Below are positions 1-49,052 of a stretch of 49,052 nucleotides of DNA, one piece after another; the first letter of the stretch is position 1, and each line of letters starts with the position of its first letter. The notes below the pieces were generated by a model that worked only from the letters and a program-made list of their open reading frames with translations, did no database searches and had not been told where the DNA came from. The translations under genes and the position numbers were made by a program. The DNA comes from Clostridia bacterium (GTDB lineage Bacteria > Bacillota > Clostridia > Oscillospirales > CAG-272): contig JAFVYL010000021.1 of the NCBI GenBank assembly GCA_017508665.1, positions 1-49,052 of the forward strand. The letters are read 5' to 3'.

Positions 1-222
1 ACGAAGCCCTACTACCTTATAGGTCATATGGTGCTTGGCTTCAACAGAAGAAATACTAAGGTTTACGGTTTCGCCCGCGCGCGGCTCGGGAAGTGTCAAC
101 TCAACCTCGCTCACCGCATCAGTCGGGGTGACTGCAAATGCGGTAATTGCCGAGAATGGAACTATTGCAAGAACCATGATCGTCACGAGCAGTATGTTTA
201 AAATTCGATTTCTTGTTTTCAT
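1..222 (-). CDS. Secreted protein, N-terminal part only (3' end outside window)
   Basis: The first 74 codons of a minus-strand gene are visible, starting at the ATG at 222 with AGGAGA seven bases upstream. The product begins MKTRNRILNILLVTIM and continues into a hydrophobic stretch ending ITAFAV, a clear Sec signal peptide with a likely AFA cleavage motif. The mature part starts with Thr/Pro-rich sequence and a beta-rich segment (VELTLPEPRAGETVNLSI), as in extracellular Ig-like or repeat domains. It lies 28 bp downstream of the 251-685 gene and is probably co-transcribed with it. The function cannot be named because the rest lies outside the window. Confidence 0.75.
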   Translation of the reverse strand, partial: MKTRNRILNILLVTIMVLAIVPFSAITAFAVTPTDAVSEVELTLPEPRAGETVNLSISSVEAKHHMTYKVVGLR

Positions 223-250
223 AGATCTTTCTCCTATATTTTGTGAAGTG

Positions 251-685
251 TTATACCGGAGCAGCCGTTTTGAGCTTCACACCTTCGAGCAGCTCTATAA
301 ATTTCGGCGTACCTTTTACTTGACGGAAAATGTTTCCGTCGAATTCAACCCTTACCTGTCCGGGCAGGCTGTGCGTTTCACCGTTTTCATCGTAAAGCTC
401 CATACAGAAGTACCATACCGCCGAATCAAGATTTCCATGCTTTTCTGGGCAGAAGAATTTGATTACTCTGTCTTTTCGCTTCTGCTCGAATAGAAAATAA
501 TCTCGATCCGAAGTTTTTGGTACGGTGAAGATTGGGAAGTCCTTTTCAAAGGTCATTGAAAAGGCATCGTGCGGCTCGTTGATCAAGAGAAAATCGGTCT
601 CGGGAACATTCTCGTTGATGAGATACTCAAAGCCTTTTTCTACGGGGAATTCAAACTTGCCAAATAGGATACATTTGTCGGTCAC
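251..685 (-). CDS. Hypothetical cytoplasmic protein, 144 aa
   Basis: The start is GTG at 685, placed nine bases after a perfect AGGAGG. No signal peptide or membrane segment is visible; the protein is rich in Phe and acidic residues (DKCILFGKFEFPVEKG at the N-terminus) and I do not recognise a family. It is the first gene after the operator-containing promoter at 775-852 and is followed by a secreted protein gene, so both may be targets of the adjacent LuxR-type regulator. That regulatory link is an inference from position only. Confidence 0.7.
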   Translation of the reverse strand: MTDKCILFGKFEFPVEKGFEYLINENVPETDFLLINEPHDAFSMTFEKDFPIFTVPKTSDRDYFLFEQKRKDRVIKFFCPEKHGNLDSAVWYFCMELYDENGETHSLPGQVRVEFDGNIFRQVKGTPKFIELLEGVKLKTAAPV

Positions 686-774
686 ATTTCACTACCTCCT
701 TTTTTGTTAGCCATTAAGTCTTAACATCAATAAGGTGAAAAGAACTTGGTGCCTTATATTATTGTTTTGCTTGT

Positions 775-852
775 ATTTTATCATATAAGAGTCCTTTTCC
801 ACTACACCCCTTAGGGGTGAAAGTTTGCGATTTTAGGGGTGAAAAAGGGTGA
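775..852 (-). promoter_or_regulatory. Activator-type promoter with phased operator repeats
   Basis: Reading the minus strand, a TAAAAT -10 box (775-780) has no recognisable -35 box. Immediately upstream is an inverted repeat CACCCCTAAGGGGTG (805-819). The word AGGGGTGAAA (plus strand) occurs at 813-822 and 835-844, and a shorter AGGGTGA at 846-852. The offsets are 22 and 11 bp, two and one helical turns, so the copies lie on one DNA face. A weak -35 plus abutting phased sites is the usual picture of an activator-dependent promoter. The adjacent LuxR-type gene is the obvious candidate activator (inference). Confidence 0.55.
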
Positions 853-921
853 TTTTTAAAAAGGAAGTGGTAAAAAAAGGGGATAAGAGCCATTTTACAG
901 TCAAGCTAACCTTTTTGATTG

Positions 922-954
922 CAAAAAAAGGACGGCGGAAATTTCCGTCGTCCT
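922..954 (-). terminator. Rho-independent terminator of the LuxR-type gene
   Basis: On the minus strand, a hairpin with arms AGGACGACGG and CCGCCGTCCT (929-954) and an AATTT-containing loop is followed by a run of seven T. It lies about 50 bp past the stop of the LuxR-type gene and upstream of the operator region. Confidence 0.85.
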
Positions 955-1002
955 ATGTAAGTTTTGATTTACATTTTAGCCGTTATATAACTGCAAGGAT
1001 TG

Positions 1003-1977
1003 TTAGTTCGGTTCTCTCACAGCTAAAAGAAGCTCGTATAATTCTTCTCGGCAGCCGATGTTCAGCTTGCCGTAAAGCGTTCGCGTATAGGTCTTTACCG
1101 TATTCTCGGAGAGATGAATTGTATCCGCTATCTCCTTACGTTTCCTTCCCGCGATAATCATTTCGAGAATTTCGCGCTCTCTGATAGATAGCGGATCATT
1201 CTCACTTACAAAGGCAAGCACTCTGCCGAGCTTCTCTTCCATTGACATAGAAGTGATCTGTGTGCTGAGTCGCTCCTGCTCCTTGCGAGTGTATTTCTGA
1301 ATATCACTCTTGTGCACGTAGTCCTGGAGCATACACCGTACTCCGAGAAACGCGCCTGCGCTCATAAGATAGGTAACCGAGAGAGACTCAAACTCCCACG
1401 GTATAACCTTTTGCACGAGCCACATTCCTATATTACCGAGGACTATCGCAAGCATGGCCGCTACATGCTTCTGCGATGCTCCCTTATGCTTTCTCAGGGA
1501 TATAACAAGTACCGTTATCATTCCTGTGAAATAAGCTACCACGTATATGAGGTTTGTCGGGTGGAGCGGTCCGTACTCCTTACGCATTATTGTCGCGCCC
1601 GCTACCTTTTCTATGGTTACACTCTTGTAGTACAAGTCGAGGTGTCCTGTTGTAAGGATAAAAGCGTACATAACGATCGCCGCTGCTACCAGAACACCGG
1701 TAGCCCATTTTCTGCTTGGGAATCCGCAGAGCTTGACTATTATCATAAGCATTGACATAGGTATTACTACCTGTCCGAGATATGCGACCTTGTTTGCAAA
1801 GAGAGCGAAGCTCACAGTCTTAGCAAGTGAGAGAAGCAGATAGCCTAAGTTAACAGTGGATATGCAAATAAACAATACGAGAAGCCAAGGCTCGTCCTAC
1901 TTCTTACCGAGAAGCATAAAATATGCCGGCACTGTCAAAAGCGAAAGTATAAATATTACAAGATATGCTACCGTCAT
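1003..1977 (-). CDS. LuxR-type regulator with 7TM-like N-terminus, interrupted by in-frame TAG
   Basis: A membrane-embedded transcription regulator: an N-terminal multi-helix membrane domain resembling the 7TM sensor of histidine kinases (hydrophobic segments over roughly the first 200 residues), then a C-terminal LuxR HTH (LSIREREILEMIIAGRKRKE, then NTVKTYTRTLYGKLNI). The natural start is ATG 1977, behind GAGGAGGGCAATT and promoter 2049-2077. From it the frame reads MTVAYLVIFILSLLTVPAYF, continues MLLGKK, and meets TAG at 1899-1897, then DEPWLLVLFICISTVNLGYL in the same frame. The sequence on both sides of the TAG looks like one continuous membrane domain. The only start after the TAG is a TTG at 1875 with no RBS. 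TAG is an ordinary stop elsewhere in this window, so this looks like a nonsense mutation, a strain polymorphism or readthrough. Without the first helix the sensor would be defective. Confidence 0.75.
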
Positions 1978-2048
1978 AATTGCCCTCCTCCCGTCATTTT
2001 GCAGCTTTTACACGGTGTATAAGCCAAAATCATTCATATTTCCTTAAC

Positions 2049-2077
2049 ATTGTATCATAAAATCAAAGATAAATCAA
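2049..2077 (-). promoter_or_regulatory. Sigma-A promoter of the LuxR-type gene
   Basis: On the minus strand a TTGATT -35 (2072-2077), 17-bp spacer and TACAAT -10 (2049-2054) precede the ATG at 1977 by about 70 bp. Confidence 0.8.
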
Positions 2078-2106
2078 GTCTTTTTGAGAGGTAAAACAAA
2101 ATATTT

Positions 2107-2143
2107 AAAAAACAGCACCGCTCTGAATCAGGAGCGGTGCTGT
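2107..2143 (-). terminator. Rho-independent terminator of the DUF4830-like gene
   Basis: On the minus strand, ACAGCACCGCTC and GAGCGGTGCTGT arms (2112-2143) form a 12-bp stem followed by TTTTTT, starting 13 bp after the stop of the 2157-2645 gene. Confidence 0.9.
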
Positions 2144-2156
2144 ACCGTATTCTTTG

Positions 2157-2645
2157 TTATTTGAGCTTCGTGCGGTCAAATTCGGTCAGCGCGTTTACGA
2201 ATCCGCCGTCCGATGCCGATGATATATCCGCCGCTATTATCTTGTTGCGGTAAACAAGCAGATTTACGTACACGGGCCCATCCGTGTCATAGTTTGTGAC
2301 CTCGTATGCATAGTGAGTCACTCTCTTACGGGTATACTTTGTCAGATCGAGTCCCTGCGCCTTTTGTATCTGATTGTAGCCGAGAATAACTCTGTCAAAG
2401 TCGTCCGGCATAGTAAAGCTCTCCTCGGACTTTGGCTCGGGCTTTACCTTGATGCCAAAGCTCTCTATAAATGCTACTCTGTCCTCGTTCGTTTTCATTC
2501 CTCCGTAGTTTATCTCCTTGCCGTCAGCCGCGGCATATACGCTCTCGGGTGTGCCGAGTGTAAGAAGCACCGCAAGTACCGTGACGCAAAGCAGAATACA
2601 CGCAAAAAACTTCAGAGTCGAGGCTCTGATGGAATATATGAACAT
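2157..2645 (-). CDS. DUF4830-like exported or membrane-anchored protein
   Basis: 162 aa, ATG at 2645 with GGAGGGG close upstream. An N-terminal hydrophobic segment (FFACILLCVTVLAVLLTLG, about residues 13-31) is a signal anchor or signal peptide. The C-terminal domain carries the pattern typical of DUF4830: NEDRVAFIESFGIKVKPEP, then FDRVILGYNQIQKAQGLDL and a beta-rich tail (THYAYEVTNYDTDGPVYVNL). The family is small, mostly clostridial and of unknown function. The gene is bounded by terminators on both sides, so it is transcribed alone. Confidence 0.75.
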   Translation of the reverse strand: MFIYSIRASTLKFFACILLCVTVLAVLLTLGTPESVYAAADGKEINYGGMKTNEDRVAFIESFGIKVKPEPKSEESFTMPDDFDRVILGYNQIQKAQGLDLTKYTRKRVTHYAYEVTNYDTDGPVYVNLLVYRNKIIAADISSASDGGFVNALTEFDRTKLK

Positions 2646-2733
2646 AACCCCTCCGTATCAAGACGGAAAAACCGCCGTAAATCGTTGTAATCCGTACACG
2701 GGTATGCCGTGTCGGTGTTTTGGGCAATAGGAA

Positions 2734-2769
2734 AGCCTCCCGCCGCTACTAAAGCATATTCGGGAGGCT
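2734..2769 (-). terminator. Hairpin terminator after popT-like gene
   Basis: AGCCTCCCG at 2734-2742 pairs with CGGGAGGCT at 2761-2769. On the minus strand this follows the stop of the DUF368 gene and is trailed by a mixed TTTCCTATT tract. It is a strong stem with a weak U-run. Confidence 0.65.
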
Positions 2770-2783
2770 GTAGTTATATTCCA

Positions 2784-3734
2784 TCATTCCGCCTTTTTCT
2801 CGGCAAGAATGGAAAAAGCATACGATGCTCCGACTCCTACTACAAGTAAGAGGGCGCATATCACGTAATGGGGTACCGACGTGGGCATATACAAAATATT
2901 CAGGTTAGAGCCGATCATACCCGCATCGCGCATCGTTGATACGTAAACGGTCGGTAATGATCCGATTATAAATCCTATTATGGCGAAATAAGTGCCGCGC
3001 GGATGCTTATCGAGCATTCTCTTCATTATCAGGGAGATCACAAAGAAGCCTACGGCAATTCCAAGTCCGCAGGAGAGGAAAACAAGGATGCAGGTCGAGA
3101 GATCCTTGAACTTCAAGAAGTGATCGGTAATAAGAGATATAAGCGGTCTGTAATATCCGAGAATGAGCAAAAGCATGCTGCCGGATATTCCGGGCATTAC
3201 AAGAGCGCAGGATCCGAGCATACCGACAAGGAAAAGAAGCAGGTATCCTCCGAAGCCAAGGCCCATAAGATTAACGTCGCCGCCCATAGGAATAAATATC
3301 AGAAGAAGGGTTATAACGAGCGGTATGGAAAGCGTTATAATATCGTTTGTCTCTGCTTTTCCCTTAACACGCCCCCGTATTGACGGGATACCGCCAATGG
3401 CAAGTCCGACAAAAACCGATACCGTCGGGAGCGGAAACTCGTCTATAAGATACCCGAGTGGGAACATCAGAGCTGCCGCTCCGACGATGAGTCCGATGCC
3501 TATGGGTAAGAGTGTCATTATGCTTTTTTTGATATTCTTGAACAGGTCGGTTATGGCGTTTATCATTTTCTCGTATATGCCGAGCATAACGGCAACCGAG
3601 CCACCCGAGAAGCCCGGCACTATAAACGCGACACCGATGCAAACGCCTGCCGCAATATCGCGCAAAAATGCCTTTGCTCTATCGGAAAGCGGTATTTTTT
3701 TCTTACCGACTGCAGAATCTTTGTTTTCAATCAT
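2784..3734 (-). CDS. popT: DUF368 family polyprenyl-phosphate transporter (PopT-like)
   Basis: 316 aa, polytopic membrane protein. It matches DUF368: GVCIGVAFIVPGFSGGSVAV near residues 32-51, then a repeated inner motif LVMPGISGSMLLLILGYY in the second half, giving the inverted pair of PG(F/I)SG re-entrant motifs seen in this family. DUF368 proteins (PopT) recycle undecaprenyl phosphate across the cytoplasmic membrane for cell-wall synthesis. I chose ATG 3734 over TTG 3740 because GGAGAG then sits at normal distance. A small two-helix membrane protein lies directly upstream with 21 bp between them. Confidence 0.88.
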   Translation of the reverse strand: MIENKDSAVGKKKIPLSDRAKAFLRDIAAGVCIGVAFIVPGFSGGSVAVMLGIYEKMINAITDLFKNIKKSIMTLLPIGIGLIVGAAALMFPLGYLIDEFPLPTVSVFVGLAIGGIPSIRGRVKGKAETNDIITLSIPLVITLLLIFIPMGGDVNLMGLGFGGYLLLFLVGMLGSCALVMPGISGSMLLLILGYYRPLISLITDHFLKFKDLSTCILVFLSCGLGIAVGFFVISLIMKRMLDKHPRGTYFAIIGFIIGSLPTVYVSTMRDAGMIGSNLNILYMPTSVPHYVICALLLVVGVGASYAFSILAEKKAE

Positions 3735-3755
3735 TTTCAAATTCTCTCCGGATAG

Positions 3756-4001
3756 TTAATCGCTGTTTTTTTCATCGAAAAGCACAAGAGCGGAAAGTGC
3801 GCTCATAGAGCTTGCGAAAAGGAAAAGCACTGCAAGCTGACCTATCATATCGGTAACGAAAGGCTTACCTGCCTCGGGGTGCCATGTGAACGTAACACCG
3901 CTGTCGGTAACAAAGTGGAAGAAGAAATATGCTATAGCGAGAAGTCCTACGCCTATAGCGAGTGTGATAAGTGAGAGCTTAAAAAGTTTTTTTCTTGTCA
4001 T
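3756..4001 (-). CDS. Small two-helix membrane protein, 81 aa
   Basis: ATG 4001 preceded by AGAGGACAGT. Two hydrophobic helices (LSLITLAIGVGLLAIAYFFF, about 9-28, and IGQLAVLFLFASSMSALSALVL, about 53-74) flank a short extracytoplasmic loop. I recognise no family. It lies 9 bp after the GH78-like gene and 21 bp before the PopT-like gene, so all three are probably on one transcript; a role alongside the transporter is only a guess. Confidence 0.7.
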   Translation of the reverse strand: MTRKKLFKLSLITLAIGVGLLAIAYFFFHFVTDSGVTFTWHPEAGKPFVTDMIGQLAVLFLFASSMSALSALVLFDEKNSD

Positions 4002-4010
4002 ACTGTCCTC

Positions 4011-5465
4011 TTATTTTATTTCGTATTTTCTCAGGAAGTAGGTCGCCGTACAGCTCCATGCGTGGCACATGCTGTTAACCTTGTTATCACTGTAGGGGGA
4101 GAAGGAGGGATCGCCGGGAACGTACGCCTCAAAGAAGGTATCCGTGCCGAGCTTCACCATACCGCCCCATATATTTCTGATGTATTCGAGCGCCTCAGTG
4201 TGAAGTCCAGCGGTGAAAAGAGCCTCTACGGTGTAGTGATGCATATACGGGGTAAAGGGCTTGACGCTATCCTTTGCCGATATGACCTCGCGCATAACAC
4301 GTGCTGCCTCGCTACCCGTAACTGCGCCGCCAAGAACCATCCATGCGTTAGCGTGCACGCTGTACTGTCCACCGTCACGCTCATTAACGAAAGCTCCGAG
4401 CTCCTCGCTGTAAAGCACGCGGCGTGCAGCTGCCCTGCCCTCCTCAAGCCTTGATGCAAAGATCGCGGCATCGGGATGCCCCATAGCCTCAAGTGTGCGT
4501 GTGAGATTCCCGAGAGTATAGAGATAGACACCGAAATGAGCTGTCTGCTTTTTCAGTCCCTCGCACCAATCGATGAACATATCATTCTCCGGTACTGTAA
4601 GTATGCCCTCAGAATCAAGGCAATTATTCGCAGAGCTCATAATATCCAGAACAAGCGGATAAAGCTCGTCAAACATCTCACGGTCGCCTACGTGCTCATA
4701 ATAATCGCAAAGCGTGTTGACGTACATCATGGAATAGTCCACGATGTGCCAGCTTCCGGGGTAATATATCGGATATTCGTACACGAAGCCGGGAAGAAAA
4801 CCGAGGCTGTTGCGATCCGCCGCCGCGAAAAGATACAGACATCTCTTGACTAAGGCGGTATCGCGGAAGGTGTAGTAATTGGCAAGAGCCTCAAGTCGCA
4901 GATCACCTATCCAGAGTCTTCTATCACGCTTAGGGCCGTCCTCATAGACACGCTGCATACAGTTTTTGAGAGTATTTACCGCAACTCTGTCTATCTCGGA
5001 AAGCTCGGGATCTGAGCTCTTATACGGCAAAAGACTCGACACGTCCGCGCTCGTAACTGCCAAAAACTCAAAATCAGACAGTGTGAAATCGCGCGGTGTG
5101 TGTACCACCTCTACCCGTACGTAGCGCGCCGCGTATCTGCGGGGGAGAGAGAATGTACCGGGGAAGTCGATCTTAATCGTATCCTCCTGTATCCAGGACT
5201 CACACAGCCATCCTCCGTAGGACGAGTAATCATAGTCCATCTCCATCTTGGTCTCAAAGAATCTGACTCTGAGTGTAACGGGCGCGTCGACGTATTCGTC
5301 GGCAAACCACATTTTAAAAGAAAGATATCCGACGTAATGATTGCCAAGATCGACCGTGATGCTATCACCTTTGCGAAGAAGGGTGGTGGGCGTGTCGGGT
5401 TTTATAACTGTTTTTCTGATTTGCGGCAGATTTGCATCCGCCTTTTCAATAAAGTATTCTCTCAT
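4011..5465 (-). CDS. GH78-like (alpha-L-rhamnosidase superfamily) glycosidase, compact
   Basis: 484 aa from ATG 5465 (GAGGAC six bases upstream); a longer reading frame exists but would overlap the upstream gene. An N-terminal beta-sandwich part (about 1-140) is followed by an (alpha/alpha)6 barrel. The family signature is DGPKRDRRLWIGD at 176-188, equivalent to the DCPxREKxGWxGD acid-site segment of GH78; the usual Glu after Arg is Asp here (D181). Six-hairpin features such as PGSWHIVDYSMMYVNTLCDY and a C-terminal GTDTFFEAY segment support the fold. Typical GH78 enzymes are near 900 aa with several extra beta domains; this has only one. No signal peptide, so it probably works on imported oligosaccharides. 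Substrate unproven. Confidence 0.75.
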   Translation of the reverse strand: MREYFIEKADANLPQIRKTVIKPDTPTTLLRKGDSITVDLGNHYVGYLSFKMWFADEYVDAPVTLRVRFFETKMEMDYDYSSYGGWLCESWIQEDTIKIDFPGTFSLPRRYAARYVRVEVVHTPRDFTLSDFEFLAVTSADVSSLLPYKSSDPELSEIDRVAVNTLKNCMQRVYEDGPKRDRRLWIGDLRLEALANYYTFRDTALVKRCLYLFAAADRNSLGFLPGFVYEYPIYYPGSWHIVDYSMMYVNTLCDYYEHVGDREMFDELYPLVLDIMSSANNCLDSEGILTVPENDMFIDWCEGLKKQTAHFGVYLYTLGNLTRTLEAMGHPDAAIFASRLEEGRAAARRVLYSEELGAFVNERDGGQYSVHANAWMVLGGAVTGSEAARVMREVISAKDSVKPFTPYMHHYTVEALFTAGLHTEALEYIRNIWGGMVKLGTDTFFEAYVPGDPSFSPYSDNKVNSMCHAWSCTATYFLRKYEIK

Positions 5466-5496
5466 TTTGTCCTCATTAACAGACTGTCGGACACTC

Positions 5497-6303
5497 TTAC
5501 TCGTTGTCATTCTCGGCACTGTTGTGTTCAACCTTTTCCATAAGAGGTACGAATTCGACCTCGTCCTCATTGGCAGTATGGATTTGCGCATCGGAACCGG
5601 AACTTTTCTGAGTCTCGCCTTTGGTTATAAACTCCATAGGCTCGTCCTCATCCGTCTTCTTTTCTTTCTTCTTAAAGAGCTTACCTACCGAGAGTATAAA
5701 GGACGCGCATACGTCTGCCAGCTTATCGGCAAATCCCTCGGACTTTTTGTCCTTTTTATCATCGTCAAGGTTGAACGGTTCTTCATTCCCCTCGGGGTAT
5801 TCCATCGCAGCATTATCGAGCATGCCTCGGAATAACGACGTAAGCTCCTCAGCTTGCTCCGCAGAGAGCGTATCAATATTTACACATCTCTTGCCGTCGC
5901 CTATGTAAACCGTAACCGTGTGAGTTATATACCCCTCCTGCTTCTTGGAGCTCTTGAGGTCGATGTAGTTTATATCGCTGAATTTATACACCGCCTTGAA
6001 GGGCATATATACAGTCATAAGCATATTCGGAGAATCGAGGACGATCCTGCCGAAGAGGGTGTTTATAAGCGAATATATGCTGCTAAGCAATATAAACGGA
6101 TACACTATCCAGAAGATCGCCACGTCCCAAGCATCTCTCAGGACGAAAAGCATAGCGATGCAGAACGCCACAGTAAGTGTGCCGAGAATTCCGCCGCCTA
6201 TAAGAGAACGGTTTCTGATCACTACAGTATCACCGTAATTAGCTATCGACAAATTTTTCTTCTCGCGCACCTTGCGTGATTTTTTATTTTTATTTTTTGC
6301 CAT
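5497..6303 (-). CDS. Membrane protein with two helices, PH-like segment and charged tail
   Basis: 268 aa. A very basic N-terminus (NKNKKSRKVREKK) precedes two membrane helices (about 34-80), then a beta-rich segment with the look of a bacterial PH domain (IVLDSPNMLMTVYMPFKAVY, then INYIDLKSSKK), then a long tail rich in Glu, Asp and Lys. Its ATG overlaps the TAA of the upstream gene (TAATG at 6305-6301), so the two are translationally coupled. Function unknown. Confidence 0.7.
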   Translation of the reverse strand: MAKNKNKKSRKVREKKNLSIANYGDTVVIRNRSLIGGGILGTLTVAFCIAMLFVLRDAWDVAIFWIVYPFILLSSIYSLINTLFGRIVLDSPNMLMTVYMPFKAVYKFSDINYIDLKSSKKQEGYITHTVTVYIGDGKRCVNIDTLSAEQAEELTSLFRGMLDNAAMEYPEGNEEPFNLDDDKKDKKSEGFADKLADVCASFILSVGKLFKKKEKKTDEDEPMEFITKGETQKSSGSDAQIHTANEDEVEFVPLMEKVEHNSAENDNE

Positions 6304-7229
6304 TATTTTTCTCCGTTGTTATTGTTGTCCATCACATATAAGTCATTATTCTCTTCCGCGTCTGTGGCCGCCGGGATGCCTTCGGTAAGATTTACCGACA
6401 GCATGATCTCCTCCAGATCCTCTGCCTCGTCGGGATCTATTTCAATGCTTGCGCAATCAGGCACAGGCTCTGCCTCTGCATCAGAAACAGCGGACTCGGT
6501 GCTGAATTCCGCGCTCACGGGATCCCCCTCGGCAAATCTTTCGGTAGCCTTATCAAGAAATGCCACAGTCTGTACACCGAGAGTCATAACGAGAATGACT
6601 CCGAAATAATACGCGATGAGCGTGGGCCAGAATCCTTCGAAGATATCTATCATATAAATGCTCGCTCCGCCGTACGGGTCCATACCGAAATGATTTCTGC
6701 GGAATATAAAGTTAAGTATGACACCAAACGTTATTATCGACAGAAGATAGGACGTGCCCTTCAGCCATTGTTTGAAATTCGCCTTGACCTGCTTTGAAAG
6801 TACAAGGTAAATTCCGAACAACGAGCAAAGCATATGGCACACGGCTTCACTGGTGTAAAGGAAGGTTGCCTCGGTGTTGAAGTTGAATATATAATCATGC
6901 TCCGGGCTTACCAGCATAGCCACGAACATACCGAGGTTAAGGCAGGCAAGCATACTGTATATACCGTCCTTGAAGGTATCCTTTACAAACGGTATAAAGA
7001 GTATCAACGTAAACATCAGAGGGCTTATATTTCCGAGTGTCATCCAGCCCCTGTTGAGCCATCCAACCTCGTATGATGCAAAATTCCAGCAGGAATACGC
7101 GACAAAGTCCGCGATAATGAAGACCCTGTTCCAGAATTTTACGTTGATTTTAGATCGGTAAAAGCACATTATAAACAGCGACGTAAAGAAGAATAATGTG
7201 AAAATACCGAGTACTACGGTCATATCCAT
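6303..7229 (-). CDS. Polytopic membrane protein, possibly YwaF/TMEM164-like
   Basis: 308 aa, about seven hydrophobic helices over the first 230 residues, then an acidic cytoplasmic tail (IEIDPDEAEDLEEIML). The spacing of helices and the segment with SPEHDY followed by a His/Cys-containing helix (YTSEAVCHMLCSLFGIYLVL) recall the YwaF family, but the similarity is loose. ATG 7229 has GAGG upstream. It overlaps the following gene by its stop codon, so both products probably work together at the membrane. Low confidence in the family, high confidence that the gene is real. Confidence 0.65.
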   Translation of the reverse strand: MDMTVVLGIFTLFFFTSLFIMCFYRSKINVKFWNRVFIIADFVAYSCWNFASYEVGWLNRGWMTLGNISPLMFTLILFIPFVKDTFKDGIYSMLACLNLGMFVAMLVSPEHDYIFNFNTEATFLYTSEAVCHMLCSLFGIYLVLSKQVKANFKQWLKGTSYLLSIITFGVILNFIFRRNHFGMDPYGGASIYMIDIFEGFWPTLIAYYFGVILVMTLGVQTVAFLDKATERFAEGDPVSAEFSTESAVSDAEAEPVPDCASIEIDPDEAEDLEEIMLSVNLTEGIPAATDAEENNDLYVMDNNNNGEK

Positions 7230-7245
7230 AAATTATACCTCTTAG

Positions 7246-8346
7246 TTATCTCTGCTTAGTATTCTCGGTTTCCTCTTCCGGAGGCTCATAGTCCCATTCT
7301 ACCTTGGCGGATTCATGCTTCCAGCCGGGCGCAAATCCCGAGGGTAGCTTGTTCTCCTTAAACGGAAGGTAGATAGTAAGATCGGGATTGTCAAAGGTGT
7401 GTGCGGCAACGTTCTTTATAGTCTCGGGAAGAATGACCTCGGTAAGCGCAGAGCAATTCGCAAATACCGCGTCACCAAGTGTCTCTATTCCCTTAATGCC
7501 TACTACCTTAAATTCACCGCTCTCCTCATCTATCTCTGTTATCTCCTCGGTGAGGAAGGTGATCTTTTTAAGAGAGGTGCATCCGATAAACGCGGTCTGA
7601 TCGATCTCCTTTACGGAAGCGGGGATAACTATCTCCTCAAGAGACTTGCAGTTTTTGAACATATTTGTGGGGATCTTCTCAAGATCGTCGGGCAGAGTCA
7701 CGCTCTTAAGGCTTACGCAATCGGCAAATGCCCCTTCTCCGATCTCCCTGAGTGTGCCGGGAAGCTCAACCGTCTCAAGACTCGTACAGCCCGAAAAGGC
7801 ATTCGCGCCTATGTAGAGCATACCGTCGAGCATATATACGTTGGTGATACCTGTTACACCTTTAAAAACGTTGTCAGCCATGCCGAGTATCTTCTTCTCG
7901 TCATGGTAAGCGGGAACGAAAACGTCACCGTACAGATGATTGTAAGCCCCCTCTATAGTACAGTAGTCCGAATTTTCGGAATCGGAATAATTAAAGCCTG
8001 TGCTGGTTTCCCACTCCCATACGGCCTTGATGACCATATCGTGGGTCACTCGCTTAAATGATGCGCTCCAGGAATGAAGGTAACAGCCTTCCTTTGCGAC
8101 AACAGGTGCTGTCGCGCTCTTGCCCTGAGATACCGTCTGCTCAAGGCTGCCCGAGACGAGTGTTCCTCCGTTCAAGTCAAAGGTAACCGTATAGCTCTTT
8201 TTACCCGTGAGGAAAATAAGGAGCAGGATCACAGCTACGGCAACGAATTCTATGCCGAGTATAATTCCAAGCTTTACCTTTTGCTTGAACTTTTCGTCTC
8301 TGTTTACCACCGCGGTGGCAGTGCTTTCATTAATTTCAGATTTCAT
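7246..8346 (-). CDS. BspA-type leucine-rich repeat protein with membrane anchor
   Basis: 366 aa from ATG 8346 (perfect AGGAGGTATAAATAT upstream). A cytoplasmic N-terminus precedes one membrane helix (LGIILGIEFVAVAVILLLIF, about 26-45). Outside it is an InlB-type beta-repeat (YTVTFDLNGGTLVSG and VIKAVWEW, about 51-108). LRR_5 repeats follow, with the diagnostic IGANAFSGCTSLETVELPG, IGEGAFADCVSLKSVTLP and IDQTAFIGCTSLKKITF units. Such proteins are displayed on the surface in gut Firmicutes and are thought to bind host or bacterial ligands. The large lipoprotein at 22282 has LRRs of the same class. Confidence 0.85.
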   Translation of the reverse strand: MKSEINESTATAVVNRDEKFKQKVKLGIILGIEFVAVAVILLLIFLTGKKSYTVTFDLNGGTLVSGSLEQTVSQGKSATAPVVAKEGCYLHSWSASFKRVTHDMVIKAVWEWETSTGFNYSDSENSDYCTIEGAYNHLYGDVFVPAYHDEKKILGMADNVFKGVTGITNVYMLDGMLYIGANAFSGCTSLETVELPGTLREIGEGAFADCVSLKSVTLPDDLEKIPTNMFKNCKSLEEIVIPASVKEIDQTAFIGCTSLKKITFLTEEITEIDEESGEFKVVGIKGIETLGDAVFANCSALTEVILPETIKNVAAHTFDNPDLTIYLPFKENKLPSGFAPGWKHESAKVEWDYEPPEEETENTKQR

Positions 8347-8400
8347 ATATTTATACCTCCTTTTATTACTTGCAAAGCAAAATTGACGGATGCCGACACG

Positions 8401-8910
8401 TCATCTGACGTTTATCTGACACATCTTCATCGTCGTCAGCGCCGCGTTATGTGTATCCGGTGTCACACCGGCGCAGCACGCCGAATCAACCGAGACCTCA
8501 CGCTCGGGAAAATGCGCTTTTATCATAAGAGCATTGCTGACCACGCATATATCCGTGCAAAGTCCTATAAGCTCTATCTCATCAAAATCAAGGCCGGAAA
8601 GATACGTGGGGAGCTCGACCGAGCCAAAGGTGAGCTTCTCAAATACGGTCTCGTGTCCTCTGAGGATCTCCTTTGGGATATCGTGTCCCGTAGTACCCTT
8701 GATACAATGCGAAACAGGCAGCAGTCTTCCCTCTCGCGTCTCGGAATAATTTTCGTAATGAGTGTCCTTTGTATAAATTACAAGGTCACCTCTCATCTCG
8801 TATTCCTTGATCTTGTCTATAACTCGCGGCACTATTGCCACCGCCTCAGGTGTACCGAGTGTGCCGTCGATAAAATCGTTCTGCATATCAACTACAACAA
8901 GTATTTTCAT
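8401..8910 (-). CDS. Nicotinamidase-like cysteine hydrolase (isochorismatase fold)
   Basis: 169 aa, ATG 8910 with GGAGGAC. The catalytic triad of nicotinamidases is present: D8 (VVDMQNDF), K92 (EKLTFGS) and C122 (LCTDICV). The metal site also fits, with D49 and H51 in TKDTH and H68 in SHCIKGTTG. These match PncA, which hydrolyses nicotinamide to nicotinate plus ammonia in NAD salvage, so pncA is a fair guess; other isochorismatase-fold amidases share the triad. It is shorter than usual by some 10-40 residues. It is 12 bp downstream of an alpha/beta hydrolase gene. Confidence 0.8.
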   Translation of the reverse strand: MKILVVVDMQNDFIDGTLGTPEAVAIVPRVIDKIKEYEMRGDLVIYTKDTHYENYSETREGRLLPVSHCIKGTTGHDIPKEILRGHETVFEKLTFGSVELPTYLSGLDFDEIELIGLCTDICVVSNALMIKAHFPEREVSVDSACCAGVTPDTHNAALTTMKMCQINVR

Positions 8911-8922
8911 AAGTCCTCCATC

Positions 8923-9603
8923 TCACACATTCTGCGAGCAAACAAAATCTATGATAGGTCCTACGTCATCAAGCGAATGAGGATGATGCTTACATCCCGG
9001 CTTCACAACATATGTGATGTCTACGTTATTATCACGGCAATATTCGATCATTTTGCCGGAATTTTTATCAAACGGAACTATCTCATCGGAGTCGCCCGCA
9101 ACAAGCAGAAGCGGTATGCCGTGTGCAAACAGCTTATCCATATTTTCGATGGGGTTCTCTTTATACGTCTCGAGCTCGCTCTCGCTTATCCCATGCTCTC
9201 GGCACATCTCCGCGCTTTGATCTCCGCCCATCGGCGGCCAGGTGCGCAGGTCAAGCACGGGCGCGTCAAGATAAATCTTTTCTACGCACTCGGGGTACTC
9301 GCGTGCGAAGTTAAAGGCGTAAAGTCCGCCTCTGCTGAAGCCGAAAAGAATACATTTATCGTAAAGACCGAACTTCTCTGTCACAAAGGACATGAACTCG
9401 CGCATAAGTCCGACAGCCTTTTTGCTTCCGTACATATTGCTTATTTTATAATAAACTCTTGTGTATCCAAGCTCCAAGAGCTCTCGCTCCGCATTATCAA
9501 AGGCGAACAAAAACTCCGTCTTCCATATCCATCTGCCGTTAGGATTTTCCGGTCTGATAACAGTAGCCTCATATCCGTTAAATTCAAAGGTTATGGTTTG
9601 CAT
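8923..9603 (-). CDS. Alpha/beta hydrolase
   Basis: 226 aa, ATG 9603 with AAGGAG. The nucleophile elbow is GFSRGG with S90, the acid is in VAGDSDEIVPF near 173, and the His is in the CKHHPHSL segment near 205-210. This catalytic order is that of the prolyl-oligopeptidase/acetyl-esterase-like hydrolases. No signal peptide. Substrate unknown; the neighbourhood of carbohydrate enzymes makes a sugar esterase possible but unproven. Confidence 0.78.
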   Translation of the reverse strand: MQTITFEFNGYEATVIRPENPNGRWIWKTEFLFAFDNAERELLELGYTRVYYKISNMYGSKKAVGLMREFMSFVTEKFGLYDKCILFGFSRGGLYAFNFAREYPECVEKIYLDAPVLDLRTWPPMGGDQSAEMCREHGISESELETYKENPIENMDKLFAHGIPLLLVAGDSDEIVPFDKNSGKMIEYCRDNNVDITYVVKPGCKHHPHSLDDVGPIIDFVCSQNV

Positions 9604-9631
9604 AATATTGCTCCTTCTTAGATGTTATCTT

Positions 9632-11203
9632 CTATGTGTGCTTTCTAAAAATTTGACAAAATGACAATCGTACGGCTTTAAACAAAAGTCTTAACAAGAC
9701 TATCAGCACCGTACCGACAAGGAATCCCGTCATATCTATCAAAACGTCCCTCGCGCTGCCTGTTCTATCCGGTATAACCGTCTGCAAATACTCGGTGAAT
9801 ACCGCTACCCAAAGTCCTGTGAGGAGGTAGATCGGAAATCTGACGAAAAAGGGGCGGATCCTCGAATATTTAAACATATTCATCGCAAAGACTGCAAGCA
9901 GAATAAACGCGAAGAAATGCCCAAGTATTTTCGGGACGAAGGTCTTGACGTTTTCTCTGAATATGCTTAAGAGTCTGGTATCCCTCTCCACCCTGACCGT
10001 TATGCTATCCTCAACTCTTTGGAAGCCGTCGTCCACGATCAGCTTAAGGACGGTAGTCCCGGCACTTTTGCCGATAATACGAAAACTTCGCGCGTCAGAG
10101 GTAAGCTGAATTATATTTTTGTCGTACTCATATTCAACACGGTCGTAGGTTGTGCCCGTATCAAATCCGAAAAGATATGACACCGTATCCGTGTCGAGCA
10201 TTTCGATATATTTGCGTTCCGATAGATGAGAGTCGGTAAAGATCGGTGGGGATATGACGTTCACGGTACTGACTCGCACCGTCCTTGAAAAACCGTTCGG
10301 AGCAGTTACCGTCATATATCTCTCGCCCGCGGTGTTAAAGCGCGGGTTACCCGTTCTGCTCATACTTACACCGTCACCGTTATCAAATGACAATGTGAAA
10401 TCGGACGCGATCCTCTCGCCTCCCGAGTACAGATTTATAACGAGGCTCTCGCCTCTCTTTATCTCAAAGAAATCTTCCTTGCTGTTTTCTATTCTTATCT
10501 CGTCTACGTTCTGCATGTCCGAGGTAAGCTCGCTGATCTCGATCTGCTCAGACGTACCGATCAATCCGTTGCCGTACCGTACGGAGAATGACGTCTTCTC
10601 TCCGGGGAGAGTCGCTTTTACGGGTATCAGTCCTCCGTCCTCTCGCCTCTCGAAATGCTCCGTATCATATATCAGCTCATAATCTGTCATATTTGGATCG
10701 TTTCCCGAGGTAACGGTAGAGAAAACGTACACGGGTACGCCCGTGTATAAGGTCTTAGCTCCGTAGCCGTACCCACTGAGAAAATAGGATACCTCGCAGG
10801 ACTCGGGGTATTTTTTCACAAAAGTGAACTGTACCCTCTTCTCAAAGTCCTTATCGTATTTTGATGTGATCTTGATTTCGGCGCTGAGTACGTCTCCCTC
10901 AAAGGTCTTATCACTGCTTATCACTCCGTTTGAGGTAACGGTAAGGTGCTCGGGATCGAGCGAGGTGAATATCAGACCTGCATCACCGCGTATGTCTCCG
11001 ATGGGTGTATAGAGCGGCCGATAGCTTGAACCTGCGAGTAATTCGTCACAATCAAGCTCTACGGTAACGTCATCTATCCGCGCCGCATTTGTTTTTGCCT
11101 CAAACCAATCGATCGCCCTCTCGGAAACTCCGCTCGCAAAGCAAAGCACCGTGATCAGTATGATACAGGCTACGATATATAAGGCTATTGCTGTTTTTTT
11201 CAT
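9632..11203 (-). CDS. Membrane protein with extracellular Ig-like region and C-terminal VanZ-like domain
   Basis: 523 aa from ATG 11203; an in-frame TTG at 11263 has no RBS. One N-terminal helix (AIALYIVACIILITVLCFAS) anchors about 370 residues of beta-rich extracellular sequence, including a BIG2-like segment (IIGKSAGTTVLKLIVDDG). After that comes a four-helix membrane domain ending in the VanZ signature (EYLQTVIPDRTGSARDVLID, then MTGFLVGT). In VanZ proteins the helices sit N- to C-terminally with no such ectodomain; the inserted Ig-like region between helix 1 and helix 2 is unusual. It ends in TAG. A cell-envelope role is likely, but nothing more exact can be said. Confidence 0.75.
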   Translation of the reverse strand: MKKTAIALYIVACIILITVLCFASGVSERAIDWFEAKTNAARIDDVTVELDCDELLAGSSYRPLYTPIGDIRGDAGLIFTSLDPEHLTVTSNGVISSDKTFEGDVLSAEIKITSKYDKDFEKRVQFTFVKKYPESCEVSYFLSGYGYGAKTLYTGVPVYVFSTVTSGNDPNMTDYELIYDTEHFERREDGGLIPVKATLPGEKTSFSVRYGNGLIGTSEQIEISELTSDMQNVDEIRIENSKEDFFEIKRGESLVINLYSGGERIASDFTLSFDNGDGVSMSRTGNPRFNTAGERYMTVTAPNGFSRTVRVSTVNVISPPIFTDSHLSERKYIEMLDTDTVSYLFGFDTGTTYDRVEYEYDKNIIQLTSDARSFRIIGKSAGTTVLKLIVDDGFQRVEDSITVRVERDTRLLSIFRENVKTFVPKILGHFFAFILLAVFAMNMFKYSRIRPFFVRFPIYLLTGLWVAVFTEYLQTVIPDRTGSARDVLIDMTGFLVGTVLIVLLRLLFKAVRLSFCQIFRKHT

Positions 11204-11272
11204 ATTTTGAAAGCTATTCTCTTTCGTTTGTTGCTGTAATATATTTTCCCTGAAGCGCGCCAAAATAAACGC

Positions 11273-12310
11273 TTATTGTATCTCGGCACTTTTCAGCTGT
11301 ATTTTCTTTATTTTTATCTCGCTGTAAAGCATTTTTGTCAGATAATGCACGTTAGCAGAGGTGCGGCCCTTTGAGTTGCCGAGCACAACGACACCCAATC
11401 TTTTCTCTCTGTTAACGATAACCGAGGAGCGAAAAGTTCCCACGCCTCCCACGTGCCAGAGCTGATTGGATTTTTTATAGGTATGCCAGCCTATGCAGGT
11501 TGCTATATCTCTTTTCTCGGAGAGCGAGCTCTCGCACAGTACGTGCGCGCCCGTGACGTAAGGCCTCTCACTCTCTATCTGTACAGCGATATAAATGAGC
11601 ATGTCCTCTACTGAGCTTATGAGTCCGCCTCCGGCGATGTAAGGATTATCTCTATCCCATCGCCAGAAGTCTATCTTTCTTTTTCCAAGCGCCGCTATTG
11701 GCGTACGTGTATCCTCGGGCAGACTTATGACCGTGCTTTTCATTCCGAGGTCATTCTGCACGAATTCCTCTATCATATCGGCAAAGCTCCTGCCGGTAAT
11801 CTTCTCAGAGACCACCGCAAGGATAGCAAACGGAAAGTCCGAATAGGAGTAGCCGTGCGCCGCTTTTCCCTCACGCTTGGCAAGGCATTTTATTACCGTA
11901 TCCGCGGTACAGCTCGAATATATGTTCTTACGTGAGTACCCGTGTGAAAGGAGCGAGGGGACGGTTATCTCTGCGGGTGTCAGATGTCCGTAGCCCGCGG
12001 TATGTGTCAAGAGCTGATACAACGTCGGGTATTCACCCCTCGGCAGGTCTATAAAATCCGACACGCGTCTGTTCAGATCTATCGAGTAATCCTGTGCGAT
12101 CTTCAGAAAAAGATGCGCAGTCACGGTCTTGCTGACCGATCCTATGTCATACATCTCCTTCATTGGAGCTTCTCTATTACCGAAAACGAACATCTTGCCT
12201 TTAGAGTAAAGCCCTATGACAAGAGACTGATGCTCTGAGAGAGAAAGGTAACCGTTTATGCAATTTTGGACCTTTGGTCTGAATGCGCTAAGGCTCAGAT
12301 ATTCAATCAA
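11273..12310 (-). CDS. Serine hydrolase of the class C beta-lactamase / PBP4* family
   Basis: 345 aa. TTG 12310 is the likely start, since AAAGGA lies eight bases upstream and no better start follows. The catalytic motifs are S58-x-x-K61 (GSVSKT), YSYSD as the Tyr motif near 154-158, and HVGG replacing KTG near residue 290. The LLTHTAGYGH segment is also typical. There is no signal peptide, so it is probably intracellular, like many esterase or D-aminopeptidase members of the family rather than a true antibiotic resistance enzyme. Confidence 0.82.
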   Translation of the reverse strand: MIEYLSLSAFRPKVQNCINGYLSLSEHQSLVIGLYSKGKMFVFGNREAPMKEMYDIGSVSKTVTAHLFLKIAQDYSIDLNRRVSDFIDLPRGEYPTLYQLLTHTAGYGHLTPAEITVPSLLSHGYSRKNIYSSCTADTVIKCLAKREGKAAHGYSYSDFPFAILAVVSEKITGRSFADMIEEFVQNDLGMKSTVISLPEDTRTPIAALGKRKIDFWRWDRDNPYIAGGGLISSVEDMLIYIAVQIESERPYVTGAHVLCESSLSEKRDIATCIGWHTYKKSNQLWHVGGVGTFRSSVIVNREKRLGVVVLGNSKGRTSANVHYLTKMLYSEIKIKKIQLKSAEIQ

Positions 12311-12334
12311 TGCACTGTTCCTTTCACTTTTAAA

Positions 12335-13168
12335 TCATATCTTGTAAAATTTTGCTCTTTCCATATCGGCGGTATTCGGGGAATGAAGTGCCATCATTCT
12401 CACACCGTCAAGCGCGGTAAATATCATCGCGTGTCCGCCGTCAAAGTCAAATCGGCTGCCGCCGTGCAGCCATTTGCCGCGTATAGAATCGGACTCAGCA
12501 TCGAGCACAAGGTATCTGCCCTCATAAAAGCTCGACCATATCATCCTGACCTTATTTCCGTCTTTGTAGAGGAACGGACCGTCCGTAACATAGTTACCGC
12601 TACCCGCCTCAAGCTCGCTGACCGAGGGATTGTCGGATGCTCTGAAAAGCAGAAAGGCATCGCCTACCGGACGTGTGAGATCCTTCGAAAGCTCTACTGC
12701 CCATATCTCCCCGTCGCCAACCTGTACCCACTCGTGTGAAAATACCATATACGGCACTCCGTCTTCGACAAAGAACGTACCGTCAAGACACTCCCAACCG
12801 TCGGGTGTAACGCTTTTATCCGACACGGGTACGAACTCGCCGTCCGGCGTGTCCGAAACGAATATCCGCGTGGTACGGCACGTGTCATCCGACTTGCAGC
12901 TGCCGAAAAGATAGTATCTGCCGTTATATTTATGAAGCTCTGCCGCCCAGAAATCTCTGTCGGCAGGAAAGCCTGTTTTTTCTCCGTCGAAGATGACCTT
13001 CGGCTCTTCGAAATTCTCGAGGTCATAGCTCTTGTATACCGAAAATTTCGGATAGGCTACCAACGAGCCGCCATAGAGATTCGTTGTGCCGTACATATAA
13101 TAGCATCCCGCCTCAGTATCGGTGTATATAAATGGATCGCGTATTCTGATTTCTTCTCGTTTTATCAT
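12335..13168 (-). CDS. Glycoside hydrolase family 43-like protein
   Basis: 277 aa, ATG 13168. A five-bladed beta-propeller pattern is visible. D11 in IRIRDPFIY is the catalytic base, WAAELHKY (74-81) matches the second blade, D129 in LDGTFF fits the pKa-tuning Asp. The general-acid position reads VTDGPFLY (D196), where many GH43 members have Glu. A DGPF variant is known to me among bacterial GH43 proteins, so it need not be inactive. No signal peptide: cytoplasmic, trimming arabinose or xylose side chains from imported oligosaccharides is plausible. The upstream lipoprotein's TAG stop is part of its ribosome-binding region. Confidence 0.8.
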   Translation of the reverse strand: MIKREEIRIRDPFIYTDTEAGCYYMYGTTNLYGGSLVAYPKFSVYKSYDLENFEEPKVIFDGEKTGFPADRDFWAAELHKYNGRYYLFGSCKSDDTCRTTRIFVSDTPDGEFVPVSDKSVTPDGWECLDGTFFVEDGVPYMVFSHEWVQVGDGEIWAVELSKDLTRPVGDAFLLFRASDNPSVSELEAGSGNYVTDGPFLYKDGNKVRMIWSSFYEGRYLVLDAESDSIRGKWLHGGSRFDFDGGHAMIFTALDGVRMMALHSPNTADMERAKFYKI

Positions 13169-13175
13169 ATTGTTC

Positions 13176-13667
13176 CTAATCGGTTATGAATTTTTCTATA
13201 AACTGATTAAATGACACGGCTCCGCGGCAGTCGTCAGGTGAATAGCTGTGGCGAATGTTTTGATCATAATGACTGTGTGTATAAATGCCCTTCTCTGCAT
13301 AAACGTCGCATCCCGTGCAGGAATACTCAATAAACACCACGTAGCCGTCGGCAAACAGATGAGCATAATCGATGGGTAGGGGTAATATCACATCCCTTGC
13401 ATACTCAAGAGCCAAAAGCTCTCTGACAAAGCCGTCGATCTCATCACCGACAAGTGTACATACGGGCTCACATTCGTTACGTATATCCAATACCGAATCA
13501 TCTATATCAGATCCTATGTATTCTTCTCTTTCGACCTCATATATGTTTATCGAAATTATATCATCTATCTCACCGCCAAGCTGCATTTCCTTCTTGATCG
13601 TTACTTTGCAGGAGGATAAAGTAAGGATTATGAGTGCAGTTATCAAAAGCGTAAACAGTTTTTTCAT
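13176..13667 (-). CDS. Small lipoprotein, paralogue of the one at 40431-40907
   Basis: 163 aa from ATG 13667 (AAAGGAAA upstream). The signal peptide MKKLFTLLITALIILTLSSC ends in the lipobox LSSC. The mature part contains IISINIYEV, an ELLALEYARDVILPLPIDYA segment, GYVVFIEYSCTGCD and a C-terminal FNQFIEKF. The lipoprotein at 40431 shows the same order (IKSISIHYV, ELKTLLYTHEIIVFP, GYLINIEYTNGGYD, FYNIIEKY), so the two are paralogues. Function unknown. Stop is TAG, 7 bp before the GH43-like gene. Confidence 0.75.
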   Translation of the reverse strand: MKKLFTLLITALIILTLSSCKVTIKKEMQLGGEIDDIISINIYEVEREEYIGSDIDDSVLDIRNECEPVCTLVGDEIDGFVRELLALEYARDVILPLPIDYAHLFADGYVVFIEYSCTGCDVYAEKGIYTHSHYDQNIRHSYSPDDCRGAVSFNQFIEKFITD

Positions 13668-13717
13668 CGAATCGTTTCCTTTCTGATTTCTTGAGTCACT
13701 CAAAAGATTGCTTACTA

Positions 13718-13775
13718 CCGTAAAATGAACTTACGGTGTTGGGTCGAAAAATGGGGGTTGTAATACCTTAAAGTC
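13718..13775 (-). repeat. Cassette 3' flank A with hairpin
   Basis: Plus-strand GGGGGTTGTAATACCTTAAA followed by GTCTCA abuts the stop of the 13776 gene; nearly the same words (TGCCTTAAATTCTCA) precede the stop of the 14909 gene at 14878-14908. A small hairpin, CCGTAA/TTACGG (13718-13736), lies beyond it. The segment GAACTTACGG and GGTCGAAAAA resembles a decayed end of the repeats at 14651 and 15293. Confidence 0.6.
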
Positions 13776-14195
13776 TCAATTTTGTTCATCTGCATTTTCA
13801 ACCATTTTTTTCAGTTTGCGAATAAACGGCAAAAAGACACTTTGATCTGTATTAAAGCAAAAAGTCAAACTGTGTTGCATTCCATCTGCATATACGGTTC
13901 CTTTTGCCTCGATACTTCCCAGTTTACTCATTGTAAAAACAATTTCGCTACCGTAACAAATATCTTTGAACACGACCGAGTTTCTTTTGAAATCGTACAT
14001 ATCTTGTAGTTCCAAAACAAACCGCTTAAATTCTTTAATGTCACACTCACAATCGCCAAAACCGCTAAATGAGCCAGATGTTACAAAAACAAGGAAAGTC
14101 GTATTGTATGGATTTCCTCTACGTAATTCATCTGCATGAAAAATGAATTTATCTATTGTGATAGAATTGCATTGATCTATAAATTCTGCTTTCAT
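13776..14195 (-). CDS. WapI-like putative immunity protein (small cassette gene)
   Basis: 139 aa from ATG 14195 with GAGGTAAAAGTATT upstream. The segment SGSFSGFGDCECDIKEFKRF, later LGSIEAKGTVY and a LTFCFNTDQSVFLPFIRKL tail recall the WapI-type immunity family, whose members protect against contact-dependent toxins. No toxin gene is adjacent. It is the third short gene of an island delimited by repeats, with a promoter-containing 5' flank shared with the 14909 gene. Codon and base composition look more AT-rich than the neighbouring enzyme genes, which suggests transfer. Confidence 0.65.
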   Translation of the reverse strand: MKAEFIDQCNSITIDKFIFHADELRRGNPYNTTFLVFVTSGSFSGFGDCECDIKEFKRFVLELQDMYDFKRNSVVFKDICYGSEIVFTMSKLGSIEAKGTVYADGMQHSLTFCFNTDQSVFLPFIRKLKKMVENADEQN

Positions 14196-14199
14196 AATA

Positions 14200-14272
14200 C
14201 TTTTACCTCGATATGCTATACCAAACAGATGTAAATTGAAGTTTCGAGTTTTGCTCAAAAATCACTTTTGTC
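14200..14272 (-). promoter_or_regulatory. Shared cassette 5' flank, copy A
   Basis: On the minus strand GGGACAAAAGTGA, TTGAGCAAAA, CAATTTACA, GGTATA and CATATCGAGG occur in this order before the ATG at 14195. The same words in the same order precede the 14909 gene at 15206-15284. TTGAGC and TTTACA are 17 bp apart in both copies and could be -35 and -10 boxes. Confidence 0.55.
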
Positions 14273-14273
14273 C

Positions 14274-14627
14274 CTATGCGTTTTCCTTTGCGGTGGTGAT
14301 GGACTTTACAAGCATACGGCGAATGACACCACACTCCTGTAAGAGCTCTCTTGCTGTTTGTTCGCTTATTGCATTTGAGCCGACAAGCATTTCAATCCAA
14401 TATTCTGTTTCCCCGCATTCTTTGAGAGCAATGTGAAATTTGTTTATAAAATCGGCTTTGCTCGCCGCATAGTTTGCTTCGTGAATATTAGCACCAATAG
14501 AGGTTGCGCTTCTGACAATTTGGTTGATAAGTACACCTCTGCCTTTTCGTGTATCCACCTCATCACAGACAGAAATGATATGTAAAGCAAGAGTTTTTGC
14601 TCTTGTGCGCAATTCGGAATCTTTCAT
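14274..14627 (-). CDS. Four-helix bundle protein (23S rRNA intervening-sequence protein family)
   Basis: 117 aa, ATG 14627 with AAGGAGAACAATA. The pattern RAKTLALHIISVCDEV, GVLINQIVRSATSIGANIHE, ANYAASKADFINKFHIALKE and CGETEYWIEMLV is diagnostic for this family. Its members are found in rRNA intervening sequences, integron cassettes and as Avd accessory proteins of diversity-generating retroelements; the cellular role of stand-alone copies is uncertain. No reverse transcriptase is present here. It sits between the palindromic repeat at 14651 and the WapI-like cassette and ends in TAG. Confidence 0.85.
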   Translation of the reverse strand: MKDSELRTRAKTLALHIISVCDEVDTRKGRGVLINQIVRSATSIGANIHEANYAASKADFINKFHIALKECGETEYWIEMLVGSNAISEQTARELLQECGVIRRMLVKSITTAKENA

Positions 14628-14650
14628 TATTGTTCTCCTTTTTGGTGTTT

Positions 14651-14850
14651 AGTGAAGTTTTTGCTTTGCAAAAGTGAAGTTACTCGTTCTCGCTCGTAGT
14701 GAAGTTGTTCGCTTCGTTCACAGTGAAGTTAAGTTCGCCCTAAACTATCATTCACTTGCGCCGCGAACGGCGCAAACTTCACTTCGGCGGCAGCCGAAAC
14801 TTCACTGCATAGCAACTTCACTCGCCGCAGGCGAACTTAGTTGTCGAAAC
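14651..14850. repeat. Modular palindromic repeat R, copy 1
   Basis: Four direct AGTGAAGTT words (14651, 14673, 14698, 14722) are followed by a core and three inverted AACTTCACT words (14775, 14798, 14814), so the whole is a large imperfect inverted repeat. The spacers are mostly small hairpins, for example TTGCGCCG-CGAA-CGGCGCAA, TCGGC-GGCA-GCCGA and CGCC-GCA-GGCG. It ends in AACTTAGTTGTCGAAACT. From about 14731 on it is nearly identical to copy 2, with three single-base differences seen. Confidence 0.85.
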
Positions 14851-14908
14851 TCCAAAAGGTCTCAAAATCGGTCAAAAACGGGGGTTGTAATGCCTTAAAT
14901 TCTCACTT

Positions 14909-15202
14909 TTAGTAGTTCAAAATTTTTATCTTTGAAGGAAAAGCCCCTCCGCATGTACCGATTCCCGAGTTATCTACTAAAACTTCAATTAATCCATATT
15001 TTTCAAGCACTCTCAATGTACGAATCGTGCAATTGCCGCCTTGCGTATAAACAATACCATTTTGCGCATCCAAAATTCTTTTTGCACTTGTATAATCTTT
15101 TTTCTTAATTTTTGTAAGATCAATGTTTTGATTTCTCGCCTCATCGATTTGCCTTTTGCAAAATTCCATAGTTTCAATTTGAACAGGGGTTAATTTTTTC
15201 AT
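14909..15202 (-). CDS. Hypothetical small protein, 97 aa (cassette gene)
   Basis: ATG 15202 with GAGAGGAGATAAAC. The C-terminal half (CTIRTLRVLEKYGLIEVLVD) has the helix-plus-wing look of a winged-helix DNA-binding fold, and the N-terminal part is basic and helical (VQIETMEFCKRQIDEARNQN). I recognise no family. The gene is bracketed by repeats R1 and R2 and shares 5' and 3' flanks with the WapI-like gene. It could be a small regulator or part of a toxin/antitoxin or immunity cassette; the sequence does not decide. Confidence 0.6.
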   Translation of the reverse strand: MKKLTPVQIETMEFCKRQIDEARNQNIDLTKIKKKDYTSAKRILDAQNGIVYTQGGNCTIRTLRVLEKYGLIEVLVDNSGIGTCGGAFPSKIKILNY

Positions 15203-15205
15203 GTT

Positions 15206-15284
15206 TATCTCCTCTCGATATGTTTTATACCATACTGCTGTAAATTGTATTTTCAAGCTTTGCTCAAATCTCACTTTTGTCCCA
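15206..15284 (-). promoter_or_regulatory. Shared cassette 5' flank, copy B
   Basis: Same ordered words as 14200-14272: GGGACAAAAGTGA, TTGAGCAAAG, CAATTTACA, GGTATA, CATATCGAGA. TTGAGC and TTTACA are again 17 bp apart. The alignment stops at GGGAC in both copies, which marks a boundary of the cassette. Confidence 0.55.
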
Positions 15285-15292
15285 AAGAATTG

Positions 15293-15498
15293 GTGAAGTT
15301 ACTCGCTAACGCTCGTAGTGAAGTTGTTCGCTACGCTCACAGTGAAGTTTTGCTCGCTTCACTCGCAAAGTGAAGTTAAGTTCGCCCTAAACTATCATTC
15401 ACTTGCGCTGCGAACGGCGCAAACTTCACTTCGGCGGCAGCCGAAACTTCACTGCGTAGCAACTTCACTCGCCACAGGCGAACTTAGTTGTCGAAACT
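15293..15498. repeat. Modular palindromic repeat R, copy 2, ending at the rlmD stop codon
   Basis: GTGAAGTT/AGTGAAGTT words at 15293, 15317, 15341 and 15369, then inverted AACTTCACT at 15422, 15445 and 15461, with hairpin-forming spacers as in copy 1. It ends GTCGAAACT, whose last bases are the TAG stop of rlmD on the minus strand. The direct-repeat half differs from copy 1 in spacer sequence, the other half is almost identical. Confidence 0.85.
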
Positions 15499-15529
15499 AT
15501 TGTTTGCGAAGACAAACAATAGTTTCGAC
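15490..15529. repeat. Perfect 17-bp inverted repeat across the rlmD 3' end
   Basis: GTCGAAACTATTGTTTG (15490-15506) pairs perfectly with CAAACAATAGTTTCGAC (15513-15529) around a 6-base loop. One arm is rlmD coding sequence (VETIVC), the other covers its last codons, the stop and the end of repeat R2. There is no T-run, so it is not a normal terminator. Confidence 0.9.
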
Positions 15530-16867
15530 GTGCCCTGTCATCGGAAACAGATCGAAAGGATAAACGGTATCCGTGTTGTAGCCGCATTCGCGGAACAAAG
15601 CCACGTCACGCGCCAAGGTTTTAGGATTGCATGAAATATAAACTATTCTCTTTGCATCAAGACTCGACACAAATTTTACAAGCCTTTCGTCGCAGCCGGC
15701 TCTCGGGGGGTCAAGGACTACTATGTCGGGAGATATTTTTCTGCCAAGCTCACCCTCCGCGTTGGTGAGAAGGCGCTCGGTCTCGGTCGCGTCTCCCGTA
15801 AAGAAATGGGCGTTTTCTATATCGCATGCACGCGCATTTTCACGCGCACATTCTACAGCGCTGTCAACGATCTCGATACCGATAAGCTCATCGACCGAGT
15901 CGGCCATAGAAAGACCTATTGAGCCCGCTCCGCAGAAAAGGTCAAGGAGCGTGTCGGTTTTTTCGGGAGCTGCAAGTTCTTTTGCCTTGGCATAGAGAAG
16001 CTCCGCCGCACCGTGATTGACCTGGTAGAATGAGGGTGCTGTTATTTTCAGCTCTACACCCGAGAGTGTATCATATATATGATCTCTGCCCCATAAGGTG
16101 CGATATTCGTCACCGAGGACGACGTTTGTGCTCTCGCGGTTTATATTGATGAGTATTCCCACAACTGATGGGAATTTCTCGCATATTCTATTTACAATTT
16201 TGTCTTCGCACGGTAATTTGTCACCGTTTATAACTACACTCACGAGTATCTCACCGGAGATCTCTCCGCGGCGCAGATAGATATGTCGGAGCAACCCCTT
16301 GCCCGACTCCTCGTCATATACGGAAACCGAGTTCTCGTCAAAGAGGGCGCAGAGCTCATCGCATATCTCAGAAAATACTAAGGGAGTGAGGGGGCAGTCG
16401 GATATCGGGGTAACTCTATGTGATTTGGGAGCAAAGAAGCCTACTCTGTGCTTACCGTCGACGAGGGTTATCGGATACTGCGCCTTATTTCTGTATCTCG
16501 CCTCGCGGGGAGATACGGTTATCTCAGCGGTAGAAATACCATTGAGGGCGGAGGTAGAAAACAGACGTCTTACTCCCTCCTCCTTGATAGAAGCCTCGTG
16601 CCCGTATGAAATATTTTTATAAGCGCAACTCTTACACGCGCGCTCGCCGCACCTATGTGTGCAACGCTTGTCCGAGCGAGTGATGTACTTTTCCGCCCGT
16701 CCGACAAGGTAGGTCTTATTCACTTTTATAAGCTTAACCTCACATACGTCACCGGGCACGGTATCGCTGACAAATACGACAGCACCGTCAACTCTGCCTA
16801 CGCCGAAGCCAAGGTCGGTTATATCATTTATCTCAACTGTTACAGTCTGATTTTTCTTAAAAGCCAT
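15497..16867 (-). CDS. rlmD: 23S rRNA (uracil-C5)-methyltransferase, RlmD/RumA family
   Basis: 456 aa, ATG 16867 with GGAGCGATAA. An N-terminal TRAM domain (about 4-57) is followed by the iron-sulfur cysteine set (CTHRCGERACKSC), the central beta domain and the SAM-binding methyltransferase core (DLFCGAGSIGLSMADSV). The catalytic cysteine is C413 in YISCNPKTLARD. The enzyme makes m5U in 23S rRNA (U1939 or U747-type sites); the Firmicute members RlmCD may do both. It is 35 bp downstream of the AraC-type gene. Its stop (TAG) coincides with the start of repeat R2. Confidence 0.92.
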   Translation of the reverse strand: MAFKKNQTVTVEINDITDLGFGVGRVDGAVVFVSDTVPGDVCEVKLIKVNKTYLVGRAEKYITRSDKRCTHRCGERACKSCAYKNISYGHEASIKEEGVRRLFSTSALNGISTAEITVSPREARYRNKAQYPITLVDGKHRVGFFAPKSHRVTPISDCPLTPLVFSEICDELCALFDENSVSVYDEESGKGLLRHIYLRRGEISGEILVSVVINGDKLPCEDKIVNRICEKFPSVVGILININRESTNVVLGDEYRTLWGRDHIYDTLSGVELKITAPSFYQVNHGAAELLYAKAKELAAPEKTDTLLDLFCGAGSIGLSMADSVDELIGIEIVDSAVECARENARACDIENAHFFTGDATETERLLTNAEGELGRKISPDIVVLDPPRAGCDERLVKFVSSLDAKRIVYISCNPKTLARDVALFRECGYNTDTVYPFDLFPMTGHVETIVCLRKQ

Positions 16868-16902
16868 TTATCGCTCCGTTTTGTAAACTTTGGTTAGTAT
16901 TA

Positions 16903-17742
16903 TTAGATAAAATCATCTTTCGAGAGATTTCTGTACTCTTTAGGAGTCATACCAAACGCGCCCTTAAAGGTCTTGGTAAAATAGGACGGATCGTTGAATC
17001 CGCACTCCTCGGAGATCTCGTTGACACTCTTGCCGCTCTCGGAAAGGAGCTTTTTCGCGAGCTTGAGTCTGTACGCTATAATATACTGTCTGAGAGTTGT
17101 ACCCTTGCGATCCTTCAGCACTTTGGATATATAGAAGGGGTGATAACCGAAAATCGCGCCTATCTCCGTATTGGAAATATCATCACCCGCGTTGTCGCGT
17201 ATATATTTGTCAAGAGCCTCTACCATTCTCGCCGGCAGGGCATTCTCGTCAACCGTCTCTATAACCTTGAGCAAAAGCTGCTTAAGGATAGCAGAGCCCT
17301 GTGCTCTGTATTCGCCCTCTGCCGAGGTGAATATGCTGACAAGACCGAGAAGAGTATCCCTCTCGGACTCGATATCCTCGATATGTATCATTTTATCAAG
17401 CGGGGCAAGTCCCTCTGCACTATGCACAGTCGAGGGGTCGTATTCCGCGGTGGGTACAGGCTTCAAATCCTCTTCCCTCTCGGCGTAATCTACCGTCGGG
17501 TCAAAGGCTATCGCCACCATTCTTAAATACTGTCCCTTAAGCTTGTACGGAGTGCCTGCGGGAATGTACAGAAGATGACCGGGAGAGAGATGTCCGAGCT
17601 TTGCTCCGCCGACAACAGCGGTAACGTCACCGGATACCATATAGAAAAGTCGCGAATCGTACGCCACGCACTCGTCCGTGCGGTTTATCCTCTCATACAA
17701 GGATACCGATCTTATTATGGGGTTCAGATATGTTAAGTTCAT
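16903..17742 (-). CDS. AraC-family transcription regulator
   Basis: 279 aa from ATG 17742. The N-terminus is a cupin-like sensor (GHLSPGHLLYIPAGTPYKLK, about 50-70). The C-terminus is the double helix-turn-helix of AraC proteins (NTEIGAIFGYHPFYISKVLK, then VNEISEECGFNDPSYFTKTF and FGMTPKEYR). Such regulators usually sense sugars and control nearby polysaccharide genes; the polysaccharide deacetylase gene directly upstream is a candidate target or operon partner. No operator could be identified. Confidence 0.9.
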   Translation of the reverse strand: MNLTYLNPIIRSVSLYERINRTDECVAYDSRLFYMVSGDVTAVVGGAKLGHLSPGHLLYIPAGTPYKLKGQYLRMVAIAFDPTVDYAEREEDLKPVPTAEYDPSTVHSAEGLAPLDKMIHIEDIESERDTLLGLVSIFTSAEGEYRAQGSAILKQLLLKVIETVDENALPARMVEALDKYIRDNAGDDISNTEIGAIFGYHPFYISKVLKDRKGTTLRQYIIAYRLKLAKKLLSESGKSVNEISEECGFNDPSYFTKTFKGAFGMTPKEYRNLSKDDFI

Positions 17743-17870
17743 ATTTATTCTCAATTCATTTCATGTGTTTCACGTTTAAGTGAGCGGATCAAAACAAACA
17801 AGCGCCGCTCCTTAGAAGTGGAAGCAAGTAATCTGCCGTAAGCCCGTTAAAAGAACTGTGCTATGGCGTA

Positions 17871-18563
17871 TCAGATAAGGCACTCCTTGTTCGTGCCGTA
17901 GAATATATCGTCTCGGCCGCTTATCATCTCAAGGAACTCCTCAAATCTCTTCCAATCATTGTGGATATCAAACTCGTATGCGTGTCCCCAGATGTAGAAG
18001 AGCTTAGGCTCATCCGTCTTAAGGTTCAAGAATTCCTCACCGAGACGGAACATCTCGTCCATCTCTCTGTGGTGGTATACCGTGGGATTGAACAGGTGCA
18101 TATCCGTCTGAATATCAAAATTGTGTGTAGACACAACGGTGCGCGCGTATTTTACGCCCGTGTGATCGCGCAAGAGATCGGCGACACGTCTGTCACAGTC
18201 GCCCATGGGATAGGCGTGACCGACAACCTCATAGCCGACAAGCTCGGAAAGTCTTATTCTGTCATCCTCAATCTCTCTGATTATCTCAGCGTCTGTGAGT
18301 CTTGTGAGATACGGATGAGTCACAGAGTGTGTTGCTACCTCGTGACCTCTGTATATCTCGCGAACTCTCTCGGGTGATATCTTGTCATGTCTGACGTCAA
18401 CGCCCTCACGCAAAAGCTGACCCGGCTTGCCGAGAAGTCCCGAGTTGAGATTAAAGGTACACTTAAGTCCGTATTTGTTGAAAAGCTCGATAAGACGAAT
18501 GTCCTGTGTAACACCGTCATCGTAGCTGAACGTTATCGCTTTTTTCTTGCCGTTAAAATCCAT
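17871..18563 (-). CDS. Polysaccharide deacetylase (NodB fold)
   Basis: 230 aa, ATG 18563 with GAGG ten bases upstream. The NodB motifs are visible: TFSYDDG (Asp pair near 15-16) and the metal-binding H-S-x-x-H in ATHSVTHPYL near 78-82, then AYPMGDCD in place of the usual RxPY motif. There is no signal peptide, so it probably acts on intracellular or imported sugars rather than on the wall, as in the PuuE/HpnK-like subgroup. Transcribed from its own promoter at 18605-18633. Confidence 0.85.
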   Translation of the reverse strand: MDFNGKKKAITFSYDDGVTQDIRLIELFNKYGLKCTFNLNSGLLGKPGQLLREGVDVRHDKISPERVREIYRGHEVATHSVTHPYLTRLTDAEIIREIEDDRIRLSELVGYEVVGHAYPMGDCDRRVADLLRDHTGVKYARTVVSTHNFDIQTDMHLFNPTVYHHREMDEMFRLGEEFLNLKTDEPKLFYIWGHAYEFDIHNDWKRFEEFLEMISGRDDIFYGTNKECLI

Positions 18564-18604
18564 TGTGCATTTACCTCGCGCGTAAATATATTATTTCAAT
18601 ATAT

Positions 18605-18633
18605 ATTTTAATACATAATATCAAAAAAGTCAA
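18605..18633 (-). promoter_or_regulatory. Sigma-A promoter of the deacetylase gene
   Basis: On the minus strand TTGACT (18628-18633), 17-bp spacer, TAAAAT (18605-18610). It is divergent from the promoter at 18655-18683, with only 21 bp between their -35 boxes. Confidence 0.8.
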
Positions 18634-18654
18634 TCACCAATTATCATTTACTAC

Positions 18655-18683
18655 TTGCAAAGTGTGTAATTTTATGATACAAT
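18655..18683 (+). promoter_or_regulatory. Sigma-A promoter of the HAD-Met-gamma-lyase-thiN run
   Basis: TTGCAA (18655-18660), 17-bp spacer, TACAAT (18678-18683), about 60 bp before the GTG start at 18744. Confidence 0.8.
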
Positions 18684-18743
18684 AGCACACGTGATTGAAT
18701 TATATACGAAAAAGATACTAACGGTATACGAAAGGAGTAAGGC

Positions 18744-19430
18744 GTGATAAAAAACGTATTGCTCGATCTTGACGATACTCTGCTCGACTTTCACAGAGCC
18801 GAGGCTGAAGCGATACGGCACACGCTCAGGGAGTTCGGCATAGATCCCACGGATGAGACCATCCGTCTTTACAGTAAGATAAACAGAAGCTGCTGGGAAA
18901 AGCTTGAGCGCGGAGAATATACCCGCGAGGAAGTTTTGCACCGCAGATTTGACATTTTATTTGACACGCTTGGCACTTCCGGTGACTCTCATGCAACACA
19001 AAAGCTCTATGAATACAGACTCAGTCTCGGTGCTTACTACCTTGATGGAGCTGAGGAGCTTCTTTGTGAGCTGTACGGAAAATACAGACTCTACCTTGCT
19101 ACAAACGGCATTGTAAACGTGCAGTCAAGACGTATCAAGGACTCGGGCATCGGTAAGTATTTTGACGGTATCTTCGTATCCGAGAGAATCGGATACAATA
19201 AACCGGACAAGCGCTTCTTCGATGCGGCATTCTCGGAAATACCCGACTTCAGCCTTGAGGAAACCGTCATCATCGGTGACAGTCTCACCTCGGATATACT
19301 CGGCGGACTTAACGCCGGTATAAAAACGGTATTTTTCAATCCAAAGGGGTATGAAAACGCCACAAGCATCACACCTCACTATGAAATACGCTCGCTTGCC
19401 GAGCTGCCAAAATTACTCACGGAGATATAA
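18744..19430 (+). CDS. YjjG-type HAD phosphatase (noncanonical pyrimidine nucleotidase)
   Basis: 228 aa, start GTG 18744 after AAAGGAG. HAD motif I is LLDLDDTLLDF (D9, D11), motif II is LATNGI near 114-119, motif III is the Lys of GYNKPDKRFF and motif IV is VIIGDSLTSDILGG. The cap is the four-helix C1 type. The order and sequence fit YjjG, which dephosphorylates dUMP, dTMP and modified pyrimidine nucleotides as a house-cleaning step. It is the first gene of a plus-strand run, 8 bp before the next gene. Confidence 0.85.
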   Translation: MIKNVLLDLDDTLLDFHRAEAEAIRHTLREFGIDPTDETIRLYSKINRSCWEKLERGEYTREEVLHRRFDILFDTLGTSGDSHATQKLYEYRLSLGAYYLDGAEELLCELYGKYRLYLATNGIVNVQSRRIKDSGIGKYFDGIFVSERIGYNKPDKRFFDAAFSEIPDFSLEETVIIGDSLTSDILGGLNAGIKTVFFNPKGYENATSITPHYEIRSLAELPKLLTEI

Positions 19431-19438
19431 AGGAAAAT

Positions 19439-20704
19439 ATGTATTACGGATATAAGATCAGCGAATATACTGCAAATCTCGCAAGACAGGCAGAAGAGGA
19501 CTGCCGCGAGGTCTTTAGAAAAATTGATGAGAATGCGCTCACCTGCTCGGCAAAGGTGCTCACCGCATTTCAGGAATGCCGCGTATCTACAGCAGACTTT
19601 CTCGAGATAACCGGATACGGATACACCGACTCGGGCAGAGATAAGCTCGAGGAGGTATACGCTAAGGTCTTCGGAGCAGAGGATGCACTCGTCAGACCTC
19701 AGCTAATGTCAGGTACACACGCTCTGTACGTTACGCTCGGCGCTCTCCTCAAGCCCGGAGAAACCCTTTTATACATCACGGGTGAGCCCTATGACACTCT
19801 TAAGAGTGTAATCGGTACTGCCGGAGACAGCCGCAATTCTCTTATGAAATTCGGTGTAAAGTATGAGGAGATAGATCTCATCGACAGTGAATTTGACCTT
19901 GAAAAGATAAGAGAAAGACTCTCTCGCGGTGACGTTAAGGTTGCGGCAATACAGCGCAGCCGCGGATACTCACAGAGAAAGTCGCTCACTATAGACAGAC
20001 TTGAAGAAGCAATAAAGGTCTGCAAGGAAGCATGTCCCGAGACGATCATTATGGTAGATAACTGCTATGGCGAGTTCACCGAGGACAGAGAGCCCACCGA
20101 CGTCGGCGCAGACGTGTTTGTCGGCTCGATGATGAAGAATCTCGGCGCGGGCTTTGCCGTCAGCGGAGGCTACTGTATCGGCAGACGTGACGTGATAGAG
20201 GATATAGCGGAAAGACTTACCGCTCCCTGCGTAGGAAAATCACTCGGTGCAAACTTCAACCAGCTTGCCTCTCTTTTCAAGGGTATTTTTATGGCACCCA
20301 CCACGGTTGCCGCTACACTTAAATCCATGGCGTTTGCCGCAAGACTTCTTGAGCTTGCAGGCTACTCAGACGTCTCTCCGAAATATGACGAAAAGCGCAC
20401 GGATATCGTACAAACCATTGACTTCCATTCTGCGGAAAAGCTCATAAAGTTCTGCAAGGGTATCCAGCTCGGATCACCAGTCGAGTCCTACTGTGTACCC
20501 GAGCCCGGCGAGATGCCCGGCTACCCCCACGAGGAAATTATGGCAGCCGGTACATTTGTAACAGGAGCTACTAACGAGCTCTCATGCGACGGACCCGTCT
20601 GCGAGCCGTACACCGCATACATGCAGGGCGGACTCTCTTACGACTACGGCAAGCTCGGAGTTATGAGAGCACTTGATGAAATGCTCGATCTCTCAGAGAG
20701 ATAA
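19439..20704 (+). CDS. Methionine gamma-lyase family protein (YnbB-like, PLP enzyme)
   Basis: 421 aa, ATG after AAAGGAAAAT. It matches the Met_gamma_lyase family once annotated as aluminium resistance protein: YGYTDSGRDKLEEVYAKVFG near the N-terminus, the aromatic/SGTHAL segment, MVDNCYGEF (the Asp contacting the PLP ring) and GSMMKNLGAGFAVSGGY, in which the Lys is the PLP-binding residue. Real substrates are not firmly established; a Cys or Met C-S lyase role is assumed from the fold. In Bacillus the homologue is ynbB. Confidence 0.88.
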   Translation: MYYGYKISEYTANLARQAEEDCREVFRKIDENALTCSAKVLTAFQECRVSTADFLEITGYGYTDSGRDKLEEVYAKVFGAEDALVRPQLMSGTHALYVTLGALLKPGETLLYITGEPYDTLKSVIGTAGDSRNSLMKFGVKYEEIDLIDSEFDLEKIRERLSRGDVKVAAIQRSRGYSQRKSLTIDRLEEAIKVCKEACPETIIMVDNCYGEFTEDREPTDVGADVFVGSMMKNLGAGFAVSGGYCIGRRDVIEDIAERLTAPCVGKSLGANFNQLASLFKGIFMAPTTVAATLKSMAFAARLLELAGYSDVSPKYDEKRTDIVQTIDFHSAEKLIKFCKGIQLGSPVESYCVPEPGEMPGYPHEEIMAAGTFVTGATNELSCDGPVCEPYTAYMQGGLSYDYGKLGVMRALDEMLDLSER

Positions 20705-20763
20705 TGAAATAGTATTTTATCCATAAATATAATAACTATACTTTACAATAAGGCGGTTATATA

Positions 20764-21372
20764 ATGGGAATTTGTTACTTAGTCGGAGCAGGTGATTTTT
20801 ACGGACAAATCACAAAATGCGACGGCGACATCATAATTGCCGCAGACGGTGGATACGACAGTCTGATCAAGCGCGGCTATACTCCCGACCTTCTTATAGG
20901 CGACTTTGACTCACTCTCATCCGAGATTCCCGATGAGATACAGACCGTCCGCCATCCAAAGGAAAAGGATGAAACGGATATGTTCCTTGCCTATGCCGAA
21001 GGGGTAGATCGCGGCTACACAGAATTTGTAATGCTCGGTGCTACAGGCGGCAGACTCGACCATACCTATGCTAATCTTTCACTCCTGCTCTATGCCAAGG
21101 AGAGAGGACACAACGTAACGGTAATTGACGCCGGCGGCATAATTTTCTGCATTAAGAATGAGACAATCACTCTTGCCGGAAGCTCCGGCGCTGTTTTCTC
21201 GGTATTCGCGATAGGCGGAGATGCCACGGGCGTGTGCATCTCGGGAGCAAAGTATAATGCCGATTCCGTTACCCTTTCCCCGTCCTTCCCACTCGGTGTA
21301 TCCAACGAATTCACCGACACCGACGTGCGAATTTCGGTAGAGGACGGTGCGCTTCTTGTTATTGCCGAATGA
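20764..21372 (+). CDS. thiN: Thiamine pyrophosphokinase
   Basis: 202 aa. It converts thiamine and ATP to thiamine diphosphate. Visible motifs are ADGGYDSL and PDLLIGDFDSL in the N-terminal ATP-binding half, KEKDETDMFLAY, and GATGGRLDHTYANLSLL, all characteristic of the family; the C-terminal beta-sandwich (GVSNEFTDTDVRISVEDGAL) binds thiamine. It lies immediately upstream of a TPP riboswitch and thiT, so uptake and activation of thiamine are encoded together; the salvage route appears complete for imported thiamine. Confidence 0.93.
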   Translation: MGICYLVGAGDFYGQITKCDGDIIIAADGGYDSLIKRGYTPDLLIGDFDSLSSEIPDEIQTVRHPKEKDETDMFLAYAEGVDRGYTEFVMLGATGGRLDHTYANLSLLLYAKERGHNVTVIDAGGIIFCIKNETITLAGSSGAVFSVFAIGGDATGVCISGAKYNADSVTLSPSFPLGVSNEFTDTDVRISVEDGALLVIAE

Positions 21373-21411
21373 TTACCGAAATAATTTCAAGTGAATAATT
21401 GAGATTTACAC

Positions 21412-21440
21412 TTGACAATCCGTTTTTACGATGCTATAAT
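21412..21440 (+). promoter_or_regulatory. Consensus sigma-A promoter of riboswitch-thiT
   Basis: TTGACA (21412-21417), 17-bp spacer, TATAAT (21435-21440): both hexamers match consensus exactly, about 25 bp before the riboswitch. Confidence 0.93.
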
Positions 21441-21461
21441 TAACTCAACCTAAAACAGAAT

Positions 21462-21541
21462 AAAGTCAGGGGTGCCGAAAGGCTGAGATGACGTGAGTCA
21501 AACCCTTTAACCTGATACGGATAATGCCGGCGTAGGGAGAT
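21462..21541 (+). ncRNA. TPP riboswitch (THI box)
   Basis: The conserved parts appear in order: AAAGTCAGGGGTGCC, GGCTGAGATGA, AACCCTTTAACCTGATACGG and ATAATGCCGGCGTAGGGA. It binds thiamine diphosphate and controls thiT in cis; the terminator at 21571-21607 is the likely expression platform, so high TPP should stop transcription before thiT. Confidence 0.96.
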
Positions 21542-21570
21542 TTTTATAAGATTGTACTATACATAAATCT

Positions 21571-21607
21571 TACCGCACGGACATTTGTTCTGTGCGGTAA
21601 TTTTTTA
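21571..21607 (+). terminator. Riboswitch-controlled terminator
   Basis: TACCGCAC pairs with GTGCGGTA (21571-21599) and is followed by ATTTTTTATT. It sits between the TPP aptamer and the thiT ribosome binding site, so it is the regulated off-switch. Confidence 0.9.
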
Positions 21608-21622
21608 TTGGAGGTACTGAAA

Positions 21623-22222
21623 ATGAGTACACAAAAACGCTTAAACACGCAAATCACAACACTCACAGAGTGCGCGGTAATGCTGGCTCTCGCATTTGCG
21701 CTCAGCTTTGCCAAGATCTTCGAGATGCCTATGGGCGGCTCCGTCACTATCGCGAGCATGCTCCCCATAATGCTTATCAGCATTAAATACGGCATAGGCA
21801 CAGGTCTCTCGACCGCTTTTCTCTACTCCGCGACACAGCTCGTACAGGCATGGATGAGCGGAAACGTATTCCCCTACTGTGAGACGCCCGCAACCTTGGC
21901 CGTCTGCATACTTTTCGACTACGTTATCCCCTTCACCGTGCTCGGCCTCGCATGTCTGCCCAAGAAGCTGAAGCTTACAAAGAACACCGAGATAAACATC
22001 TATATCGGTATCGTAGCAGTTGTTCTTTTAAGATTCATCTGCCACTTTGTGACCGGAGTTGTTATTTGGGGACAGTGGGCACCCGACGGAATGGGCAAAT
22101 ACCTCTATTCCTTCCTTTATAACGGCGGATATCTCGGCGCTGATTTCCTCATCTGTATAGTCTGCGCATCTCTCATGCTCCGCAAGGCAGAGCTCCGAAA
22201 ACTCCTGCATATTGATGCATAA
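21623..22222 (+). CDS. thiT: Thiamine-specific ECF transporter S component ThiT
   Basis: 199 aa. ATG 21623 follows GGAGG by eight bases (an in-frame TTG at 21608 overlaps the RBS and is unlikely). Six hydrophobic helices. FEMPMGGSVTIASMLPIMLI near residues 33-52 is the ThiT signature, and FVTGVVIWGQWAPDGM carries the conserved aromatic thiamine-binding residues. It needs the shared EcfAA'T module, which is not in this window. Controlled by the TPP riboswitch. Confidence 0.95.
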   Translation: MSTQKRLNTQITTLTECAVMLALAFALSFAKIFEMPMGGSVTIASMLPIMLISIKYGIGTGLSTAFLYSATQLVQAWMSGNVFPYCETPATLAVCILFDYVIPFTVLGLACLPKKLKLTKNTEINIYIGIVAVVLLRFICHFVTGVVIWGQWAPDGMGKYLYSFLYNGGYLGADFLICIVCASLMLRKAELRKLLHIDA

Positions 22223-22249
22223 ATCTTTGTTTTTTCATATTTAATAGAA

Positions 22250-22279
22250 AATGCAAGGGCCTCAGCCCTTGCATTTTTT
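22250..22279. terminator. Bidirectional terminator between thiT and the LRR lipoprotein
   Basis: ATGCAAGGGC-CTCA-GCCCTTGCAT with TTTTTT on the plus side and TTTTCTATT on the minus side. The two genes converge here. Confidence 0.88.
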
Positions 22280-22281
22280 GT

Positions 22282-25200
22282 TTATGAATAATGTATATTA
22301 GCTTTTGTAAAATAGGAATTATTATATACATCTATTTCTATATTTTCCCATTCTTCCGCAGTTCCGTTAAAGTAAACGTCCGTAATAGATGAGCATGATC
22401 TAAATGCGCACATACCAACCGATCCAAGTTTACCGCGAATGGTTATGGTTGTGAGTGACGTACAACCGCTGAACGTATAAGACTCTATCTTAGTTACTCC
22501 GGAGCCTATCACGACGCTTTGCAGCATATCACATCCTAAAAATACATCTTCCATAGTCTTAACGCTATCGGGTATAACAATTTCCGTTATGGAAGTTCCG
22601 TTAAATGCAGATGTATCGATTGTGCGCAATCCCTCATTCAAAACTACTCGCTCAATGCCCGACATTCCGTTGAATGCATAACGCATTATTATCTTGGTAT
22701 CAGCGTGAGTAATTACTTCTTTGACAGTATCGTCAGAAGTTCCGCACAGTACAAGGTACGGACTGCTTTCATTTCCGAGATATTTGAGATTTCCGTACAG
22801 ATTATATTCCAGCACGCCGGAATTAAAGATACTGTTAACAATTTCAATGCTCTCAGGAATGGATATCTTCCGTAAACCGCCGAGGCTGCCGGAATGGTGA
22901 AGATCTCTGAAGCCGCTTGGAAGATAGAGTTCCTCGAGCGTCTCCGAATTTATTAACTCATACAGGATTTCGACACCGTCAAGAATATTCAATACTCTCT
23001 CATTCTCGCCCACTATGTACAATAGAAGCTCTTTTCCGTCCTTACTGTAAAGATTTCCGTCTATATCCATGTAGTACGGACTCTCATCATTCACTCTGAT
23101 TTCTTTGAGAGTAGAAATTCCCGCGAACGAGGTATAGTGGACATTACTGACTCCCGCAGGGATATTTACCGTACTCAGCGCGGTATTATAAAATGCCATA
23201 ACACCAATGCTGACAAGAGTATCCGGAAGTTCAATCGTTTCTATAGGACAGGATTGGAACGCGCACTCGCCAATGCTTACCAATGAATCGGTAGCGACTA
23301 CGTGCTCAAGACTTGTGCACGAGCGGAACGCATATTCTCCAATAGTTTTTACAGACGTGCCAAGGCTTACGCTTACGAGTTCATAACAATAATCGAAAGC
23401 AGTCCATGAAATATTGGTAACGTATCCGGACAATTCAATCGAATAAATACAGCCTGTGCCGACTATGTTTTCACCTATGTTGGTTACAGGCAAGCCGTTA
23501 TACATGCCTACACGTATATCTGCATCCGTACAATTTCCGAGACCTGTCAGCGTGTATCCAAGTCCGTCGGAATTCAGTTTAAACTCCAAGCCGTCGTTTG
23601 TGACAACCTCGTATCCGCAATCCGCACAAACGCAGCCGGAGAACTTATGGTAAGCATTCAAAAGGAAATGCTCGGTACCTGATTGTTCGCCGCAACGACC
23701 GCAATAGCTCACTATATCGTATCCACCGTCGGTGCATTTTCCGCCGGCCACGTAATTTACTCTGGTTTTAATATCCTTATTGTGTCCGAGAGCCGGCGTT
23801 GTATATATAATGTTTTCGTAATAATCACCGCAGTATTTGCACGTGAATTCATATAAATGCACGCCCTCTTTTGTACAGGTGGAAGCTCGATCCACGGAAA
23901 CGCTTTCATATTCGTGAGTTCCGTAATCATACTCATGATAAGTTCTGCTGAGCTCACACTTGCAACGTCTACAATATATAACCTCCTCGAAATACTCTTT
24001 GCTTACACAAGTCGGGTAAACATTATTCTCGGTTACCGGATTATCCTCCCAGTGTCCCATCGGCCCGGAGATCTTTGATTCTCTGCTCACTTCAGCTCCG
24101 CAAAGCGAACAGCTTTTCACAATGTCATACGTGCCCGATTCGGTACACGTAGCGGATACGATAGTTTCCGTCATGACATTTAGCATCGTAGAATGCTTAA
24201 GCGGTAAAGTCTCCCTCTCGTAAGTCATATCGGCCTGACATCTTGTACACCTGCTGCATCTTACTACGTACCCGTGTGTAGTACAGTCAGACTCTACGTA
24301 TTCTATCTCGTACATTCCGGTGCTCTCAACGTGACCGAGCGCATCGATATACATTTTTGTACGCGAGTGCTCAAGACCGCATCTGCCGCAATAATATACG
24401 CTGTCATAAGAGCCTTGCTCGGTGCAGGTAGGCTCTACGTTATTTTCCTTTTTATTGAGATTCTGATGTGAAAGAGGGTCAATTACTGTCGTAACCCTGG
24501 AGACCTCCGCGTTACACACGCGACAGTACCTTACAGTATCATAAGATCCCGGCTCGGTACAGGTAGACGACACTTTATTCTCTTTTTTCGAAACACCTGC
24601 CACGTGTTCGGTCTTTTCAATGATGCGCGTCTCCAAGCGCAGCTCCAGACCGCAAACCGCGCAGTATACATATCCGGTTTGTGATCCCTCGGCACTGCAT
24701 GTCGGCTGAATCTCTGAAATAATTCCAAAATCACCGTCTATATGCTCTCCCGTAGCCGGCAATATCTTAGTGGTAGCGCTGATAACTCGACTGCACATAG
24801 TGCATTTTATAATTTCTCTGTACGATCCGTCCTTAGCACAGGTCGGCTCAACAACATTTTCACGTACAGGATCACCGGCAATATGATCTATTCTAGCTAC
24901 AGTTATCTTGGTGCGGGAGATCTCGACGTCACACTCGGTGCAATAAAGAACTTCATAATAATATCCGGCAACCTTGCAGGTAGGAGCTTTCTCGTCTTCC
25001 TTAACCGGCGTGCCACCCGTGTGAGCTTTTACCGGTATTACAACTGCCGTTCTGCTTACTTCCTGCTTACAGTCGAGACAGTAATCAACTCTCTCATAAG
25101 AGCCCTCCGATGTACACGTAGAGTCGATATAGTTCTCTTCCGTGCTATGTATCGCACTGTGATCGCGCATTTCATCTACGACCGACTTGCGTTCCAACTC

Positions 25201-25719
25201 ATAATCGCATATCAAACAGTATACGACCTCGTCGTGTGAGCCCGCAGACACGCATGTTGACTCAACTACATTTTCTATGGTATGCCGTCCGTATGTATGT
25301 TCAAGCTTATCTACAGTTACCACCTCTTCACTGAGAAGTGCCTTACACCGAATACAAGGAATCGCGGCAACGTAATATCCGTCAGCCGTGCACGTAGCAG
25401 GAACATTCTCTACTATCTCAACTTCTCCGCCAATGTGACCGAAAGAAGCCGTTACACGCTCCTCAGACTCACCGCAAAGGCAGTACCTTTTTTCCGTACC
25501 GCCCTCGGTACACGTAGCGGTATTATCAGTCCACTCGCCAAAAGTGTGCACGTGCTCGGGTTCTTTATTATCCTCTGTGGGAGTATCGGGAGTTTGAACC
25601 CCCTCGGTTTTATCCTCGGGAACTTCCGTGCCGTCATTTTTATTCTGACAGCAAGAAAGAAGAAGCACTGTTAAAGTGATCAAAAGAATAGAAAGAAATC
25701 GAAATATACCCGTTTTCAT
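22282..25719 (-). CDS. Large lipoprotein: about 14 CxxC repeats plus BspA-type leucine-rich repeats
   Basis: 1145 aa from ATG 25719 (GAGAGGTAAAA upstream, promoter at 25748-25776). The signal peptide ends LLLSC, a lipobox, followed by a Glu/Asp/Pro/Thr-rich linker. About residues 55-700 hold roughly 14 repeats of 44-50 aa with the pattern PTCTExGSYxxVxYCxxCxxExSR...GH, so each has one Cys, then a CxxC pair and a His, as in small metal-binding modules. The last 400 residues are LRR_5 units (IGEYAFRSCTSLEHVVA, IGECAFQSC, ITDVYFNGTAEEWENI). It is probably a surface adhesin-like protein. Whether the Cys residues bind zinc or form disulfides is unknown. Confidence 0.85.
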   Translation of the reverse strand: MKTGIFRFLSILLITLTVLLLSCCQNKNDGTEVPEDKTEGVQTPDTPTEDNKEPEHVHTFGEWTDNTATCTEGGTEKRYCLCGESEERVTASFGHIGGEVEIVENVPATCTADGYYVAAIPCIRCKALLSEEVVTVDKLEHTYGRHTIENVVESTCVSAGSHDEVVYCLICDYELERKSVVDEMRDHSAIHSTEENYIDSTCTSEGSYERVDYCLDCKQEVSRTAVVIPVKAHTGGTPVKEDEKAPTCKVAGYYYEVLYCTECDVEISRTKITVARIDHIAGDPVRENVVEPTCAKDGSYREIIKCTMCSRVISATTKILPATGEHIDGDFGIISEIQPTCSAEGSQTGYVYCAVCGLELRLETRIIEKTEHVAGVSKKENKVSSTCTEPGSYDTVRYCRVCNAEVSRVTTVIDPLSHQNLNKKENNVEPTCTEQGSYDSVYYCGRCGLEHSRTKMYIDALGHVESTGMYEIEYVESDCTTHGYVVRCSRCTRCQADMTYERETLPLKHSTMLNVMTETIVSATCTESGTYDIVKSCSLCGAEVSRESKISGPMGHWEDNPVTENNVYPTCVSKEYFEEVIYCRRCKCELSRTYHEYDYGTHEYESVSVDRASTCTKEGVHLYEFTCKYCGDYYENIIYTTPALGHNKDIKTRVNYVAGGKCTDGGYDIVSYCGRCGEQSGTEHFLLNAYHKFSGCVCADCGYEVVTNDGLEFKLNSDGLGYTLTGLGNCTDADIRVGMYNGLPVTNIGENIVGTGCIYSIELSGYVTNISWTAFDYCYELVSVSLGTSVKTIGEYAFRSCTSLEHVVATDSLVSIGECAFQSCPIETIELPDTLVSIGVMAFYNTALSTVNIPAGVSNVHYTSFAGISTLKEIRVNDESPYYMDIDGNLYSKDGKELLLYIVGENERVLNILDGVEILYELINSETLEELYLPSGFRDLHHSGSLGGLRKISIPESIEIVNSIFNSGVLEYNLYGNLKYLGNESSPYLVLCGTSDDTVKEVITHADTKIIMRYAFNGMSGIERVVLNEGLRTIDTSAFNGTSITEIVIPDSVKTMEDVFLGCDMLQSVVIGSGVTKIESYTFSGCTSLTTITIRGKLGSVGMCAFRSCSSITDVYFNGTAEEWENIEIDVYNNSYFTKANIHYS

Positions 25720-25747
25720 TTTTACCTCTCCAATACTTTTTTGTTTC

Positions 25748-25776
25748 ATTATATCACAAGACTTTGCATTTTGCAA
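25748..25776 (-). promoter_or_regulatory. Sigma-A promoter of the LRR lipoprotein
   Basis: Minus strand TTGCAA (25771-25776), 17-bp spacer, TATAAT (25748-25753). Confidence 0.8.
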
Positions 25777-25787
25777 CAATATTATAA

Positions 25788-25829
25788 AATAAGAAGACGG
25801 CATCGTACTCGGGATGCCGTCTTCTTATT
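25788..25829 (-). terminator. Terminator after the exonuclease gene
   Basis: AATAAGAAGACGGCATC pairs with GATGCCGTCTTCTTATT (25788-25829) around an 8-base loop and is followed on the minus strand by TTATAATATTG. A 17-bp stem. Confidence 0.88.
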
Positions 25830-25837
25830 AATTCGGT

Positions 25838-26818
25838 TTAATCTTCACTTTTTGCGGTAATTTGTCTTCTCGGACCGCCGCGGCTCTTACGCTGGCGCAT
25901 CTTTCTCTTCACCGCTGTGCGCTCAATTCCGCGCTTAAACTCCTCGATAGACTCCTCTGTGGCATACGCTATAGTACGTTTGGCTCGCCATGTCTCGTTA
26001 AAGTTTCTTCTGAGTCTGAGAACGAGAAGCATATCTCCATCCTTCTTACAGTTGAAGTGGAAGGTGTATTTCTGTCCTTTGGAGTGAAGGACTCTGTCCT
26101 GCGCCTGCATGAGTGCATGGCAGATAGGACACTTCGGTGACTTGACAATATCATCGTCAAGCATCTCACTGATAGTGACGTAACCGTCATCTCCCGCATC
26201 AGCATCACCGATAACCGAGCTCTCGAGGAACTCGCCTTTAAAGTCGTTGTAGGTTCTGATTCCCTCCTCTACGTTGAGCTTCTGCGCGACGAGTGCCGTG
26301 AAGTAAGCATCGTTGAGCGCATCGTGTGCGGGAAGGTTCATTGGAATCTCAAAGTGCTCCATAGCAAACTCAAGAGAGCGCTGCTTTGCCGCACCGTCCG
26401 TCTGTCGCGAGAATATCTGCTGAAGGTCGTAGGTCCTATCAAGCCAGTCGAATTTTATACCGTTGACGTGGAAGTTTTCCTTGAGCATCGGTATATCGTC
26501 CGGTCCCCAAGTGAGGAAGACGAAATCATCACCGCACCACTTTTTAAAGCTCTCCGCCGCTATAACGAGCGGAGTGCCTACGTCCATCTGCTCTTGAGTA
26601 ATACCCGTGAGCTCGGAAACGTGCTTGTGCAGCTTTTTAAAATACTTCGGCTTGACGATTATCTGATAAGAGCCGCAAATACGCAGGTTCTTATCAAGCT
26701 TGACCGCGCCTATCTGGATTACCTCGCCGCGAAGCCGGGAGGCGAGCTGTCTTTGAACGGCAAGTGCCTTCTGTGCGTACGCCTGATTCCATTCAAGGTC
26801 AAGTGTGATGTAAAACAT
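25838..26818 (-). CDS. DEDDh 3'-5' exonuclease (KapD/ERI-1-like)
   Basis: 326 aa, ATG 26818 with AAAGGAAAACTAA. The exonuclease domain spans about 1-180: D7 and E9 in ITLDLEWN, the Exo II region WGPDDIPML, and the Exo III HDALNDAYFTA. After it is a CPICHALMQ segment with a later Cys in FNCKKDG, a possible small zinc-binding region, and a very basic C-terminus (KRKMRQRKSRGGPRRQ), which suggests nucleic acid binding. It probably trims RNA or single-stranded DNA; the exact substrate is not known. Confidence 0.85.
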   Translation of the reverse strand: MFYITLDLEWNQAYAQKALAVQRQLASRLRGEVIQIGAVKLDKNLRICGSYQIIVKPKYFKKLHKHVSELTGITQEQMDVGTPLVIAAESFKKWCGDDFVFLTWGPDDIPMLKENFHVNGIKFDWLDRTYDLQQIFSRQTDGAAKQRSLEFAMEHFEIPMNLPAHDALNDAYFTALVAQKLNVEEGIRTYNDFKGEFLESSVIGDADAGDDGYVTISEMLDDDIVKSPKCPICHALMQAQDRVLHSKGQKYTFHFNCKKDGDMLLVLRLRRNFNETWRAKRTIAYATEESIEEFKRGIERTAVKRKMRQRKSRGGPRRQITAKSED

Positions 26819-26884
26819 TTAGTTTTCCTTTATGTATTTTCTTATTTTAAACATAGGAATAATACGGCAAAGTAGCCTACCGTG

Positions 26885-27205
26885 TCAAATAAGCAGGTAG
26901 ATAAGCTCACAGATGAGAGCCGCCGTAACACTGCCAATCATACACGTGATAAGTCCTCGTCTCATATACGCTAAAAATACGCACACAAGCGCCGCCGCGA
27001 TTCCTGCGGCAATATGCTCTGTGGAAAGAAGGATGGCGGGAAATGCCATTACCGAGAGCACCACGTAAGGAACGTAGTACAAGAAGGACTTAAGAAATTC
27101 GTTTTTAATTCTCCGTCTGACAAACAGAAGCGGTAAGAGTCTGATAAGATATGTCAGTCCCGCCGTCATAACGAGAGCTAAAATAAAGTACAGCGGTCTG
27201 CTCAT
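26885..27205 (-). CDS. azlD: AzlD-type branched-chain amino acid exporter small subunit
   Basis: 106 aa with four hydrophobic helices. ATG 27205 overlaps the TGA of azlC (ATGA) and has AGGAGG upstream inside azlC. The RLLPLLF segment and overall topology match AzlD, which together with AzlC exports branched-chain amino acids and analogues. A longer reading frame beginning at 27226 exists but has no RBS. Confidence 0.88.
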   Translation of the reverse strand: MSRPLYFILALVMTAGLTYLIRLLPLLFVRRRIKNEFLKSFLYYVPYVVLSVMAFPAILLSTEHIAAGIAAALVCVFLAYMRRGLITCMIGSVTAALICELIYLLI

Positions 27206-27930
27206 GCTTCTTCCTCCTCTTCCCAAGGGTCATGCTCGGAGATAGGAGCTATGAGCGCAAACACCGTGCTAAGCACCACTGTAACAACTACTATTACAAT
27301 ACCGTCTGGAACATTTTTAAGAGCGGGTACGTACGCAAAAGCGAAGGCCGCCGCTATTGAAAGTGCCACGCAAAGCGTAGTGGCAAGATGCTCTCGCGCC
27401 GCAGGTGTTATGATAGCAATAAACATAGCGTAGATAGCAACCGCCAACGCCCCTGTAAGAAGCGACGGAAGAACTCCGCCGAGGAGAGCTCCGAGGAGCG
27501 TACCGAGTGACCAGCCGAGATAAGGAAACACTACTATCGAGAAGAGATACTTTCTTCCGAGAATACTGTTCTTTCCGCATACTACGGCAAATATTTCATC
27601 GGTGTTGAAAAAGGCTATTAAAAATCTGTCGCGCAGTCGCACGTTTTCACCAAGTCTTTGCGAGAGTGATATTGACATCAGTGCATAACGCGAATTTATA
27701 ACGATCTGAGTCAAGGCAAGCTCTAAAAGAGAGCCACCGACGGCTATGATCGGAATAGCGGCTATCTGACCGGCAGAGGTAAGATTGAGGGCTGAGATGA
27801 GAAATGCCTCGAGCCAATTAAGCCCCGACGTTACCGAGAAAAAGCCGACCGTAAAAGCAATAGCAGTATATCCTATACCGATGGGCAATCCATCTCGAAA
27901 GCCCATTCGCGAACTGTTATTTTCCCACAT
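27202..27930 (-). CDS. azlC: AzlC-type branched-chain amino acid exporter large subunit
   Basis: 242 aa. FRDGLPIGIGYTAIAFTVGF near the N-terminus, SALNLTSAGQIAAIPIIAVG and INSRYALMSISLSQRL are the AzlC hallmarks. About eight membrane helices. It pairs with the overlapping azlD. The last residues are acidic (WEEEEEA). Confidence 0.92.
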   Translation of the reverse strand: MWENNSSRMGFRDGLPIGIGYTAIAFTVGFFSVTSGLNWLEAFLISALNLTSAGQIAAIPIIAVGGSLLELALTQIVINSRYALMSISLSQRLGENVRLRDRFLIAFFNTDEIFAVVCGKNSILGRKYLFSIVVFPYLGWSLGTLLGALLGGVLPSLLTGALAVAIYAMFIAIITPAAREHLATTLCVALSIAAAFAFAYVPALKNVPDGIVIVVVTVVLSTVFALIAPISEHDPWEEEEEA

Positions 27931-27982
27931 ATAAACCTATTAATTTCTTATTTTATGATAATTATGACAACTTTAGTTGCTG

Positions 27983-29710
27983 TTAAAGTGCTCTAAACTG
28001 GTAAGAATACAGTTTGCTGTACTCTCCGCCTTTTGCGATCAGATCCTCGTGAGAGCCGCGCTCCACGATGCCGCTCTTGTCGATAACGATTATCTCATCG
28101 GCATTCTTTACAGTAGAGAGTCTATGTGCCACGACTATAACCGTTCTACCGTGTGAGAGCTCCTCGAGAGATGCCTGTATCTGCATTTCGGTGACGTTGT
28201 CGAGTGCGCTGGTCGCCTCATCAAGTATCAAGAGCTTCGGATTTTTAAGGAATACGCGAGCGATGGAAATTCTCTGTCTTTGTCCTCCGGAGAGCTTAAC
28301 ACCTCTCTCACCGACCTCTGTATCATATCCGTTGTCAAGAGTAAGAATGAACTCGTGTATATTTGCCTTTTTAGCGGCATCCACGATCTCCTCATCCGAG
28401 GCATCGGGTCTTGCATACGCGATATTGTCGCGTACGGTACCGTCAAAGAGAAATACGTTCTGCGACACCATGCCGATATTCCGTCTGAGACTCTCAAGAG
28501 TGATATCCATTACGTCTGTGCCGTCAACGGTAATTCTGCCCGACTGCACGTTATAGAATCTCGGTATAAGGTTGCAAATAGTACTCTTGCCTCCTCCGGA
28601 CGGACCTACAAGGGCAACCGTGTCGCCTGCACTGAGCTCAAAAGATAGATTGGATATAACAGCCTTATCTGTGCTCTCGTCATCCGAGAAGTAAGAGAAG
28701 GTAACGTTTTCAAAGGCTACGTCACCTCTGATGTCATCAATCACCACAGTTCCCTCATCAAGCTCTTCGGGAGTGGTAATGATCTCGTAGAATCTCGAAA
28801 ATCCGGACATACCCTCCTGCAGCTGTTCAAACAGTGTTACAAAGCGGTGTATCGGATTTATAAACATATTAATATATAAAAGGAAGGCTGTGAAGTCAGC
28901 GGCATTGAGCTTTCCCTTGATCATAAACACACCGCCGATAAAGATTATCACAAGATAAAGAAGATCTGTGAGGAACTCCATGACAGCGGAATATATACCG
29001 ATCCATCTCATCGACTGAGAGCGATACTTGGCAAACATCTCATTGGTCGCGGCAAACTTGCACTGCTCGTGGTGATGCGCAACGTACGCCTTGGTCTCTC
29101 TTATTCCGGTTATGGAGTTTTCAAGAGTAGAGTTTACGTTGGACATCTCCTTGCGCGAGTTCTTCATAGCCTCGAACATTGAGCGCCTTGTGAGAACTGT
29201 GAAAAGTATGATGAACGGTATTATTGCAAACATTATCATCGTCAGAGTCGTGTTGATCCTGATAAGAATAACGAATGCGCCGACAAACATAAGCACTGCA
29301 AGGAAAAGATTCTCAGGGCCGTGGTGAGCTAATTCCGAAACGTTCTGCAAATCACCCGTAAGCCTTGAGAGAAGATCTCCCGTTTTATGATCGTCAAAAT
29401 AAGAGAATGGGAGCTTCTGATACTTATGGAACAGATCGCGTCTCATATCCTTCTGCATACGCACACCGACGATGTGTCCGTAGTATCCCATTATGTACGT
29501 GCCCGTAGCCTTGATTATATAAACCAAAAGCAAAAGCGCAGCACCGATAACGATGGGAGCGTAAGTCTCCTCGAGCGAATACTCGTTTATGATCTTGCGC
29601 GCGAGAGTCGGGTAGTAGAGATTGCACAGAGCAACCGCTACGGCGCAGAACATATCGAGTGTAAAGAGCCCGAGATGCGGCTTGTAGTAGCTTATAAATT
29701 TTTTTAACAT
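27983..29710 (-). CDS. ABC transporter, fused permease and ATPase (MsbA/BmrA-type exporter)
   Basis: 575 aa half-transporter that must dimerise. Six membrane helices fill about 1-320. The ATPase has Walker A VGPSGGGKST near 367, the Q-loop SQNVFLF, signature LSGGQRQR, Walker B LLILDEATSALD and the H-loop VVAHRLST. It is of the exporter class for lipids, drugs or peptides; the substrate cannot be read from sequence. Start ATG 29710 is 8 bp after recX. Confidence 0.93.
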   Translation of the reverse strand: MLKKFISYYKPHLGLFTLDMFCAVAVALCNLYYPTLARKIINEYSLEETYAPIVIGAALLLLVYIIKATGTYIMGYYGHIVGVRMQKDMRRDLFHKYQKLPFSYFDDHKTGDLLSRLTGDLQNVSELAHHGPENLFLAVLMFVGAFVILIRINTTLTMIMFAIIPFIILFTVLTRRSMFEAMKNSRKEMSNVNSTLENSITGIRETKAYVAHHHEQCKFAATNEMFAKYRSQSMRWIGIYSAVMEFLTDLLYLVIIFIGGVFMIKGKLNAADFTAFLLYINMFINPIHRFVTLFEQLQEGMSGFSRFYEIITTPEELDEGTVVIDDIRGDVAFENVTFSYFSDDESTDKAVISNLSFELSAGDTVALVGPSGGGKSTICNLIPRFYNVQSGRITVDGTDVMDITLESLRRNIGMVSQNVFLFDGTVRDNIAYARPDASDEEIVDAAKKANIHEFILTLDNGYDTEVGERGVKLSGGQRQRISIARVFLKNPKLLILDEATSALDNVTEMQIQASLEELSHGRTVIVVAHRLSTVKNADEIIVIDKSGIVERGSHEDLIAKGGEYSKLYSYQFRAL

Positions 29711-29718
29711 TTTACACC

Positions 29719-30300
29719 TTAAATTCTGTAACCGAACTTATATTGGAGCGCAAGACGTTCTTCGTCTGTGAGAGCTCCTTTTTTATTGGCGAGTCGCTCA
29801 AAATTGGCATGGAAATCCACCTCGCCCCTCTCCGTGAGGATGTCTATAGCGCGACTTACGGCGGAGGAGGAATAGCCCTTTGCGGCAAGCTTACGCTTTA
29901 TGTAATACCGACCGCGGAGATTGTAATTTGCCTCCCTTTCCACAGCACGCTCAAGCTGTCTGTCCTCATCAAGATAGCCGAGTTCTGCAAGTCGGTCGAG
30001 TGCCATATCGGACGCCTCACCGGAAAAGCCTGCTTTTACAAGCTTCATTTTCAGAGCGAATTTGCTCTTATCGGAAAGAGAAAGATATGCCGATGCGCGC
30101 TTAAGAGCCCTGAGATACTCGTCCTCGAAGCGTATCGTACCAAGCTCCGAATCCGTCAGTTCTGTGCCGACAGAGAGCGGACCTATGGAATTGTAAGTCA
30201 CCTCACTGACGGTAAACGTAGCCTCATCTCCGCCTAAAGAAACGCCTATTTGAATTTTCTTCTTGGTGGGGACTTGTTTTACAAAAAGCACGCAAGCCAC
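29719..30300 (-). CDS. recX: Regulatory protein RecX
   Basis: 193 aa, start GTG 30300 with AAAGGG eight bases upstream. The helical repeats of RecX are visible: ALKRASAYLSLSDKSKFALK, AELGYLDEDRQLERAVEREA and a C-terminal YKFGY. RecX blocks RecA filament growth. It lies 38 bp after recA, the usual arrangement. Confidence 0.9.
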   Translation of the reverse strand: MACVLFVKQVPTKKKIQIGVSLGGDEATFTVSEVTYNSIGPLSVGTELTDSELGTIRFEDEYLRALKRASAYLSLSDKSKFALKMKLVKAGFSGEASDMALDRLAELGYLDEDRQLERAVEREANYNLRGRYYIKRKLAAKGYSSSAVSRAIDILTERGEVDFHANFERLANKKGALTDEERLALQYKFGYRI

Positions 30301-30338
30301 AGGTTTATCCCTTTCTTTGTAAAATTAAGTTATCAATA

Positions 30339-31430
30339 TCAGATATCGATATCTGTATCAAGATCGTCGAGGTCAAACTCCTCGTCTAAAACTTCATCGT
30401 TGCCCATGGAAGCAACCTTCTCGCGAATGAGTCCCTCGAGCTCTGCCATGAACTCCTTGTCGCTCTCTATGTACTTGCGCACGTTGTCCTTACCCTGACC
30501 GAGTCTGTCCTCGCCGTAGTAGAACCATGCACCGCTCTTAGAGATGATATCAAGCTGAATAGCCATATCTATGATCTCGGAGGACTTAGAAATGCCCGAG
30601 CCGTAGAGAATGTCAAACTCCGCTACCTTGAAGGGTGGAGCAACCTTGTTCTTAACGACCTTACACTTGGTGTGCGCACCGTATACCTCAGCACCGTTTT
30701 TGAGTGCCTCGGTCTTTCTTACGTCAATACGTACGGAAGCGTAGAACTTGAGCGCCTTACCGCCTGTGGTAACCTCGGGATTGCCGTACATAACGCCAAC
30801 CTTCTCACGAAGCTGGTTGGTGAAGATAACGATACAGTTAGACTTTGCGATAGCACCTGAGAGCTTTCTCATAGCCTGAGACATAAGTCTTGCCTGAAGG
30901 CCTACGTGTGAGTCACCCATATCACCCTCTATTTCCGCTCTGGGTACAAGTGCCGCAACAGAGTCTACTACGATAACGTCGATAGCACCTGAGTTAGCGA
31001 GAGTCTCAGCGATCGAGAGCGCCTGCTCACCGTAGTCGGGCTGAGATACGAGAAGATTATTGATATTAACACCAAGCTTCTTAGCATAAGAGGGATCAAG
31101 CGCGTGCTCAGCATCGATAAATGCAGCCTCGCCGCCCTGTCTCTGAACCTCTGCTATAACGTGGAGAGCTATAGTGGTCTTACCCGAGGATTCAGGACCG
31201 TATATCTCGGTAATTCTTCCTCTCGGAATACCTCCTACTCCAAGGGCAAAGTCAAGTGAGAGTGATCCTGTGGAAACTGCGGAGACGTTCATGCTCGCAT
31301 TTTCTCCAAGTCGCATTATAGAACCCTTGCCGCACTCTCTCTCAATTCTGGATATAACCGTTTCAAGAGCGGCACGCTTGTCGCTCGCGGGATTCTTTTC
31401 AACTGTTTTTTCTGTCTTTTTAGTTGCCAT
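30339..31430 (-). CDS. recA: Recombinase RecA
   Basis: 363 aa, ATG 31430 with AAGGAGATTATAAA. Walker [10 protein letters not shown] near 68-75, the Walker [19 protein letters not shown], loop L1 and the L2-adjacent [20 protein letters not shown] are all intact. Catalyses homologous strand exchange and activates LexA cleavage. I see no SOS box in the short space upstream; galK is 23 bp upstream, so recA is read as part of a longer operon. Confidence 0.98.
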
Positions 31431-31453
31431 TTTATAATCTCCTTATTTTTTAA

Positions 31454-32728
31454 TCAAAGTAAATCGAGCCTTGCAGCTCCCACGGGTCTGACGTTAAGCG
31501 CCATAGCAGAGCCCTTGCCGAAGACGGAGTCCATGAGCTCTGTGAGCCCTGAGAGTCTGCTCTTTTTAACAAAGATCTGTACAGTACCGGCAAATCCGCC
31601 GCCGTGAACACGCGATGCGCCCTCGCCCGCAAGATACTCCTCGGCAAGCGCAAGCGCAAGTGAGAGTCCTTGCTCGGACACATTCACGGTAGTATATACG
31701 TTCTGAAGGTATTTGAAGGAGGAGTTGCCCGATTCGTTTACCGCACTGAAGAAGCGGTCGAGTCTGCCATCGGCAAGCGCATCCTTAGCCTCGCATACCC
31801 TCTTGTTTTCTCTTACAAAATGCAGAGCGCGAAGTATCGCTCTGTCTCCGACGCTCTCACGTAGCTCGGGAGTTTTAGCTATAAGCTCTCCCTCGGATAC
31901 ACCTCTTAAGACGTCGCGTCCAAAGGCGGCCGCCACAGCCTTCATTTCTCTGGGTACAGATGCATAATCCTCGTTAAGATCGGCATGATTACCACCCGTG
32001 TTGACTATGCAGAGAGCATAGCCCGCGTCGCCAAGCGAGAAATCTATAGGTGTCACTACAGGATTTTTTACGTCCTCAAAATCTATGAATACGAAGCCAC
32101 CGACAGCACAAGCCATCTGGTCCATGAGTCCGCAGGGCTTACCGAAATACTCGTTTTCGGCATACTGTGCTATCTTAGCGAGCTCGACGTTATCTATCCT
32201 GCCGTCATTATAAAGATGGTTGAGTGCGTTGCCTATCATAACCTCAAACGCCGCTGACGAGGATATTCCGCTGCCCTTAAGCACCTCGGAGGTCATGGCT
32301 ATATCAAATCCGCCATATTTATATCCTCTCTCCGAAAAGCCGTTAACCGTACCTGCTATAAGCGAGGTGGAGGTATATTTATCATAGTTACACGCGCTGT
32401 CGCACTCGCAAATTTTTATAACATTCTCGGGATATCCCTCTGAGAAGATTCTGACAAGTCCGAGATCGTTCTTTGCGGCCACAGCGATAACGTCGCGGTC
32501 GATCGCGCCCGCAAGCACGCATCCGCGGTTGTGGTCGGTGTGGTTGCCGGAAATCTCACTCCTGCCGGGTACTGTAAGCAAAAGCGCATCATTATCGCCG
32601 TAAAGCGAAATGAAGCGGTCTATTATGCGAGAGAATCTCGCCGACTGCGCATCAATATCCGAGTAGAGATGCGTGTAAGAATTGAGCGCACCGCTGTTTA
32701 TTTTTTCTTTAAGTTCGGAGGCTATCAT
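31454..32728 (-). CDS. galK: Galactokinase
   Basis: 424 aa, ATG 32728 with GGAAAGACAG. The GHMP signature PGRSEISGNHTDHNRGCVLA and the ATP loop GSGISSSAAFEVMIG are present, with a C-terminal GGGFAGTVQIFV typical of galactokinase. It phosphorylates galactose at C1 (Leloir pathway). No galT or galE is close. The Leloir partners are presumably elsewhere. It is the third gene in the hydrolase-miaA-galK-recA-recX run. Confidence 0.9.
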   Translation of the reverse strand: MIASELKEKINSGALNSYTHLYSDIDAQSARFSRIIDRFISLYGDNDALLLTVPGRSEISGNHTDHNRGCVLAGAIDRDVIAVAAKNDLGLVRIFSEGYPENVIKICECDSACNYDKYTSTSLIAGTVNGFSERGYKYGGFDIAMTSEVLKGSGISSSAAFEVMIGNALNHLYNDGRIDNVELAKIAQYAENEYFGKPCGLMDQMACAVGGFVFIDFEDVKNPVVTPIDFSLGDAGYALCIVNTGGNHADLNEDYASVPREMKAVAAAFGRDVLRGVSEGELIAKTPELRESVGDRAILRALHFVRENKRVCEAKDALADGRLDRFFSAVNESGNSSFKYLQNVYTTVNVSEQGLSLALALAEEYLAGEGASRVHGGGFAGTVQIFVKKSRLSGLTELMDSVFGKGSAMALNVRPVGAARLDLL

Positions 32729-32747
32729 CTGTCTTTCCTTATGCGTG

Positions 32748-33716
32748 TTAGTTTTCTGTGCTTTTTAAAAGCTCGTCCGCCATTCCGTAAAGCTCGGAGA
32801 GAAGCTCGGGGAGCTCCTTTAGAGTACCGTCCTCGCGGTCGATGTAAAGACGTTTTGCATCTTCGTTATGCCTGAACCAAGTTAGCTGACGCTTGGCATA
32901 GCGTCTGGTAGATAGCTTAAGCTGTTCTACCGCCTCAGAGAGAGTACACTTACCGTCAAGATACGTAATGATCTCCTTGTAGCCAATCGCCTGTGCCGCT
33001 GTCGTACCGTCTATGAGGAGTCCCTCGGAATAAAGAGCGGATACCTCGTCAAGGAGTCCCTCGCGCATCATCTGATCTACACGCGTGTCAACTCTTGAAT
33101 ATAGGTTATCGCGGTTGTGAAAATCGAGAGTTATCATTCCCACCCTTACGTCAGGGGCGGATGCTCTCGAGAGCTCGTCAAAGTAGGTCTTGGTTTTACC
33201 TGTAAGCTCATATATTTCGAGCGCACGTACAACACGTCGCACGTTATTTTTATGCGTTTTTTCCGCAGAGGCAGGATCTACCTCATACAGCCTTTGCCAG
33301 AGTGCTTCCCTCTCATCATCCGTCACGGCGGATGCCATAAGCTTTGCCTTGAGTTCCTCGGAGGATGGAGGTGAGGCAAGCTCCGAGCCGCGCATAACAG
33401 TATCCATGTAAAGTCCGGTACCGCCTACAAAAAGAGGCAATTTCCCCCTCGACTCTATATCCTCGAGCACCCTCATTGCATCGGCGCGGTAGTCCTCTGC
33501 ACTGTAGCTCTCGGTGGGCGGAAGAAAGTCTATCATGTGATGCGGCACACGTGCGCGCTCTTCTCTTGTGGCCTTGGCTGTACCGATATCCATTCTCTCA
33601 TATATCTGCATCGAGTCAATAGATATTATCTCGCAGCCAAATCTTTCCGCAAGTGCGAGAGAAAGCGCGGTCTTGCCCGAAGCGGTGGGGCCTGTTATAG
33701 CGAGAGCGAAGCTCAT
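32748..33716 (-). CDS. miaA: tRNA dimethylallyltransferase MiaA
   Basis: 322 aa. I placed the start at ATG 33716, which overlaps the upstream TGA (ATGA); the upstream alternative at 33737 has no RBS and would add seven odd residues. P-loop GPTASGKTALS, then SIDSMQIYERMDIGTAK, DFLPPTESYSAEDYRADA and the C-terminal RQLTWFRHNEDAKR. Adds dimethylallyl to A37 of tRNAs reading UNN codons. The usual partner miaB is not present. Confidence 0.95.
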   Translation of the reverse strand: MSFALAITGPTASGKTALSLALAERFGCEIISIDSMQIYERMDIGTAKATREERARVPHHMIDFLPPTESYSAEDYRADAMRVLEDIESRGKLPLFVGGTGLYMDTVMRGSELASPPSSEELKAKLMASAVTDDEREALWQRLYEVDPASAEKTHKNNVRRVVRALEIYELTGKTKTYFDELSRASAPDVRVGMITLDFHNRDNLYSRVDTRVDQMMREGLLDEVSALYSEGLLIDGTTAAQAIGYKEIITYLDGKCTLSEAVEQLKLSTRRYAKRQLTWFRHNEDAKRLYIDREDGTLKELPELLSELYGMADELLKSTEN

Positions 33717-34648
33717 CCCACTACACCGGAAAGCCATGCGAGTATATCGTCAAATACCTCGTCACAGTTAGTCTCATTGAAGAGCTCGTGGCGCGCACCC
33801 TCATATGTCTTGAGAGTTACGTTATCAGCTCCGTTTATCATAAGCTGCTTGTATACGTAGCGCGGTCCTTTGCCGTAATTTCCAACAGGGTCCATATCAC
33901 CGCTCATGATCATGGTAGGCATAGCCTTGGGATAAGACTTGAACCATGACTTTGAGTTACTCTCACCGAGGAAGGTGAACAGATCGATGTAAGCGGAAAC
34001 GGTGAACTTAAACGAGGTGAACTCGTCACTGTCTCTGCAAGCAACTCTTGCCACGTCGCGTGTAAGCCACGCGTTGTGTCCCTCTTCCTTTGGGAACTTG
34101 CTGTTATAAGAGCCAAATGCCATATTGTTAATAAGATTGCTTCTGTGACGGGGTCCGTAGAAGGATCTTATCGACTTGGCGAGAAGCTTGCCGACTCCGA
34201 CAAGGGGATTGGGACCGCCCGTGCCGTGTATAATAATACCCGATACGGTGGACGGATATTTGTTGACGTAGAGTCTGGAGATAAACGATCCCATACTGTG
34301 TCCGAGCAGAACTATGGGAAGATCGGGATACGCCTTATGCAGATGCTTGTTCATCAGATAGACGTCCTCTACGACGTAATTATATCCACCCTTATCTGCA
34401 AAATAACCGAAATCCTCGGGAGTCGCAGCACTCTTGCCGTGTCCTAAGTGATGGTTTCCCGCAAATATAAATCCGTGGGAGCAAAGGAAACTCGCAAGCT
34501 CGGTGTATCTCGCGGTATAGTCTATCATACCGTGAGCGAGCTGAACGATTCCGCGCGGAGCTACATTCTTAGGTGTATATATCTCCGCATATATGGTGTT
34601 TTTTCCATCCGACGACGGAAATCTTAACTCGTTAAAATTGTAATTCAC
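33713..34648 (-). CDS. Alpha/beta hydrolase, monoacylglycerol lipase-like
   Basis: 311 aa. The likely start is GTG 34648, eight bases after AGGAG, rather than GTG 34657. GHSMGSF is the nucleophile elbow, HGMIDYTARY the oxyanion-hole segment, SGDMDPVGNYG holds the acid and ARHELFNE the His. HGMxxxxxRY is typical of lysophospholipase and monoglyceride lipase-like S33 enzymes. No signal peptide. It overlaps miaA by 4 bp. Confidence 0.85.
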   Translation of the reverse strand: MNYNFNELRFPSSDGKNTIYAEIYTPKNVAPRGIVQLAHGMIDYTARYTELASFLCSHGFIFAGNHHLGHGKSAATPEDFGYFADKGGYNYVVEDVYLMNKHLHKAYPDLPIVLLGHSMGSFISRLYVNKYPSTVSGIIIHGTGGPNPLVGVGKLLAKSIRSFYGPRHRSNLINNMAFGSYNSKFPKEEGHNAWLTRDVARVACRDSDEFTSFKFTVSAYIDLFTFLGESNSKSWFKSYPKAMPTMIMSGDMDPVGNYGKGPRYVYKQLMINGADNVTLKTYEGARHELFNETNCDEVFDDILAWLSGVVG

Positions 34649-34744
34649 AACTATCACTCCTATGGTGTAGTATTTAAATCAGCTATGAGATGATAAGCAT
34701 TTTTCCAAAACAGCTTGCTTATTTCTCGCCTCCAAGCCATCAAA

Positions 34745-35111
34745 ATCTATTGCAAGTTTGATAAAATACCGAGAAAATGCCAAAAAAACCGTTTTTTCGA
34801 GGTAGTTGTCACGTACTTCTACCCAGATAATCAAGCGAAAGCGTATCTGTAAGCTCGCTTACAAGGACGCTCGCGAAGATTGCTCCGTGACGACTCTTTG
34901 TCAAAAGAGTATAGGTGCACAGCACCAAGGTCGCAACGCGAACTTACGTCACATAGGAGTAAGCAATAGAAAACTATTGCGAGTTTGGTAAAATACGGGG
35001 GAAATATCCGAAAAAACTCGTTTTTTCGAGGTAGTTGCCACGTACTTCTACCCTAAGGCGTACCTGTGTACGTCGAGTTTGGGAGAATGCAGGTGAAATG
35101 TCCGAAAAAAA
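34745..35111 (-). repeat. Modular hairpin repeat F, array after rbsK (with expanded hairpin cluster)
   Basis: On the minus strand, directly after the rbsK TGA, comes TTTTTTTCGGACATTTCACC, a hairpin (ACGTAC...GTACGC), then CTTAGGGTAGAAGTACGTG and ACTACCTCGAAAAAACGAG. A second module has the hairpin CAATAG-tttt-CTATTG. It is expanded by a run of further different hairpins (GGTGC-tgt-GCACC, ACTCTTT-tgac-AAAGAGT, TGTAAGC-ga-GCTTACA) before the conserved GGGTAGAAGTACGTG. A third, decayed module (TTTTTTTGGCATTTTCTCGG) follows. The 463 bp between the hydrolase and rbsK hold nothing else. Confidence 0.85.
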
Positions 35112-36050
35112 TCAGATTAAATCCTCTTTGGTAACGAGAGCTCGAACCTCTTCCTCCGTCGGTACAGATGCCGCCGCACCTCGTCTGGTAACAGTAATCG
35201 CGCCTGCGGCTACACCGTACTTGACTGCGTTGCGGATGCTGTCGCTTCTGAGATACTCTATGGTAAGCGCAGCGGTAAAAGCGTCGCCTGCCGCAGTAGT
35301 GTCCACAGCCTTGCCGAGTCTTATAGAGGGGATAACGAAGAAGTGCTTACCGTCATATACGAAAGCTCCGCGTTCACCCTGCTTGATAACTATATACTTA
35401 GCCTTAACTCTCTTGTAGAGAGCGAGTGCCGCGCGAAGAGCGGAATCAGTGCCCTGCGGAAGTATGCCGGTATAGGTCTCAGTCTCGGCCTCGTTAGGTG
35501 AGAAGACCTCAAGCATAGGTAAGTTCTCAAGAGGATAGTCCTTGCCTGCCGGTGCGGCATCAACAAAAATCGGAATACCCTTTGATGCAGCGATTCTTGC
35601 CGCTGAAAGCGCGATATTGAAAGGAATCTCAAATCCCAGATAAAGAGCATCGGGCTGACATTCAAATGCCTCGTTAATGTTGTCAACGGTAAGGTTACTG
35701 TTAGCTCCGGGATAAACTATAATACGATTGTTTCCGTCACTCTCCTTCATCACTACCGCAAGTCCTGTGGGATTCTCACGGTCTACCTTGAGGTAAGATG
35801 TGTTTACACCTATCTCCTTGTAGTACTGATAAAGCTTCTGACCGTGAAGGTCAGCGCCTACCTTGGCACAGAAATAGCAATCAGAGCCAAGTTTGGTAAG
35901 TGCCACAGCCGCATTTGCACCCTTGCCGCCGGGAATATAAGCTACGCCACCGTCATCGATAAGCGTTTCCCCAACCTCGGGCACTTTATACATATTCATA
36001 GACAGATCCATATTTGCGCTGCCGACAACGAGAATTTTTTTATTAGCCAT
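35112..36050 (-). CDS. rbsK: Ribokinase
   Basis: 312 aa from ATG 36050 (GGGTGA upstream). The longer frame to 36179 only covers repeat sequence. PfkB-family motifs: GGKGANAAVALTKLG in the N-terminal third, and DTTAAGDAFTAALT, whose Asp is the catalytic base, in the C-terminal third. Phosphorylates ribose at O5; no ribose transporter is adjacent. Its stop codon directly joins repeat F. Confidence 0.9.
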   Translation of the reverse strand: MANKKILVVGSANMDLSMNMYKVPEVGETLIDDGGVAYIPGGKGANAAVALTKLGSDCYFCAKVGADLHGQKLYQYYKEIGVNTSYLKVDRENPTGLAVVMKESDGNNRIIVYPGANSNLTVDNINEAFECQPDALYLGFEIPFNIALSAARIAASKGIPIFVDAAPAGKDYPLENLPMLEVFSPNEAETETYTGILPQGTDSALRAALALYKRVKAKYIVIKQGERGAFVYDGKHFFVIPSIRLGKAVDTTAAGDAFTAALTIEYLRSDSIRNAVKYGVAAGAITVTRRGAAASVPTEEEVRALVTKEDLI

Positions 36051-36124
36051 TGTTTTAGTCACCCTTTTCGTGTTTTTGAAAAGTCTTTTATGCGATAATA
36101 AATTTGATAAATTGAATTTGGTAA

Positions 36125-36249
36125 AGTAAAATACAGGGGGAAATACCCGAAAAACTCGTTTTTTCGAGGTAGTTATCACGTACTTCTACCCTAAGGCGTA
36201 CTTATGTACGTCGAGCTCGGTAGAATACGGGGGAAATACCCGAAAAAAA
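36125..36249 (-). repeat. Modular hairpin repeat F, copy after the YhaN-like ATPase
   Basis: Begins right after the TAA: TTTTTTTCGGGTATTTCCCC, then the hairpin ACGTAC-ataa-GTACGC, CTTAGGGTAGAAGTACGTG, ACTACCTCGAAAAAACGAG and the start of a second module (TTTTTCGGGTATTTCCCC) that breaks off without its hairpin. It lies between the ATPase stop and the rbsK RBS. Confidence 0.85.
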
Positions 36250-38571
36250 TTATTCTACTACAGAAAGCTGGAATATACCGGGCTTCTTCACCAGCTCGGA
36301 CGCAAGCGCAGACTCGCGCGCACGGCACGTGAAGATAAAGCTCTGATAACCGTCGTCCGCAAGGTGAGAGAGTGACTTCATCATAGACTTTGCGCGGATG
36401 TTATCCTGGTGAGCAAAGCTCTCATCGAGACAGATCGGAGGTTTCTCGGGATAAAGCATATCTATAAGAGCCATTCTTACAGCTATGTAAGCAAGATCTC
36501 TCGTACCGCCGGAGAGGAAATCTACCGTGCGGGACTCACCGTCCTCGGTCTTGTAGCTGACCTTAAGTCCGTCTGTAACGTCAAAATCACCGTACTTCTT
36601 GTCGGTCATAACTCCCATAAGCTCGGTGGAGAATTCACCAAGGCGAGGTGAAATGCCTGCACGAAGATTATCCGAAGCACCCTCAATAGCCTTGTAAGCT
36701 ATGAAGTAAGCCTTGTGCTTCTGACGAAGCTCCTCTATTCTCGTCTCAAGAGTCTTAACCTTGGAATAATACTCTGCGGGATCACCGGAGTTTGCCTTGA
36801 GAGCGGTTATCTCGCTCTCAACGGTGTATATCATTCTGTCAAGCTCAAGGATCTTATTCTTATAAGCGGCGATGGAAGTGATGATCTCATCATGGTTGAT
36901 ATGTGTGAGTGCCTTTCTCTTAAGCGGAGGCACCTGACCGCGGATATCGATCTCGTTCTTGTCGGAAAGAGACTGACGGAGCTCCTTTACTGTGAGCTCA
37001 ATAGTGTTTTTCTCCTCAAGGAGAACTCTCTTCTTCTCAAGGAAAGCAGCAACCTTTGCCTCAAGTCTGTCGAGGAACTCGTTGAGCGAGGATGTCGGAG
37101 GCTCTTCGCCCCAGCGGATAATAACTCTGGTGAGCTCCTGCTTGGAATTCTCATAATTAAGCTTTGCCGCCTCGAGAGCTATTCTTGCATCCTCGGTGGA
37201 TCTGATCATACCGTCTCTCTTAGCACGTGCAGCGGAGATAACAGCAATCTTACCCTTGAGGTCATTATAAGAGGTAACACCAAACTTTGAGGAAAGTGTG
37301 TCAAGGTTCTTCATGTGCTTGAACATGCCGAATGCCGAGTACACCGCGAGCGCGAGCGCGCCTGCACCAAGCAGACCGCCGATAACTCTAAACGCTACGT
37401 GAGCAAGGACACCGTTGGCAATTATCTGATAAACAAGAACCGCTATAGTACCGAGAGCACCTACTGTAGCAAGAGAAATACTCTTGGTAAGCCCCTTTAC
37501 ATATCCGAGAGCTCGCGCGAGGATGTTTTCCTCACCGCCCTCCTCATCTGCGTGCTCTATAGCTCCCTCGATCTCACGGGTGATACCGATGGCGTTCTTC
37601 TCTCTTGTGAAGGCATCGTCCGCATCCGCGAGCGCGTGATAAGCTTCATTTACACCGCGGCGCGCCATACCTATCTCGGTAATATATGAGTCGGTGGGAA
37701 CGTAACCCGCTCTTGTGTTTTCGTTAAGGAAAGCGTTATATGCTTCCGTCTTTTGTACGCACTCCTCCTCAAGCTCGTGGAGCTTGTCGAAGGTATCTAT
37801 GAGCATAACGCTGTTATATGATGAGCTAAGGTCGAAGAGTCTTTCCAGCTTGCTCTCTGCCTCAAGTCGCTCCTGACGGATCTTGAAAAGCTCGGTTTCC
37901 TTTGCGAGTATTTGCTTGTTGTCCTCATTGGAGCGAGCCATAGCCTCCTCGAGTACCTCCTGCTTATGCATAAGCTCGTGGATAACTCCTCCACCGCCAC
38001 CGCGGTGCACAAGTCCTTCCATCTTCTCGGAGATCTTAGTCATGGCTCTCTGGTTATTTATCTTCTCACTGCCCGAGAAGAGAATGTTCTCGATAGACTC
38101 CTTTACAGAGCCCTCGTTGATAGCTGAGTCGCCTATCTGCCCGAGAAACGCGGTATTCTCAAAGAGATCTCTTGTAACGCCAAAGAAGACTTCGCCCGCC
38201 GGCACCTTACCGAAAGCGGTAGCTCCGCTCTCCATATCAATGATAGATGACTCCTCTTTGTATGCGGGTCTGCCGTCCTGCTTAACAGTGGGGGTGGTGG
38301 ATCGGCTGATAAGATATCTCTTGTCCTTAACACGCACTACCATCGAACCCTCGGCCATGCCGGTCTCCCAATTTATTCTCTTTTTTCTTTCGCTGAGCGT
38401 GTCCTCATTCTCTACGGTGTCAAATCCGAAGAGCATATACTTTATGAATGCGGCAATCGTGCTCTTTCCTGCCTCATTCTGTCCTTCAATAACGTTAACC
38501 GTGGGGGCAAACTCAAGTGTCATATCCTTGAGAAGGCCAAAGCTACGTATGTCTATCTTTTCAATAATCAT
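36250..38571 (-). CDS. SMC/YhaN-like AAA ATPase with central membrane hairpin
   Basis: 773 aa, ATG 38571 with GAGGAC. Walker A GQNEAGKST (30-38) at the N-terminus and, at the C-terminus, signature FLSGGTRD near 685 and Walker B ICLDESFAHQD near 713. Between them are two coiled-coil arms and, in the middle, two hydrophobic helices (SLATVGALGTIAVLVYQIIA, and FRVIGGLLGAGALALAVY). This is the layout of YhaN/SbcC-like ATPases that tie DNA-processing to the membrane. The YhaO/SbcD-type nuclease usually next to it is missing; instead a DUF6062 gene lies 20 bp upstream in the same operon. Confidence 0.85.
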   Translation of the reverse strand: MIIEKIDIRSFGLLKDMTLEFAPTVNVIEGQNEAGKSTIAAFIKYMLFGFDTVENEDTLSERKKRINWETGMAEGSMVVRVKDKRYLISRSTTPTVKQDGRPAYKEESSIIDMESGATAFGKVPAGEVFFGVTRDLFENTAFLGQIGDSAINEGSVKESIENILFSGSEKINNQRAMTKISEKMEGLVHRGGGGGVIHELMHKQEVLEEAMARSNEDNKQILAKETELFKIRQERLEAESKLERLFDLSSSYNSVMLIDTFDKLHELEEECVQKTEAYNAFLNENTRAGYVPTDSYITEIGMARRGVNEAYHALADADDAFTREKNAIGITREIEGAIEHADEEGGEENILARALGYVKGLTKSISLATVGALGTIAVLVYQIIANGVLAHVAFRVIGGLLGAGALALAVYSAFGMFKHMKNLDTLSSKFGVTSYNDLKGKIAVISAARAKRDGMIRSTEDARIALEAAKLNYENSKQELTRVIIRWGEEPPTSSLNEFLDRLEAKVAAFLEKKRVLLEEKNTIELTVKELRQSLSDKNEIDIRGQVPPLKRKALTHINHDEIITSIAAYKNKILELDRMIYTVESEITALKANSGDPAEYYSKVKTLETRIEELRQKHKAYFIAYKAIEGASDNLRAGISPRLGEFSTELMGVMTDKKYGDFDVTDGLKVSYKTEDGESRTVDFLSGGTRDLAYIAVRMALIDMLYPEKPPICLDESFAHQDNIRAKSMMKSLSHLADDGYQSFIFTCRARESALASELVKKPGIFQLSVVE

Positions 38572-38591
38572 TTTATGTCCTCACCCTTCAG

Positions 38592-39305
38592 TTATTTGTT
38601 TTCCATTTCCTCACCGAACGAGCCGCCGAGGAATCTCACAGCGCGCTTGACAGAGTCCTTGGAATTATACCACGGCTCTTCGTCGTATCGGTAGTCGAAT
38701 TTTTTACAGAACCAGCTGACGTCTCCCTTCAGCTCGGTCAAATACTTTTTCTCTATGGCGTGTGCCTCATCGTAAAAGTCATTGTAAAGTTTTTTCGGCA
38801 TTTTCTTTGACGCATATTCAAGCATCATACGGTAATGCGGCAAGCAGAACCATGGCTGCTTGTTAAACTTGCGTCTGAACTCGGGATCGCTCTCCCAGAG
38901 ATAACATACCGTGGCTATCATTGCCGAGAGATTTTTGTTTATCCGCGAGCAGATATAACAGCTCTCCTCAAGCTCACCGAGAGCTTCCTTTGCCGCCGCT
39001 CTCCTGTTACCGAGCACTGTCGGGCCGTCAAGTCTTTTAACCACCTCATCGAGATGGCTCTCAAGGATAAGCCCCATGCCGAGCATTCTGCGTCTTTCGA
39101 GCATCATATTGTAATGAGTAAGGCAAAATCCAAGCTCATTGGTGCGGATTCTTATATCCGGCTCCATCATAGAAGCTCCGAGAATTATATCAAGCTCATC
39201 CTCTTGCAGTCGCTTGTATAGCATACATATAGGACACCCACACTCGGGTTTTTCTATTACTGCGTCAAACGCTTCGTTGACGGGGATGGTGTAAATCTGT
39301 TCCAC
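38592..39305 (-). CDS. DUF6062 family protein with paired Cys motifs
   Basis: 237 aa, GTG 39305 with AGGAGG. The N-terminal CGCPICMLYKRLQEDELD and FCLTHYNMML are repeated in the second half as CYICSRI and FCLPHYRMMLEY, so two homologous halves each carry CxxC plus a Cys-Leu-x-His, probable metal sites. These features fit DUF6062, of unknown function. It is the upstream partner of the YhaN-like ATPase. Confidence 0.78.
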   Translation of the reverse strand: MEQIYTIPVNEAFDAVIEKPECGCPICMLYKRLQEDELDIILGASMMEPDIRIRTNELGFCLTHYNMMLERRRMLGMGLILESHLDEVVKRLDGPTVLGNRRAAAKEALGELEESCYICSRINKNLSAMIATVCYLWESDPEFRRKFNKQPWFCLPHYRMMLEYASKKMPKKLYNDFYDEAHAIEKKYLTELKGDVSWFCKKFDYRYDEEPWYNSKDSVKRAVRFLGGSFGEEMENK

Positions 39306-39343
39306 GTTGCCTCCTTGATGCCGAAAATGTTGGCGTTAGGCTC

Positions 39344-39372
39344 TTGAAAAAGGCCAAAATATATGGTAAAAT
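39344..39372 (+). promoter_or_regulatory. Sigma-A promoter of the glycosylase gene
   Basis: TTGAAA (39344-39349), 17-bp spacer, TAAAAT (39367-39372). It is interleaved with the divergent promoter at 39400-39428: each lies inside the other's transcribed leader. Confidence 0.7.
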
Positions 39373-39399
39373 ATATATAAAAATATTATGCCTCATCTC

Positions 39400-39428
39400 A
39401 TTATACTACATAATTTTACGTTTTTCAA
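39400..39428 (-). promoter_or_regulatory. Sigma-A promoter of the DUF6062-ATPase operon
   Basis: Minus strand TTGAAA (39423-39428), 17-bp spacer, TATAAT (39400-39405). The two promoters face each other, so polymerases from both would converge over 28 bp. Confidence 0.75.
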
Positions 39429-39442
39429 TAGGGAGAGAAAAA

Positions 39443-40384
39443 ATGTTTAAGAAATTTGAGGGAGAATTTGAAGGTAAATCGGCAATATATGCGGTAAATC
39501 TCGGTCGGTACAGCCTTAAGGATACTATGGAGTGCGGACAGTGCTTCAGATACGAAAGAGTGAGCCGGAATGACGGAACAGATGAATATATAACGGTTGT
39601 CGGAGACGAGCTTATCAGAGTCGCGCAGAGTGAACCAGGAGAACTTATATTCCCCGAAATGACAAGCGAAGTGTTCGAAAGGGTTGCAGTACCCTACTTT
39701 TCACTCGGACGCGATCTCGAGGCGGTAAGGCAAAATGTTGCCGAGCACACAGATTCGGAGTGGCTGAGACATGCGGCAGACTTCGGCTCGGGAATCGCTA
39801 TACTGTCACAGGATCCGTGGGAGACAATAATATCGTTCATTATATCTCAAAATAATAATATACCGCGTATCAGAAAAATTGTCAGAGAGATATCCGCAGA
39901 GTACGGAGTCAATTTAAGCATACAAAATGACTATAATAGTTGTCCTTTGAGCCTTATTGAAGGTAAGCCGAACGAAAACATCTGCAAGGCATGTGGTAGA
40001 TGTTACACCTTCCCAAGTGCCTCTGATATACTTGATAGGCCCGAGGGACTCCTTCCGTCCAAGCCCGGATTCCGTTACGGATACATACTTGATGCCGCAG
40101 AAAAAATAGCAAGCGGCGAGGTCGATATAGCAAAAATAAAGAGTGAAAACAGTTATGAATACACCCTTGAAACATTAAAGACGATCAAAGGAATAGGCGA
40201 CAAGGTTGCCTCCTGCGCTGCCCTTTTCGGCTTCGGAAACCTCGAAGCTTTCCCAATCGACGTATGGATGAAGCGAGCTATAGATACCTATTTTGGCGGC
40301 AAGCTTGATCACACCGCACTCGGCCCATACGCCGGAATTGCACAGCAGTATATTTTCCATTACATCAGAAACGAAGAAAAGTAA
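39443..40384 (+). CDS. ogg: 8-oxoguanine DNA glycosylase (OGG1 type)
   Basis: 313 aa from ATG 39443 (GGGAGAG upstream). The N-terminal OGG domain (CGQCFRYERV, TVVGDELIRV) precedes the HhH-GPD domain: SQDPWETIISFIISQNNNIP, then KTIKGIGDKVASCAALFGFG, where the Lys in GDK is the Schiff-base residue, and EAFPIDVWMKRA with the catalytic Asp. A Cys-rich segment (ICKACGRCYTFPSA) is normal for clostridial members. Removes 8-oxoG opposite C. Confidence 0.92.
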   Translation: MFKKFEGEFEGKSAIYAVNLGRYSLKDTMECGQCFRYERVSRNDGTDEYITVVGDELIRVAQSEPGELIFPEMTSEVFERVAVPYFSLGRDLEAVRQNVAEHTDSEWLRHAADFGSGIAILSQDPWETIISFIISQNNNIPRIRKIVREISAEYGVNLSIQNDYNSCPLSLIEGKPNENICKACGRCYTFPSASDILDRPEGLLPSKPGFRYGYILDAAEKIASGEVDIAKIKSENSYEYTLETLKTIKGIGDKVASCAALFGFGNLEAFPIDVWMKRAIDTYFGGKLDHTALGPYAGIAQQYIFHYIRNEEK

Positions 40385-40430
40385 TATTGGTACTTAATAC
40401 AATCGATTATGGAAAGGATATTTTGGTAGC

Positions 40431-40907
40431 ATGAAAAAGATTTATTCCACTTTACTAACAATCATAATGTTATTTCTTCTCACGTCATGTGTTGTTGAAA
40501 GAAACGAGTATTATTCTCCGTCACAATCAACTGACCAGATAAAAAGTATCAGTATACATTATGTAACACCTGATGTTACATCCGATTTAAAATTAGGCGA
40601 TACATTGGCGACAATCGACAGTAATGAATATGAGAGTTTTTGCGAGGAACTCAAAACTCTGCTTTATACACACGAAATTATAGTTTTTCCGCTGGTGACT
40701 CAAGACCCCAATTTCTATCACTACGGTTACTTGATAAACATTGAGTACACTAATGGCGGATACGATAGATTGACACAAGGCTTAAGGAGTTGGGGAAACG
40801 GGGATCAAGGTGGTGCCGGAATTGGATATTGCGACGAAGAAGATTTTTATAACATCATCGAGAAATACACTCATTTAGATTGTCACACAGAGAAAGAAAC
40901 GAACTAA
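40431..40907 (+). CDS. Small lipoprotein, paralogue of the one at 13176-13667
   Basis: 158 aa, ATG 40431. Signal peptide with lipobox LLTSC (MKKIYSTLLTIIMLFLLTSC). The mature part repeats the motif order of the other lipoprotein: IKSISIHYV, CEELKTLLYTHEIIVFP, GYLINIEYTNGGYD and EEDFYNIIEKY. It is more AT-rich than the surrounding genes. Function unknown. Confidence 0.72.
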   Translation: MKKIYSTLLTIIMLFLLTSCVVERNEYYSPSQSTDQIKSISIHYVTPDVTSDLKLGDTLATIDSNEYESFCEELKTLLYTHEIIVFPLVTQDPNFYHYGYLINIEYTNGGYDRLTQGLRSWGNGDQGGAGIGYCDEEDFYNIIEKYTHLDCHTEKETN

Positions 40908-40991
40908 CATAAGCTCGATATAGCCAATTAGCTACACCGAGCTGAATTGAAATATTTTTATATCGAATTTTGTCTTTTCAAAACATGTTAA

Positions 40992-41028
40992 AAGAGCCGA
41001 TGCACGATGCATCGGCTCTTATTTTTTT
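40992..41028 (+). terminator. Strong Rho-independent terminator after the lipoprotein
   Basis: AAGAGCCGATGC and GCATCGGCTCTT (40992-41020) form a 12-bp stem with loop ACGAT, followed by ATTTTTTT. The reverse strand has only a short T run, so it acts mainly on the plus strand. Confidence 0.9.
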
Positions 41029-41069
41029 CTAGCTTTTTATTCGTACTTTGGTAGTGAAAACGCTGAATA

Positions 41070-41247
41070 GATTTTTAGAAAGTTTTCACGTTGTTTAACC
41101 CGAAGTCGTAGTTACCTACGACGAGTTTGATAGAATACAGGGGAAATTCCGAAAATCTTGATTTTCGAGATAGTTCTCACGTACTTTTACCCGAAGCAAT
41201 AGAAACCTATTGCGAGTTTGGTAAAATACGGGGGAAATATCCGAAAA
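41070..41247 (-). repeat. Modular hairpin repeat F, two tandem modules after infB
   Basis: Directly after the infB TAA: TTTTCGGATATTTCCCCCG, hairpin CAATAG-gttt-CTATTG, CTTCGGGTAAAAGTACGTG, CTATCTCGAAAATC. A second module follows: TTTTCGGAATTTCCCCTG, hairpin TCGTAG-gtaa-CTACGA, CTTCGGGTTAAACAACGTG. Conserved arms are kept, while the hairpin stems differ but still pair. The 340 bp between the lipoprotein and infB hold only this and the terminator at 40992. Confidence 0.85.
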
Positions 41248-44184
41248 TTATCTCTTAACCTCTTCCATGATGAAGGACTCGAGTACATCTCCCTCACGGA
41301 TATCGTTAAACTTCTCAATGCCTACACCGCACTCGTAGCCCTCGTTGACCTCCTTAACGTCGTCCTTGAAACGGCGGAGAGAGGAGATCTTATCCTCAAA
41401 GATAACTACACCGTCACGAACGATACGGATAGAGGACTGACGTGTGATCTTACCGTCCTGGATGTAACATCCTGCGATAATACCGACACCGGGAACCTTA
41501 ATGGTCTGTCTGACCTCTGCGTGGCCCTGAAGAACTTCCTTGAACTCGGGAGCAAGCATACCCTTCATAGCAGCCTCAACCTCATCGATGATCTCATAGA
41601 TGATACGGTGAGTTCTGATATCAACGTTGTTTCTCTCTGCGGAGTCAAGCGCATTCTTATCGGGACGAACGTTGAAGCCTACTATAATTGCGCCGGAAGC
41701 TGCCGCGAGCATAACGTCGCTCTCGGTAATACCGCCGACTGCGGAATGGATAACGGATACCTTAACCTCATCGTTGGAGAGCTTGATAAGAGATGCCTTA
41801 ACAGCCTCGGCAGAGCCTGCAACGTCAGCCTTAACAATTATGTTAAGAGTCTGCACGCCCTCAGAGATTCTGGAGAAGAGCTCGTCAAGATTTACTCTCG
41901 AGTTAGCATTGAGTATCTCCTGTCTCTGCTTCTCACGTCTCTGGTCAGCAAGGTTTCTCGCCATTCTCTCGTCCTCAACCGCATTGAGCTCATCGCCTGC
42001 CTGAGGAACGTCGTCAAGACCAAGGATCTCAACGGGAACGGAAGGACCTGCAACCTTTACACTCTTGCCCTTATCGTCTATCATAGCTCTTACTCTACCT
42101 GTAGCAGTACCTACGATAACGTAGTCACCCTGATGGAGAGTACCGTTCTGAACAAGGACGGTAGCTACGGGACCGCGGCCGCGGTCAAGCTTGGATTCTA
42201 TTACTATACCCTTAGCGCGCTTCTGGGGATTTGCCTTAAGTTCCTTCATCTCTGCAACGAGAAGAACGCTCTCAAGAAGGTCCTCGATACCCATACCCGT
42301 GTGAGCGGAAACGGGAACAGTGATAACGTCACCGCCCCACGCCTCGGGCACGAGCTCATAGGTCGTAAGCTGGTTAAGGATGTTATCGGGATTAGCTGTG
42401 GGCTTATCCATTTTGTTGATTGCTACTACAATATCAATGCCTGCCGCCTTAGCATGGTTGATAGCCTCAACGGTCTGAGGCATTACGCCGTCGTCTGCCG
42501 CAACTACGAGGATCGCAATATCGGTAGACTTAGCACCTCTCATACGCATAGCGGTAAATGCCTCGTGTCCGGGGGTGTCAAGGAAAGTAATGTCCTTGCC
42601 CTGAGCCTTAACACGGTACGCACCTATTGCCTGAGTGATACCGCCGGCCTCGCCGCGTGTAACGTTGGTGTGTCTGATAGCGTCGAGAATAGAGGTCTTA
42701 CCGTGGTCAACGTGACCCATAACACATACAACGGGTGCTCTCTCGATGAGATCGTCATCGTTATCCTCGGCCTCAGTGAAGAGCTTCTCTTCGATGGTAA
42801 CTACTACCTCACGGGTAACCTTTGCGCCGAACTCGTCAGCGATGATCTCTGCGGTACCGTAGTCGATAACGTCGTTAAGTCCCTTCATCTCGCCCATCAT
42901 CATGAGCTTTTTGATAACCTCTGCAGAGGTCTTCTTAAGTCGGATAGCAAGCTCTGAAACTGTGATCTCGTCAGGAACGGTTATCTCAAGCTGCTTTGCT
43001 CTCGCGCGCTCCTGTTCCATACGCTTGATCTTTTCCTGAGCTGCTCTTTCCTTATCCTTAGCGGTCTTCTGATTCTGGCCCTTGTTGTCCTGTTTCTTAA
43101 GCTTGGTCTTGGAGCTCTTGTTATCTGTACCGTTAAGTATTGCGTAGTACTGATCGTGATAGCGGTCATCATACTTGGAAAGATCGACGTCGGATGTTCT
43201 TGTATCGATAATTCTCTTACCCTTATTCTCATCTACTGTATAACCGTCGAGATTTACACCACCCTTAACGTTGCTTCTGTCAATAGTGGGGGTAATAGTC
43301 TTGAACTGCTGCTTCTGAGCCTTCTTCTCTTCCTTCTTAGGCTGCTGAGCCTTCTGCTGTTGCTGTGCCTCGAGCTTCTGTTTTCTCTCAAGCTGAGCCT
43401 GCTGTGCCTGCTGAGCGGGACGAAGTCCGCTATCCTTCTTGGTAGCTTCAAGAGCTATGGGCGAGGGCTTCTGAGCAGGAGCGGTCTGAGGCTTCTGGAA
43501 GTTATCGCCGGGTCTTCTCTGTCCGCTTGCCTCGCGATTCATATTCTCGCGGCGTTTTGCAAAGGGATCATCAGAGGGACGTGCGCCGTATCTGTTGTTA
43601 TTCTGATAGCCTTGGTTCTCAGGCTTTCTGCCATTTTTGTCGAACTGAGGACGCTGTCCGTTCTTGTCAAACTGTGGTCTCTGCGCATCCTTGTCGAACT
43701 GAGGACGCTGTCCGTCGGGGCGTCTGTCGGCAGGTCTTGCCTCGGGACGCTTATCCTGAGGTCTTGCCTCGGGTTTCTTCTGCTCGGTCTTAGGAGCTAC
43801 GGGAGCTTCCTTTTTAACCTCAGACTTAGGAGCCGCGGGAACTTCCTTCTTAGCCTCAGCCTTGGGAGCTGCAGGAGCTTCCTTCTTAACCTCAGCCTTA
43901 GGAGCTGCGGGTGCTTCCTTCTTAGGTTCATCCGCTACCTGCGCCTTAGGCTCTGTTTTAGTATTGCCGGCAATTCTTATAGTAACTTTTCCGGAGGTGT
44001 ATGCCTCAAGGTCGGATATCTGATGGCTAAGGGTCACGTGCTGCATAAAGACAGCAAATTCCTCGTCGGATACAGTACCGCCCGTGGTCTTATCAATATT
44101 TGCGCCCTTGAATTCCTCAATTACATCCTTGGACTTCATCGCGAAATCCTTGGACAAATCGGAAATCTTAATTCCTTTTGCCAT
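41248..44184 (-). CDS. infB: Translation initiation factor IF-2
   Basis: 978 aa. I chose ATG 44184 ([11 protein letters not shown]), since the ATG at 44196 is buried in a hairpin with no spaced RBS. An N-terminal IF2_N-like segment is followed by a low-complexity region with [11 protein letters not shown]-type repeats (four copies) and RPQFDK repeats (three copies), then a second IF2_N ([20 protein letters not shown]). The G domain has [19 protein letters not shown] and NKMD, and the C-terminal domains bind fMet-tRNA. The extended N-terminus makes it longer than many IF-2s. Last gene of the operon; no rbfA follows. Confidence 0.97.
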
Positions 44185-44194
44185 ATCTTTCACC

Positions 44195-44212
44195 ATTCAC
44201 CTTGCGGTGAAT
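44195..44212 (-). other. Hairpin with GCAA tetraloop just upstream of infB start
   Basis: On the minus strand ATTCACC-GCAA-GGTGAAT forms a 7-bp stem closed by a GNRA loop, ending 10 bases before the ATG at 44184. It covers the alternative ATG at 44196 and could affect infB initiation. Confidence 0.5.
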
Positions 44213-44280
44213 TCCCTTTCGTTTAATTTTAACGGGAATTTTCGGTATTAACAGCGATTATGCAAATTATACATTACATA

Positions 44281-44613
44281 TTATGCATTTTCGCCGTCTA
44301 AATGCTTTGCAATAACGTTTGAAAAATTCTCGTCTGTTATTCCGACAGCTGCGGGAGAATACGTCTTTCCGAGCAGTCTTCCGAGCTCATCGGCATCTAC
44401 GGCCACTTCATAGACGCGCGTTTTATAAAACTCGCATTTGAAGCCAATCTTCTTTTTCGTGCCCTCGGAGGCAGTGCCCGATAGGAGCACAAGCTTCACT
44501 CTTCCCTTTTGAAGATAAGTGATAACCTGCTCCGTACCTATTACAACCTTGCCTGCTTTCATCGCAAGGCCGAGCATTCCGAGTGCGCGTTTAGTACCGT
44601 TATTTTCAGCCAT
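44281..44613 (-). CDS. ylxQ: L7Ae-family ribosomal protein YlxQ
   Basis: 110 aa from ATG 44613; a longer in-frame start lies inside ylxR and is unlikely. LGLAMKAGKVVIGTEQVITY, then KLVLLSGTASEGTKKKIGFK, is the L7Ae/L30e RNA-binding pattern with the conserved Lys-rich face. The family binds kink-turn-like RNA; in Bacillus YlxQ is a non-essential ribosome-associated protein. It overlaps ylxR by 8 bp, in the usual nusA-ylxR-ylxQ-infB order. Confidence 0.88.
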   Translation of the reverse strand: MAENNGTKRALGMLGLAMKAGKVVIGTEQVITYLQKGRVKLVLLSGTASEGTKKKIGFKCEFYKTRVYEVAVDADELGRLLGKTYSPAAVGITDENFSNVIAKHLDGENA

Positions 44614-44887
44614 GGCTAATTTCTTCTTCCATTCTGTCGTATACTTCGGTGGGAATAGTACATTCAAGAGAAGTATCAAGTCTCTTAGACTTACGCGCCT
44701 TTTTCAAGCACTCCGCAGCCTTGCAAATGTATGCACCGCGTCCCGATTTCTTACCGGTCAGATCAAGCACTACCTCTCCATCGGGAGTCCTGAGGACTCT
44801 GACAAGCTCGGATTTCGGAAAATGCTCGCCGCATCCAACACAGCGTCTTACCGGTATTTTTTTAGTAGAAGTGTTATTCTGTGCCAT
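44606..44887 (-). CDS. ylxR: YlxR/RnpM family RNA-binding protein (DUF448)
   Basis: 93 aa, ATG 44887 overlapping the nusA stop (TAATG). The diagnostic PVRRCVGCGEHFPKSELVRV and GRGAYICKAAECLKKARKSK motifs are intact. Members (YlxR, called RnpM in Bacillus) bind RNase P RNA and modulate its activity. It sits between nusA and ylxQ as in most Firmicutes. Confidence 0.92.
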   Translation of the reverse strand: MAQNNTSTKKIPVRRCVGCGEHFPKSELVRVLRTPDGEVVLDLTGKKSGRGAYICKAAECLKKARKSKRLDTSLECTIPTEVYDRMEEEISHG

Positions 44888-45918
44888 TATGCCTTAATGT
44901 CTATCTTACAGCCTGTAAGCTTTGCAACAAGCTTTGCGTTCTGACCTTCCTTACCGATAGCCAAGGAGAGCTGATCGGGAGAAACAAGAACTCTTGCGGA
45001 ACGCTCCGCATCCATAACTACGGATATTACCTTTGCGGGAGAAAGTGCCTCAGCAACAAACTCCTCAATGGACTCGCTGTATCTGATGATATCTACCTTC
45101 TCACCGCTAAGCTCGGAGAGAATAGCATTTATTCTCATTCCGTTCTTACCGATACAAGAGCCGATAGCATCAACGTTCTCGTCTCTGGACTGAACTGCAA
45201 TCTTTGTTCTTGAGCCTGCCTCACGGGATACACCCTTGATAACGATAGTACCGTCCTGGATCTCGGGTATCTCCAGCTCAAAGAGTCTCTTTACGAAATT
45301 GGGATGGATTCTGGAAAGATTTACGATAGGACCTCTGGTCTCTCCTGAATTTACCTCGGATACGAACACCTTGATTCTATCACCTACGTCGTGAACCTCG
45401 CCGGGAATCTGCTCCGACTTAATAAGTGTAGCATAGCCTGTGCCCGTGTCAAGAATAAGGTTGCCTGTGATCATATCCACCTTATCTACTACAGCGGTAA
45501 TGATCTCTTCCTTCTTCTCCTCATAAGCACGTGTCTGCTTCTCACGCTCTGCGGTACGGATAGCCTGAATGATCATCTGCTTTCCGGTCTGCGCTGAGAA
45601 ACGGCGGAACGTCTTGGTCTTAAGCTCTGTCTCAACGTAACCGCCAAGCTTGTTTCTGCGGCTGAGGGACTTAGCCTCGGAGAGAGAGATCTCACACTTG
45701 GGATCTACAACCTCACCGTCCGGAACAACAAGTCTTCTGTGATATACCTTCATATCACACTTAACGGGGTCGAGATTAACTCTGATAAGAGCAGTTGCTC
45801 CTACCTCTTTTCTGCACGCATTTGCGAGCGCTTCCTCGATCTTTGCGAGCATATACTCCTTGGAGATGCCGCTTTCTTTTTCGAGAAGGTCAAGGGACGT
45901 GAATAATTCTGCGTTCAT
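44887..45918 (-). CDS. nusA: Transcription termination/antitermination factor NusA
   Basis: 343 aa, ATG 45918 with AAAAAGGAAAAA. The N-terminal RNAP-binding domain is followed by S1 (about 135-200), then two KH domains (NVDAIGSCIGKNGMRINAIL, and QLSLAIGKEGQNAKLVAKLT). The length fits the short Firmicute form without the C-terminal acidic repeats of enterobacteria. Second gene of the operon after rimP. Confidence 0.95.
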   Translation of the reverse strand: MNAELFTSLDLLEKESGISKEYMLAKIEEALANACRKEVGATALIRVNLDPVKCDMKVYHRRLVVPDGEVVDPKCEISLSEAKSLSRRNKLGGYVETELKTKTFRRFSAQTGKQMIIQAIRTAEREKQTRAYEEKKEEIITAVVDKVDMITGNLILDTGTGYATLIKSEQIPGEVHDVGDRIKVFVSEVNSGETRGPIVNLSRIHPNFVKRLFELEIPEIQDGTIVIKGVSREAGSRTKIAVQSRDENVDAIGSCIGKNGMRINAILSELSGEKVDIIRYSESIEEFVAEALSPAKVISVVMDAERSARVLVSPDQLSLAIGKEGQNAKLVAKLTGCKIDIKA

Positions 45919-46013
45919 TTTTTCCTTTTTACCCGTAGCAAAAAGCTACGCCCTTTCTATATTTATAATAATAAATCAAAGTAATAGGTTTCCGCACACG
46001 GCGGATTTTATAT

Positions 46014-46475
46014 TTATACCTCTGTGTAGAGGGTATTAAGCCTGGATATCTCATCGCGGCCAAGAGATACACTCTCTTCACCGGCGGTGATCGTAACGGT
46101 AGAATTCTCATAGGCGGTGAGTGTGCCGACAACAGACTTTCTTCCGTCCTTAGCGGCAAAAAGCTTTGCTTCAACCTGCCAGCCTATGCAGTGAAGAATA
46201 TGCTCGTCGGTTCTGAGATCTCTCTCAGCTCCGGGGCTTGATACGTCGAGATAATAGAAGCCCTCGATGGGATCGCACTCGTCGATGATGGGATCGATGG
46301 CTCTGTGGACCTTCTCGCAGTCGTTGATGTTGATGCCCTCATCGTTATCAATGGTGATCTCAAGATGGTAGTCAGCGCCAACCTTGGAATAGGTAACGTC
46401 CCAGAGTCTGTAACCGAGCTCGGTCACCGTGGGAAGTATAGCCTCTCTTACTGTTTCTCTAACGTTTTTCTTCAT
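46014..46475 (-). CDS. rimP: Ribosome maturation factor RimP
   Basis: 153 aa, ATG 46475 with AAAGGAAG. LGYRLWDVTYSKVGADYHLE, NINDCEKVHRAIDPIID and GFYYLDVSSPGAERDL are the RimP motifs (the last is the highly conserved VSSPG.(D/E)R). Needed for 30S maturation. First gene of the operon, behind a consensus promoter and a structured leader. Confidence 0.95.
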   Translation of the reverse strand: MKKNVRETVREAILPTVTELGYRLWDVTYSKVGADYHLEITIDNDEGININDCEKVHRAIDPIIDECDPIEGFYYLDVSSPGAERDLRTDEHILHCIGWQVEAKLFAAKDGRKSVVGTLTAYENSTVTITAGEESVSLGRDEISRLNTLYTEV

Positions 46476-46538
46476 TTTTTCTTCTTCCTTTTTATATCTT
46501 TACAGTCTTGATACAGTACTGTGTTTTACAACAACAGA

Positions 46539-46558
46539 GAGTGACCTTTCGGTCACTC
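46539..46558 (-). other. GAAA-capped hairpin in the rimP leader
   Basis: On the minus strand GAGTGACC-GAAA-GGTCACTC, a perfect 8-bp stem with a GNRA loop, lies about 20-40 bases after the predicted transcription start. No U-run follows, so it is not a terminator. The palindrome ACAGTACTGT (46513-46522) lies next in the leader. Confidence 0.6.
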
Positions 46559-46585
46559 CCCATCTCTTTCATATTTTCTACGCAC

Positions 46586-46614
46586 ATTATATCATAATTT
46601 ATGGGGAAAATCAA
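46586..46614 (-). promoter_or_regulatory. Sigma-A promoter of the rimP-nusA-infB operon
   Basis: Minus strand TTGATT (46609-46614), 17-bp spacer, TATAAT (46586-46591). It leaves a leader of about 105 nt before rimP. Confidence 0.85.
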
Positions 46615-46657
46615 TAGTTATCCAAAATTTTCTCAAAATTATTTTAAAAAATACGTA

Positions 46658-46885
46658 TTAATCCTCAATTTCTCTGTCATTCGGAGCATCGCCGAGAGGG
46701 AACTTGCGATCCCTCAGGCGGTACATTCCGGTTTCCTTTGAAATTCTTATCATAAGCTTTTCAAGGCGGCGAACTACGTCCTCACGCTGTTCCTCAAGCC
46801 TATCAGCTTTTTCCTTGCGTTGCTTATCCGTCAATTCGGACACGAGCTTGTCGTCAAGTTTATTTTTCTTTTCGAATAATCCCAT
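46658..46885 (-). CDS. Small charged coiled-coil protein, 75 aa
   Basis: ATG 46885 with GGAAGGAGATAGTT, 18 bp after the large coiled-coil protein gene, so the two are co-transcribed. The sequence is highly charged and helical (SELTDKQRKEKADRLEEQRE, then RRLEKLMIRIS) with no membrane segment; no family recognised. It might bind the cytoplasmic part of its neighbour. Confidence 0.68.
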   Translation of the reverse strand: MGLFEKKNKLDDKLVSELTDKQRKEKADRLEEQREDVVRRLEKLMIRISKETGMYRLRDRKFPLGDAPNDREIED

Positions 46886-46903
46886 AACTATCTCCTTCCG
46901 AAA

Positions 46904-49052
46904 TTAAAACGGCCAATTAGTCAAAATGCTGTCTATATATTTGTGGAGGCTCTCAGGTGTTACCGTCTTGAGTGTCTCGAGGATCTGAGGACCTATCAAG
47001 ATCACTACGAATGCAAATACACCGATGAGTGCGAGGAAGGTATACGCCATAAACATAGCTCTTGCACGGCGCTCACGCTTCTTAGCTCTCTTTATAGCCT
47101 TATCGGTCAGACGGAGTATCCATCTCTTTGCCGTACGGATATCCCTCTTCGCTGCTTTTCTCTCGCGAATATATCTTCTCTTCGCTCTGCCGATGGGCTT
47201 TTCCTTCCTTAATATATATTTAATCTTTGCAACTTCGCCCTTAAGCTCCACAAACTCATCCATCTTATCGAAGATTCTCATCTTCTCGTTACGGGTTACG
47301 CGGTGCTTACTGAGCATTTTGTAGAACTTGTTGTACTTCGCATGCGCGCGCTTGCGAGCCTTAAGAACAACCTTAGTTCTACGCTTGATATTTTCCAGAT
47401 CGCCCTTAGCGCCTTCATCCGATCCGGTGTAAAGCTCAATGAGCTGAACGTTGATATCATCACGGATGTCGAGCAGACGCATAACCTCATCACGCATAGC
47501 TATAAGATCGGTACGGTCTGCGCTTGCGGGAAGCTCAACGCGGTCGAAGTCGGTAGCTACTACAGAGTAGTAACGCTCGTTATCAAGCTTTTCATACTTA
47601 AGAGCTGCGGCAATTCTCGCCTTCATGCCCTTGAGCTTTCTCTTGTTATCACGAAGCCAACGCTTTTCCTTAGTATTTCTGTACTCGCCGGAGAATTCCT
47701 GCTGTACTCTTACTACCTCGAGCTCGAGATCCGCATACTGTGCCTCGAGTCTTGCGTTGATCATCTTGTTGTCGGTATCACACTGAGCACGGGAGAGCTT
47801 GGAGAGATCCTTCTTGTTGAATCCGGAAAGACGCTCTCTTCTGGGAGCTCTTCTTCTGCTTTCGGAAAGCTTAACGCCCTCGGTGAAGGGGTGAACCTCG
47901 GGAAGTCCGTAGTTGTTGAACTCTCCGTCCCACTCGGGATCATAGGTTGCGCCGTACTCAAGCATAAACTTGCCGTACTTCTCCGCCTTTTCAAGGAGCT
48001 TCTTGTTTCTCTTGAGATCCTTGTCGTAATCATCAGCAAACTGAAGCATCTCATCCTGGCTAAGATTCTCGTTGAGAAGCTCTATAGCTTCCTGATCCTT
48101 GCGGTTCTGAGCACTTCTTCTGAGATCCTCAGCGCTGAAGAGACTGTCAGTCTTGCCGTCGATTACATCCTCGAGCTTAGCAGAAGACTCCTCGTAGAGC
48201 TCGTGCATATCAAGCTCGGCAGCAATAAACTCGGGATCAGCGTATACAGTCTCCTGTATCTTACCGTCATCGGATACAGCAAGGCGAGCGCCCTCAGCCT
48301 TAGCTCTTGCGATAGCATTTAACCGCTTCTGATCCTCGTTAGCCTGATCAATGAAGGAGGTGAAGTCTGCCTTCTGCTCCATCTTAGCGATCTGCTCGCC
48401 GGTAGTCTTATCAAAGAAGTTTACGATTCTGGCCTCTTCCTTAGCCTCGCTTGCAGTCTTTCTTGTGATTATAGCAGACTTTGCCTCAGCCTTAGCCTTA
48501 GCCTCAATCTCAGCTATGTCCTTCTTATCCTTCTCATATGCTTCTCTGTCGAAGGTCTCGGTGAAGTCTGCATAGGTTGCCACGGGAACAACAGCACTTG
48601 CAGCAGCAATTCTCGTTGCACGCTGGGTCTGATAAGCCGCATCCTTACGCGCCTGCTGTTCCTTCTTATCCGCCTTTGCATCGGAAAGGAGCGATTCCTT
48701 TCTCTCCATCTTCTCGATGTGCTCGGCAGTCTTCTTGTCGTAATTAGCTTCGGTCTTTGCAGCCTTCTTAGCGTTCGCCTCAGCCTTTTCGTTAGCCTTT
48801 GCAGCTCTTACCTCTGCATTAGCCTGTGCTACAGCATCCGCCTCAGCCTTCTTGTCTGCATCGTATGCAGCCTGGTCGAAGGTCTCGGTGAAGTCGTCGT
48901 AGACTGCCATAGGAGGTACGAAGCTTGCCGCCGCAATTCTTGCTTCTCTCTCTGCAGCTTTTTCTGCCTCTTTACGCGCCTTTCTCTCATCGAGATCACG
49001 GTAACCGTGAGCAAATATCTCTTTTTCTCTTTCGACAGCTTCCTGATATTTA
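46904..49052 (-). CDS. Large coiled-coil protein with C-terminal membrane helix, 5' end outside window
   Basis: 716 codons are visible and the frame stays open to the window edge, so the ATG at 48910 is internal and not the start. The N-terminal part is built from repeats: ARIAAASFVPPMAVYDDFTE and ATRIAAASAVVPVATYADFT, each continuing into TFD-x-x-AYxxDKK, then long Ala/Lys/Glu-rich helices with EHIEKMERK or EQIAKMEQK. The rest is charged helix with many Arg/Lys, ending in a single membrane helix (MFMAYTFLALIGVFAFVVIL) and a short extracytoplasmic tail. I recognise no family; a membrane-tethered scaffold is a reasonable guess. Confidence 0.75.
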   Translation of the reverse strand, partial: KYQEAVEREKEIFAHGYRDLDERKARKEAEKAAEREARIAAASFVPPMAVYDDFTETFDQAAYDADKKAEADAVAQANAEVRAAKANEKAEANAKKAAKTEANYDKKTAEHIEKMERKESLLSDAKADKKEQQARKDAAYQTQRATRIAAASAVVPVATYADFTETFDREAYEKDKKDIAEIEAKAKAEAKSAIITRKTASEAKEEARIVNFFDKTTGEQIAKMEQKADFTSFIDQANEDQKRLNAIARAKAEGARLAVSDDGKIQETVYADPEFIAAELDMHELYEESSAKLEDVIDGKTDSLFSAEDLRRSAQNRKDQEAIELLNENLSQDEMLQFADDYDKDLKRNKKLLEKAEKYGKFMLEYGATYDPEWDGEFNNYGLPEVHPFTEGVKLSESRRRAPRRERLSGFNKKDLSKLSRAQCDTDNKMINARLEAQYADLELEVVRVQQEFSGEYRNTKEKRWLRDNKRKLKGMKARIAAALKYEKLDNERYYSVVATDFDRVELPASADRTDLIAMRDEVMRLLDIRDDINVQLIELYTGSDEGAKGDLENIKRRTKVVLKARKRAHAKYNKFYKMLSKHRVTRNEKMRIFDKMDEFVELKGEVAKIKYILRKEKPIGRAKRRYIRERKAAKRDIRTAKRWILRLTDKAIKRAKKRERRARAMFMAYTFLALIGVFAFVVILIGPQILETLKTVTPESLHKYIDSILTNWPF

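Follow-up and report, generated by a model that had tools for sequence, protein, structure and literature searches.

Scattered genes in a group of gut Clostridia, most of them housekeeping genes, carry directly behind their stop codons a repeat that keeps a fixed orientation to the gene and has stems that differ between copies and still pair. Its outer arms repeat the end of the particular gene in inverted form, at pgk and gdhA following synonymous changes with some exceptions, and by both mismatches and folding energy it is the gene-complementary strand that is kept foldable; both features are new here, and the second is unusual. The family is also more general than the original prediction described. 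It is most likely a REP/MITE-like repeat of which the gene-complementary strand is the selected form. To the fuller proposal, that this strand when folded is the recognition form of a putative recombinase or transposase and that the outer arms are copied at the DNA level, we would give a probability of rather under one half (about 0.45).

The family is made up of dispersed long imperfect palindromes, each with a core of about 90 nt and gene-specific outer arms. According to the proposal, the folded gene-complementary strand, most likely as single-stranded DNA rather than RNA, would be recognised by a putative recombinase or transposase, which would spread or replace modules and in some manner choose stop codons, while copying of the host flank at the DNA level would have given the inverted outer arms.

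The modules of the window and the range of the family

The window (the whole stretch of 49,052 nt that was analysed) is contig C12 of a 1.54-Mb genome assembly, 63.6% complete. The family lies directly 3' of the stop codons of rbsK, a gene for a YhaN/SbcC-like ATPase and infB, on the minus strand and with 0 bp between stop and repeat at all three loci (Table 1), just as the original prediction had stated; its count of five or more modules also holds, four short, one long and one degenerate module having been located. Read on the minus strand, the left part of a module is TTTTTTCGGxTATTTCCCCCGTATTcTACC - AAACTCG, leading into a variable hairpin, and the right part behind this hairpin is CTTcGGGTAGAAGTACGTG - xxAACTACCTCGAAAAAA; left and right arm repeat each other in inverted form, though imperfectly.

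Table 1. Members of the repeat family, and an associated terminator, in the window
Feature	Position	Strand	Model match	Relation to genes
Short module	36159..36249	-	R1 E 2.9e-26; R3 on + strand E 1.1e-20	T4-7-CGG starts 0 bp past TAA (36252-36250) of the YhaN/SbcC-like ATPase gene
Truncated second left arm TTTTTCGGGTATTTCCCCCTGTATTTTAC	36126..36154	-	read by eye; no model match	past a short spacer, ahead of the rbsK start
Short module	35021..35111	-	R1 E 8.2e-22; R3 E 4e-16	T4-7-CGG starts 0 bp past rbsK TGA (35114-35112)
Long module, rbsK array	about 34792..35016	-	weak, partial R1 and R3 matches	
Degenerate third module of rbsK array	34700..34789	-	R1 E 4.3e-5; R3 none at E<=1	
Short module	about 41160..41247	-	R1 E 2.8e-24; R3 E 2.3e-23	T4-7-CGG starts 0 bp past infB TAA (41250-41248)
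Second module of infB array	41069..41158	-	R1 E 1.3e-19; R3 E 2.4e-17	
Intrinsic terminator, GAGCCGATGCATCGTGCATCGGCTC then TTTT	about 40990..41019	-	read by eye	behind the infB array

In the long module the arms are as in the short form, and the tip hairpin is followed by about 136 nt of additional sequence with several hairpins (34825-34960). The same genome (G000) holds four long copies, with this stretch at the same point (the other three are on contigs C22, C34 and C5, loci L012, L025 and L008); three of the copies have it in near-identical form, the fourth in a diverged one. In the diverged stretch some stems seem to have changed on both sides.

By NCBIfam and Pfam, the host genes of the window encode proteins of the PfkB (rbsK), AAA_23 plus AAA_27 (the YhaN/SbcC/Rad50-like ATPase, 36250-38571, minus strand) and IF-2 types; the ribokinase model TIGR02152 gives rbsK 253 bits, below its cut-off of 300. 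SbcCD removes hairpins formed by inverted repeats, and the ATPase gene is a curious neighbour for a palindromic element. Elsewhere in the window are a TPP riboswitch at 21458-21555 (plus strand; Rfam RF00059, 73.7 bits) and, at 39443-40384 (plus strand), an 8-oxoguanine DNA glycosylase-like gene whose TIGR00588 score is below the cut-off of that model. The riboswitch is the only family of Rfam 15 at gathering threshold in the window, none being found for the element. At four loci searched at E<=5, six Rfam matches were obtained, all far below threshold (best E 0.042), among them the trpB motif (27.7 of 59 bits, E 2.1), which overlaps the array on C34; the Rfam families were accordingly set aside as candidates.

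Model R1 was made from 11 copies, including the four short modules of the window, so that the E values of these four (3e-26 to 1e-19) are not independent and independence rests on other genomes. R1 gives 31 rows in its own genome, six of them the reverse strand of places already listed, leaving 25 distinct places, and it has matches in 28 of the 40 genomes of the genus (own included). A later model built on the opposite strand, R3, has matches in 34 of these 40 (own included), with up to 42 rows per genome; G005, G011 and G034 are among the genomes rich in copies, and G003, G008, G009, G027, G032 and G036 have no R3 match. Under stricter filters, R2 has matches in 11 of 146 genomes of the family (own included), and across the phylum, with stricter filters and few candidates scored per genome, R3 found its own genome and one weak match among 398. 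Viral contigs had no exact match of the tip pattern. The 189 R1 matches from 95 fetched sources, once reverse-strand shadows and duplicate loci had been removed by hand, gave 160 modules in 102 arrays (65 single, 21 double, 11 triple and 5 quadruple), arranged head-to-tail in up to four units.

Position behind stop codons and occupancy of orthologous sites

For 89 of the 102 arrays, the 200 nt upstream contain the end of an ORF of at least 100 codons, and the model starts within 20 nt of its stop codon in 83 of these 89 (further away in the other 6): at -5 to 0 in 33 cases, at 1-5 in 11, at 6-14 in 35 and at 15-20 in 4. The stop codons of the 83 are TAA (57), TGA (23) and TAG (3). When ORFs of at least 60 codons are admitted, the figure is 88 of 97 arrays; the same measure taken in reverse orientation, as a control, gives 5 of 44 (ORFs of at least 100 codons) and 8 of 74 (at least 60). 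Under a null in which arrays are placed uniformly in their gaps, p is 4e-31 for the 65 arrays with a same-strand upstream neighbour and any downstream neighbour. The precise placement at the 3' ends of unrelated genes that had been claimed from three loci is thus borne out by a statistical test of the distance to stop codons, as had been proposed. Most hosts are housekeeping genes. Pfam recognises pgk, infB, frr and a glutamate-type dehydrogenase gene (gdhA), and rny, groEL and others were named by eye from C-termini; in Pfam the groEL peptide does not reach the cut-off and the rny peptide has no match.

Stop-adjacency is not universal. At 13 further loci of the genus the element is within 20 nt of a stop in seven and not in six (twice in G019, and in G020, G023, G025 and G026), and in eight other genera 0 of 14 loci are within 20 nt, several of these 14 coming after a different hairpin; a related module lies away from stops in some other species and genera. 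Copies unrelated to stop codons, which had been named in advance as refuting the idea, do exist, but outside the clade of the window. In other species a hairpin of the type AAGGTGAAAATCC...GGATTTTTCC precedes the module, as if it were part of a larger composite repeat (loci L268, L277, L282, L286 (G124), L285 (G096), L072, L073 and L075).

Control of termination, one of the roles first suggested, is not favoured by the sequences. The stems of the window copies end in an A-run, without a directly following U-tract, and infB has its separate terminator behind the array, as also seen behind the element in G189; for the 102 arrays, a terminator-like hairpin is present within 200 nt downstream in 33, as against 0 of 102 control windows. 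A stem ending in an A-run, with a separate terminator downstream, disfavours a terminator function, and an intrinsic terminator is not supported as an identity for the element.

Orthologous sites differ between species in the presence or absence of the element (partly judged by eye). Reading occupancy and subtype by eye, we found the infB site occupied in 5 of 20 readable species, the gdhA site in 7 of 21 (one truncated) and the pgk-tpiA site in 17 of 29 (one degenerate); many of the empty infB and gdhA sites have a plain terminator soon behind the stop (again by eye). Different subtypes are present at orthologous sites, as seen by eye: at pgk, subtype F is present in G006 and another in G000, and rny and the YhaN-like gene have type F in G000 but not in G006. 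Such differences at shared sites suggest replacement in place. At some orthologous genes the element is still present in diverged species, a pattern that resembles vertical retention with a role for the host. No precise recent insertion was caught, the empty infB, pgk and gdhA sites being too diverged to give an exact insertion point, and no target duplication was seen by eye. Examined as a possible MITE, the element has long inverted arms, the outermost part of which is gene-specific, and no direct target duplication by eye.

A Y1 transposase (Y1_Tnp) is encoded in 10 of the 40 genomes and a reverse transcriptase in 6, neither of them in G000 or G006 (both about 64% complete), and the five Y1 loci fetched, out of 12 Y1 matches, had no match to the element. 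The presence of these enzymes does not track that of the element, and they were dropped as obvious partners. Of the two explanations originally offered, a structured 3'-UTR element or one that inserts at gene ends, the second fits better with the subtypes, the tandem arrays and the presence or absence at orthologous sites, although neither a target duplication nor an enzyme was found to go with it.

Co-varying stems, the constrained strand and the outer arms

That the stems differ and yet pair, and that they co-vary, was confirmed when more copies were added. Among 11 copies, 9 of the 26 pairs show two-sided change; among 113 copies, in an alignment fitted to the model so that the figures carry that fit, 25 of 26 do, with 90.9% of cells paired (70.4% in shuffles) and a covariation score of 0.465, as against 0.139, with versions slid out of register scoring about 0.10 or less. 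The CTCG and CTTCGG that flank the tip stem are nearly invariant, and in 59 non-redundant sequences one bulge is kept in 58 and another in 45. Folded as the gene-complementary strand, the element is a hairpin that has CCGAAG-stem-CGAG as its tip, a variable terminal stem and, on the 5' arm, two bulged bases, an A and a C; this fold has 31 pairs, 27 of them with two-sided changes (40 sequences).

Mismatches within the stems indicate which strand is constrained, as an A.C on one strand is a G.U on the other. In the 26 sense pairs given by RNAalifold there is no asymmetry (G.U 60, A.C 63), and pairing at the DNA level without regard to strand seemed at first to follow. This was dropped, because the count had missed positions that are open in the sense fold: apart from many C.A or A.C mismatches, G.U being scarce, these columns are complementary (at four adjacent positions the counts of CA are 30, 12, 19 and 11, and at the tip base that of AC is 18), and RNAalifold had left such A.C-rich helix positions unpaired, so the recount used a strand-neutral alignment. 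It gave A.C 406 and G.U 177 for 129 of 159 modules, the other 30 being dropped where the script did not find the tip anchors. Region by region, the core has A.C:G.U ratios of 68:34, 166:24 and 75:33, and the outer flank has one of 97:86. The excess of A.C points to the gene-complementary strand.

Folding energy agrees. The gene-complementary strand folds better in 134 of 159 modules taken with flanks (p 1e-18), by a mean of 5.5 kcal/mol (0.0 for random windows), and its consensus energy is -22.4, compared with -12.5 for the sense strand of the same 59 sequences. Against dinucleotide shuffling (25 each), z is -5.81 for the gene-complementary and -4.46 for the sense strand, the former being lower in 47 of 60 (p 2.7e-7); as the bias survives shuffling and G+T makes up 0.496 of the sequence, it is not explained by composition. 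Terminator-like hairpins at the same loci have the opposite bias to the element (G.U:A.C 70:41 and 40:17; two stricter settings, with 10:6 and 17:16, give no clear bias), and five tRNAs of these loci give 11:0.

These results bear on the idea that the element acts in the sense strand, as a 3'-UTR hairpin at the stop codon that protects the 3' end of the mRNA or slows the terminating ribosome. A precedent reportedly exists in E. coli REPs close to stop codons, and the fixed, stop-adjacent orientation would suit such a role, as would the terminator further downstream in part of the cases, the housekeeping hosts (pgk, frr and infB, with rny and groEL by C-terminal sequence), the strength of the sense fold itself (z about -4.5) and the plain short hairpin that some 8 of 12 pgk sites without the element bear in its place (by eye). 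It is nonetheless unlikely: both the types of mismatch and the stability favour the other strand, and the terminator-like hairpins and tRNAs of the same loci are biased the opposite way. What stands of the structured 3'-UTR element first proposed is therefore its placement and its co-varying stems, while the asymmetry of mismatches and energy disfavours a sense-strand mRNA structure.

A gene-complementary strand that is transcribed, making the element a structured antisense or trans-acting RNA, would account for the RNA-like signature of that strand (the 31 pairs, 27 of them two-sided, with many G.U) and for the long form, which folds better on it in three of four copies; the C34 long form, however, folds better as the sense strand. 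Many copies per genome (up to the 42 rows mentioned above) lie behind unrelated genes, no Rfam family is reached at threshold, and on the 5' side of the gene-complementary strand sigma-70-like promoters are not enriched, scoring 7.75 as against 7.95 in shuffled sequence (102 arrays). A dedicated sigma-70 antisense promoter is accordingly not supported, and we consider an antisense RNA of either kind unlikely.

Outside the model, the flanks before and behind the first module are complementary to each other, scoring 16.5 compared with 10.2 for permuted partners (sd 0.48, z 13, 101 of 102 arrays), so that gene-specific letters tend to open the stem, at the stop codon or just behind it. At pgk, the last codons of the gene have their pairing partner in the far arm, which tracks synonymous differences between them: GACAAA at the gene end is answered by TTTTGTC in G000, GATAAG by TTATC in G011, and GACAAG by TTGTC in G012, G014 and G194. 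Own pairs beat permuted pairs with P 5e-5 (14 of the 17 occupied sites, in 14 species; G038, G021 and G196 were left out), although the far arm has no good match in G006, G030, G189 and G201. The gdhA sites behave similarly: in G022 GTATAAG is matched by CTTATAC, in G196 GTGTAAG by CTTACAC. At both genes, then, the last codons and the stop are inside a palindrome whose other arm follows synonymous changes. Given that the outer part lacks strand bias (97:86), one simple way to explain it is by copying at the DNA level, although selection is also possible.

Passive mutation might do as much, if template switching at a quasi-palindrome perfected and lengthened the arms, even into the end of the gene. 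The lack of strand bias in the match of outer arms to gene end, and the tracking of synonymous codons at pgk and gdhA, are as this would predict. Template switching should, however, have erased the two conserved bulges and the near-invariant tip loops, and the core is strand-biased; as an account of the whole element it is decidedly improbable, although it may be the source of the outer arms alone.

Comparison with known systems

Literature searches gave no description of this element, which does not prove its absence elsewhere. Among known systems, the attC sites of integrons conserve structure beyond sequence: they have a core of the form RYYYAAC...GTTRRRY, unpaired bases on one arm, and a folded bottom strand that is the active form. 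The element likewise conserves structure over sequence and has a variable terminal stem, a position behind the stop, and a folded bottom strand with unpaired bases on one arm, but this is a likeness of form only. The RYYYAAC...GTTRRRY core is absent, the element having GTT on its 5' arm and AAC on its 3' arm, in the opposite order (alignment A4), and the copies lie at scattered housekeeping genes on many contigs of the genome, with no cassette array seen. It seems improbable that the stop-codon sites are attC-like sites of recombination or transposition with a different core, recognised through the folded gene-complementary strand, to which a putative enzyme would home at gene ends, leaving host-specific inverted arms that can take in the stop.

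A REP/MITE-like repeat, which we prefer, also has parallels. According to PMC3733652, most REPs lie downstream of coding regions, no more than 20 bp from the ORF end for the majority in some genomes, and their termini may even supply the stop codon; work cited in PMC12306157 has REPs less than 16 nt from a stop being able to lower translation. As these papers describe them, REPs are tagged by GTAG or CGTC, associated with RAYT transposases, have G.T pairs in their stems, and have been proposed to have roles both as DNA and as RNA (PMC3733652, PMC12306157). Dispersed palindromes with G.T pairs in the stems are common to REPs and the element, and an extragenic palindrome near the 3' end of a gene (83 of 89 within 20 nt) is found here too. 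REPs are, however, given there as 20-40 bp, and the element is about 90-225 nt, has a fixed orientation to the gene and, unlike REPs, gene-specific outer arms. The GTAG/GGAG foot of REPs is absent: that of the element, read on the gene-complementary strand from alignment A4, in which only the core was aligned and the outer arms left out, is AAUUUUGAG/CCAAAAUU, and GTAG lies inside its tip stem. No Y1 transposase is flanked by the element at the five loci fetched, and no association with RAYT was found.

A 193-bp MITE of Bacteroidales, a different phylum, also invites comparison. It is a high-copy repeat (loci within L081-L196, for example L126, L083 and L090) with 18-bp inverted ends, CCCAAATCGGTCATTAGA; in 66 of 82 copies it is flanked by exact 5-bp target duplications, TTAAA and ATAAA being examples. 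As in the element, a CCGAAG-stem-CGAG tip sits inside a long hairpin, and the CCGAAG...CGAG strand folds better in 77 of 82 copies, the same strand as in the element; in the four aligned loci, R3 matches the MITE over its full length (E 4e-9 to 1e-6). As the MITE was found by way of the tip pattern, identity at its 20 fixed bases follows from the search, and independent evidence of kinship has to come from the arms, the fold and the strand. It differs in having exact target duplications with its inverted ends, the element being without target duplication by eye, and in starting at the stop of a long ORF in only 1 of 16 copies shown with ORF context (L090).

REPs and other small palindromes crowd the ends of bacterial genes, and it has long been asked whether DNA or RNA is their working form, and which strand. 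Strict placement at the stop, a fixed orientation and a clear strand signature make that question testable from sequence for this family; and if the element proves to be mobile, it would represent a system that targets gene ends without harming the genes.
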